From contig NW_023998417.1 in assembly GCF_014805625.2 (NCBI RefSeq), forward strand, positions 8,058,680 through 8,122,679: a stretch of DNA of 64,000 nucleotides, given 5' to 3'. Below, piece after piece: positions 1 through 64,000 of the stretch; positions within the stretch are counted from its first letter, which is position 1; each line of letters opens with the position of its first letter. The position numbers and the translations under genes were made by a program. The notes below the pieces were generated by a model. The model was not told the DNA's origin and ran no database searches. It saw only the letters and a program-made list of their open reading frames with translations. The DNA is from Glossina fuscipes (lineage: Eukaryota > Arthropoda > Insecta > Diptera > Glossinidae).

Positions 1-47
<47 letters not shown>
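1..47. repeat. (TG)n microsatellite at window edge
   Basis: Uninterrupted TG dinucleotide repeat running off the left edge of the window, so its full length is unknown. Confidence 0.95.
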
Positions 48-50
<3 letters not shown>

Positions 51-3000
51 GTACCCCCGCATACATGTTAAAAGATTAAAAATTTGCATATTAACCATTT
101 ACCTGCTGTGTGTATGTGACTGCATTGCATTGCACTGCCAGAAACAAGCAGAAAGTAGCTCAAGTAGCCAAAGTGAAAAAAAAAAAAAACGAAAAACAAG
201 AAAAAGACATAAAAAGGAAAAAAAACGAACACCACAAAGTGCAATCAATACTTAAACAACATGAAACATAGATACAACACAAGCACATAGAGCACATGCA
301 ATTTCATTTTCATCCATTTCCAACAAACATGGCACGTTGTTGCTGTTTGCTTTGGCTATGTATGTATGTATGTATGTGCATAGTTGTTGAAACATTGTAC
401 ATTCGTGGACATACATAGCATAGTATAGCATATATAGAGGCAAGCATGCATCTGTAATGAAAAGAAAGAATGAGAAAAAAAAAAAAAGAAAAAACTAAAA
501 GAAAAACAGTAGAACGCGTGCGGCAGTGCTCAATGGGTCAAAATATGAGGCTCTTAATAGACGCTGACAGTTACAAAGTGCCAAGCAATTGTGCAAAAAT
601 ACCACGCGAATAATACATCTAAGCATGTCTGTCTATGTATCTATGTAATGGAGATAATCAGCAACAGCAGCAGCAGCAACAACAACAACAACAACAAGAA
701 CAATAATAATAATAACAATTTTAACAATAACAACTACAAACATATGAATTTCGTATGTAATTTTGTACAGCATACAGCGACCTTTGATGAACATAACGAA
801 CGCCAGCAACAAGAACAGCAACAACATTTATTCGCAAAACAAATGCTATTTCAATTGCAACATTTCGTATTACACACTTATTTATACATATATACATACA
901 TACATACATACAAACATACATACAAACATACAAGCATGAACATTATTATGCACATGCACATGCACATGCACATATACGCGGATATATATGTAGATTATAA
1001 CTTGTACTACTTACATATGCTCCCGCTGTGCCAACAGCTTTGTATATCGATATATATATATATATATATATGCTCGTTTGTAATTTTGCGAAAGAATGGA
1101 CAACAGAGGGTTCAACAAAATTTAGTTACATGCATAGCTTTCGGCAATTAAAGCGCCAAAGAAAGAAAGCTTTGTCAAGTCGTAAACAGAACAATTTCAG
1201 AGATTTTTTTTTTTTTTTATGTGCACTTTATACAACAACAGCAATAACAACAACAATAATCGAATTGAATTAATGAAATTGATATCCTCAAGACATACGT
1301 AGCTACTGGCAATTACACTCATCCGTCCACCTTTGGCTTACTCCGTCAATAGACGTGAAATAGTAGTATGAGATTTATAATAAGATGCCTTTAAACTACA
1401 TGCACACACTTAAATTAATAGTCAACTGGTAGCGCAAAGAATTGCATTTTGTTACTTATTAATTCGAAACAAATTCGAAATGAATGCTTGAGAGTCAAGA
1501 CAAGATGAAAATAATTTCATTTTTATAGCCTAAAACTATGATGTGTTTTATCTAAAGCAACTTACTTTTCATATTTCGTCTACGATAAGTGCGGGTATGT
1601 TAATATAGTCATTCGGTTCGGTAATATTCAAAACTAGATATCACTGCACACATACAAACAAAATGTACATTTTCTTCATAAACATGAATTAAATCTGACT
1701 CAGTTCAGCTAAGTCGATCCATAGCTTCACTTGTTATTAACATTCTCCCGCTCTGTTTGTTCTGTCATATGATTCGATTCAAAAAACAAGCTAAACAGCT
1801 TTACTTGAAATAAAAAGGGGTAAAAAGGGGGTGTTTGCAAAGCTATCGATCAATATTTTTGCTCATCCTTAATAGCAATCAGTTTCAAGCGAATTCTTAA
1901 TAAAATCTTTTGCAAGCATGTTTTCCCCATTGTTTAGCCAAGGTGCTAGCAAAAGCGAGTCGACTCATTGAGGAATATTAGTTTCTTGCTTGTTAAAATT
2001 AAGAATAAAAATTGCAACAAAGTAGAAAATTGAAAGAGTTCTCTCAATTTAAGGCAAACATTAAAGTTGATAGAAAAAATTTACATTGCTTTCTCGTGGC
2101 CTGGAAAACACACATTCGCAAATTTAGTTGATCCGCAAACTATACATGCAGGATTTATCAGAAAATTCCGAAAAAGTTATTATCATTATTATTATTAATT
2201 TCGCCAGAGAAATAAATTCTAAGACTTAACTATTAAAAGCACAAGCATCTAAGGCTATCGGCTTTTATTAAAAACTCTACCGCACTTGAGATTCGAACCC
2301 ACGACCATTATCAGGGAACTTCACATTGGCCTTATCTAGCGAAAAATGGATAAGTTATAAGTTGACGTTTTTTTGGTCAAAATCCCGGTTGTTGCACAAA
2401 AATTATCGCTTCTACATGTTTCGCAAGGGCATTGAACGTTTTTGCTTTTAAAGATTCAAATTTTAGTCTTTACCTCTCAAAGCTCAGAACGAGGTGATCT
2501 CGGTTTTCAATATTTTCTATATTTTCAATATTTTATGATCGCCATTAAGGCCATGATAAAGCTTTTAGGAAAAGCTGATCTTATCCATCTGTAAAGCGCA
2601 TCATAAAATCATTGCCACGAGGTCTTATTGCCGAAAGGGATATCAATTATGAAAGGATTTGTGGAAAACCTTGCTCGACATGTTTAGTTCACAACAAACG
2701 AGCTTTCCACAGAAGACAAAATTAATTCGTTTTTACACACCCACTACGGAATGTTGGGAGTATATTAGCTGTGTCAAAACGTTTGCAACAGCAGAACAAA
2801 AAAAATAGAGAGACTCACCCCTTGATCAACATGTAACGCTTTTGTTTCCATTTCTTTTAAGTGTCTTTTTAGAAAAAATGTGACGATTGCTTAGCAGAAT
2901 GCACTTTTCATACTTGTTTGCACTTAAAGATCTAATACAAAGCACTTTCAGGTTTCTTTAAACCTTTGTGATATTTTACTTAAGAGCCTAGTGTTGACAG

Positions 3001-3065
3001 GTAAATTTTAGCAAAGTGCAATCGATCTCACACATCATTCATTGCAACGAAGTTTTTTTCTTAAA
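48..3065. other. Intergenic stretch, simple repeats, no gene seen
   Basis: No convincing coding exon on either strand. It holds a CAG/CAA/AAT triplet tract (about 660-735), a CATA/CAAA tetranucleotide tract (about 888-932), an ACATGC tract (952-972), an AT tract (about 1050-1072) and several A runs. Open frames here are translations of these repeats. A tRNA-like B-box fragment near 2.3 kb is listed separately. The last bases before 3236 are probably the 3' UTR of the minus-strand gene, with a TTTATT (AATAAA on the minus strand) at 3066-3071. Confidence 0.7.
2279..2345 (-). other. tRNA-like pol III B-box fragment (possible SINE remnant)
   Basis: Read on the minus strand, the segment carries GGGTTCGAATCTC, a near match to the tRNA T-arm / RNA polymerase III B box (GGTTCGANTCC). 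About 35 bases upstream is a weak A-box-like TAGATAAGG. The acceptor arms do not pair and the T stem has one mismatch, so this is not a working tRNA gene. A tRNA-derived SINE remnant is the most likely reading; a chance match is possible. Confidence 0.3.
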
Positions 3066-3238
3066 TTTATTTTTATTTTTACAGCTAGATTTTTGTACTG
3101 AGTATTTTTATAATTTAATTTATATAAATACTAACAATCTCATGTAAATCTATTAAAATCCTTATGATTGATAGTTGCATAATAAATCTACTATTTATCA
3201 CGCTATCTACTTTTTCTACACTTTCGATCACAAATTTA

Positions 3239-3817
3239 CCAGCCTCCACCGTGTTCTTTCTGCACGACATGCTTATAGATCGGATATGGTACAGGATACG
3301 GTTTGGGTACGACAATCTTAATTTGTTTTACCACCTCGACCGGGTAGGGTTTCTCCACCTCTACCGGATATGGTTTCTCAACGGTATACGGTATACGTTT
3401 CTCAGTTATTTCTGGCACAATACGATAGGTCGGTACTTGTATCTCCTGCTGGACTGGCACATGGACGGCATAAGGTTCAGGAATTTGTAAACGTATGACA
3501 TTGGGCACTTTAACAGGCACTGGATGCGGAATGGGTAAAGGAATTTTCTCAATGACTTGCACTGGCACAGGTTTTGAAACTTCCGAATATGTTTCCAACG
3601 GCTGATGGTGACCGGATAAGGATTGATGGCCATCCGATATGGTTAAATCCTCGGTGCTAACATGCGAGGCTGCGCTTATCGTTAAAAAGTATGCCAAACT
3701 TATCAAGGTAGCTGGTAACATCTGTTTTGAAATTGAAAGCAACAGCTTCTCCGTGTCTCTCTCTTTTTAAACAATTTTGTAGATATTGAATATTTTACTT
3801 ACTCTAAACTTATCCAT
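3239..3817 (-). CDS. Secreted proline/valine/tyrosine-rich protein (cuticle or eggshell type)
   Basis: Two exons: 3803-3817 (codes MDKFR) and 3239-3721 with stop at 3236-3238, joined across an 82-bp intron with GTAAGT donor and CAG acceptor in phase 0; about 166 aa. The start is the ATG at 3817; a second ATG opens exon 2 directly after the acceptor (MLPATLISLAYF), so the signal peptide is intact either way. After the hydrophobic leader comes a Ser/His/Gln-rich spacer, then a body built of PVPV, YPVEVEKPYPV and PKPYPVPYP motifs, and a short Gly-Gly-Gly-Trp end. No cysteines and no chitin-binding (R&R) motif are seen. Known family context: Pro/Val/Tyr repeat proteins of insect cuticle and vitelline membrane (vajk-like). 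The tiny first exon before a signal-peptide exon is typical of insect cuticular genes. The structure of the gene is fairly sure; the exact family is inference. Confidence 0.8.
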
Positions 3818-4963
3818 TGTGTGTTTTGTATTAAACAATTTATAAAATATATATATATATTATGATATATTATGTTTATGTGGCTTCAAAGGCCAGAGAC
3901 GGTGTACTGCGGTCTTATTCGTTATGGCCTTGGCTTTTATTCAAAAAACTTTTGTTCCGCTATTTACAACCCAAAAAAGTGAAAGATATACAAAAAGCTT
4001 TGTTGTGTAACGTTTAACGCTCTAGAAAGGAAAATTATTTTACTCTGCGATGCATAAGTAAAGCAAAATCGCAGTTAGACTTGGCGATATTATATCGTGT
4101 TATAAATGAAAGTTTAATGTTTTTTCTTTCCATTTTCATTTTCATTTCCATTTCTTTTTTTTTTTCCTCTATATATATATATATATGTGTGTTCACAATT
4201 CGGAACAACTGATCAAATAACAAGTGGAAGTAAATGCTGACTGACATAAGCCTTTAGGTATAGGTATAGCACCCGCTCTCTCAAGTCTACACATACAATG
4301 AACAAGAAAAGCAAAAAAAAAAAAAAGTAATAGGAGATATAGCAGTAGTAGCAAGCAAACAATAAAATGATAATATTGACAGGTAAGGCAGCCTTTAATA
4401 ACTAAGTCAAAGAAATGATTATGAAATTAATCAAAAGAAAACTTATATTTAATATCAGATCATAAAGGCAAACTTCCGGACTCTACTACTGTGTTTACAA
4501 ATAAAAGTTCATGAAAATTTTGACAAAAAAACTTGAATAATATCATTATCACGGCCATCATTATCATCATCATCGTCATAATCATCATTGTCATCATTAT
4601 AATCATCATTACTATGAACAAATTTCAGCATCAGCTTAATTTACTTCCCCACTTTTTTTCTTAATGCTTGTTACCACTTTTAAGTTTGAGAAGAAGAAGA
4701 AGAAAAATAAATAAAAAAAATTAAAAACATGGTTTGGTGAACAACTATTTGTTTGTGCATTCGGTGAATAAATCTGTGAGACATTTGATATAGAAACTTG
4801 TTATGAATTGCATGAGAAACTCATTGACAACAATGTACAACAGGCTATGGTTGAATCAAGTCAGTGTTAAATGGGGCATAACTTACTTTCAAACATCAAA
4901 CTTTTTTTTTTTCTTTTCATATTTTACCTCAGAGATTTTTCTTTCCTTTGAAACACACACGTT

Positions 4964-4995
<32 letters not shown>

Positions 4996-6939
4996 GGCAC
5001 TCTTAAGTGTCTAAGCGTTGTTCAAGATTGAATACAATGTTATGTTGGATAATTGTTATGTAAACACAAGTTATTGAATTTTATATAACCGAAAGCTTAC
5101 ATATAACCAAAACTTACTTTTATTTTAAATACAAAATTACGTTTTCTAATCGTTAAAATAGTCTGCGAGTGTTGTTAGTTATTATGCTTTTTCACACCTT
5201 CTCCTCTTTTCTTATGCAGACTTTATATAGATGTACTTCCCCGTTGCATTATTTTCGTTTCAGGTTGTGTTGTGACATTTGTTCTTTTAATTTCTTCTCA
5301 ATTTACTTTAAACATGAAACGGTTCTCTTGTTGTTTGTATACATACGTCCCTATCAATAATTGAATAATGTATAGATAATCAAACATTGAAAACTTGCAT
5401 AACAATTCGAATCGTTACATAATAGCAATGTTACCATGCTGGTAAGACGCACAAAAGCAAAATGTAAAAGATAATAAGGCAAAGGTTAACGGGTCACTTC
5501 TCAGAAATTGGATAACACCCAATTCACATATCGGGACACTCTAATGTTAGCTTATGATCCGTAGATGGACGACAAAAAGTACGATCGATTGAAATGTCTT
5601 TTTTATAATTATCAAGGCGTTATGCTTTTACCGATGAATGCCTTCAATAAAGCCCGATCAGACCTTAGTAAAGTATGATGCGCATCGCATCAAGAATTGC
5701 ATCTGGTAGACTGAGTTAATAATCGTACTCCTTATTTGTTAGGTTATGCGGGGAACTATTTAAGTCTCCTCGATCACTAATCCCCCCACATTCACGGCAT
5801 ATAGAACAAGAAATTCTTTTAATTATATAATATTTCGATGAAATATCTAAAGTCAAACGATATGACTTCAAGTCACATACACGGAAAAGCGTTATCCAAC
5901 CAAAGAAAAAAAAAAAAAAAAAAAAAAATTTAAATTCTTTTCAAAACTACTGAAGAATAACTTCAAGTTGGTTACTTGAAGATAAAACGTGTAGCGTGTG
6001 AAAAACAAATTTTTAACTGACAAATAAGACAAAGGCTGACAGAAGTCAATCAAATCACATCATTGTAAATAAGTTATTTAAAAAGAGAGAGAGACAAAAA
6101 AAAAAAAAACTAAAAACATTTTGACAACAAATTTAACTGACGGATAAACTGCCAACCGTCAGATTCATACACACATTGGCGCCCTCTTACCAAACTAAGC
6201 TTGCCTGCAAGCAATATTTTTTGATTAGTGTATGAAAAATGTACTCTACGTATAGTAAAGGAAGGCTATGCGATGCTTTGGGTTTCTTAAAAAAATTGCA
6301 TGCATTTTAATGAATTCCTCTAGGGGCCAATAAACAAGTGATGGACGGACATATTTAAAATGTCAACAGTTCCTTTGCTTTTGTTTTTCTTTGTTTTCGT
6401 TGTTTTCGTTATTTTTTTCTTTTTTTTTTTGTTCTTTATTTATCCTAAATTTATTCAAGTTGAAAATTTCAAAATTTTTTAAGGTTTGCCATCGATGGCA
6501 TGAAAATTAACCAATGATGAACGTAACTACCGTACGCGGTACACACTGAGAGCATATATATATATATATATATTGATATTCTGTTGTGTGCAGCACATTG
6601 TGCCCCCAAAAAATTTAAGCATAAATTAAATTAGCGCAAAATCTTCTCAGCAAAAGAAACGCGTAAAGGTAAGAGGTAAAAAGAGTGTAGCCAACCAACC
6701 AACACCCAACCCAACCAACATCGATACACACTTTTTGATTTCCCAAAGTACGACAAGAAAGCAGTGAACGTGTTTTTTTTTTTCTTTTTTCTTTTTTTCT
6801 TTGCCTTTTTTTTTGACGATAACGACATTGAAGCGTAGTCAAAGTTAAAAGTGGTGGCAGCGTCAGTGTGAATATTGTCAATAAACGCGGTATTATTTGC
6901 GGGACCTCTGTCCATGAGTGGTTTCTTCTCTCCTTCTCC

Positions 6940-6974
<35 letters not shown>

Positions 6975-9147
6975 ATTTTTTTGTTTCCTTCTCTCTCCTC
7001 ATTATTGTTAAATTTCACGTTTAACTTAACTACCGCGCGTTATGCGGAGAATTTGAATTCAATTCAGTTGGTTTTATGTGACATAAATTATCAGCGACAT
7101 GACCAGGTATGCAATAACAACAACAACAACAATAGCAACAACACCAACAACAACAGCAATATTAACAATAACAGAAGCAAGCACGTCACAGCAGCCACAA
7201 TTCAAGACATCAACTTGTTCACCATATAACGTAATCTAAAAAACGTTAGCACTGAAGCGTTAATTCAGTTTTCCGTTATTTGTAATGCTTCATAATCCGA
7301 AAAATTATTTTTCGAGTTTCACACAAGCACACACACATACACACACACACACACCTAGAAAATCATTTTATAAGCTTCAGCTTTGATTTGTTTATCCATT
7401 CAAAAGCAAGCACGTTCATCGCATCATCGTGTTAGCATTAAAGACAGTTTGCGTTGATTACCAACAACTTCTTGAGTAACAGTTTTAAAATCAATTCAAA
7501 TCAATTTTATGACACATTGATGAAATCTTTAACTTATTGACAGCTAAAGTGCATAGCTAAGTATGCTATGTAAATGCGTGTATGAAACAGATTTTATTAA
7601 AGAATTAAGCAAAATAATTCTGGGATATTTTCTAAAGAATTTTTGTAAATTTCTTCTAAAACTTGAGACAAGAAAAACTGATTACTTGCTATATACTTGT
7701 ATAAAATAATAATTATATCACACAATTGACGCTAAACGCATTTGTTTTAAATGCGAGGTATGCGAGGTAAAGCCTAACCATGTGTTCACAAAAGTTCCTT
7801 TCATGCGTTACTAATAATAATAATACCAACCGCATAATGCGTAGAGACTTTGATTTATAAACGAATTTTCCCACAACAACGTTTTTCTTAAAATTCATCA
7901 ACAAAACGTTCGTTTATTTCTCTTGTCTATTCATGGGGCTATACATATAGTAGTAGTAGTAGTAGTAGTAGTGTTGGCTTTTCACATATGATGACGACAT
8001 TGTTGGTTGATGTTTGACAGTCGCTTTCACACATTCCTAATTTTTTAATGTCTGCATAGTATAGAGTATCATGTACACATGAAACATATATCGAATGGAC
8101 TAACATTCATTTAATACAGTCATCTGTCTGCTTAGCTTATCCTGATAATATCCGTTTAATGCAGGGGGATGGGGGTTGGCAGTTATGTTGCCTGCCAGCA
8201 GCACTATACATATATATATATATATATATATGTACATATATTTATCATGATATCCTCTCATCTATCAGTTGAATTGGCTGAAGAGCACTTATTGTTCGGA
8301 TTTCATTTGGAAAATTGTAACGGAACAGGCTGACACGTGTAAACGGATGTCCAATGGCTAACCGGAGATATATTTCATATCCGTTATGTTGCAAATACGA
8401 AAAAATATTTGAATAAACTTTATGATTTGTAATTTTTGTTTCATTTTTTTTTCGTTCGTTTTTTTTTTTCTCATTTTTTCCATTTATTTTGATGTTTCTC
8501 CCTTGACAACTTTTTTTTTTTTTTTTTTCTATAATACTTCTTAAAAGATATTCAATGAATCGCGGCAATGAATGCTCAACATAAGCACACATGAGCCTTA
8601 ATAAATTCGATAGTTTGTTTAGGTTATTTTCTATGCATTTTTTTTTTTTTTTTTTTTTTGTGGGAAGTTGGAAGGATTATTATATAATGATAAAATAAAT
8701 AGGGAAATATAGAGTTATTTCTCAACTCTACTACTGTTATATAATAAGACTCAACTCCTTCTGGATGTTACAGAGCACCCTAAATGAAACTTATCACAAG
8801 TGGTGTAGGGTGTAAGAAATTTGATATCGTCTCATTTAATTTTTGCCCACTTTTCCCAATGAATCGCGTTAAACTTAATAGCTGTACAAAAAAGGTTTTA
8901 AAAGAAAATTTTGTTATATCAATGAATAATAGTCCGTCTTTCGCCAAAGCACCCATGGATCGACTTTTGATAGAAACAGCCTAAAGGTTAACATCAACAA
9001 ATTTGAGTTTATAATAGAACCTTCGTTCGACCTATTTCATCTTTCATGGCTCGGAGAGTATTTATTATTTTATACTCTTCATCACTGATCACTGGTCAGT
9101 AATAACTAACCTGAAACCAATTTATATTCTCTTGATTGACTTTTCCC

Positions 9148-9189
<42 letters not shown>

Positions 9190-9500
9190 TACATACATAC
9201 ATATTCCAACTTATAATAAATCATACGAAAGTCATATGAAAATAATTTCATGACAATTACCGCCCACTTAATCGTCTTAACGGAAGGACTATTAGCTTTA
9301 TAGCGATACTTAAGCTCATAGCTTAACAAGAAAACCAAAAAAAAAAAAAAAAAACCTCATGTAAATACTTACGAAGCAATCCATAAACAATGAACTTAAT
9401 AGGTAATCGGGATAAGGGAAAAAATTGAATTTCATATTTAACCCAAGACATGCCACAACCTAAGGCCATTATGAAATGATTACTCGACAACAATTACTAT

Positions 9501-9564
9501 ACAACAACAACAACAACAACAACAACAATAATAATAATAATAATAACAATAATAATAACAACAA
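9501..9564. repeat. Compound (CAA)n-(TAA)n repeat
   Basis: CAA units change to TAA units without a break; it lies in a gene-free area. Confidence 0.95.
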
Positions 9565-10061
9565 GTAGAAAAACCATAAGAATAACAAAAAACATCGACC
9601 ACTGAATCCTTTAGCAAAGTTAAATTACTTTTTGAATGTAAAACGATTACAAAACTCCTACTGTTTCGTCATAGGTACACAACAGTAAAACCAAAATGTT
9701 CAAATAGTTTCCTAGGCAAACAGACAGGGTGAGCGCAGAGCGAGAGCAAAAACTTATAACAATCAAGAAGAAGATGATGATGAAGAAGAAGAAGAAGAAA
9801 AAAAATCATCATCAAATGGCATTTAAACAGCAAATCGGACACAAACAGCGAAACATTGCAGGCAATTAAGCCAATGTTATAAATTAATCAGAGGCAAAAG
9901 ACTATAAGCGAAAAAGATGGCAAAAAAAAATAGAAATAACAACAGCTACAACAAACTTAAGATGTAAACCAAATGATGACGATTACTAAGTTGGCTACTC
10001 ATAGAGCTCGAAGTTCATAATAGCAAATATAAAATAACGCTGATGACGACAATGATGTTGA

Positions 10062-10101
10062 GGATGATGATAATGATGATGATGATGATGATGATGATGA
10101 T
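10062..10101. repeat. (GAT)n trinucleotide repeat
   Basis: Nearly perfect GAT/ATG repeat with one interruption (taa). It lies in a gene-free stretch, with no supporting coding context. Confidence 0.9.
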
Positions 10102-11151
10102 TAGAGTCATGTAATGCTATGAAACGAACCGAACACACTGAACTTCAAACCAAGGAGAAACAACAATTGCCTTAAGGTTGGCTTTTCCTGTGTAAGTGTA
10201 TCTGTGTGTGTGTGTGTATCTGTGTGTGTGTGTGTTTGTGTTTGTGTGTGTCATGAATGAAGCAAATCATCTAGAAAACATGCAACTAAGTTCTTAGCAA
10301 ATATGCATGTAATGCCTTAAGTTATGTTGAAAGTTTTGCGCAGACAGAAAACGAGAGAGTTGATCATAATCCCTCGCTAAACGGCCGGCAAATGAACTGC
10401 ATTGAAATGCAATCATTCTGGGTCTTTTAAGCGGTTATAATTTATTTCACTAATTTGTGGCAATCGACATGAGATCTTGTTTATTAAACGTTGCACAAAT
10501 ACTACACAAGTATAAAATGCGTTTACTTGTCGTCGCTGTCGTCATCATCTGCATCATCATCATCGCCTCAGCGCCTGCATAATAATGCAGTCTTACATGC
10601 AAAATGTTTTGCTATATATAAGTTGAATGCATTGTCATCATCGTCGTCATCATCATCATCATCATCATCATCGTCATTATTACCATCGTCATCAGCCCAT
10701 CACCGGTACGTCCTTTTCATCTCTGGCATTTGTCTGGCTGCATCAATATCTCCTGATGAGGCAGACAATCACAGACATGGCTAGCATAAAGCGGCCCCAG
10801 AGAAAAAAGTGGCTAAGAAAACGCAAATGCATGTATTGTTGCGTTTATTTACTTCTTTTCCTTTTCCTTTTTTTTTTTTTTTCTCAACCATTTTTGGTTG
10901 CACAACCGTTCATCCGACCGTTCATTTGATTTCATTTAGCTCTTGTCTTTTTTCGGTTCAGTTCAATTCAGTTCGGTTGGGTTCAATACGAGTTATCTTG
11001 TAGGATGCAAATGATTTGGCCACTTTTTTTTTTTTTTTTCTTAGCAAGATTTATGGTCTTGTTTGATGTGACGACCGACAATGGTTGCGACAACGCGTTT
11101 AGTTAACAATTTTCTTTTCGCTTAACTTACAAGCATCTTAAGATCTTCTTG

Positions 11152-11153
<2 letters not shown>

Positions 11154-11188
<35 letters not shown>
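11154..11188. repeat. Poly(T) run of 35
   Basis: Longest uninterrupted homopolymer in the left half. It could be the A tail of an old minus-strand retroposed sequence, but no recognisable body or target-site duplication is visible beside it. Confidence 0.9.
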
Positions 11189-11189
<1 letters not shown>

Positions 11190-13258
11190 ATTCTTGATTT
11201 TCTTTAGTGTTCGTCTTAGTCTTAGTCTTTCTTTAGAGGCAGCCTTTAATGTGTATTTAATACAATCACTTATTTATATGCGTGTAGAAGAATGCTTGAC
11301 TTGCACACATTTCTATTAGTTTGTTATGTAATGGGTTGTCTGTAGGCCTGGAATTTCACTTACATGAGCTCTAATCTAAAGGCTCTTTTTTTTTTTTAAT
11401 TACTCAGCACTTTTCTTTTTGGTGTCTGTTAACACGAGCCTTTTCCCTTGGTCAATTGGTCAATTACGCACGCACTTTTGCTAAACATTCTAAAGACGAA
11501 TGAAAATATTTTCAGAAACATGTTCATGTTTCTGAGGTATTTTAGCTCAATTAAAAATGATCATAAGTGTATTTGTGTGATTGTTGCTTTCATCGATTCG
11601 AAAACAATCTTAATTGGGTCATCCAAATGTACTACTCCTTTTCTATCTAGCAGTTAGGTAGACATCTTTTCCCGCATAACATTTTGAAATTCTTTTCCTC
11701 CAAAAAAAGTTTCATTTACGATCAAAAAAACTACGTACACCTCGGAGGAGCCGAAAACAAAGTCCTGAGCTGCTAGCGATGGCTTATATTTTATATATAC
11801 TTTCAGGCGTCTGTTGTCTGATTCTGTCATGACGCATATCCTTTAGTTAGAGGCTCGTGCAAATTTTCCATAGATGTCTCCTCTATTTAAAACGACAAAG
11901 ATCGAGTTTCCCTACTCATTGAAGCGAAGGGAAACTCCTGACTTTCAGTCCCCTTTAATTGTTTTTCCTTGTCTGGGCATCAGTTGGTCTTAGTACGCTC
12001 CTTGGCTGAATCAATCGATTTGCATAGTTTATTCCGCATCGAGCATACACCTCCCAAGCTGCAGTCGCTCCCTACCTTTCGCTCTTTCTACACTTCTTTC
12101 TCCTTGACCATCAGCGTTCATAACGGAGAGGAAACATCCCCCGAGTGATTGATTATAAAAAAAAAAGATATTACGGAAGCCGTCATCTACTCTCACGCCA
12201 TCACGTATTGAGACAACACACACATCTTTCGGAATTGGCAGACATGGGAAAAGCATTACTGGGAAAATCGTTTACATTGATCTCTGTCAACTTCGCTTAA
12301 TGATGAAAGACTGATATGAAAATCGCTTTGCTCATTATTTCGCCCGCAAATCGCAGAAACGCCATTTTCATAAATTAATTATAAGATTATAAGCCGAAAA
12401 TGCCATACATTTGGTTTGTTTAAATGAACTTTGGTGAAAAACCTACGAAAGAGACTGCGAAAGTTCTTCCTTACCTAAGACAATTATAAATGAATAGAAA
12501 AAAATTTCTGACACTTTATATACTTATGACGTATTTTTCTTAAGCTCGAAATTTAAAAACTATTCCTACAATGGCTCCGATAATGCTAAGGTGTTTTAAA
12601 ACAATTCCTCTTTGTATTATCAAAGAAGAAAATGACAAAAATTTAAACTTGAATTCTGACTCATTTGATAAATAGAAAGATAATCTATACTATTTAACCC
12701 AACGATTAGCCCAAAATAAAGATTAGAAAAGATTTTCGTTAACTATTTCTAGATGTTACAGACGGCGAGACGAATCAACCGCCCTTGACTAATATCAGCA
12801 TTAAATGCAATTACGTTGTAGTGACTAATGGAAAAGGAGTAAGCTTTTATATGATGAAGATAATCATTATACATTATACAAATATAAACATATATATATG
12901 ATGCACTGTTTGTAAATGCATTATTATGGAATATTTCATCACATTATAATGTCGATTTGTCACGAAAATCTACTCATATAGACAGAAGAAATGAGAAAAG
13001 CTTTGTTGTTGTTGTTGTTGTTGTTGAATATGAACTTCCACGATTTTGAAAAATGTCTCCTAACATTAAAACGAAATCTCGTTTATAACTTTGTATATTT
13101 TTGTGTGTGTGCGTGTGTGTGTATGAAAGCGAAGTCCACATTTATATATATATACATATATGTATATATATATATTTTACCAAAGAATTTCCCTTGCCGA
13201 ATAACGAAATAACAAAAGATCTGATTTGCATATATATCTGATTTTGTCTTTATACCGA

Positions 13259-13300
13259 ATCTCTCTGTCTCTCTCTCTCTTTTTCTCTCTCTCTCTCCGT

Positions 13301-13337
<37 letters not shown>
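13259..13337. repeat. Compound (TC)n-(GT)n microsatellite
   Basis: A TC tract passes directly into a GT tract of about 40 bases. Reading frames through it give only SLSL / VCVC peptides on one strand and THTH / ERER on the other, so the apparent ORFs are not genes. Confidence 0.95.
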
Positions 13338-13338
<1 letters not shown>

Positions 13339-13843
13339 AAATAAATTTATTGCATCAATACAAATATTAAAGTCACATTTCAATCACATGCAAATAAACT
13401 GCAACTCATGAACTCAACAAACAAACTTAAACTAAAACTTTCTGACTTCTTTCCCCTACGTTTATTCGCGGTATACGGTAACAAATCTTGGCCGCTTCAT
13501 CTTATGATTCGATGGAGTAGTACACATACACAATATATCTTTTTGAAGAAAAAGATGCTTACAAAGAAGAAGAAGGCTACTGTTGTTATTGCTGTTGTCG
13601 TTGTTGTCTTCGGTTGTTCTTGACTAGATCGTTGTTGGTTAGCCGAAGAGAAGAGAAGAGCTGAAAATTGAAAACAATGACAAAGAAGGACACGTTTCGG
13701 AAATGAAAATTTATGAAAATCATGAAGTCAAGCCATAAATTTTGAATTTGGCAATTTAACGCTGTATGATATCGTTATGTCGGCATTGAAGTGGGACGAC
13801 AAGCACAATAGTTAAACATTTTTCTTTATTTCGTTTCAAGTCA

Positions 13844-13875
<32 letters not shown>

Positions 13876-16199
13876 GGTATATATGTATATACGCGATATA
13901 TATATATATATGTGTATATAATATTTGTATTGGCCTTGTTCTAAACTTAGTTGGTTAGTTTGGTTGGCATGAATCGATCGATTGATCACTTGCGAACGAT
14001 CTGTCTGTCTGCCAGTTTACCTGTACGTTTATTTGTACCATAAGCCTCTTAAGGTGGTAGCGATACAAACAAAAAAGTCAACAAACCGCAGCTACTATAA
14101 ATGAAAGAAAAAGATTAGAGATAAACCAAATCGAATCGAAACGAAGCGAACAAACCGAAACATGTATTCAAAATATAAGCTAAGACATCGTTCGCGTTCC
14201 GTACTACTACTACTACTACTACTACTACGTTTAACGTTAAACCAAACGATCACAGAAATGCAAAACCAAGCAATTTGAATATCAACCGTATTTTCAAGAC
14301 TTTACTTGGCGGCGATTCTATTAGAAATACTTTTGTTGTTTCCTTCACAGCAACAAGCAAATAAACAAGAAATTAAAAAAAAAACAAGAAAAAAAAAATT
14401 AAAATCAACAAGACTTTCAACCATAATGTGCGCACAACAAAGCACAAAAGGCCCCCATACCACCTGTAATACGCATAATGTTCAAATGTAAAGCAAACAT
14501 TTCCTTTGGATACATTATCTCGCCCTCGCCCTCGCCTTCGCCCTCGCCCTCTCTCTCTCATTCTCTCTCGCTCATTCGCTCTCTCTTTTTAAAGGAGCCG
14601 AACTATAACAATGATTTCGTTTGCTCCGTTTATTGTTAAAAAAAACTCAAATATTTCTAATTTGCATGCCGCACAATTTCGTTGAAATCCCAAACAATCA
14701 CCAAAAAAAGTGCGTTTCATGAAAATGCTTTTTTGATATCTTTACGCAAGACTTTTGCTTTGCTTTGTTTAAAATTCTTGGAGTTGAAAATATTTTCATT
14801 TTAGAAACCAAAAAAAAAAAAAAAATAAATAAATAAAAATAATAATAAAGAGAACGGACTTCGCCGTACAAGCTACGCTTCCAGGAATACCCAAAGCAAA
14901 AATTTTTTTTTTTTTTTTTTTTTTTCTTTTTTTTTTTGGTTCTTATAATCATACTAGCAACGGAATTAGGAAAGGAGTAGCGTATGGACACATTTCTCGC
15001 CTTAGTTTTGCAAAATTTTGGACATAAAATTTTTGCTTGTAATTAAAAAAAAAAAAAAAATAATATTTTCCAACGAATTTTACTCACTTACTTATTTTAT
15101 AAACATTTCTTGTCCTGGAATTTCTTACAATCAAGCAACTGAATACACAATGTTTGATTATCTATCTAACAGATATTATCGGTGAGTGTCCACTTGATCC
15201 AATTGCTCATGTATTACCATTATTAAAAATTCAATATTTAGTAAATTCACTGCCTGGCTATCGAATAAGAACCTAACCCTAAGAAAATTACTTCGACAAT
15301 TCCTTTATATTGGAGATATAACACAGAAAGAACATTAAAATTTGTGAAAATCTTCCATAGATTTGATTTTTATAAAGAACAAAAAATGTCACTGGAGATC
15401 ATTTAAATTTATAAAAGTTATGTAATTAATTCAGGCATGACGTGAAGCCGATTTATATTCTCACTAAAAAGGACACTCTTAAGTTGGGTCAAGGCAATCA
15501 GAAGGCCACAGATCGATACACTACACACAACGTTCATTAAGTGCGAGCATTGATAAATACAGCTTCTCTTCTGCTGCAGCATGTACTCAATCTATAGTTA
15601 CGTCCAGTACTGCCTCGTACTGGAAAATATTGCAATTTCTTTATGTTAAAATTTTATCTCCGTATAGCGTAAGTTTGCGCAAGGAAGTGTATAAATTGAT
15701 GAATGCGCCGTTTTTCCCATCTACTCGTTCAAATGTTCCTGTACTCGTTACCCTTCAATATCAAAACGATTGTCAGCCCGAGCAGGTTTAAAGTGGCTCT
15801 GTATCTCATACTGTATGAAATAGTTATGTTCACTATACGTTTACATTACTAATTATCGTAGTATAGTTGTATTAATAATTATTATTATTAATTAATAAAG
15901 TAACCTAAGGTTAAGAAAATTGCTGCTGAATTGAGAGGAACAATGAAATATCGCACGATGCAAGGAAGGAGAGTTATTAACCTTGACTGCAAAGTTGAAT
16001 ATTCATCAAGCTAAGCTTGACACTATGTAATGCATCACGAGGATGGACTCGTTTTGAGGTCACATCTTCTTCTTCTTTCATGCTGGCGGCGCTAAGTTTA
16101 ATTTTGGTCTTAATTGGGTTAACTAAGATTTAAAAACGACGAACGACGTAAATTTTTTATAACAAAGTTTATCATACGTTTCGCTTGTCAGCATTACAA

Positions 16200-16496
16200 A
16201 AATAATGAACTCTGACTAAAGCAAGTCCTGACTACCTGGAAGATCGTGCATTGTTCAAGTATTGTCCTTGTTTATCTACACTGGCACTGACAACCACTCC
16301 CGGTAAATACAAACTTTTTGGCAAAGGTGCCCGGAAAGTCGGCGAACGAGACGCTGGCAAAGAAATAGTCTTGACAGTATTATATGTTGCCGAAGACGAC
16401 AACACAGGCAAGAGATACGCGGTGTTCAGAAAGAAGCTCAAATCCCAATTACCAGTATGCGTGAGTGTAAAATCGGAAATTTTTGTTCGCTTTTAA
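16200..16496 (+). other. Unassigned open frame, possible exon or old transposon fragment
   Basis: A segment with higher GC than its surroundings is open on both strands. On the plus strand the frame passes through LEDRALFKYCPCLSTLAL and on to KYKLFGKGARKVGERD, EIVLTVLYVAEDD and KRYAVFRKKLK; there is no ATG near the start, so if real it would be an internal exon (possible acceptor ..TAAAG before 16221 and donor GTATGC or GTGAGT near 16456-16466). On the minus strand a frame with PLPKSLYLPGVVVSASVD is also open. I do not recognise either protein. Codon-like texture argues against pure noise, but no partner exon is visible within several kb. Confidence 0.3.
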
Positions 16497-17864
16497 CTCC
16501 TTTCTTTGTTTATTTTTATTAACATAAAAAATTTTGTACATTTTTATATATGTGCGTTAAGAAAACGCATTAATCAGTAAAGAAGAAAATGTAGTCTCAG
16601 CTGATCAGCTAACGTCTACAAGACACGCCTTCATGTGATTAAATAAAAAGAAGACAGTATTGAACTTACGTACTTAAATAGTTACACATTCATTTTGGTC
16701 TAATATAGTGTTAATATAAGTCGGCATGGAAATACCGATTTTATAAGGAATGAAATTCTTAGTTCCGCTAATTAGTCTTAAAAGAAAGGAGGAATGGTTA
16801 TTATTAAAAAAGGAAAGTCACTACGACTAATAATTGGTAAGATCTCCGTTAAAGGCACAATACTTTTCAAATGGGATCCATATCCACGGCCAAAAATGGT
16901 TTCTTTCGCAAGTAACCTCAAAAAGCGAGTCAGATAATCAATAAAAGAATAAACTAAAAATGGATTAAGCGAAAAGTACTTTTAATAAAATATTTTATGT
17001 CATCTTTGCCAACAAAATTTCACTTTTACTCTTGCACTGCTCCTGCACTTCTAACAAACGCAAACACCTTGCTCTGGAGCAATGATTTTGAAATTTCGAC
17101 CAAAGCAATTCTGATTAAGTTATAACATCTTAAGGAACTTTGCTTGCTACCGACTTGATTTTGATCAAAACTTTCTCTTCGCAACTTATATTTGGGTAAA
17201 AAGATTACGCGGATAGTCGCCTGAAGTATTTCTTTTCTGCGCTAAATAGTAAAATTTTATCTCAACTTTCCTTCCCATCTCCTTTCAATTGAAGAAAAAG
17301 AAAAAATTTCCAAATTTTTAAAAAGACATTTATGGAAAAAATGGTTGCTTAATATTATCAGTCAACCTGAATGAATGATAACAATAAGTAATATCTCCAC
17401 ACAAGACACGATATGCCGCAGTCAAGCAATGCTTCGAAACCACCACCAACACCACCACCACCACCGCCACACTATATAACAACTACTTCTACATCGAATA
17501 GCGTATATCCATACCTGCATGCATATATAAGGTAGCAGCGACGAATCGACAAAAAAAAATAAAAAAAAATAAAAAACCGAAGATAAATCGCTAGATGAAG
17601 GATAATGATATAATTAATGCTACTATTGCAACTGCACTGTAAGGAAGCAACTGAGCTGTAAGTAAGTTTGCTACTGCTGTGTAAAGAAAGAGTGTGTGTG
17701 TGTGTACATATAGACTGATGATGTTGCTGATGATGACGACAACGATCATAAGTGCAACAGGAGTTTATAATAGTACTATAGTGGAGTGGAGTACTTGCTG
17801 CTGCAAGTTGTCTCTCGGCATCAAAGTACAAACGCCGCCAAATGGGTGTGCGTCGTTTGGTTGG

Positions 17865-17901
17865 TTGCTTGCTCGCTTGCTTGCTTGCTTGCTTGTTTGC
17901 T
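17865..17901. repeat. (TTGC)n tetranucleotide repeat
   Basis: Imperfect GCTT/TTGC repeat. A second, shorter (CTTG)n tract occurs at 31691-31716. Confidence 0.9.
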
Positions 17902-18679
17902 TAGTCGAAGCGTTCATCTCCACTAGCAGTAGTATAGAAGGAAAATAATAATAATAATAATAACAACAACAACAACAACAAAATTAAACCAGGAAAAAAA
18001 GAAACCAAAAAGCCAATCGGTCTGACTGCCACAATTGGCTACTGTTGCACGTTGTTGCAATGTTGGAGACAAATGCAATTCTTTCGCCAAAAGAAAACAA
18101 AAAAAATGGAAAAAATAAAAACCCTTCCACTCCTGGATAACCATAAGCAAAAACTGCAACGGTGTTCATAATAACAAAAGATCTTTTAAAAAAGTACAAA
18201 ATTATCTGATTAAATAGGGTTTAAAAACAAACAAAAAAAAAAAAAATAATAAAAATAAAAATAAAAAAATAAAGCCAACTCTTCTCCAATCTTACCATTC
18301 GATTATAAATGGTAGTTGTAGTTATTGTTGTTGATACTTTTTTTTTTTTTTTTGTTGTTTTTGGCTTCCTCTACTACATTTTTGGTAAATTCGAAAAAAA
18401 ATGAAAAAAATAAAAGCGAAAAAGATGAATAAAAAAAAAACAAAAAGTTTGTCATCGTTATTTTTCAGTTTTGTATGGACAACAATGGAGACAAGGACGG
18501 TACCTTTACATGTTATGGATTCATGGTGGTTTAATCATCAGTTCATGTTTGGAGGCAATGCAACAGCGAACAGCCACAATTCAACTGCTTGCCGTTCCTT
18601 TTTGACTTTACATTGATCATGAAATACTTTTTGATTGCAATTGAAATTTCATTTTGTTGTATCGCCGGTTAGTTGGTTA

Positions 18680-18680
<1 letters not shown>

Positions 18681-18713
<33 letters not shown>
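18681..18713. repeat. (ATT)n repeat
   Basis: Eleven uninterrupted TTA units. Confidence 0.95.
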
Positions 18714-18716
<3 letters not shown>

Positions 18717-21700
18717 TCTTACTTCTCTTTGTATGCGTGCGTATGTATACTACTCTAGGCTACTCTAACATAGAACAACTTTGTAAGCAGATTATTAAGT
18801 AAGAAAGTACACAAATGCAGAAAGAAAAACAATCCAATATATATTTTTGTATATATTTTTATTAATTTTTTTCAAAAAAATATCTCTAACTAACAAAGAG
18901 AAATTAAGAGACTTAAATATAAGAATATTAACCGCATTGACCTGATCAAACTCAAAATTTTCAATTAAGTAAATTAAAAGAATTTAATTGCATATCTAAC
19001 ATCGAAAGTTGAGGTTATGTCAGTTTTGTTCTGCTCCTGTGACAGCTCGCAGTCGAAGAACTTGGAGAAAATATTTGGTTTGTACTTTCATTCCATTATT
19101 TGTAGAATTTCTGCAATTGCAATTCGTCCATGTCTTCTTACCTATCACTTCATCGATGAAAGAGAACATTGGCAAACTACACGGCAAGTACCGTAAGTCA
19201 CTTTTGATGTAACGTCAGATTGCATTTCCGAGAAATACCCCGTACATATACCAGTACGTAATATTTTAATTTTATATTTAGCCAGTTGCGACATATAAAT
19301 AATCTTGGCCGGTAACATTATAAACGATCTTCAACTGTGAGGACCACAATTGTCTCTCCGTTTTGGTCAAACATTTAGTTTCACTTTATCTTAAGCATCA
19401 TCTGCGGCTTAGGCCAAGTTCATAGACGATTGTGGAATCGCCAGAGTTTTCGTTTTCAAAGTAAGTCAGCTGAAGTATTTCGTATATGAACGATGTTGAT
19501 TGTTGTTGGTTGGCAAAGCCAAATCGACAAAAGGCCGGTGTTAAGCTAAAGCAGATAGGTCTTTTGCCTTGGTCCGTTATAAACGGTAACTACTTTTGTT
19601 TATAACAGAAATCCGCGCTTGCGGCGATACATTCTACACAGTGCTCTTAGATCATAGTATCTAGTTTCTAGAATTCTTCGTTAAATCGTTTAATGCAATA
19701 CCATAAGCCTTTCACAGAACACTCTTCTCTATTTATATCTTAGTGCTAGCTTATCGTAAATTCTCGTATGTGCGAATTACTTATAATATCATACAATATA
19801 CATTCTATAAATGCTATCGCATCCTGAGGCCACTTAACTAACCGTTGCTAGTTCAACAATTAACGTACCATATTTACTTAGACTATTGTAATATTCATCG
19901 AAGGCAACATTATCGCATTTTACGTGAGCTCTGCGTCCGTTGGTCTCTTCAATATTTACGCTGATTACGAAGCTTCAGCTTTTTGGGCTGGTTATGATTC
20001 CAACCTACAGAAATTGTTGATACATTTATGCAAGTTATCGGCACAATACCATCAATTCAGACGGATGCAAAGGTAGGAAAATCGTTAGAGCCATCTTAAG
20101 ACCATAGGACAAGACTGGCATGCAATCGCAGAATTTAAGTCGTTTTTAACAAATTTCGCCGGCATTCATCCAACGATGAAACATTTATCTCTCACAAAAT
20201 TATAATCAAAAGTTGATAATGTAGATGAGATCTATATAAATGACTGACGCACGCACCGCGATATGATTCGTTATAATAACACGTAGCACGATCAGGGTTG
20301 AATGAAAAAATTACAATTTTTATATACTTACTTGAATTGTCCCAGTATTGTGGTACAGTACAGTATCCAATACCTATTCTTTCTCTCGGTATAATTAACA
20401 GTTTTCGACCACTTTCACTTTTAATTAATTAATATATCGGGAGAAGCAGAAGCAAGGAAGGAAAATAAAGCGATTTTTCGTACATTTTCCAAGTCAATGT
20501 CAATTATTTCGCCAAATTTTATTTCAATAATATATGATTTATGGGGAGAAGCGGGACTACAGAAGAACAAATACGATAATTATATTCGGCTTTGACGGAA
20601 TCTTTTTCACCTTTCACTTGATCTTTCAAAACATCAAAAAAAACCACAAGAAAACGAATGTGAGAAAACTAAATCTTAATATTCTTTAATTCATTGGGTG
20701 GCCTATCGTTGCTTACAACGTTTTTGTCAATATTTCCATTTTTGCTGCAAAGAGAAGGTGTACGGCAGACATTGGATAAATGGACAAAAAGGAGTGAGGC
20801 ACATGCCCAAATGAATATCGAGTTTGATCCTGATCAAGAACGTAATTACTCTGTAGGATCTCGGAAGCTTCTTTTCACATATTATATATACATCCTGTCT
20901 TCGTGTGATCAGAGATGAGTAAAAAAACGTGTAGGTCATAATGCACTTATAAGTTATGTAAGGTATGTAAAGAAAATTCATGAGCGGCGTTAGACCGTTC
21001 ACCTACCTATGCACATGCTTATGTCGCATAGTTTTTCATTTCATTTTTTTGTTTCATCTATCAATTTGTCCGTCCATGTTATGGTAAAATTCTCAAACTC
21101 CGAAAAACTCATATCGAATACACATTTTTAATTAAAAATCATTTCAAATCAAGCATTGATGTCGGTTTACCTTCTTTAACCCTTTACTGTTCTAATTTTC
21201 TTTCTTTTGCCTAACTCCTTACCTATTCTGCACAAAAAAAAAAAAAAAAAACATTTAATCATTTTAAATGATGCAATACCCAGTCTAACAGATAAGGACG
21301 TAAGATATATAAGATCGATGCCTGCTCGAAAGGGAAGTGGAAAGGATTAATAAGAGCAGAAATGTATATAAGCAATGCCGTCGTGAACATATTCGCCAAT
21401 AATCTTGAAAAAGTGATACAAATACAAAATACAATAACAATAAAAATATTTAAGGTGAACTCAACAAACTAATACACAATAATTAAAAGCCTGTTCCATA
21501 AAGTTCTTCATTAAAGTACGCCCAACTCTAGCTATGCTTTATTCTTTGTGGCGACGACATAGATGTAAGTTTTTCAGAAAATTTATTTTTGTTTTATTGA
21601 CATATAAATGATTCCTTCCTTCAATTAGCCAAGAATAACATGAAAAGATACGTGCGAGTGCGGCAAGAGGCTAAAGAATCTAATTTTACAACAATGTAAC

Positions 21701-22784
21701 TCAAACAATTTTCATATTTTTCTATCGAATTTTCTTTGTAACAACATCCTGTTGACAATATGTTGGATATTTTCGATAAATTAATTTAAATATTTTTTAT
21801 TAACAAAAAAGTATCTTCTTCTTCTTGAACTATTATATATATATATTAACTCAAAACTTTGTCAATCATACGTATGTCTTTAGCTACAAGCAGGCAGATT
21901 AAGTGATTTCCTCCTCTTTTGAATTTGAAGCAGTCATGGTTGTGGCCGCAAAGACTCCGTGCATGGTAGCAACGTTCCAATTTTTTAATAAATTTTCCAA
22001 AATACATTTTTTTGCACTACTGAAAGGTGCGACTAACAACAATTTCCTCTAGTGCTATTATTCCTCCCATGTAAAGATAACTGTGAAAAACATCTCTTTG
22101 TGCTGCCGTGGCCTTGCCCCGTCAAAGTTTATTAAAAGTCGAATAATGTCAACGTACGCTTATCATAGGGAAATGCAATGTGATATTGAAAAATCAACTC
22201 TTAAAAAAAAAACAAAAAAAAAACAAAAAAATGGTATGAATGGAGTTGCGTTAGTTAAGCAAGATAACATTGTTGTAATGACATAGAGATAAGCTAAGGA
22301 AGCCAAAGATAAAGATCATCCGACAAGACAGACAAGATAAACAACGATTTGCTGGCACAGCCAAGTTCCAACCAAGCTAAGTTTCATTATTAACAACATT
22401 AGCGTTTGAAATAAAAGACAAAGTAAAATATAAAAACACAGATTTTCCTTAAGGAATTCATTAAAGAGATGCGAAGAAGAAATCGAAACTAATAGCTCTA
22501 AGGAATACGCAATGGATTTAAATCGCCATACATCAGATGACTAGATTCTGTAACTTCACTTTACCCGGAGGTCTTTTTTTCTCGAGTTTCTTTAGCCATG
22601 AATCTCATACTTGGGAACTCAATAAACGAATTTACTAAAGAAGAGCACCTGGCATCGTTACCAGTGCACTTGCATGCGCTTCAATAAAGCTAACGCTTGT
22701 GTTTGGGCATTGCTCAAAGAAAGTTACAATAAATTTCCAAGCAAAACCTGTGAATGATAGGAGCGAAAGCATAGTTTCCTTATT

Positions 22785-23040
22785 GTACCCTACACCCTAC
22801 TCTATTCGCGGTAGAAGGCTATAATAACACAACACCCAGAATGACATGACATTGATCCACGAATCACTTTCCGAATCGATTTAAACTTGTCTATCCGTCT
22901 GTCCGTCCTTTGTTTTTTTATGTTTCAACTTACAGGCCACAGCTTACAGGCTACTGTTGATATATTTTGATATTTTGATGATTGATAATTTCGATCGGGC
23001 CCACGTTTTCAAGCATTCGTGGTGTAGAGTGGGCCACGTT
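22785..23040 (+). repeat. Degenerate dispersed repeat, copy A
   Basis: Contains the ordered landmarks ACACCCAGAATGAC, then a CGATTTAAACTTGTCTATCCGTCTGTCCGTC-like block, then a CGATCGGGCCCACGTTTTC-like block. The same landmarks occur in order in five other places in this window. They match, from memory, a common AT-rich repeat family of schizophoran flies. No coding capacity. Confidence 0.55.
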
Positions 23041-24004
23041 TTCACTATTGAGTTTTTACACGTTTTCTAATGATCTTTTTTAATATTAAGAAATTTTCAT
23101 TCAACAATTTCTCGTTTTAAAAATGCAAAAAAATAAAAGAAATTTTAAATAAAAAAAAATTTCAATTTTTTGTTTACTTTAATTTCATACATAAAGCTAA
23201 AAGCATCAGTTTATAGCATATCCTTACCAATCGACATTTGAAAGAAGGCAAAAGAAAACACAACCGAATCATGTCTGAAGCAAACTGTGTTACTTGTCGT
23301 CTTTAAATCGCTTGAAAGGATAAAAGAAAAGTGCCGCTGCACGACTAGTTTTTGGTTTTTTTTTTTTTTTGTTTAGTCAGTCAGTTAGTTACCTACTTAA
23401 TGCTTACGAATACATATGCAATAGGTACGTGCGACACAAATACAACACTTGCACTACTTAACTTCACGTAATGAACCTTATGGTATATTTTTTTTTTTTT
23501 ATTCTGAAATAAAACTAAAAATGAAAGCACAGTCTTTGTAAATTAAACCTTAAGGTTGGTTGGTTCTTCCAGCATAGTAGCAAGTCATACCATTTTAGAT
23601 AACATATACAGACTACATTGACTTGAAGTGCATTTGTCGTATTGAAAATATAACTTAAACACTAAATGAACACAACTACTAACCAATAGCTACAGAAATA
23701 ACAAAAAGCCCAGTTGTTACTGTTGACTTCTGTGTTTAGTTAATGTTTGTTATTATTATTGTTGTTGTCGCTGTTGTTGTTATTGTTGTTGTGTTGATGC
23801 TCATGTTTTCCAATGCTAAAGGGCGCTATAGTAATAATGTCGCTGAAGCGGCATAGCTTACAGGCCAAGGAACAGAATATATGGAAACAAAAAAAAGCAA
23901 AAAAAAAAAAAAAATTAAACTCATTGTCAGCCACAACCATTGAAAGAACACACATTGCTCTGACTGTGGCCATTACTCGTGTTGGCGATGCTAGCGGTGC
24001 TAAC

Positions 24005-24133
24005 GATGATGATGATGATAATGATGATGACGATGATGGTGATGGCGGTGGCGGTGGCGGTAGTAGTGCTGGTGATGGTGCTGGTTGGTGCTGGTTGGTG
24101 ATGGTAGTGGCGGTGGTGGTGGTGATGGTGATG
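24005..24133. repeat. Compound GAT/GGTGGC triplet repeat
   Basis: Imperfect GAT repeat grading into GGTGGC/GGTGAT repeats. The in-frame translations (poly-Asp/poly-Gly on one strand, poly-Ser/Pro on the other) explain the open frames on both strands; there is no sign of a gene around it. Confidence 0.85.
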
Positions 24134-24390
24134 TTTTGTTCTGTGCTTACCTCAACTTGACTTAACTGATTGTAGATCGGCATTCAGATGGTGAAAAAAT
24201 TTGCCTCCTTGTTTAACAAGCAATGAGGCCAGAGGACAAGATACCTAACACGAGCATTTTTCAAGTTCAACGATAAAAGTTATCCACTGTTGCTACGCTG
24301 CTACTTACTTACTTTACTGCACAAACTGATGGAATAACCAACGGGGATTTCTTTAAGTGAGGGAGTCGTAAAAATTAATTTGAGATTGGT

Positions 24391-24427
24391 TGTGTAGTGT
24401 AGTGTAGTGTAGTGTAGTGTAGTGTGT
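24391..24427. repeat. (GTGTA)n minisatellite
   Basis: About seven uninterrupted copies of a five-base unit (TGTAG/GTGTA). Confidence 0.95.
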
Positions 24428-25273
24428 AACTCAAACATAAATTGTTATAGTTTTCCTGCACCAGTGTCGGACCCTGAATACATTCGCGGACATGTGTGTT
24501 ATGTTTGCTTTCAGCTCTTATCATTAACTTCGTGGAAATCTCTCTATGGGACATACTTTTCTTACCGCCTTTGCTGCATGCATTTGTCCTTTTTTTTTTT
24601 TGATTTTGTTTTTTGATTTTTTATTTTTTCTACCCTAACAAAAAATATTTGCTCTCGTATTTGACTTTTCATAAAGTTTTAAACACATTTAATGCGTTGC
24701 CTTCATGCATTTTTCTTTCCTTTTTTCTCTCTCGTTAGTTTTGGGCTTCATTAAGTATTTTACGCCTCGCTTATCAGAGGAACATATCTACAAAATTTGG
24801 ATAATAATTTGTTTGAATAATGATGTGTTGAATCTGCAGCAGCAAAATTTTGTCTTTTCTTTTTTTTTTTTTTCTCTCTCCTTCTCTTCCTCTGATATTT
24901 ACTTCTTCTTCTTCTTTTTTTTTTTTTTTTTTTTTTATTATCAAATTCCCACAATATATTATGCGTCCGTGCTTCAGTGTTAATAACCGTGTTCTACGTT
25001 TGTGTATCTTTTGCTGTACTATGCTGTGCTGTGCTGTACTGTGCTATGTGTGTGTATGTGTATGTGTGAGTCTTGAAAAAAAAAAACAAAAAAAAGAAGA
25101 AATTTTTACATTTTTATTAATTAGTCAAAATGTCTGATATGTCATTTGATCAACATTTGCCGTATGCTGCATAACAAGGATTCTCAGCAAAAGACAACAA
25201 ACGATTCGTTACGCATTATTTGAAAAAAAAAAGAAGCGAAAAGACGAGTGAAAAATATTAAACAAGAGATTCA

Positions 25274-25489
25274 AGTAATCAAGATTGAAGAAGAACTGAA
25301 CGTATTTTCTTCAAGGACGGTGGGTAGCATAACTTTCGGTATAATTGTTTCAATGTTGTGTTCCTTAGTAGTTTTGAAACCATTTCCATTGTAGGGGATA
25401 CTTGCATTTTTCTGAACATGCTGTTGCTGTGAAGGTCTAATAAAGATCTTGCGTAAATCTTTAAAGGTCTTTAAGAAAGAGCGCTGCAC
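25274..25489 (-). other. Unassigned open frame (candidate 3' exon)
   Basis: Minus-strand open frame of about 72 codons ending at 25271-25273. Its composition is mixed rather than repetitive (passes through FLKTFKDLRKIF, IRPSQQQHVQ, HNIETIIPKVMLPTVLEEN). It has no ATG at its start; a CAG acceptor-like site sits at its upper end, so it could be a last exon. I do not recognise the protein and see no partner exon. Confidence 0.25.
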
Positions 25490-28400
25490 TAGTCATAGTC
25501 ATGGCACTACTGCACTATACTTTCTTTTCACTTTGTTCAGGGGCTCAAGCAATAAGAACTTTGTGTTCACATTGAAACTTGTTTTGCTCATCCGTTGTCG
25601 ATTTACTGATTCGCCGGTAAGGAAGTGGAAGCACTTTCTTTTCTGCTTATCAAAGCACTATCTTTGGGGTTTAAGTCAAACTAAAAACCTCATCAGTGCT
25701 GAGATTCGATGAGATTCGAATGAACTGATATTTTCTTGGTCGCTACCAATCAGAATCGATGCACTAAAAGCAGAATATGTATTGAAGGTCAAATCATTGC
25801 AATCTAATATGGAATTAGTCTTGCGGAACGAACACAACCCGTTCGGGACATGTTAGTAACACCGAACTGCGATTTGTTTATAATATTTGGCACCAGACCA
25901 GACTTGTGTGGTAAGTAAAAAATGTCGACCCTTATTTCATAGAAAAGTGATACGCAAAGACTAAAGAGTTTTCGGAGAAACTTTGACAAAATTGGAGAGC
26001 AGCCCTATATTCTAAATTCGGAGAAATTAAAAGCTCGGACGTGCCATACCCTTCCGCTGTATTCAACACACTCCGTGCCATTTGTTTAAATCGATCACTT
26101 GCAGACGATACGTGCGGCGCCTTCATTTTTATAACGATAACGAAGAAGCCGACTTCCGAGCATTTCCGAACTTATAACGATAGACGAAAGTGCCATCTTT
26201 CGTTGCCGAGATGTTGTTTCATCCCAAAATTCTGGTAGGCAGATAAAAAAATAAAATGTCTTGTAACACCTCTCTGTTGCTATTTGTTTTTACGTAAATT
26301 CTGGAAAATTTTGAAGATTTGGGCTTTTGATCGTTATATCCGTAAGGTATTTGTGCCAAATTGCAAGAAGGATATTCAACTTAGCCGCGTTCAGCACAAT
26401 TTCAATAAAATATTAAAACTCAGTGTATTCATCAGTTCGCATGAAAATTGCTTTCCAAATGGATATCATCCTTATTCACGCGGGAGCAGAACCCTCAACT
26501 ATTGTGTCGCCGACTTGCGGCTCTATTTGGCGCGCTCGACAAGGGAGGACAAGGGAGAAATAATGTGTCCATCAGTACTGTCTTGAAAAGAAACGTCAGT
26601 CCGTCGTGACTTACATACTTTGGACGGTTCATAATATTCTATTCATCGACGTCGATCAGTAGCGATCATTGTATGGCACTTTCAGTTCAATTGAAGGAAG
26701 AAATTGCCAAAAACCATGACACATATTGCGGAAAGGCATCATGAACCGTAGGCTGCAAGGACGAAATTGCGTGAATCCGCCCTTGGTCGCCAGCGACTGT
26801 TCACGGTTTGAAAATTTTAAAAGGATGACCCAGGAAAAATAGTTGAACTAAATGATGAGGTCTGTTGAACTGTTAGAGCAGCATTAAACTGATTGTACTG
26901 TCGTTGAAAAAAAATGTTGGAGAACAGGAAAAAAATTACTTTATCGCGGAATTTATTGAGCCCGTCTTAGTAATCCCTAAGAGATCATTCTTTCCTTAAC
27001 AAGCGAACGGAGAAGCAGTCACAGGGAAAAGGGTAAGAGTAAGTGGGTGCACCTGAGCCATATTTATCGACGATAATAAACAGGATGACAAAATCAGTTT
27101 ACCACACGCCTTCGGTAGCGTCTATGAAAGCATAAAGGTAAGATTTACATAGGGACACAATTTGATGAATGCTTGTTGCGCGCACAACTTCCGTGTTGTT
27201 CGCATTCGATAATTCTCGAAATTAAAAACAAGTGTTCCTTATATAATGATATCTGACAAATGACTAACGAATCTGTATAAACTTAATGACAAGTACAAGT
27301 ATATGGCTATGTACATATACACGCAACTAAAAAGCATTTGGAAACGATTCCGTGTTAATTACCAAAAGTTACTTTAATGATTTTTCAAGTTACTAATTAT
27401 CAACAGCGATAAGAAAGCGAGCATCTGAACACTCAGAACGCAGATCATTCGTATGCCAACGCGAACAGCATTATGTTCTATGCATATATTCTACAGGTTT
27501 CGCAAACAGAATTCAGATCCAATGGCTTTCGAGTAGATTCGTGTACGCTATATTTTGTGTGCGATAAACATTAAATAAACTGTTTTATTAAAAGACATTG
27601 GCATATATGACGACTTCATTCATATGTGTGCGAATGAGTGGTGCATGTGTGTTGCATGCGTTTACATGTGTGAATATACGATACGTAAAGTACGCCATGG
27701 CATATAAAGATAGATGGTCCATCGCAACTTTTAGCCATGGATTAATTGGAAGCTGTTGCTTTGTGATCCCGTATGCTTGATAATAACATTATTAATAATA
27801 ATAATAACAATAATAATAATAATAATAAAGACGACCCGAGAGACGTTTAGCAATGCGACGAAACATTTCAATCAAGTCGGGGTTTGTATTATATTTATTT
27901 ATCATTATTTATTTTTTTTTATTTTTTATGAATGGCGTATGTTCGCTGTGTGTGCAAGTGTATATGTTAAGGTACATTTTTCTTCTTTTACGTCTTCTTC
28001 TTCTTCTTCAAGGTTTCGAGAAGTTTTATAATCCACACGTTCAGTATTATATTAAAGGAAATTTGCAAAAGCGTGCATAATGATGGTCTAAAGCGTAAAA
28101 TCGTTGACAGTAAAGCGTTACTTGCAGCAAATAAAAAAAAAAAAATTAAGGAAAACAAAAACAAAAAAAAGAAAGAAAACAAAAATGATTTATTGCAGAT
28201 CATGATAAATTCTCAAAGTCCAGTGTATATCAACTACGAATACAACAACAACAACAACAACAACAACAAAAAGCAACAAGGCAAAGGAAAAGAAGCAAAA
28301 AAAAAAAAATCCCACAATTACGCATAAAATCGACTCTTCAAGGATATCACATTAATGAGGTGGTCGTCGTTTATATGCATATAAGATAAGTAATAAAGTT

Positions 28401-31400
28401 ACAATGTATTGGTTATATACACATACACAGTCATACACAACTCCCATATATATATATATATATATGTGGAAGATATTCACAGCTGCATATACATGGTACA
28501 TGTACACTGTCAGTATAGTATAGCATTACAATGAAATTCAATCAGTATCAGCCTCAGGTTTAAAGTTATCTCAGCGACTACATCGACGCTTACAAAATTG
28601 TATCTTGTTAATTATCAATCAATCGCTAATTATCGATAGTAACGCGATTGTCATCTTTGTCTTTCTACCCGGTTGACTTGCTCACTAGGAAGGTCCCCAC
28701 TTTTTTTTCGCCATATTCTTGAATCGATTGTTCGTTCTTTTCTTACTCTTTGTGTGTACATAATGAGAATTAATAAGAAGAAAAGGCTTAAAAGTGTAAT
28801 AAAAAATATATATATATAAGAAAAACAAAAAAAAAACAAAAAATAAGCAAAAGCCATGCCTTGTCAAGTATTGCTCTCTACTAATAAGCTATTGATACAA
28901 GCGGCATTAAAACACTAAAGTTTTAGTTACAATTAATTTTCAGTAACTTTATGGGATGGATGTTGAGATGAAAAAATTGCAAGAAGGAAAAAAAAAAAAA
29001 AAAAAGCTACAGCAACTTAACTACAACTCTGCAAGTCGGCTTCAACGACAGCGACAAATGAGATCTACCTACCTACATGCGACATACACACTCATGTCCG
29101 TGTTCACTCTATGCCTTCTCCGAGCAAACTATGTTTTTCCGTTTTTTTTTTCTTTTTTTTTTTTTTTTTTTTGTTAATTCACAAAATAAAGAAAATAAAA
29201 AAAAAAAAAGAAAAAGAAAAAGAAACGAGAAATTCATACAAACTTACGCTACATCTAATAAGTGTGCTTTACTGTCTTCTGTTGCGATCTTGCTACAGTG
29301 ATAAATAATGAGCCAACGAGATGTTTGGCTAAATGTAATCCTAATTCTGGTTCCTTTACTTCATGATGACATGACGCTTTCCTGTACGCTGTATAAGACC
29401 AAATTGCATGTATATACGTATAGTATAGTTTATTACCCCTTATAATGGGTTAAGCGTTTATAGCTGCAAACTTACAAAACGCAGTAAAATGCTTGTTATC
29501 TTATTGGTTTACGCAATTCGGTATAATTAAGTGTGCCGTCTGTGACAAGTCCGCGGTAATTAGTTTGATATCTGTCATCGTAATTGGAAAATATATATGT
29601 ACGGATTTTAAAACAGTGAAAGATTAGTATTTATAATCGACTTTGATCGAAGCTTTATTGAATACACTACGAAACTAAGGAATTTTTTTTTTTGTTTTTT
29701 ATCTTTATAAACATTGGGAGGTAAAAATTGTTCACTTAGACTTTGAAATAAATCATATTGTGGTGTAAAAAGAATAAGCAGCAGCACCGTTCGGATAAAA
29801 GTATCTTCTTTAGACTATAACTCTCAGCTGCTCATTTAAGAGGTCATGGTAATCGGTATGTATGTGAACTTGGTAGTCATTGCTTTCCCTTTACGTACTA
29901 GAAAATAATTTTTCATGTATAGCTCATTGAAATTTAAATAGAAAGAGAAAAAATAAATAAAAAAGCTATGCTGAGACCACGCCTTCTAATAAATAACTTA
30001 TGTCCCCCCTAGCGTTCTCGGTATAACAACTTTTCGAGATAAGGCTTTATAGGGAAAAAAAAGTCGAAAAATTGATTCGATCCACACTATTGAGGGATTA
30101 ATTGAATTAATTCTTTAATTCGCTTATGCTCAGCAGTCTCTTATGAAATGATAACAAGAAATCCACGAGTTCGTGTTAAAGCCGTCCGGCGAACGTTCGC
30201 TAAATTGAGTTCGAATGCAATTTCTCCAAAATAAATAATAGCCAAAGTGCGGAAGCGTTGTTGTTGTTGTTGTTGTTGTTGTTGTTGCAAATACTTAGTT
30301 ATAATCTGATCGTAATTCTGACACCAACTAAGTATAAGCGATCAGAGCATCGGTCCGATGATCATCAGCTATGACAGGTGAATAATTTCTCCAAGTCTCC
30401 CCAATGCCGAAAATAAAGTGTTAATGGTTTGTAACCTTCATCTGAATAAATTAAAAGCCGTAGGTCATTTGCGGCGACTGATGTTGTTTTCTGCTGCGAC
30501 TTGTTTCAGACCTTCATTAGGCCAAATTACTTCACTTTTACTTAAAGTATTTCTTATACGGATATATATATATATATGTGTGTATATATATACATATATC
30601 ACTTATGACTTATCGTTTTAGTAAACCCCAAAACGCGTTAAAGTTTAAAAACGCTTTAATAATTCATTAAAATTAATAAACGTAACGCAACTGCAAGAGA
30701 AGAAGAGAATATCTTATAAATAATTGTTTCGCCCAAAATCAATTTATCAGAATTTATCATTCGCACCAATGTTCTGCTGTCACATACATGTTATTTATCA
30801 ACACGAACACGTTGTGCAGATGCAAGTGTAATAACAATTATAAGGGTGTTGATCTTGCAGGCACTTGTGTCTGATTACGACTTCATTAACAAAACATCAT
30901 CAATTAGCAAAATTCGACCAAACACAAGAATAACAAAAAAATGTAAATAAAAATAAAAAAAAACACCTTAGCTGAGCCATAAAATTAAACTAAAAATGCG
31001 ATCACTCCTTGACTTAACAAGGTGTTGCAAATGTCGAAAACACTTGCAACCCTATACGTGTGTGTATGCGAAAATGTAGTATTAGTGACAGAAATATGCT
31101 CAACAATAACAAACGAAACAAAAATGAAAACAAGACAACAAAACTATGAAGCGCAAATGGAAATTTCTAAACATAATGAGTGTTGTTGTTAAGCTTTAAG
31201 CCCGAAATTAATGCCAACTTAGATAAGCTAAACACCGAGCAACATGTGCAACAAAAAATGCTAAACTCTAAACGCTAAACGTTAAACACTAGTCGCACTT
31301 CTCATTTCAAACACTCACTCAATTGACACTTAATAAATTCGGGCATTGTTCGTTAACAATACATCTACGTCGATATGCATGCATTTGTCGTTTGTTTGTG

Positions 31401-33214
31401 GATTGTAAAAATTTATTGTACCGTCCTTAGAAGTTGACATTTTTCCACCGGCCAGAGTGGCAGTTAAAGCGTTGGCGCAATCCTCTTAACAGCATGCACA
31501 AACAAATACACACACACACACACACATAGCTATTTATATGTAAAAGAAGGTCCTAGAGTTTGCACACCGTTCACGGCGCAGCAGGTGTTTATCGCCACGC
31601 ATCGCATACTTGCGCAACTATGCGCGCATACAGTAGTAGTTTCCTTAAAATAGATTACAATGTGTTATTGTAAACGTTATTTCACATATGCTTGCTTGCT
31701 TGCTTGCTTGCTTGCTAGCAGAGCAATTGTATGCTTTATGTATGTATGTATTTAAGAAATGAACAGCAGCAGCAGCTGAACTTGTGTACATTACATAAAT
31801 GTACATATGCATGTATGTATGTATGTATGATTGAATATGTATGCATTTACAAGTTTTATTTGTTTTACGATAAATAACTTGTGATAAAGTTTTGTTATAT
31901 TTGTTATTTAATTTTGTTACATAAATAAAAGAAGAGAAAGAAAAAGAGGATGTTTGTACAATAATTGAGGTTAGCTGATTGTTAAAACTGAATAAAAGAC
32001 GGGAATGATTACGCAAATGAATTTTGAAATTTTGAAATCATCGAAAATCAAATTTTTATATAATTCTTCGCAAATGTCTTTATCAGAAAAAATAATTTAA
32101 ACGTGAAAAAGAAACAAATTCCAAAAAAAAACAAAAGAAACAAACACAAAAAAGTAAAATTTCCTTCCGACTAAACCAAATTTTTGATTCATCCAGAGAG
32201 GGAAGATTCTTCGAAAAACCAAAGTAAACAACTTTAACAATGCCAAAGTATTGCTCGATAAATTATCAACCAATTTAAGCGAATGTGCATACAAAACACA
32301 TACCTGCATGCATGCAAAAGTAGAAAAACGAAAAAGTGAATAACGCATCTAAAAGGTGCGTAAATGCATAATGGATGAAATGATGAATATGACTTTTTGG
32401 TAATAAATAATAGATCACAAATAATGAATAATGAATTACAGAATCATACCTGATACTAAAGACCGCTTAATATGAAACAAGCACTAAACAAACAAATACA
32501 AATTATTTAAATAATAACGAATAATAAACACAAGAGATTGCTCTTGTGGCAAGCAGTGCATTTCCAAGAGAAAAAAAATGATCAAAAAACGAGAAATGAG
32601 GGAAAAAATGATTACAGTGCTTTGCGGATAGCCGATGTAGACAGAAAATTGCATATTTAATCCAACAAGCTGTGCACAGCAACGACAATTAATAACGAAT
32701 AAGCATAACTTTTCTTTTGCAAAAATTTTAAAAATATTCACCCACTAATAATAGTAACAATTAGTAGCTACATTAAAAACAAAAGATTATCTTGAGTTTT
32801 TGTGCAAAATAATGTGAGTAATGAAAGCCTTAAATATTATTATTATGTGATCGTCAAGAACAAAATTTGTAGATAGCAGATCAAATCCTATGTTATGTAA
32901 AACGCATTTAATCTATTAATGCCGTTAATCTATTACCTATACATTGGGTTCTTGACGATCCAATAGTAACAGTCAATACCATGGTCCCAAGGTAAATTAA
33001 ATGGTGAAAAATTTCAAAATAATCAAGAATGCAAACCAGGATGAGATTCGTGCATCCCACTCTTTACTGGCAGATATACAGATGTGCATGGAAAAATAAA
33101 TACGAAATATAATTTTATATACAAAATAGTCGTATATACCATAAACATTTCGATTCATTAAAAATAATGTGAAGTTTTGAAAATTTTCATGCATCATAGT
33201 AGTGGTTATGTTTC
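25490..33214. other. Gene-poor stretch with unassigned open frames and microsatellites
   Basis: No supported gene. A segment of higher GC at about 25990-26590 has two moderate plus-strand open frames (up to 100 codons at 26284-26586) that match nothing I recognise and could be remains of an old transposon or pseudogene. Otherwise simple sequence: TAA tract about 27790-27827; CAA tract 28241-28268; AT tracts 28447-28464 and 30561-30575; GTT tract 30257-30287; CA tract 31508-31526; CTTG tract 31691-31716; GTAT tract 31737-31752 and 31811-31829; numerous A/T runs. Confidence 0.6.
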
Positions 33215-33990
33215 AAAAATGTTTAGTAAAGTAAAAAAAAAAGAAAGCTCACCTTTTCTTAAAAAAAAAAAACGAAGCTGTTGCAAGCATGAACAAGAAA
33301 TCATGTACAGTTAATAAAATTTGCTCTCTCTTTCTCTTTATATATAATAGAATAGAGAAGGGAATATTATATATAAAAATCACTTTTATATTTCATTCAT
33401 ATTTTACACATCATATCACTAACACACAAACGCGAAAAAAAAAACATATCTTAAGAATTAAATTCCGTTCCCGATACCGTAACAAATTGTACATAATTGA
33501 AAGTAAATTGCGTTTTATAAAACTAAAAATCATGCGAATTTCTTAATAAAAAATTTTATTCTTTCTACAAATTATTTAACTTTTAGTTAACTAAAAAAAG
33601 AGAGCTCACTTTTTCTTAAAAAAAAGAAAAAATCATTGTTCTTGCAAGCAAGAAATGTATCAAGCAAGAAATGTATATATTGTGAATAAAATTTGCTCTC
33701 TCTTTCTCTTTATATATAATTTAGCATATGACATATATGTGGAGAATATTATATATAAAAATCACTGTTATATTTCATTATTATTTCACAATTTTCTAAA
33801 AGAATATTTTACACAACATATCACTAACACACAAACGCGAAAAAAAACACATCTTAGCAATTAAGTCCCGTTATCGATAACACGAAATGTAACAAACTGC
33901 GTTTTAAGAAACTAAAAATCACGTGAATATTATAATTTTTTAATTAAAAAATGCAATACTTTCCACAAATTATTTTACTTTTTAATTGAA
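33215..33990. repeat. Diverged tandem duplication, two units of about 0.37-0.40 kb
   Basis: Unit 1 (about 33215-33586) and unit 2 (about 33587-33990) share the same order of landmarks: an A-rich GAGCTCACTTTTTCTTAAAA-like start, a GCAAG..GAAATGTA block, TTTGCTCTCTCTTTCTC followed by TTTATATATAA (33320-33347 and 33692-33719), an AATATTATATATAAAAATCAC block, CACTAACACACAAACGCG (about 33418-33434 and 33823-33839), an ATTCCGTT/AGTCCCGTT block, and AAACTAAAAATCA.GTGAAT near the end. The spacing between matching landmarks grows from 372 to 405 bases, so unit 2 carries net insertions. No coding potential. Confidence 0.8.
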
Positions 33991-36180
33991 TTACATTAAA
34001 GAATATATTATTTTACAAAAATTGGAAATTTTTTTATCATATTTTTGCTTAGAAAAATTGTTTTACTTTCAACGAGACACTCGCGCAGAATTAATCACAG
34101 AAACGCAACTGACCTAGAGATGGTATTTTTATGAGAAGAGAAAAGAGAACAAAATAGAAGAGAGTGCAGTTAGTTTGCTGAGACAACTACTTACAAGAGC
34201 ATAAGAGATCAAATGAAAAATATTTATCAAGAGTAACCGAATTGATTTATCCTTAATAGCATGTTCATATTCTTTTTCCCTGTGGATTTAAATAAGCTGT
34301 AAAACCGTTTATGTTAAATTCTTGCTTTAATGTAGAAAGTAAAAAGAGAGAGCAAATACATTCCATTTTCCTTATGATTATCTCTATCATTTGTTAAAAG
34401 CAAACAATTACAGTGTTCCATTAACTACGATTGAATTAGTTCTCAAGTAATAAATGTATATGCATGTAACGTGTATATTTATATCCACTTACCTGTAAGA
34501 AAAGACAAGGGAAGTCATGTTAAGCCTCAAGTGCCCTTTGAAATATGTCTCTGAAAAATATGAAGACCAATTTTCATCAATTATTTTTTGGTATATATCG
34601 TATTAATTATTAACAAAATTTTTTAAACGTTTGTAACTTTTTTTTAACAATTTTAGGCGTTTCTAAGTGAATTGAATGCCCATCCACACAATTTTACGCT
34701 AGGTCTTTACTCGCATTAGACCAACTTTTCTAATCGTGACCATTAAATCCATAGAATTAAAAAATCAGCTTAAAATTTTATACATGTAAAAAGTACAAAT
34801 AATCGCAAGAGAAATAAAAATAAGAAAGAAAAAAAGTTTTACGAGAACTCATTTTTTTTTTTTTTGTAAATGCTAGAAACGAAGGCAAATATCATAAATT
34901 CCTTTCTAACACTTGCGAGAGCATAACCGTGCAAATCTTAATCACATTAAATATTGTAGCATGATTTTAGCATATTGTGTATTATAAAAAGCTGGTTGTT
35001 GCCCACAATATTTATTTTCAAATTTTTACTTATTCACATGTAGATGGCATTCTTTTAGTAAAAGAAAATAGAAATTTCTCAGACAAAAGGAAATTAGGCT
35101 GAGAATGTTGCTTTGAAAAATGAGAAATACTTTTACTACTGTATTGTAAAAAAAAGACATTGTTTGAGGATGTTAACGATTGCTTGGACAGAATACTATT
35201 TAAATAATTTATTTCCTGAAAGCAGTAAATATAGAAGCATAATTGTGTACTCTTCAATTTCATCCATGGCACTCATGTTTTCCTCATAATCCAATACATT
35301 TTTTTATTTAACAGCATGGTCGGGGATATTTTTATCACTTTAACACTATCGTAAGGGATATTTCCATTTAACAGAAGGGATATTTTCATTGTCAAATGAA
35401 TGGTTAAGCAATTAAACAAGCAGCCAAGAATTAAAGGAACTATTAAGTAAAATGTTATTATTTTATGAAAAATAAAAAAATAATTAAAATTTTTGCAGTC
35501 TATACGACTTGTGCGGACGTATGCAACACCCAGAAGAACTTAACTTGGACACAGCCAAACCGACTCAGAATTACTTTTTGAATTAATCTAAGAATGTCTG
35601 ACAGTCTGTCCGTCTGTCCATCTGTTGGTCTTGTTTCTAGTATTCAACCCACAGGCAGTAAATTTCCGAGAAATGTTAATGAAATTTGGTTTAAGAACAA
35701 ACGCTATTGACAATGCTTTGGACAGAACCGCTTTTCCGGCCACTTCCCGTATAGCGGCTTATTTTGAAAAATTGTAGGGTGATGTATGTTGTTTATAAGA
35801 GCAAAATCCCCAAATTTTCACTCTCTTTAAAAGAAATTCTCTTCAATAATCACAAAGATCACAAAAATGTTGAAATGAAAGATCTTTAGATTATACGTGC
35901 ATTCCAATTTTTAGTATTGCGAACCATTTTAGCTCCGCCACTATCGTTTAGTAACTGAAAGCAATAAAGTTTTCTAAAAAACGCTGAACCTATAAAACGA
36001 ATAAAAGTTTTCCTCCTTTTTTTCAAGAGGATTTCGGTGTGCAAAACTTTCAGTTATATATATATGTTTGTGTATTCAACTGCTTGAAATTTTATCTGTA
36101 TTTCTTATCGGCACAACATACATTACTAAGAAGAGTGCTATAGAGTGTAAATAAGTAAATAAAAAAAAAAAAAACTTAAT
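33991..36180. other. Intergenic stretch, one dispersed repeat copy
   Basis: AT-rich, no coding exon seen. The only structure is a degenerate dispersed-repeat copy at about 35515-35785, listed separately, and short A/T runs. Confidence 0.6.
35515..35785 (+). repeat. Degenerate dispersed repeat, copy B
   Basis: Ordered landmarks: CAACACCCAGAAGAACTTAA, a TCTGTCCGTCTGTCCATCTG block, and GGCCACTTCCCGTATAGCGG followed by CTTATTTTGAAAAATTGTAG. The last block is nearly identical to one in copy E near 53.7 kb, showing that these belong to one family. Confidence 0.65.
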
Positions 36181-36185
36181 GACGT

Positions 36186-36520
36186 TGCACACGATGCTTT
36201 TTGTGTTTACACAAACGTTTTTTCAATTGCGTCGATTAATAAGTAAGCAATTTAATATATATACATGTACATTACAACTAATTGAAATATACTAGAAATG
36301 ACAATAGCAAAAAAAAAAAAAAACAAAACAAAAAAAAAAGAAAAGAGAAGCGACAATCCGGTAAATGAAACCACTTGCAATTAAACTTGAGCTAAAGAAA
36401 AAAAACAAGAAGAAGAAGAAGAAGAACATCTTTAAAAACAAAAACAGATTTTTTTACTTGTAATAACGTAAAAGTGCACGCATACCACTCTATTTTGACC
36501 CTGTTTACCACTTTGCACAC
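36186..36520 (+). promoter_or_regulatory. Metal-response elements upstream of the metallothionein gene
   Basis: Three perfect matches to the MTF-1 core TGCRCNC lie on the plus strand: TGCACAC at 36186-36192, TGCACGC at 36475-36481 and TGCACAC at 36514-36520. The last two are about 230-270 bases upstream of the inferred start of transcription. MTF-1 binding to such elements is the known route of metal induction of fly metallothioneins; that it acts here is inference. Confidence 0.65.
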
Positions 36521-36610
36521 AGCACAGCGATCTGCTGTCTCTATCTCGCAAAGCTAATACAAATATCGAAAGAATTTCGTAAACATTCAATTGATATATA
36601 AAATAAAGCC

Positions 36611-36661
36611 GTGTGCGTCTGTGCGAATCGCACACGACACCACTTAAGCTGTGGTGTCGTG
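36611..36661. promoter_or_regulatory. Two adjacent inverted repeats in the metallothionein promoter
   Basis: A 7-bp perfect inverted repeat (GTGTGCG at 36611-36617, CGCACAC at 36629-36635) overlaps an 11-bp perfect inverted repeat (CACGACACCAC at 36633-36643, GTGGTGTCGTG at 36651-36661, 7-base loop). It lies about 50-100 bases upstream of the TATA box, between the MREs and the core promoter, where a transcription-factor cluster would be expected. The sites resemble but do not match the MRE core. Confidence 0.5.
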
Positions 36662-36712
36662 GTATGTGTATTGAGAACGGGCCGAAGAAACTTTTTACAC
36701 ACAATTGATATC

Positions 36713-36750
36713 TATAAAACCGCGCTAACTGAAACTCATAGGCATCAGTT
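36713..36750 (+). promoter_or_regulatory. Core promoter (TATA box and initiator) of the metallothionein gene
   Basis: TATAAAA at 36713-36719 followed by TCAGTT at 36745-36750, which fits the arthropod initiator TCAKTY. The A at 36747 lies 34 bases after the first T of the TATA box, normal spacing for a TATA-Inr promoter. This gives a 5' UTR of about 149 bases. Confidence 0.75.
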
Positions 36751-36895
36751 GTTTGTGAAGTTGACAATTTAGCAGAACTCTCTCTTTAAAAAAATCATCC
36801 GAACGATAAGGCGGCCTAATAAGCTAAGCTGATAAACTCTAAATTGTGTGTTTATAAAAATAATAAAAAAAAAAACAAAACTAAAACAAATCAAA

Positions 36896-37074
36896 ATGGA
36901 TTGCCCCTGTGGACCTGGTAAGTCCTAAAGGATTTATATCCTTTTGATAAAAAATTTAAGAAAAAAAATTAAATTTTTTTTTTTTGGTTTTTTTTAGGTT
37001 GTAAATGCGCCTCCCAACAAACTGACAAATGCGGCTGCGGTACCGGTTGCAAATGTGGATCTGCCAATAAATAA
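36896..37074 (+). CDS. MtnA: Metallothionein A-like protein
   Basis: Small cysteine-rich cytosolic protein that binds copper, zinc or cadmium through thiolate clusters. Two exons, 36896-36917 and 36998-37074, across an 80-bp intron (GTAAGT donor, polypyrimidine tract, TAG acceptor) in phase 1. The product is 32 aa with eight cysteines at positions 3, 5, 9, 11, 19, 21, 25 and 27, starting MDCPCGPGCKCASQ. This aligns with Drosophila MtnA (about 40 aa, ten cysteines) from the start, but stops before the last Cys-Gly-Cys pair. No aromatic residues or histidines, as expected. The ATG is in good context (TCAAAATG) and is the first after the inferred start site. Upstream are a TATA box, initiator and MREs; a poly(A) signal AATAAA is at 37353-37358. 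Assignment to MtnA rather than a B-type metallothionein rests on the PCG.GCKCASQ start; quite sure of the family. Confidence 0.93.
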
Positions 37075-37358
37075 ACAATAGATTGTAAAAAGTGTATCGG
37101 CAAACCAATCATGTGTTCAAAGCAAATGGATGGATGCTGCAAGCTAATTAAAATCAATTAAAAATAATTTATCTTTATATTTTCCTCTTTGTTTTTTTTT
37201 TTTTTTTTCTTGCGAACAAAAGAATGCAAAATTTCAAAGTTTATTTTTTCAAATCACATATCATTTAAAAATGTATTAACTAATTTAAGCGAATATACAT
37301 TTCAAGCAAAAACAATCAAAAACACATATACGTATGTGTGTATGTTGCTTTAAATAAA

Positions 37359-40077
37359 AACAAATTAAATGAAAATTATGTCTGTCTTTTTTATAATGAA
37401 AGCTGCAGTTAATTCCTAATGATAGTATAATTTAATGCCCATATTAGGCTGAAGTGTGACGAGGCGCAATGTGAAAAATATCTGCTCATAATAGAGAGAC
37501 ACGCGAATACTCGTCGAATACTTTAAAGAATGATAAGAAGCTAGAACAGAGCAGAGTTAAGCGCTTAATACTTCGCAAGTGTATTAAACTCTTGAAAACA
37601 AAAAACAACAAAAAAAAACGACAGTGATGATCTCGAGCGATTAAAGAAGAACGGAAGTCGTCAACTTTTTTCGAAGCTATTTCTTTAAACGACCGTCATT
37701 GAAATAAAAATGAAAAAATTGAAAAGCAAAGCGCTCACGACTCGATTGTTTTTACCAAACGCAAATACTTTTATTTCGATCGTCGTATGTGTTCTTCAAA
37801 AATTCTCTTCTCCGTTACTCACTCTAGATTGTCTGAAAATCATGTCCAGTTGATCTGTGACCTCTGGCGATATGATCAGGTCGTTAGGCATCTTTGATGT
37901 AAAGGCAATTGACATAAGTATATAATAAATAAAAAAAAAAACTATTTTATCTATGAGCGAACTCCTTACAGCTATAGCCACTTAAGGAAAATTACTGGAT
38001 GGCATCAAAACTAAAGTTGAATTACTTGACTGATAATTGCTGATATTTGCGCTAAATACTTATTAAGAATCTAAGAAATATTTACTAAATTTGAGAGATA
38101 TTTTCAGATCAATGACTTTTACTGCTGCGTAAATAATTTGCAATGAATTGCTAAACACGTCGCATGTATTTGAGAATTTGTTTCAACTTTTTGTCGATAA
38201 TAGGCACGTCTTACATTTAATTGGAATTGATAGAGAGCCTACCTTCAAAGTTCATCACTATCCCCTACATCACTTATGTCACGAGGATATATTAAATATC
38301 TGCGGATCTATATGAGAATCAGAAGGACATAAAATAGCCTGTCCATGTAGTCTGGTATTCAGCCTATAAGTTGAAATGGAACGACCACTTCTTCTTACAC
38401 ATAAGTTTGCCTGTTCGACTGTCAGTCCCTTTCGTGCCGATCCATGTAATCTTGTGTAGGTCGCAATTGTTTAGATACTATGGTGAAATCTGATAAACTA
38501 TGTGCTTGACATTTTTTGGTCCGACAACGAGGGCTATTGAAAACGGTGCGGAGCGGACCACTTCCTCGATCACTTCTTATATATCCTGTATCTTAATTAT
38601 TAACAAAAAATATAATAAAATAATTCAAATTTATGCAAAAAAAAAATGTCAGGCAGACGAGTAGGCAAACAGGCGTACAACAAACGAGAAAAGGGCTAGT
38701 TAAGGAAACAAGTAGACAGATAGGTACATAAACGAAAAGACAAACAAACGCAACGCATATGCTTAAATCGATTCAGAATTGGTTGTTAATCAAAAATAAA
38801 TGTTTCTGAAGTTGCCTTTTGTTTACTGCAAACGTTTCAACAAAAAGAATATAACAACATCTGTCGTCGATGAATATAATATAAACAAAAAAAGGAAATA
38901 TAAACTAAGCTCTTCCGGCGCTTAAATCAGCTTTAAACAACAGCTAAAGTTTTAATTAGTAATTTTCAATATTCAAGAGTGGCTTTCTTTGAAAATTACA
39001 ACAACAGATAATAAATGATATAGAAAACACATTATCACGAACTATATATGAAGAGATAGACGAATAGATATGGAGATGAATAAAACGTAATAGAAGTGAG
39101 ATGTGTACTTGGTTCAACGGGTCAGTTAACTTTGCTCTTTGACCGAAAATGACAAGTAATTTTGTGTGTATGTGTGTGTTTTCTAAATTTACATTTTCAA
39201 ACACAGGACTTATGTAATGAACAAAAAAAAAATAATAATAATAATGACAATAATAATAACGAAAATGTATAATTATTATTAAATTTTATGTCCTAAAAAC
39301 CCGTTAAAGTAAAGCAATAAAGTTTCGCTCACTAAAGTATATCGATAAAAAGAAATAACTGAAATGATAAGCAAAATAGTTTGGAATATTTCGGCGTAGG
39401 CACGTAAATTTCATACGACGCAGTTTCAAAAAGACAAATTTAAAGCAATATAACAGACGAAACGTAGATACCCTCTTCTTTTCAGTTGGATTTCAGCTCA
39501 CATAAGAAAAAAGTACAAATACAAAATGTATAAAAATTGCTAAAAGATATATCCTATATCCTTTGTGAAAGGATCAATTTCGCCTTAAATTAGAATCAAT
39601 CTTCGAAGGTGAGCTAAGAGTAGACGTAAGAGTTGTTACGACTTGGTAAACGTCACAGCATGGCATTAAGCAAGTCGGACTAGACGCCAAACAGAAATCT
39701 CAATAAGAAAGTAAACGTTAGTTAAGTCAATCATTATAAGTGTTTTTGATTGTAAAGAACGGAATGTAACAAAATGAAATAAATATGTATATTCTTCTTT
39801 TATCAGAATTCCACACATACATATATACGCTTTCAAAAGACAAAACCTATTTATTTATATGTAGGATGTTATATTTGTGAGCATGCATGTACGTATGTAC
39901 GTATATATTCATTAGAAAAGATGTAAAAAACAATGTGTGTGTTTATGAGAATATCAATAAAGCAGAAAAAGAAAGAACTAGAACAATCTCCTGGCACGTT
40001 AAAAAATAAAATATAATTGATTACATGTTACACATACTTACTTACTTGCTTTCTCGTGTTACGTTCCTTAAAATTCA
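37359..40077. other. Intergenic stretch, no supported gene
   Basis: AT-rich with an old dispersed-repeat copy (about 38310-38590) and short simple repeats. One minus-strand frame at 37825-37918 looks exon-like: it starts at an ATG (MSIAFTSKMPNDLIIS) and ends at a GTGAGT donor-like site, but no partner exon is found downstream on that strand, so it is not called as a gene. Confidence 0.55.
38310..38590 (+). repeat. Degenerate dispersed repeat, copy C
   Basis: Weak copy: TGGTATTCAGCCTATAAGTTG, a GTCAGTCC block, ATTTTTTGGTCCGACAACGAGG, and GCGGACCACTTCCTCGATCACTTC in the order seen in copies B and E. Strongly decayed. Confidence 0.45.
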
Positions 40078-40246
40078 TACAAAATTTTGAGTCAACCGTT
40101 CGACGAAGTCCGCGCTGGAAATATTATCAATCGTTGTAAATACAAATCTAGATTAGTGGCCCGAAATGGCCTAGGTGTAGCCTTTCGACAGTAATCACTT
40201 AGGAATCGATCTAATGCGACATTCATTTCGTCCAGATATTCATTTA
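40078..40246 (-). pseudogene. Decayed copy of the last WAP-like exon
   Basis: On the minus strand, after a TTTCAG acceptor, this segment aligns base for base with the last exon of the WAP-like gene (45802-46019). Shared stretches include CATTAGAT, AAGGCT versus GAGGCT, the block coding RFVFTTIDNISSADFVERLT here and KSVFTMLANVFNVDFVKRLT in the parent, and TTGACTCAAAAT at the end. The proline-rich block with the first cysteine is missing, the next cysteine is changed to arginine (LDRF for LDCF), the CC pair is reduced to YC, and about one extra base shifts the frame before the end, giving a stop at 40092-40094. No copies of the other exons are visible nearby. A pseudo-exon is most likely; use as an alternative last exon of the parent gene is phase-compatible but would lack the cysteine core. 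Confidence 0.75.
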
Positions 40247-41865
40247 CTGAAAGTGTAAAAAACAATATAGAATTAAATAACTTAACCCAAAACATTATAT
40301 ATGCATACATAATTACATAAAAATATAATGTTAATCCAATTGCAAAGTAATATAAAAACTAAAATATAATATATAAATTTGACATACATATATAGAGTTT
40401 TAAGAGTATTTGAAATAAACCGCATGCTGTGCCCGAGAATTTCTATAAGTTTATGTATTTACTTTGAGTACGTTCAAATTGAATTTCAAAACGTGAGCGA
40501 GCAACCGATCTCGATTTATTTAGGGCTTTGCCTGGACTTTTTAAACCAACGCGTTTTCTCATACTTAAATATCTTAATTTGCTTTGCTTTTTTATCTTTC
40601 TTCTTTTTTTTTTTTTTTATTATTAATTTCTCTCATTTAGTAGCATACTTTAGAATTTTTAATTAACTTTTTTGATAAGATAATTTTATTTCTGTAACTT
40701 AATTTTTCTCAGTGTATTTAATGAATTCTTCTTCTTTCTTCGTTTTTTTATGAAAAATTGCGGGCAGCTTTTATGAAATGACCTGGCAATTCTAAGTTGC
40801 CCTTTCCTTATTGGAAAATATGAAAATAACGTTCATAAATTGATATAAAATTGAACGTCGACGAGGTAGAAAGTCCAAAAACGAATATTGAGAATTATTA
40901 CAAAGAAACTTTCTTTGTTTGTAATAATTTTTAATTTTAAACAAACGCAAGTTTACCTGCTTGTGACTCTTTCTTACTATCTTAATAATTTAATTGTATA
41001 ACAGCTGTGTTTGACAGATGTTCCCATGTTTAAAAGCAATGCTGCGTTTGATTTCGACCTAAGAACGACGCTGAACAATTCTTTTCAAACTATCTTAGTG
41101 GCATTACGGCAACTCTGTCTTGCTGTTGTCAATATCCGCGAATGTTAGTCACTTTGTTATTATTGTAATTTAATCCAGATTTATTTCATTTCAAATTTTA
41201 AGGAATTATTTCGGCGCTTTCAGAAGAAGCTAATTTGGAGCAAGTTGCTGCCATGCAGCCAATATCTATATCTTTGCAGCATACATCGTACATTTTCTAC
41301 ATGTCGTGTTCTCCCTGGTATTATGTTACACTTAAAGAATAAAACTCTAGTACCAATTTCCCAACTATCAAACAATAGAAGACGTAAATTTTTCAAACTT
41401 AACAAAAAAGGACATCAGTTTTTCTGTTTACTCATTTGCAGACTTGAGTTTTTTTTTTTTGTTCAATCGCATCCTGTTCGTAAATCCATTTAAAAGTCAT
41501 TTAAAAATCCATTGCTTCTCCGTACGCATCATTAATCAACAAAAAAAAAAACAAAAAAAAATTGTTCTATTTATTGAAATATGTCAAGTATTTTTAAATT
41601 CCATTTAACGCCAGAGATAAGAAAATAAGATGATTCGAAAGAAATGTAAATACCCGTCAAACTTGAAATGCGAATGTGTTGAAAGAGTAGAAGAAGACGC
41701 CCGTTTATAGCATAACGTAGGAGCAACAGGAAAAAAACATTTTAAATACCTTTTGCTAGTTAATAATGAATGAATGCTTCAGTTTTTTTTTTAAAGACCT
41801 TTATGCGAGAGGTAGTTGACGTGAGAGAATATCTCGTTGCGATCAGGTGAACTTATTTTTAATAA

Positions 41866-44184
41866 TTAATCAGAATTATCAGAAAGTTCGATTATCTTTG
41901 ATTTTCCCTGTCGTTTCGAATCTTTTCTGATAAGACTTTCTAAAGGATTTTGCCGTGAAGAAGACTAAAAATAGAAAAGTACAGAACTAAGAATTTTCCG
42001 ATTTGATAAAAATACTCCAAACTTACTATTGATTTCGTAGAAATTTCCAGTTGGGGCATTACTCGACTAGATCGAGTTGTAGCTCCGCTGCTTCTTAAAT
42101 TATCGGCTGAACCACGACCGCGACCAGTTGTGCCGCCTCTTTTGTTGACAGCAGTGCGAGTTTCTTTTTTCTTACCTCTAGTTGCTCTAACATTTTTCAA
42201 AGGCAGACAATCATCATCGCTATTCTCATTGCCTGAATTACTAGTCCGACTATTTTCAAGATTTGTTGTGTTTTGTTTGAGTGATTGACGTACTTTATGA
42301 GTTGATGAACCCAACAGATTAAATATATCATCAGAAGTAATTCCCTGCTTAAATTTCTGCAATTCTACGTTGACGTTTTCTTCCGCAACCATATTGTCCA
42401 TTAAATAATCTAAAGCTTTTTTTTGGTAAGAGCTGCAGATGTTATTATATGTAGAAATTATTATTCTATGGAAGTTAAAATCGTTTTGTACTTAATTAAA
42501 TTCTCGGCAGCATTATTGTCGTTGCGTTCCACCATCTGATGGCATACTTCCGCAAGGGCTTTGCTTGATAAAACTTTTAAAGATTTACTTTCATCTAAAT
42601 TATTGTAATAAAGTTCAACCAAGTCTTCCACCTTGGTTATATTTTCACATTCCTACAAAATGTCGTGTAATATGAAAGTCATATATACACAGGTATTGTT
42701 TGTTATATCTCACCTTTCTCTGGAATTGAACTTTCGTCTTTTCTGGACTTGATTCAGACTTTTCTGCTTTCGCTTTTTTTGTCATTTTTTTGAAGTGAAT
42801 CATATCTGCTGGGTTAGCTACCTAATTGAGGATTGAAAGGATTACGTGAACAAAAAGCTTTCGAAATGGGCAACGTTAAGAGTTACTCTATCATTGAATA
42901 TTTGTCCAAGACGTATGTGATTAAACATTTGCTCCTCGTCCAAATAAACTATGCGCAAACGAATATTGGGCAGTTTCGGTTGCTTAACATGATCGGTAAC
43001 CATTTCTTTAGCTTTTTCAATCATAGCTGTCGCACGTTTCTCCGCCATATCTCTTACTTTGTTAGAGACGTCTCCTTCATCTAAATGCAATTCATCAGCT
43101 AGGTTTGCAACATTTACAGACTCGAATACAAATGGACGAACAGTTTTTAACGGTATAGGTTTCATTTGAAATTTATCTTTGTATATCTCCAATATGCCAA
43201 CATGTTTTTGTAAAGCTTCGCCTTCTGAGAGAGATGTACAAACACTCGATCCCGGCTGGCTAACATAAAAATTTCGCTGAGCATTGAATTGTGGTTCTAT
43301 GTGGCAATCGTGTTCGTGACCCCATATAATCAGATTAAGAAATTCTGGCAAAGCGATCTCTGGCAAATAATTTTTAGGCCCTCTGTCAGCCCGATTTTGA
43401 TGTACAACCATCAAATGAAACCATTCACCATCGTGATCACTAGGTGCCTGGATATGTACTTTACGACTTTCAAACAATCTAGATAAGCGGGCATCATGTA
43501 TATGACTCAAGCCGTATAAAGCTAATCGCGTCGCTCCTTTTTTCATTAAAATTGGTGATATTTCGACTTTGGTCAAATCAGTGCATCGACCAAAATAATT
43601 TATTAACCCAGTAGTAGATAATAAATCCAATGAACTCAATCCACCGAAAGAGCTCGGATCATCGTGATTGCCATGTATAGAATATACGGGAATTGCTACA
43701 TTTAGATTTGGGTCTTCGTAGTTTACAGACTCATTAATAGCACCATGAAAATGTTGATTACCATCAATCAATTCCACGGCAATAGGCTTATCACCGAAAG
43801 TATACATTCGCAAAAGATTCATACATCTTCAAATATGCAAAAAAGAAAGAAAAACTTGCATTTTTCTAAATGCCTATTAATATTGCTTTCAAACCTACTT
43901 GAACAAAGCATTTTGACTGGGAACGGCATCATGAAACAAATCGCCGCCTAACAATATAAAATCAACATCCTCTTTCACTGCCAGCTCTAACATTTCTTCA
44001 AAAGCTATGAAGCTGTCTTCGCCTGCAAATAGCTTTACGTTTAAACTAGTTTTTAAAGAGACATCAGCTCGTTTAAATATTTACCTCTAATTGGATCTTT
44101 CTCACCATAGCCCAAATGATTATCCGTCGAAATCATTATTCGCATGATGTCATTTAAGGCAATTTCACCATCATCCAAGGACAT
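41866..44184 (-). CDS. mre11: Mre11, double-strand-break repair nuclease
   Basis: Catalytic subunit of the Mre11-Rad50-Nbs complex: Mn-dependent 3'-5' exonuclease and endonuclease acting in nuclear double-strand-break repair, telomere protection and ATM signalling. Seven exons on the minus strand: 44085-44184, 43899-44022, 42887-43826, 42714-42821, 42492-42652, 42027-42432, 41866-41964 (stop included); all introns GT-AG and all phases agree, giving 645 aa (Drosophila about 620). All phosphodiesterase motifs are present: D21 and H23 (STDNHLGY), D61 and H64 (GGDLFHD), N128 and H129 (GNHD), H217 (VVHQNR), H245 and H247 (WGHEHD). The capping domain follows, with the conserved VANPADMIHF at the exon 3-4 junction. 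The C-terminal part has a GRGRG glycine-arginine motif and ends in an acidic/serine tail (ELSDNSD). It lies between the WAP-like gene and that gene's decayed exon copy. Nothing suggests it is broken. Confidence 0.97.
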
Positions 44185-45801
44185 GTTTTTATAGTTTAAT
44201 AAATCAAATTAAAAAATATAACTCGCTATTCTTTCTTTTTTTATTAAAATCACTTATATTAGACTGTTTGCTTCGAAGAAAAAACAATTTGCCAAGAATT
44301 TCTGTAATAAATAAGACAAATTTGCGCCTTTTTGCAAAGTTTTGTTCGAATTTATGTGAAAATAACAAACTGCAACAGAACAGTAAATATAACTGAAGTG
44401 AACCGTTGAAGGAATGTATGAAATGGAACAAACAACAATAATACCAACAACTAATACTTGCCTGCGTACAATTAGAAAATAGTGATAAGTAAATGAGCGC
44501 GTTTGTTTATTTTTACGTTTAATTCGTTATTTTCACGTAATAAACGATAATAATTCAGAGTTGTAAAAAAAACTAAAAGACCGGCCAATCATTGATTTTG
44601 ATCGATTGGATTATGCTTATAATGTTTTTCCGGAAAATTGGTCAGTAATTCCGAAGCAAATTCGATTTGTTGTCAAGGCTTTTTAGGCAATATTTCATTG
44701 AAATTTAATCGAATTCCTTATAGAAAAGAATTTCTTTAAAATGACCAAAGTTGTTCTTCATGAGTTCGTTAATTTGTAACAACTGAGGGAAAGCAAAGTT
44801 ACAGCAGAGTTTAAAAAAGGTGACACAAAAAAAACAAAATCCTGAAAATGTTGAGAAATTTGAAAACAAATAGTATCCATTATTGCAGAAAGGACATAAC
44901 GTTCTTTTTAGCATACTCTTGGTTTAGATCTGTCGCCTTGGCATTGGCTTCAAATGGTCAACCATAACTGTTCTTTCAATTTTCCAAGTCAATTTTCATG
45001 ACATAAGCGAACTACTTGAAACTCTAGTGTTAACTTATACATAGCTCATCCTATTCTTACATGCTTACCTTTGTTCAATTTCATTTTTGTAGACCTATGA
45101 ATTAATAATTAATTTTTAGAACGAAATAATCTCGAGAATTACTTTACTAACTTACACTTGTGTGGATTTTGTATATCGAGCCTTTTGTAACTCGCTTTCA
45201 ATTTTTAGGTAAACTCCATTTCTACTCTTCCAAGCATCTTTTCAAACCTTATCCTTATTTTATGTTTAAATCCAACAGCATTTTCACGCATATCAAGTGA
45301 AAATCCATTTCATTACAAACATATTGATCACTAAATATTGTTAATTTAAATCTACGATTTTTCTCTTGAGTAAAAGTTAATATGAATACACAGAGCACGG
45401 TCAGTAGCTTTCCTTTTACATTTTTTCAATATTTCTCGTTTCTAAAAATGAAATAAGAATAAACGTGGAAAACTCTTAAGAGTTTGGAGCTTAAAAAAAG
45501 AGTTAATTACAATAACACACACATATAGATACTCACATGCATCCATACATGATAATTTGTGATGGTCATGGGCGGACGAATGATAATGAATGAAGTAACG
45601 AGGCTGTAAGGATGCTACATAAATACTTTTTTTTTTTGAGTTTGTCAGAGTTACACTATATACACGTAAAAATGAAGATAAGAGCATTTATATGACGAAA
45701 ATAACATTAACAAAAAAAAAATTGTAACAAACTTATAAAAAGTATATTGTATAAATATGTAAAAGATATTGCTGCTAAAAACCTAAGAGCATTTTCTTGT
45801 A
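44185..45801. other. Spacer upstream of mre11, no gene seen
   Basis: AT-rich. It should contain the mre11 promoter (next to 44184) and the 3' UTR of the WAP-like gene (below 45802). I see no coding exon and no clear TATA box; no long repeat is present. Confidence 0.6.
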
Positions 45802-48800
45802 TCACTTAATAACAATATTTTGAGTCAAACGTTTAACAAAGTCCACATTGAAGACATTAGCGAGCATGGTGAATACAGATTTTTTAGGTGGTCTGCAGTG
45901 ACGTAGACCAGCCTCTTGACAACAAACGTTTGGAAAACAATCTAATGTTGAAGTACAAACTTTCGGATGTAAATCGAAAATTGGTGGGGGCGGAGGCGTG
46001 CATTCTAGATAGTCAGTTACTGAAAATAAATCAATAATTTATTAAAGATTATCACTCTATAAGAATTATTTACTTACAATAATTAAAAGATCGTTGCACC
46101 GATTCCGGTACTGTATCCAGTTCGGGTTGAGAAGTACGACAATAACGTTTTCTACCATCTGGACAACAAATACGTGGCCAACAATCTGTATCGGTTTCAC
46201 ATTCTTCTACTTCCCACCATAGCTCTGCTAAAGGTCGACTTGGACACTTGCGTGGAATAAGACCCAAAATTGCTATAACATTCATTATAAAAATTTCAAT
46301 ATCATGCCCCTGGAAGCTAACTTACGTGCATGCGGAGCTTCTTGTAACGGTTTCGGTATGCCCGATACACAACTTTTAGCTCCAAATATCTCGCAGCACA
46401 ATTCATCTCTATTCCAGACTTTGCAGTCATTGTCAATTTTACAAATTTTTGGAAACAATTGAAAGCGTACTTCATTCTCGCGCGGACAATTGAATTTTTC
46501 CCGTAATTTTGTTTCGGTTTCTCGCTTATCCTTATCCGGATTTATTTCCGTATCTCGTTTAGAACTTAATCTATTTACAGTCGGTACAGCGATACGAAAA
46601 GGTTCCTCGTTACGTTTAGTAGTGCCCTCAACTGCTGTCGTATTGTTACCTTTAACTGAATATATTATTGATTTATTGGCATTGCTATTAGTTGTTTTGG
46701 GCTTTTGATAATTCAGTTTCTCTTCTTTCGTCGAAACTCGAGTCAAGGCGGATGAATTTATTGGCGAAGTGGTTGGTCTATACTTTTTAGGTGGCTTCCT
46801 AGTTGTTGCTGCGGTTTGTAATGATTGACTAGACGGTTGAATGAAAAATTGCCAAAATTCCGGTGAAAATATATTGAAAGACAAAGGCAGAGAGAATTGT
46901 GCTCCAAAGGCTAAAATGAAAGTAAAAAAAAAAACGTTTAGAATAAATTTATTATAGTCCTTGGAATCTCTACATAAACCACGTGACTTGCGTATGCCCG
47001 AAAATAATTTATTATAATGCTGAAATAGACAAGTGAATCCTGAATGTTGTGGAGCGAGTCTTAGCAATTGAGACGAATGTCGTTTTTGACTCAGACAGGA
47101 TTAAAGAAAAATCATTAAAATGGACGTAAGATATATTTTAGTGTACAAATGATTGCAAAGCTGGGCTTTGTATCGGGCTTCTAAGTTGCGCCCGCAAACA
47201 GCCCATAATAATCATATCGCTTTTGCGATGGCCTGAAGGCACCATATATAGAAGGATTCATCATCAAACAGTGCTTAACCTTTAGTGTAAAGCAAAATCG
47301 CGGCATTTCGGAGCTATTTCTCAAAGTTCCTATTAATCAAAAGTATATGCTCGAGGCGAAAATGCCCCAGCGTGAAGAAACTTTGGCTTTGACGGCACTA
47401 AAATTTACTGCCTGAAAAATTTGCTTCCGTCAATTACTGCTTCACACTGGGAGCTGCATTATCGACGTTTAGATATAGATACAGAAATGTTCTCCTTTAG
47501 CTTAAGGGGTACCAAGTTGTTTATTGCATAGCACACAGAAAATTTCATTACGTACAGATTGTAAGTGAGTTACTTGATTCACGGCAGAGCTTTCAAAAAG
47601 CCCTTGTGTACTCTTTAGCGATTATTTGTTTTTTTCTTTCAGTTTTTTAAGAAATCAACTTCAAAGTGTGCCTAGGAATCGACAGACTCCTTAAGCATAA
47701 CTTCTCGACTAGAAGTTTTAGAGTGACAGAGATGCGGTCAGAAAGTCAAAAGTTGGAATAGTTCCAACAACAATCTGTTTTAATTTCGAATAACTTCAAT
47801 ACTATTTAGACCATTGACTATAAATACTTAAAGCAAACAAAAAGTGATCGTCAAAATATTTTATCCGGACACTAAGTGCCATCTTATTATCAGGCATTTA
47901 AAATTGCGTCGCTATTAAATTTTAAAGTTATAGGTGTTGCTGTATTAACATCATCATAAAACTTTTTATTATTGTATGCAATTAGCACTAAAAGTTACTT
48001 AATGTCTTAACACTACGGCGTCATTATAAATTTCTAATTCAGACCAAGTCAAGCTTAGGCGTTCATATACATATGTATATATCTTATATATATATATATA
48101 TGTAAGCAAACATAACTTTCATAATTTATTTTTAACCAACTGCAAAGCAAATAAAATAAAAAGCCTTATATTATAGCATGAAGATTTCGCTCGCTTGGAT
48201 CTACTGCATGTTATCTGATTAGGTACGCATTGAAAAGATAAAATATACGGTTGGTGGGGGAATGTTTGTTCTCCATAATCAAAAACTATAAAATATTCTC
48301 TTAACTGTAGATGTATGAGTTGGTCAAAGGAAATGTTCACAGCACAATTTTAGACGGATCCCGACCATCTTGTTTCTATAGCTCCCTTAGCTTCTTAAGT
48401 TTGTAGAACGGCATTCGTTAAAAGTAAAAAAAAAAGTAAATGAGAAATGATGACCAAAACTAGTCGCTCTTGCCTAACGCACACTCTCAAGGGAATGTTT
48501 TGCTGAGAGAGTTGACCCTACGGAATTCATCGCGGACCCATCGATGCATTATGTAAACCAAGGATGGGGCAACTTTTTCCATCAATGGGACCAAAAAAAA
48601 TTTAAATTTTCATCTCACGCCGAGGGCCGGAACATAATCCAACTTGCATTAAAAATGTGGCATTTTGCATCAGTTTTCCTAATTCCTCAAATCGGTCATT
48701 TTATGGCCCAATGAAGAAGAAGAAAGCGCTTAAGCATATTTCGCATTTGTTAACTGCATCGCCGAGCTGACAGTGAACACAGATACAAGACACTTGCAGC

Positions 48801-51800
48801 TTTGCTATGTGCGAGCAAATTGACATTTTTGAATTTTTAAACGTAGCTGTCCGGATTGGGCGAAATTACGGGCCGACCGTTCCCCATACCTGATGTAAAC
48901 CATTTGTTATTTTACTGCAAGATAAGCACCCAGAGGTAAATAGTTTACGGAAAAGTTTAGATTACATTTAATCAGTCTGTACATTCCTTGTCCTTACACT
49001 CATCTATTTAGTCTAATGGATAATATGAAATGAATCCGATGCACGTAATTAGGGGAGGATTTCATCTTATTTAGGATAACTAAACAAAGTAAAATATGTG
49101 GAAATCTAGTTTAGTGTTTCAAAATCAAACATATTGTGTTTTATTTAGATCCCTTTGTATAGACTGCTTAGAGACAATGTCAACAAGTCAAATATATATA
49201 TATATATGCATAAGTGCGTATTATTCCTATCATGGGCATATGCAGCGAGGTCAGTGCCATCCACATACTTATGCTCATGTCAGCAACAGCGATTTCGATG
49301 CATACCCGAGAGCTCTTCTACGGTGCGTATAAGGTAAACAACCTGTCAGACAACATTGTTGTATAGTAAATTAGCAAAATTGTCTACTCTTATACCCACA
49401 CCCAAGCAATTATTTAATAATAATTGCATTGACCGTTGCACAGCATTCTTTGAATCTTTTATTCGAGTTAATACAGTCAAGTCTGCTATAAGGTCGAACT
49501 TTTCGCACAACAAGTTGCCAATGAGCGCAAATTAAGATGCTATTCCCTTAAGGCGTCTCTTCAGAACTGGTTTTCCGTTTCATACCTGAGCATGAAAAAT
49601 GTATCCTAGCGTTGCGCTTATTCAATGCGTCGAGTTTTTATTGTTGACATTTTTCAATTATTTCCATTCCCAGTTATCAGAGATGCTTCCTTTTTACTTT
49701 CTCTAGTTATTTCCAAGATAACGCGACACAAATTCATTTAATTTGCATTAATTCTGAGTATTAATAAAACGCCACAATCACTGAGTATAAATTGGACCCG
49801 TTGATCTGTTTTACGCGGTTTCCACAGGACACATTTTCAGAATTCAATTAATTCGTTTTCCAAAATAACACGACACGAACTAATCGCGTTGTAGAAGACT
49901 TGACTGTATTTTAACGTTTATTAGAATTAATGCATCGGACGGATCGGCTTCCAAGCCACTAATCATAACGATTACTTTGCACAATTTCGATTGTCATGCA
50001 TAAGAAAAAAAAAAAGAATAATTATGTAATTATTTAATAAAATGCATAAGAAGTGATTTTAATAAACAGTTCAAGTTTAACTACAATTTATTAAACAAAA
50101 GTCTCACAGTATGTAGAGTTTTCAGATTTTTTTCTCTTTTTTTTTATATATATATTGCTTTTAAATTAAAATTTTGTTTTTTTTTCCAATATAATCTCGT
50201 TAACCTTGTTAGCAGCAAATCAATGAAGAAAAAAAAAAAACAACAAAAAAACAACAAAGAAACAAAATTAAATTGAGTTCGGCGATGTACGCTGTGGCAA
50301 TTATAAGCGGCTTATAGCAGGGAGCAGATAAGATATGGATCGCGTCGCGATTTAAAATTCATAATGCTTAACGGAAAGCGCTTTCAAAGGTGCAACTTTC
50401 GTTGATAATGGATATGGTATGGAGTTATGTACATTGGAACAGCTTTTTAAACAGTCACAGTCAACGACGAGCATTTCAGCCTATGCAGCGTAATTTATAC
50501 TTTTGCGGTCCGGAAAGTATTCTTCCGCTTAAACTCTGCAACTGCAATGAAGTTGCAATGTATTCTAGCATAGACATATAACTCCGGCCCGAAAAAATAA
50601 GCTGCCCTCACTTGTGACGAGTAAAAACATTATAGTGAGCCACAAAACACCATTAAATACCTTATGTCACGTTACAGTTATTCGCATAAAGGCGTTTCAT
50701 TATAAGGCGCCACATGAGAGTGGTTCTATCCGAACCAATTGCACGGAAACAACTTGAAAATTGTGGTCTACAGATGCAACACAAGAAAGCAAGATATACC
50801 GACGGACAGACAAGCTTAGCTTCATTTTCTTAGTCGATCAGAATAATTCTCTGAAGCAATTGGTATAAGTTGGGAATGTCTCAAGCCACATAAACTTAAT
50901 ACACTCTTACATCACAAGTGGTGCACAACAAAAAGAGATGGTCGCCCATGTGCTCAGCATACCTGGATTTTAAATGGTTTTTGAGAAGAGTCGTTAAACC
51001 AACTTCCACTACGCGAACAACCTTAGAAAAGTGAGTAAATATTTTCATTTCTTTCACTGGTTACAGGTCATGCTAATCCAAGTATTTTTCCGGTTAAGTG
51101 TTTATTTAGTCTATCCAAAAAGTGACTGAATGTCCGCGATAAACACTTTCTCGGTCGTAAGAATCAAATTTGGCAAAAACATTAGAAATTCTGACAAGCA
51201 GGTTGTCACAAAAAAAAAAAAAAAAAATGACCGTAATGGATCAGTGGATACCATTACAGAGTCCTTACTTGAAGATCACAGTACACGACGATGAAAATTT
51301 TCGCATACATGCCGTATGTGATCCTTATGCAGTATTATAGAGCAACGTAACTGATTTTTTTTTTTGTTCTTTTTTTAAAAAAACAAGGTATAAAAGATTT
51401 GTTTATAACTGCTCCGAATTGTCTTACTTATGTATATAAAATCGTGTTGTTCTGTTTTCACATAAATTTTTTTTTTCTTGCTGTTAATTAAAATAAGTTT
51501 TATTTATTTAAATGGCGATTTAAACGTTTTTGCATCTATTTTTAGTTTTTAATTGTTTGAAATTTCAAGTCAATTTAGTCATATTTGTCCTTCTGTCCCA
51601 CTCTAATTTGAAACTCTCTTATGATTGAAGAGATATACTTGCAAACCTGACAATTGGTAAATAAGGTTTGTCAATTTCAATAGCATCGAATCGAATTTGA
51701 AAATTGAAATTATTCGCTTAAAAAGAACAAAAAAGTTGAGCGAAAAAAAAGGCATTTAAAAATGGTATAATAAAATTTTCAAGCCATATATACATATATA

Positions 51801-54800
51801 CAGTTATCAAGTTATTTTGAGATAAAAACAAGTGAAAACAATAAAAACACTATGGTGGACTATGATTCACTGTGAAACACCCTCATACAACACCTTATAG
51901 TTATTCATATCACGATTACAAATAAATAATAATAAAACGCTATATAGGAGATCTATATACTAAATATCAGTAAAATAACTCAAAAATTGTATCCCGGGAG
52001 GATGAACGCAAGAAACCAAAGCAGACGATGGGCTGACAAGCTTAATGATTCTGATTTTAACGGTATAATAAAAAGTGTTTATATATCTTCTGGATGTTGC
52101 ATACATCCACACAAACTTAATATGCTCTTTTACTACGAATGGTTTGAGATAAAAAAAAAAGCTAAAAATGAAAATATCTCAAGGTATTGCTGCCGTGCTT
52201 TCTGTGCTTTCCATTTCATGGTAATCTATTGGCATATATTGATCTTAAATATGTTTTGAATGAAAAATAGCAATTTTATGCCAAAATTAACGTTAAATTT
52301 GGACGGGAAGAGTGATGGATTAGAGATATATACTTAAAAAAAAAAAGGCTAAGAATAAATGAAGTTTTGAATCAATGCAAGCAAAGTTTACGGCGATACA
52401 CTTTATAAATAAAAAGAATTGAAAATAAAAAAAAAAACAAAAAAAAATCCAAAAAAGTTTTATAATTAGGTTTTTTTTTTCAATTCTTGCGTAAACACTT
52501 TAATTTGTTATTTTTGCCTCACAAATAATTTCACATAACATTTGAAATAATCGACTATTAATATACGGCCATGGGCATATAAACAGCATACACTTCCCCT
52601 GAAGAAAATCATTTTTATGAAAAGATTCCAAAAAAAAATTATATGAAAATAATTTAATTTTTGAAATATCATTTAATTATCTCCACCACTATAAGGTGAG
52701 GGGTGGTGTATACCCATTTGGTTTTGTTTTTTTCCATAATATATGTAACACCCAAAAGGAGGAGGCTTCGGAGAGCCTACATATCCTTGATCAGCATGAA
52801 ATTCTGAATTGATTTAGACATGTCTATCCGTCCATCCGTCTGAGTGGTCCTTGTTGTTGGCACTCTTCTGATCGTCAAAATAAAGCTGTCGAATTTAAAT
52901 TTGGTAGAAATATTGGAAGTTTTTCCACGCAGATTGCTATTGAAAATAGGCCAAATTGGTCGGAGCAGAAGCCCGTTGTGGAGCATAAACTGGATGCAAT
53001 TAGGTTCTTCTTAACAAAGATTTGTAGATTTTTGCGCGTTACTCAGAAACGATCAAAGTTAGAAGATTGAAATTTTCTACAATTACTTTACGAAACACTC
53101 TACTCCTTACGTGCAAAAATGGAAAACATCCGCAACACCCACACAAATTTACAAGTGAGTAAATTTAGTTTTTTTCATTTTTTTTTTTTCAGTTTTTATG
53201 CTTATTTATCATAAGGCATACAAGGCAGAATATTTAAAACTATGAAGAGATTTTATATGCCTAAAAATGGGTTAATTCGAAAATGAATATGGTAAATGCC
53301 GCGATTAAATTTTTCTTAATAATACCAGCAATATGGGTATCAAATAAAGCAGCTTGGGGAGTAGAATGCGAAAAGCATGAAAGCGGCGAAGGGTATGCGA
53401 GAATCGGCCCCCGCCGTATACAAATTTATTTATTTTTTGTTATTTCTTTGCTTCAAGAATTTTCATATTTTTGGGAACACCCAGAAAGACTTGAGGTAGA
53501 CTCATCTTTTTATTATATCAAACGATTCAGAATCGCTTTCCAAGTTTTCTGTTCGTCTGTGTGTCTTGTATTCAATTTACAATTCGGAATTTCCAAGGAA
53601 ATTTAGTACATTGACTTGCTTTGGTCCGAGGGCGTATGCTGTTGGAAATCATTCGCATTGGACCACTTCCCATGTAATGCCTTATTTTGAAAAATTGTTG
53701 GATGCATAACCGCATTAAGTGAAGTGATGCAAGGTGTTCAATGGTAGGGAGCGTGACCCACCATAGTTTAGTAAATTAGTAAAGCATCTACTATGAGTAG
53801 GTCATGGTCTGCAAATGTAACAAGCAACGAATTTGTGTATCACTTATAGTAAGTTTTTGTCTAAATTACGGCTGTTGATCACTCGGTCGACCAATACTGG
53901 TTTTATACTGAATTGTAATCATATAGAATATTTGCGGTTTAGAGCAATTAAAAATGCATTTGTTTTAAAGTTGACCCGAGAATCATCATCATACATCAAC
54001 CTGAATTCTTGCAATCGCGAACTTTGCAATGAAAGAGAATAGCTAAGCGCAAGCGAAGAAATTCATAGAGAGATTCGCTCAAATCGATTTAGTAACTAAC
54101 CCTCGCTATTTGGTCCTTCAGATGGCAAAATCGCAAGGACATATCCGCTATTCTTATTACAGCTGTAAGGCTATATTTCGATCGGGAGTTGGAGAATTTT
54201 ATTATGAAAATCCCATACTTACCGGTTGGTTGGGCAGGTTTACCACGTGCCGAAGATTTTCTAACAATTGATCGACTATTATGCCTAAGCATCGAAGACT
54301 TCGTTGTTGTTCCATTCGAAATAGGAAAAGTCTCCAGTTGAATAGCGTTAGACAATTGCAAGCTTTTGTTGTCTTTATTGTTATTATAATTTTTAGGGCT
54401 TTTATTGCCAACAGCGATAGAGTTATTGTTACCGCTATTCACATTATGTTGCGTTGTTTTTGTTGTTGTTGTTGCTGCTGCTGCAGCTGAAAATAACGAT
54501 GAAAATGATGATGACGATGGTGGGAATTGTGTTGTTAGTGATTTTTGTTGCTGATATGCCGAAGAAGTCGCACGTATTGCTTTTTTTGTAATCGGAATAA
54601 TTGCTTGTCTATGGATTTCTTTAGGCTGCATATTTAATTGCATGGGATTTGTTATTTTATATTCAGATGATGTACGTGAACGTTGCTTACGTTTCTCAGG
54701 CTGATGCTGATGCTGATTTTGTTTCAATTGCAATTGCAAATGTTGCTGATGACCTGTTGACGTACCCTTTGTGGGAATATCAAGCTGTTGTATAAACTTT

Positions 54801-55096
54801 TCATCTATTCCCGGTCGTGTAGAGTTAAAATGTTTTATCGTTTGATTGATCGGTAAAATGGAACTATTTTTTGCAAAAGTTCCATTTCTTATATAATTAA
54901 AAGTCGAAATATCTTCCGGTTTTGACTGCTTCGTTGCAGTTTTAAGGCCGAATTTTATTGGTTGCAATAAAGTTTCTGCATTTGGTTGATTTACTTCCGC
55001 TAAATGTTGTCCAACTTCCCTGCGGCTTGCATAAGCGATTGCAACTAAGCCAATGTAAAATGCCGCTTGCAACAGACACCAACGATAAAAATGCAT
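45802..55096 (-). CDS. Secreted protein with three WAP-like six-cysteine modules
   Basis: Four exons joined on the minus strand: 54223-55096, 46326-46910, 46078-46272, 45802-46019 (stop 45802-45804). All junctions are GT-AG with phase 1 throughout, giving 623 aa. The protein starts with a signal peptide (MHFYRWCLLQAAFYIGLVAIAYASRR is too long to quote fully here; hydrophobic core residues 8-22), followed by about 400 low-complexity residues rich in Gln, Ser, Thr and Asn. Then come three modules with the pattern C...C-x4-DC...CC...C: residues about 433-472, 495-530 and 558-593. This resembles the WAP / four-disulfide-core family but has six rather than eight cysteines per module. WAP-like proteins are typically extracellular protease inhibitors or antimicrobials; that role here is inference. 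Each module has its own exon. The first intron is about 7.3 kb, and the link between exon 1 and the rest rests on matching phase and on the signal peptide, so unseen exons remain possible. No gene name recognised. Confidence 0.75.
48551..48900. mobile_element. hAT-type MITE, 334 bp, with 8-bp target-site duplication
   Basis: Element 48559-48892 begins CAAGGATGGGGCAAC and ends as the reverse complement of CAGGTATGGGGAAC, imperfect terminal inverted repeats of hAT type. It is flanked on both sides by the perfect 8-bp duplication ATGTAAAC (48551-48558 and 48893-48900), the length diagnostic of the hAT superfamily. There is no open frame of transposase size, so it is non-autonomous. It sits in the first intron of the WAP-like gene. 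The internal GAGGGCCGG / TTACGGGCCG blocks are also typical of hAT ends. Confidence 0.9.
49472..49908. mobile_element. Tc1/pogo-type MITE, 433 bp, flanked by TA
   Basis: Element 49474-49906 starts CAGTCAAGTCTGCTATAAGG and ends as the reverse complement of CAGTCAAGTCTTCTACAACG: 11 identical terminal bases followed by further imperfect pairing. TA dinucleotides flank both ends (49472-49473, 49907-49908), as expected of Tc1/mariner/pogo insertion. Two related internal blocks, CCAAGATAACGCGACAC and CCAAAATAACACGACAC, form an internal direct repeat. No transposase frame. It lies in the first intron of the WAP-like gene. Confidence 0.85.
50760..50885 (-). repeat. Degenerate dispersed repeat, copy F (reverse orientation)
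   Basis: Read on the minus strand: TTATTCTGATCGACTAAG, then AAGCTTGTCTGTCCGTCGG, then a GTGGTC block. It carries the same TCTGTCCGTC signature as the other copies. Confidence 0.5.
52685..53000 (+). repeat. Degenerate dispersed repeat, copy D
   Basis: The best-preserved 5' part: CACTATAAGGTGAGGGGTGG and GTATACCCATTTGG, then TAACACCCAAAAGGAGGAGG, CTTCGGAGAGCCTACATAT, TTGATCAGCATGAAATTCTG, and GATTTAGACATGTCTATCCG followed by TCCATCCGTCTG. This matches the landmark order I know from schizophoran genomes (acaccca-gaa..., cggagaccctata..., gatcagcatga..., gatttagccatgtccgtctgtc). Confidence 0.7.
53475..53715 (+). repeat. Degenerate dispersed repeat, copy E
   Basis: GAACACCCAGAAAGACTTGA, GATTCAGAATCGCTTTCC, GTTCGTCTGTGTGTCTTG, TTGGACCACTTCCCATGTAA and CTTATTTTGAAAAATTGTTG occur in the same order as in copy B. 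The overlapping 107-codon open frame (53283-53606) runs through this repeat and is not a gene. Confidence 0.6.
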
Positions 55097-55260
55097 ATTT
55101 TTGCAGTGTTTTACAAAAAAATAAATAATATTTTATGCAAATTTTTCAGCTTTGCGGCAAACATTAGATCGTATTGACCTTAAAGCTTAAATAATTGACG
55201 CTCATCAATGTCTTAAAACAATTTTGATAGATAGTTTTGATAGTTGTTTAGGTTGAAATG

Positions 55261-55262
<2 letters not shown>

Positions 55263-55290
<28 letters not shown>
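55263..55290. repeat. Poly(T) run of 28 followed by AT tract
   Basis: Homopolymer about 170 bases upstream of the ATG of the minus-strand WAP-like gene. On that strand it is a poly(A) tract, which may act as a nucleosome-excluding promoter element; that role is speculation. Confidence 0.9.
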
Positions 55291-55293
<3 letters not shown>

Positions 55294-56123
55294 TATAAAA
55301 TCTTTCAATTGCCATTTGATTACGTGTAACACTTTTGAATTTTATTTTAGTTCATTCATTTTTATTCAAAAAATTTTTGAATAAAATTTCCATTTCCACT
55401 AACTTAAAAGTCGCGTGCGCCTTGGTTGAAGTTAAACTTTAGACTGTAGTATTGGTTTTTATAAACATGAAGAGTTTACTTCATACCCAACCAACTAGTC
55501 TGCAGATTTGTACGCTTTGCAAAAACCATAACATAACATATTTAAAACTACGTAAAGATTTGTTAGCTTAACTTAAACATAAATAACAGTGTCTTTGTTT
55601 TTTTTTACACACAAGTATTAACCAACGAATTTTCTGAAAAGCCTTCACCAAAATAAAAACCTGCTTCTTCAACATTGGCTTTAAACCAAGTTAGTGAGTT
55701 AGTCAGAGCATTGCACTTGATTGAACCGCTTAATTGCATTGTTGTTTTATACTTTATTTATTAATTGATAAGCATCGTTACCTATACATTTAGTTTTTCT
55801 CTAGCCAAATCATACATACCATCATATACGAAAAAGTAAACAGAAAAATTTTAAATCAAAAAAAAAAAAAATCACTTAACTCACGCTTATTTAATATGTA
55901 ACGATTTGATTCGGCTAAGCCCGAGCAATCTTTTGTTAGCAAACAAATTTACTGCTTTTCATTTTTTTAGTGAATGCATTTCGAAATTAAAAAGAATATA
56001 CATTTTTCAAAAGAAAAAATTTACTAAAGCTTCACTAACGTTCCATGTTTTTAAGGCAGCTTATAGCAATAAGCGGCCTCTTTTGACCTAACGTATCGAT
56101 ATATCAGATTATATCCGCCTTCA

Positions 56124-56426
56124 TGATAAAATGTGACCAGACAAAGCAAAATCACAACAGATTCCTTGAGCTTTTGGAGTATTCCCTTCTCCTTCGATGT
56201 TAAGCTCTGCAATAAGGATTTCTCGGTGCTCTTCGCGATGTTTTATTTTAATTGTTACATTTTCGTTGTATTTTTCGCTTTTAATCAAGCGTTCACATTG
56301 TTGACTGAGCACTTTTTTTCTCATCTTATTATTTTTGTATGCTATTACTTTGAGCGCTTGCAGAGCTGACTTTATATTGATACATTTCTGTTGTTTGTTC
56401 GATAAGGTACCGAAAAAACTTTTCAA
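56124..56426 (-). other. Unassigned Lys/Glu-rich open frame
   Basis: A minus-strand frame of about 101 codons with varied, gene-like codon content (passes through SALQALKVIAYKNNKMRKKV, EHREILIAELNIEGEG, ICCDFALSGHILS) ends at 56121-56123. The first ATG in frame is at 56330, which would give a 69-aa protein; the open part before it would need an upstream exon that I cannot find. No family recognised. It may be a small gene or chance. Confidence 0.3.
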
Positions 56427-57473
56427 GATTTTTTCGTGACTTATGCCGCTCTTTTTCGTTCAGAGAGCACAGAGAATACGCTTAGAGTAAAATTTTTCAG
56501 CAAATTAATTTTGGCGCACACAAACTCTTCTTCTTCTTTTTTTTTTTTAATTTGTTTAACAAATGGAGAACGACAATTCAATAGAATAAGCATTTAATTC
56601 TTGGTCACATGTAAATAACATATTTTGAACTTAAATTCCATCAGTTATTGCGATATTTTTAATTTACAATTATTGAAAACGTGTAGTTTAAAGTTTAGAA
56701 AAAGATTATCAGGTATTGAGACTAATGTACAATTAATTGAATAGCAACGTAAAGAAAGCGTAGTTGTGGAAAGTTCACTTACCTATAGGCTAACCAACGT
56801 AGTCTTAGGAATCTAAACTCATCTTTCGCTGTAGGCAGATATCAATATAATATCGTTGACATGACCAAACAAGATATATTGATACTATATACGCATGAAT
56901 ATATCATCTGCACAAATATAACGAGAATAACACAATATCACTATATATTTTATGAAGACTTTTATATTTCTTTTGCTAAACCGAGTTACTACCAACTAAG
57001 AATTAATAACTACAAGAATTCAAAGCAAATAATTCACCAAACACTAGAAGCGCAGGAATAGTTCGTGTAATCGTTTTTAATTTAAATACTTATTTAAGGT
57101 CCGATAGAAAACCAATTAGAAATTAGAAAGATAAATTTCCATAGCTGTACAACTAACAAACTAGATATTAATAGGTTCCTTTATAAAAAAAATTTGAAGT
57201 AGATTTTTTAAGCTTGTTATTTATTAATCATTTGAAAGTTTCAATAAGTAATTCTCCAACAATTTGTGATAAATCATTTAAACTTTATACACGATTTGCG
57301 TTAAGACCTATAGTTCCTTATCCGTTCATCTACATATCTGTGTTGACGAAACTTATTTAAACTCTAAAATGATAAGTTTTTTTAAAGCATATTAAGTCAC
57401 AGAGTTTAAAAATTTTATGTTAAACTTTGCGCCTTAATATGAGAATCAGTAGCCGAGTCAAGCGCTAAAGTGC

Positions 57474-58123
57474 TTAATCCAACTGTAACAAAATGAAAAC
57501 TGCTGTTGATATATACTGAAGTAGAGATTTGAAAACATATATATTTACCTTCTTAAAGCCAATATCGCTGGCATATTCCCGGAAACATTGCCGACAAATA
57601 TTTAAACCATATTTACGAATTAAACCGTGACGATTAGAGCAGGCACGACTGTAAGAACATTAGTGAAAGAAAATACAACTTGAATGAGTTCACAAAAAAA
57701 TTTATGAGTCTATATGCGTATTGTGCGTGTGCACGTATGTAAATGTTTCTTAATAAATTGCAAAAAAACAAAACTATCGATAATACTTGATTTGTTTTTC
57801 ATATCAAAGCAAAAATAAGATCTTTTTTCTTTCGCCTCCCTGAATTAAGGAACTTGCAATTTTGCATAATTTCGGCAAGTTCCGTACTCAACTGGGGGCT
57901 TCTTTTTTATGCATACAAAATGTATACACTTGAGAATTCCAATGCAATGTTAACATAACCTCACTTTCATCAAGTTTTACTTTTAACAAATCTTTGAACT
58001 AATTTTTTATGTAATTCAGGACTTTTGTTCATCCCAAATATTGTGTAGATATTTTATTTACCAGCATCTGGAGCCTTGACCATATTTACGAGGATGAGAA
58101 TACCACAAATTAGCAAAGCCCAT
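57474..58123 (-). CDS. RpS29: 40S ribosomal protein S29 (uS14)
   Basis: Component of the small ribosomal subunit head. Three exons on the minus strand: 58062-58123, 57549-57648 and 57474-57482, all GT-AG, phases 2 and 0. The product is 56 aa, exactly the family length: [20 protein letters not shown], then the zinc-binding part with C-C-R-A-C-S-N-R and [20 protein letters not shown]. The four zinc cysteines (pairs CRAC and CRQC) are intact. The last exon encodes only Leu-Asp and the stop, found from the TTACAG acceptor directly before TTGGATTAA. The 5' UTR is short, and a pyrimidine-rich TTTTTTCCTTTTGCG on the minus strand (58146-58160) fits the TCT/TOP start of ribosomal protein genes. It is head-to-head with SKA1. 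Confidence 0.97.
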
Positions 58124-58145
58124 GTTGGCTATTACACTTCGTAAA

Positions 58146-58160
58146 CGCAAAAGGAAAAAA
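58146..58160 (-). promoter_or_regulatory. TCT/TOP-type initiator of RpS29
   Basis: On the minus strand the sequence TTTTTTCCTTTTGCG lies about 30 bases upstream of the RpS29 ATG. Fly ribosomal protein genes start at a C inside a pyrimidine run (YCTTTYT-type TCT motif), which also gives the mRNA its 5' TOP tract. Position and sequence fit; transcription start is inferred. Confidence 0.6.
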
Positions 58161-58738
58161 ACATGGACGGCAAATAATCTCAAAGTTGTATATGACACAG
58201 TGTTGCATTTTCTAGCACTGGAATTTTCACATATGATTAGATGAATCGATTAATAAAGGGGATTTCGTAGTCAAATAAAACGGGAAAATTTTAAAAAAGA
58301 ATAATAAAAAACCTTTCAGTGATTTTTTCAATGCTTTTCTTCTGTTCTTCTTTCATCAATTGTCTTTTATGCTAATAAATTTTATATGAGTCTTGTATAT
58401 TTGATTTTTTTTGCTTTCGGCACATGTAAAACAGATCTGTAAGCAAAGTTTAATTGATTAAATAAAGTATTCCTTGTCTACAACGGCTAGCAGCGGCGTT
58501 TTTTCGTTTAATCTCATGTATTCCCAAAAAATGTTCCATATTAAATTAATAAATTATTATATAGGGTTACTATACTGAAAATTAACAAAAATTTCAATAC
58601 AAGGCAATATTATTCTTTTCATACGAAAAATATTCAGAAGTTAGAAAAGAGCCTACCTTGGCGCTTACATTATTTTTAATTTCAATTTCTGGCATACGTT
58701 CAAATTTCTCGTTTTCTTAAATCAACTCCGGGAAAAAA

Positions 58739-59796
58739 ATGGAAAAAATTTATGAAGACTTAAGCTCAATTGAAGCCAAAATTAATAAATTGAATGACTT
58801 TATTTCATTAAGTTTGAAAAGAGACAAAATTTCCAATGAACTAAAAAGGCTCTTGCAACAAGCTAATAAGGTGAGTAGTCTCATGAGCCATGGACACAAA
58901 GTAATGCAAAAGGAGTTGAATGACGTACAAGCGGATTGTGATGATGCCATGAAGCGAATGAGGGATCATCAAACTGAAATGATGGATTTTATTATAGAAG
59001 AAAAGAAGCGTCAGCTGCAAAAAGATCCCGTTACAGATATTCGAAAACTGAAATCTCATCGACTGAATGTTAGGAAAGGAAAACCTCTTCGGGATAGCGA
59101 TGTAGATGGAGCCACAAACTCTGACATAAAATTGTTGGGTTCGAGTTTATTACGATTACAATTGAATCAAGGAACTCCTAAGATAAGAATCAGTGATTAT
59201 AAGGAATCGCCGTTAATAAAACGAAGACTTAATAATGCGGCGATCAAATTTTCAGATTTTGATGTCAACATTACAAAACAACAATTTCAATCTATACCAA
59301 AGTATGACAAATCAATAAAAAAAAAAAAAAACAAAAGTATAATTTCAGATAATTAATTTTTTTTTTCACCATTTAGATACATGCTTGGACGAGAAACTTT
59401 CACAGATATTAACAATTTCTTGGAGGATGTCATTATAAAATGTTTCAATGAAAAGTATGAACTTTTGCCAAGACCGCGTAATGTGGTCCTCCGTAACATA
59501 AATGATTTAGAATTATGGAAAACATACAATGATCAGGAAACTTTAGTATCAGGAGGTAAGCAAAGCATGCAGTCAAAATGTTCCTATTTAAATTCCTAAC
59601 AAATTTTTTCTTTAAAGGTTACAAATTCATAACGTCCGTTGATATTGCTCGTAAGCTAGAGAAAAGTATTCTCGATCGAAAAACTCTAAATCGTATCACC
59701 ATTCTACGTCATGTTGGAATTTTGCAAGAGTATAGAGTTAAGCAATTAATTTGTTATATATGGGTTGCACATTCTCGATTTAATACTGACGTTTAA
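58739..59796 (+). CDS. Ska1: SKA1-like spindle and kinetochore-associated protein
   Basis: Subunit of the Ska complex, which couples kinetochores to depolymerising microtubules in mitosis. Three exons: 58739-59301, 59377-59555, 59618-59796 (stop 59794-59796), GT-AG introns of 75 and 62 bp, phases 2 and 1, 306 aa. Residues 1-100 are rich in heptad-like Leu/Ile, Lys and Glu (coiled coil; NKLNDFISLSLKRDKISNEL, then KVSSLMSHGHKVMQKELND), as in the SKA1 N-terminus that assembles with SKA2/3. After a basic linker comes the microtubule-binding winged-helix domain: ITKQQFQSIPKYMLGRETFT (matching vertebrate F.SVPKYMKGRLT), DINNFLEDVIIKCFNEKYEL, then KFITSVDIARKLEKSILD and ITILRHVGILQEYRVKQLI (matching ILRHCQRLRE.R). 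The IPKYM core is created exactly by the first splice, which supports the exon model. It is 615 bp from RpS29 (divergent) and converges on the zinc-finger gene. Confidence 0.9.
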
Positions 59797-60112
59797 TATC
59801 TGCACAAAATTACACCTATCCCTTCTTCTTAAATATAAATTAGTGTCATCCAAATGAAAGTCGTGGAATTACTTGTAAATTTTGAAGGATTTTAGGAATT
59901 TCTCTATGATTTACCTGAACGTGAGTTATAAAATTCAAGCTTGCACTATAATTGCTCTCAGGGAGGATAATCATAGAAAAATTCTCATAATTCTCTTTTT
60001 GTGAGTAAATATTTTTTAATGCGCAGAAAAAAAAAAAAAAGAAAGAAAACATTTGATTACACAATTATTTAAATAAAACAAAATGAGAAACGAAATTTCA
60101 CTGAAACAATAA
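59797..60112. other. Spacer between the convergent Ska1 and zinc-finger genes
   Basis: About 316 bases, AT-rich, with AATAAA on the plus strand at 60072-60077. It must hold both 3' UTRs, which probably overlap. Confidence 0.6.
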
Positions 60113-63100
60113 TTACTGCATTTGATGCATAGCTTTAATAGCTAATTCTTCATCGATGTCGGGCATTATTGGTTCAAACATGCTTTTAGGGAAAGCGACA
60201 TTTCCCACCATAACTACATCTTTGCGATCACTTGCCATTGTTGGATCGTATAAAATTGGGAGACTTGGGAGAGTATTCTCATTATTATTAATGGGCAATG
60301 AATTCCACGACGCCAATGCGTTTGGTGTTTCTTGCTTTTGCTGAGCTTGAACTTGAGCTGCTGCAACGGCGGCCGCTGCCTCCAATTGCAATTTCTGCAT
60401 CTGCATCATTAGACGGGCATTGGCGTCCAAATGAGAATGACGTGCTCTTATGTGCTTGTCTCGATCTCCTCTTTGTCTGAAATTCTTTGTGCAAAATAAA
60501 CAACCAAAGGGCTTTTCTCCAGTGTGAATACGTTGATGATTTTTTAAGGCATCGGCCCGATAAAAACGTTTGCCACATTCTTCGCATTCGTAGCGGCGTT
60601 CACCGCGATGTATAAGCCGGTGTTGATAGAACACAGAACCGGTCAGAAAGCGTTTACCACACACTAAACAATGATATGGTCGTTCGCCGGTATGACATTT
60701 GCGTATGTGATCGTTTAAATCGGGTCGTATAGTAAACTTTCGACAACAGCCGGGCTCTTTGCAAGCAAATGGCTTAACACCTTAAAAAACAATGACACGT
60801 AAGAAAGAGCAATATCCGTGCTCAAGCGAAACTTGGATACCCACCACCTTTACATTTTAATAACTGTGGGCATATCAATGAACGAATGGGAAACTTTCGC
60901 ACGGCCAAAGTTCAGATTGATATTTATTTATTACTTATGTTTGCGAGTGAGTTATGCTCATTTTCAAATCTCATTTCATTTTAATTTCATAACTGGCCAG
61001 AGGCTAAGTAGTCTTAAAACTTTTAGATTGATTAAGAGAAGAGGTATATGGGTACAAAATATATCTCCTGCGACTATTTGGACATTGCGAACGGAATGAC
61101 AACCTTAATTCGCCGATTTCAACATGGTCCAGAAAGATAAATTCAATTTTCTTCTTACACGATTACATTAAGCTTAGCATGGATGAAAAGGTACATGAAT
61201 TTAAATTTAAAGGACAATGATTTTTCGTTTATATTATAGACACACATATATATATATATGTATTTAGGGTAGCATTATGCAATGCTCTTATCAAAAAGTT
61301 TTTGAGCGCATATATACAAAGTTTACCTTTAGCGCCTTGCGCAATTATGGCTTCAGCACGGTTTTGCTAGAGTTTATCATAATTGGTTTCAAAGTCTCCA
61401 ATATGTTGCAAGCGAAATGATCAGGTTTGTACATCCCCATTCTTTGGTAGTGGGCATAAAAGTCTACACTGCTAAACTGAATATTTCTCACCTTGATGAA
61501 AACGCAAATGCTGCCACAAATGGCTAGATTGCGTATATGATTTACCACAAATGTCACATAGATATTGTCGAGTCTTGCTAACATTACCAGTACCATCTTT
61601 TTCTCGCTTATATTTCTTATAATGTTTCGCCTCATAATGATTCACGCACTCTTGGGCATTTTGGAAAAACGTGTCGCAGCATTCGCAAGGTAATTGCAAA
61701 ACGCCCAAACGCTTATTAAGGCGAGGAAAAAAATGATGCGAAGTATAGCTGAAATAAGAATAGATTTTTTTTTTTTTACACTAAACCTAAAATTTTGAAT
61801 TTCACGAAATAATATCATACCGATGCCCATGCAATTGATCTAATGATTGAAACTTATTCTCACAAACGTTGCAAGCAAAGTAGCGTTGAGTTGTGGCGTG
61901 ATAGATTTTAACACTTTCACGCATGAACACACACTCAGCCTGCCAATGGGTACATATTTCCTTTGAAGTTCTTGCATGTATATCACAAGCAAAGCATTCG
62001 AAAGGCCTTTCGGGTAGATGACAAGCCGAATGAAAAAATAAAAACGATACTTCCGAAAATAATAAATCGCAAAACTCGCACTGAAGAACACAACTTAAAA
62101 TTGTCATTTTTAAATAGACAACCATTTTTTCGTGTTGATAGGTTTTCATGGACGGAGAAGGCCGTTTGGTCTGGCAAAGGTATAGACAATATTTCTTTAG
62201 CGAAAATGTTTTAACCACATTAACATTTTAAGCCACATACCTCCATCTTTAGATATTTCGAAGCGTCGTCTACATAAGTTTCATAGGGAATGTCAGCAAT
62301 GTTATCAGGTTCTTTTTTGTCTGAAAGTGGAAAGTGACTGCAAAGGTGTTTAAACGCCGCATTCGGTTCGAAAAATATACGACCGCACAATGTACATTTA
62401 ATAACCAGACGCAAGCCATTGACACTTCGTAATGAATTGCCTTGCGCGACCGGAGTTTTGCCACTACTGTTGCCATTCAATACTGTTGTCGGTATTAAAT
62501 CCAGAGCATGTTTTTCCATATGCCGCAACAAACCGGATGCATGTACAAATTTTCTTTCGCATAATGTGCAATCGTGAGGACCATCTTGTTTTTTATTCGT
62601 TGAACCGTTACTGGATAGTGAAGAATCTGTTGGTGTGTTAAGACCACTAGAACTGGAGCTAGTGTTGACAATTAAATGAAGACTGCTAACCGTACTACTG
62701 TTTCCAGTAGCGTTGACGTCATATTTGAGTTCATCTTTCAGAAAGCGTCGTATACGTATCTGATTTTCTTTTAACAAGCGTACGCATGCAGGCTCCGCCG
62801 GTAGTAGAAATTGATATCTAACTGGCTTGTCAAAGTTGCTAGACGCCGCTATCGATGGTACTACTAAGTTGTGCTGTTCATCATAATCGCAAACGTGCGA
62901 TTGAAAAGATATTATATCAAACAAACATTCACAATTTGCACATTTCACTATACGATATGCAGTGGATGGTAATTCCGATTGCATAAACATTTTCGGATCT
63001 AAATTTAAACGGATATCCCTCAATTCTATTTGTTTAAGTTTCCTGTGTGTAGAAATCCACTTACCCAAAAAAGTGTTTTTTGGTTGTGTTTCGAGAAATT

Positions 63101-63581
63101 TTAATAATTTCAATTCTTCTTCAGTTGGATCGAAAGTAGGTGAAATATTTTGCTTCGCTGCCTCACTGACCACTGCAGCAGCTTCTGCAACAACTGGCGC
63201 GGATACTAGAGGCATGGTGGTGGTAAATTCGACCATAGGAGGAGAAACGTGACCTACCACTGGCATTCTGCTACCTGTAGTACTTAAGTCCAACACTTCG
63301 AAATTCAAGTCGTACGTTTCGTTCAGACTACATTTATTCTTTTTAAAAATCATATCAAGCGACTCTAGGCTTTTCTTGCTTGGTTCTGTGCCGTCCTCTT
63401 TTAATGGTATCCCGTTAGCATTTTGCGCATCATGAGGATAATTTTGAAAAGAATCATTTATCATCGGAGTTGATGCATTGTTTCTATCTTTAAAATCCGT
63501 ATTGAAATCTTTCAACCGTGCAAACAATTGCTCCGAAAGCCACGCATCTGAATTTGCGAAGTCTTCCTCATTTATATTCAT
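60113..63581 (-). CDS. C2H2 zinc-finger protein, about eleven fingers
   Basis: Probable nuclear DNA-binding protein. Four exons on the minus strand: 62241-63581, 61821-62080, 61492-61748, 60113-60780 (stop 60113-60115), all GT-AG, phases 0, 2 and 1; 841 aa. I start at ATG 63581 (MNINEEDFANSDAWL); the frame is open a little further but with no earlier ATG, and 5' exons beyond the window cannot be excluded. The first ~330 residues are acidic and Ser/Ala/Thr-rich with one atypical Cys-Cys-His-Cys motif (CANCECLF...HVC). Fingers then follow singly or in pairs: CTLCERKF, CTLCGRIF, CEFCDLLF, CNVCENKF, CECCDTFF, CDICGKSY, CKEPGCCRKF, CLVCGKRF, CEECGKRF, CLFCTKNF. The last five form a continuous array with HTGEKPF-type linkers, one linker (HQGVKPF) being made by splicing; this array is the likely DNA-contacting part. 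A glutamine/alanine stretch and acidic tail end the protein. Not recognised as a named Drosophila gene. Confidence 0.88.
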
Positions 63582-64000
63582 TGCGAATATCAATAAAACC
63601 CAATATGAAATGACTTATGACATCCCATATTTGGTCTTAACGGACCGTTGACAATAAAATCAATGCATACTTTTTCAAAAATGCTGCCGTAGCCGTTAAA
63701 CAGAATTGCAGTTAAGTGGAGTGCCCTATACACATTTGCTATTTCGTTCAGATTCCATTACAGACCAGCATACGAACGTAGCGTAGTGAATGAATTTTTT
63801 TGAAAGTAATTTAATAAAGTCGGAATTAAAGCATAAGATTATATTAATAATTGAAATAAAGGAAGTAATTTAATTTATACATTCCTTTATTTAACGAAAA
63901 AAAGGAATGGAATAGGAAAAGGAATTGATAACATTCAATCCTATTCGCACTGAAATTAACTTTTAAACGTAAACTTTCTAAGTGATTACGTGATTTCGAT
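63582..64000. other. Upstream region of the zinc-finger gene
   Basis: No coding exon recognised. It probably contains the 5' UTR and promoter of the minus-strand zinc-finger gene; no TATA box is obvious at the expected distance. The window ends here. Confidence 0.5.

What the first reader, a model, noticed from the sequence alone, without database searches (positions are those of the whole stretch)
58739..59796. A clear SKA1 homologue in a fly genome
The three-exon plus-strand gene rebuilds a SKA1-like microtubule-binding domain, with the IPKYMLGR core produced by the splice at 59301/59377 and a C-terminal ILRHVGILQEYR motif. From memory, the Ska complex has been described as absent or very hard to detect in Drosophila. 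If so, a readable copy in a related fly would date the loss or divergence, and would allow the Drosophila counterpart to be sought by synteny beside RpS29.
Basis: partly seen in the sequence, partly recalled or inferred. Interest (0 to 1): 0.75.

Follow-up and report, generated by a model that had tools for sequence, protein, structure and literature searches.

The report
Ordinary tsetse-fly SKA1 kinetochore gene
This looks like an intact, ordinary gene for SKA1, a protein that helps chromosomes hold on to the cell-division spindle; it sits in a tsetse-fly genome, close relatives are already named in public databases, and its main value is as a reference point for asking whether fruit flies lost this machinery.

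The parts
58739..59301 (+). SKA1 exon 1 (codons 1-187 and two bases of 188): N-terminal helices, the disordered loop and the start of the microtubule-binding domain
   Evidence: open frame; helices 2-26 and 28-95 in the model of the 93% identical relative P0002; 136.8 bits alone with the fly profile
59302..59376 (+). intron 1, GT...AG, 75 bp
   Evidence: G+C 0.16
59377..59555 (+). SKA1 exon 2: first half of the winged-helix microtubule-binding domain (IPKYMLGR completed at the junction)
59556..59617 (+). intron 2, GT...AG, 62 bp
   Evidence: G+C 0.27
59618..59796 (+). SKA1 exon 3: second half of the winged-helix domain with ILRHVGILQEYR, and the stop codon
60072..60077 (+). possible polyadenylation signal AATAAA about 275 bp after the stop
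   Evidence: pattern only
57549..58123 (-). part of RpS29 (ribosomal S14p/S29e), head to head with SKA1; start codons about 616 bp apart; ends approximate, read by eye
   Evidence: frames; Pfam PF00253 E 1.2e-9 on the ORF 57474-57659

Best explanation
It is the tsetse orthologue of SKA1, the microtubule-binding subunit of the Ska (Ska1-Ska2-Ska3) complex of the outer kinetochore. Shown here: an intact three-exon gene model, SKA1 family membership, a predicted C-terminal winged helix (in a 93% identical relative) that superposes on human Ska1, predicted long N-terminal helices, and a SKA2 gene model in the same genome. Inferred: the N-terminal helices bundle with Ska2 and Ska3 and dimerise, and the C-terminal domain grips tubulin mainly through the conserved arginine cluster (R193, R278, R287 = human R155, R236, R245) helped by R268/K269, so that the complex holds on to and tracks depolymerising microtubule ends together with Ndc80. 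The human cluster K183/184/203/206 and two of the four Aurora B sites (S185, S242) are mostly not kept, so Aurora B control of microtubule binding through this domain is probably weaker than in humans or uses other sites.
Against: No transcript or protein evidence. SKA3 was not searched for. In human cluster K183/184/203/206 only 1 of 4 positions is basic (R222), in K217/223/226/227 2 of 4 (R268, K269). On Aurora B: in the human work, phosphomimics at T157 and S242 showed no effect on binding, and it was S185 with T205 (or, in earlier work cited there, S185 with S242) that mattered (PMC3923297, passages); T205 falls on a serine here, so some control could remain. The predicted fold has pTM 0.54 and a poor loop; the fold search barely tested the N-terminal helices. 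No SxIP or SxLP string for EB1 in the window protein.
Confidence: 0.96

Rival explanations
1. A SKA1 pseudogene or unexpressed relic.
For: No expression data are available here, and intron 1 is rich in A and T runs.
Against: The frame is open over 306 codons with canonical splice sites, full-length co-linear relatives exist in two other Glossina entries at 93% and 84% identity, and the invariant family residues are kept.
Confidence: 0.02
2. A SKA1 descendant that has moved to another microtubule role, no longer acting in a Ska trimer.
For: Part of the human microtubule-contact residues and Aurora B sites are missing, and Glossina sits on a long stem branch in the trees (0.73 and 0.89 changes per column).
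Against: The N-terminal helices are predicted intact and the genome keeps a SKA2 model, whose best-known role is in the complex (recall).
Confidence: 0.04
3. Another winged-helix or coiled-coil family that resembles SKA1 by chance.
For: Weak matches to Tri-helical, MYO6 lever and Muted models (E 0.02-0.17), each below its cut-off.
Confidence: 0.005

Closest known systems
SKA complex subunit 1 of Glossina austeni (UniRef A0A1A9UJZ8, P0002) and Glossina brevipalpis (A0A1A9WU84, P0003)
   Same: Full-length, co-linear, 93% and 84% identical. P0002 stands for a 90% cluster of 7 member sequences, so the window's own protein may be among them.
   Different: Substitutions and a length difference of two residues (308 aa) or none (306 aa).
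SKA1 of other flies (Musca, Stomoxys, Lucilia, Bactrocera, Ceratitis, Episyrphus, Megaselia, Culex)
   Same: Same protein family over most of the length; P-K-Y-x-x-G-R and K-Y invariant in alignments of 15, 29 and 9 rows.
   Different: The named rows outside Glossina share 36-47% with the window protein; the window and G. austeni have one residue more before the FITS strand, which G. brevipalpis lacks.
Human Ska1 microtubule-binding domain (PDB 4c9y, 4ca0)
   Different: 30% identity in the fold alignment; cluster K183/184/203/206 mostly, and Aurora sites S185 and S242, not kept.
Ska1 homologue C-terminal domain, PDB 2lyc (Caenorhabditis elegans by recall)
   Different: 24% identity.

Membership tests
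SKA1 (Pfam PF07160) | Profile score over the curated cut-off | tested here: met
   54.9 bits against 29.6, residues 9-289 on profile positions 8-242 of 243
SKA1 (Pfam PF07160) | C-terminal winged-helix microtubule-binding domain | tested here: met
SKA1 (Pfam PF07160) | N-terminal helices that form the trimer bundle | tested here: inconclusive
   helices 2-26 and 28-95 predicted, block pLDDT 87-96 for residues 1-90; packing with Ska2/Ska3 not modelled and the fold search barely tested this part
SKA1 (Pfam PF07160) | Arginine cluster R155/R236/R245 for tubulin contact | tested here: met
   R193, R278, R287 in the window protein; role from PMC3923297 passages
Human-type Ska1 contacts (not family-defining; not filed as a member) | Lysine clusters K183/184/203/206 and K217/223/226/227 | tested here: not met
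   basic at 1 of 4 and 2 of 4 positions in the window protein; the other rows of the 15-row alignment mostly look alike, P0015 least
Ska complex | SKA2 present in the same genome | tested here: met
   G000:C293, two-exon 95-aa model, 46.3 bits against cut-off 30.1
Ska complex | SKA3 present in the same genome | not tested
   no Pfam model known to me and no fly SKA3 sequence on hand
Ska complex | Microtubule binding, kinetochore localisation, Ndc80 dependence | not testable with these tools
   needs bench work

The most novel reading that the evidence does not exclude
The Ska complex was kept through most of Diptera, in calyptrates such as tsetse as well as in Tephritidae, and was lost (or changed beyond recognition) only on the line leading to Drosophilidae, so that the standard fly model for kinetochores is an exception among flies. 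The unlabelled protein P0044, which the trees place next to Calyptratae, could be from a close outgroup (an ephydroid) that still has SKA1 on a fast-evolving branch.
Probability: 0.5. Interest if true: 0.45.

Novelty: already known. Interest (0 to 1): 0.2.

Why it matters
As a gene it is routine. As a marker it shows that a full SKA1 and a SKA2 model exist in a calyptrate fly, so a missing Ska complex in Drosophila, if real, is a change within higher flies and not a trait of insects or Diptera. That would give a natural experiment on how a kinetochore works without Ska, and a reason not to generalise Drosophila kinetochore composition to tsetse, house flies or pest fruit flies.

Tried and rejected
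Whole-genome family search with PF07160 gave 0 matches in 1 genome because genes are scored exon by exon; it misses this very locus, and nothing rang in its 14 control genomes either, so it says nothing. Copy number of SKA1 in the genome was never obtained: the protein search stayed unanswered (11 tries).

SKA2: at E up to 10 the family search listed four places in the genome, of which one passed the cut-off, and only with its neighbours in the frame (30.2 against 30.1); it also rang, below cut-off, in 2 of 14 control genomes. Of seven splice products printed I chose the one with the CAG acceptor and scored only that one in Pfam. The other three places (L002-L004) were not pursued.

Drosophila: three protein searches (788, 5558 and 4175 candidates; 14, 35 and 39 rows listed at E up to 0.001, 0.01 and 10) show no drosophilid name. 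In the 52-row tree (P0001 and nine rows, P0025 and P0029-P0036, left out, some of them short or cut) 27 rows are unlabelled: 12 form a distant group; of the 15 within the fly group, 14 fall with hoverflies (2), the scuttle fly Megaselia (4), tephritids (1) or mosquitoes (7), and P0044 stands beside Calyptratae at 92/85, and at 94/90 in a 23-row tree. Both trees carry long-branch warnings. Holding P0044 with Tephritidae is not rejected (p-AU 0.078), nor is Calyptratae+Tephritidae without it (0.116), so its place is open.

Literature: ten searches. Passages only (at most 12 a paper) were seen of 15 papers. No passage that I saw states that Drosophila lacks Ska. PMC5579357 says that Ska is in most Metazoa and lists Spc24, Spc25 and Nsl1/Dsn1 in D. 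melanogaster and C. elegans as suspicious absences; its figures are not held. The dedicated Ska/Dam1 survey (PMC5439489) is not held. SKA1 with Glossina: 0 papers in this library.

Rfam at gathering scores and ARAGORN (bacterial code) on the window: nothing.

Full report
The finding is a plus-strand gene at 58739-59796. Joining 58739-59301, 59377-59555 and 59618-59796 gives an open frame of 306 codons and a stop, with GT...AG at both introns (75 and 62 bp). Exons have G+C of 0.33-0.34, introns 0.16 and 0.27.

The product belongs to SKA1. Pfam PF07160 matches residues 9-289 at E 1.5e-14 and 54.9 bits (cut-off 29.6) and is the only one of the four families listed that passes its cut-off. Solved human Ska1 microtubule-binding domains match at about 9e-8 with the single protein and 2.5e-19 with a profile of 15 rows that include it. 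The form read into intron 1 lists no SKA1 match in Pfam at E up to 10.

The window is inferred to come from a tsetse fly: the closest entries are UniRef 'SKA complex subunit 1' of Glossina austeni (93%, a cluster of 7 member sequences that may include the window's own species) and Glossina brevipalpis (84%), and the trees place the window protein with them. The genome holds 366 Mb in 709 contigs and the window is C285:8058680-8122679. RpS29 lies head to head on the other strand, start codons about 616 bp apart, read by eye from the frames.

Residues. Human Ska1 R155, R236 and R245 correspond to R193, R278 and R287; K183 to R222; K226 and K227 to R268 and K269; K184, K203, K206, K217 and K223 to non-basic residues. 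[quoted passage not shown] The human roles come from passages of PMC3923297: the R155/236/245, K183/184/203/206 and K217/223/226/227 mutants all reduced microtubule binding; phosphomimics at T157 and S242 had no effect there, while S185 with T205 did. From this I infer that tsetse Ska1 grips tubulin mainly by the arginine cluster and is probably less controlled by Aurora B at this domain; the serine at the T205 position leaves that open. The vertebrate EB1 motif (SHLP, PMC9926122 passages) has no counterpart of the form SxIP or SxLP in the three Glossina rows, while 7 of the 15 rows hold such a string somewhere.

Partners. The same genome has a SKA2 candidate at C293:1024547-1024702 on the minus strand (26.6 bits alone, 30.2 with its neighbours in the frame, cut-off 30.1). 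Adding the upstream exon across a 66-bp intron, one of seven products printed, gives a 95-aa protein with 46.3 bits to PF16740, E 4.1e-12. An acceptor-like stretch just before its first ATG leaves room for a further 5' exon. The same family search also rang, below the cut-off, in 2 of 14 control genomes and at three other places in this one. SKA3 was not searched for.

Distribution. Three protein searches list SKA1 from Glossina, Musca, Stomoxys, Haematobia, Cochliomyia, Lucilia, Bactrocera, Anastrepha, Ceratitis, Eurosta, Rhagoletis, Episyrphus, Eupeodes, Megaselia, Condylostylus, Topomyia, Culex, Aedes and Corethrella. Drosophilidae belong to Ephydroidea within Schizophora; Tephritidae and Glossinidae are in Schizophora too. 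No row is named as a drosophilid. Names are missing for 16 of 39 rows, and no positive control was run, so absence from Drosophila is likely by recall but is not shown here. One unlabelled row, P0044, stands beside Calyptratae on a long branch (92/85; 94/90), where an ephydroid would be expected (by recall, Ephydroidea are close to Calyptratae), but other places are not rejected.

Verdict. The gene is an ordinary member of SKA1 with already catalogued close relatives. The evolutionary idea is reasonable and testable, but it needs drosophilid genomes, which were not on hand.

Noticed in passing
L001:1498-1851 (G000:C293, minus strand): Two-exon SKA2 gene model in the same tsetse genome, 46.3 bits to PF16740; a further 5' exon is possible.
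   Followed up: partly
protein P0044 (unlabelled source, 279 aa): A SKA1 on a long branch beside Calyptratae that falls with no named family in the set; candidate ephydroid.
   Followed up: partly
window 42842-43828 (-): Mre11 exon: Mre11 DNA-binding and metallophosphatase domains, both over cut-off.
   Followed up: no
window 60113-63614 (-): Four ORFs with C2H2 zinc-finger matches in a row downstream of SKA1 on the other strand, two of the four over a Pfam cut-off; possibly one gene.
   Followed up: no
window 3236-3766 (-): ORF rich in PVPV/PYPV-type repeats, like a cuticle or secreted repeat protein; no Pfam match at E up to 0.01.
   Followed up: no
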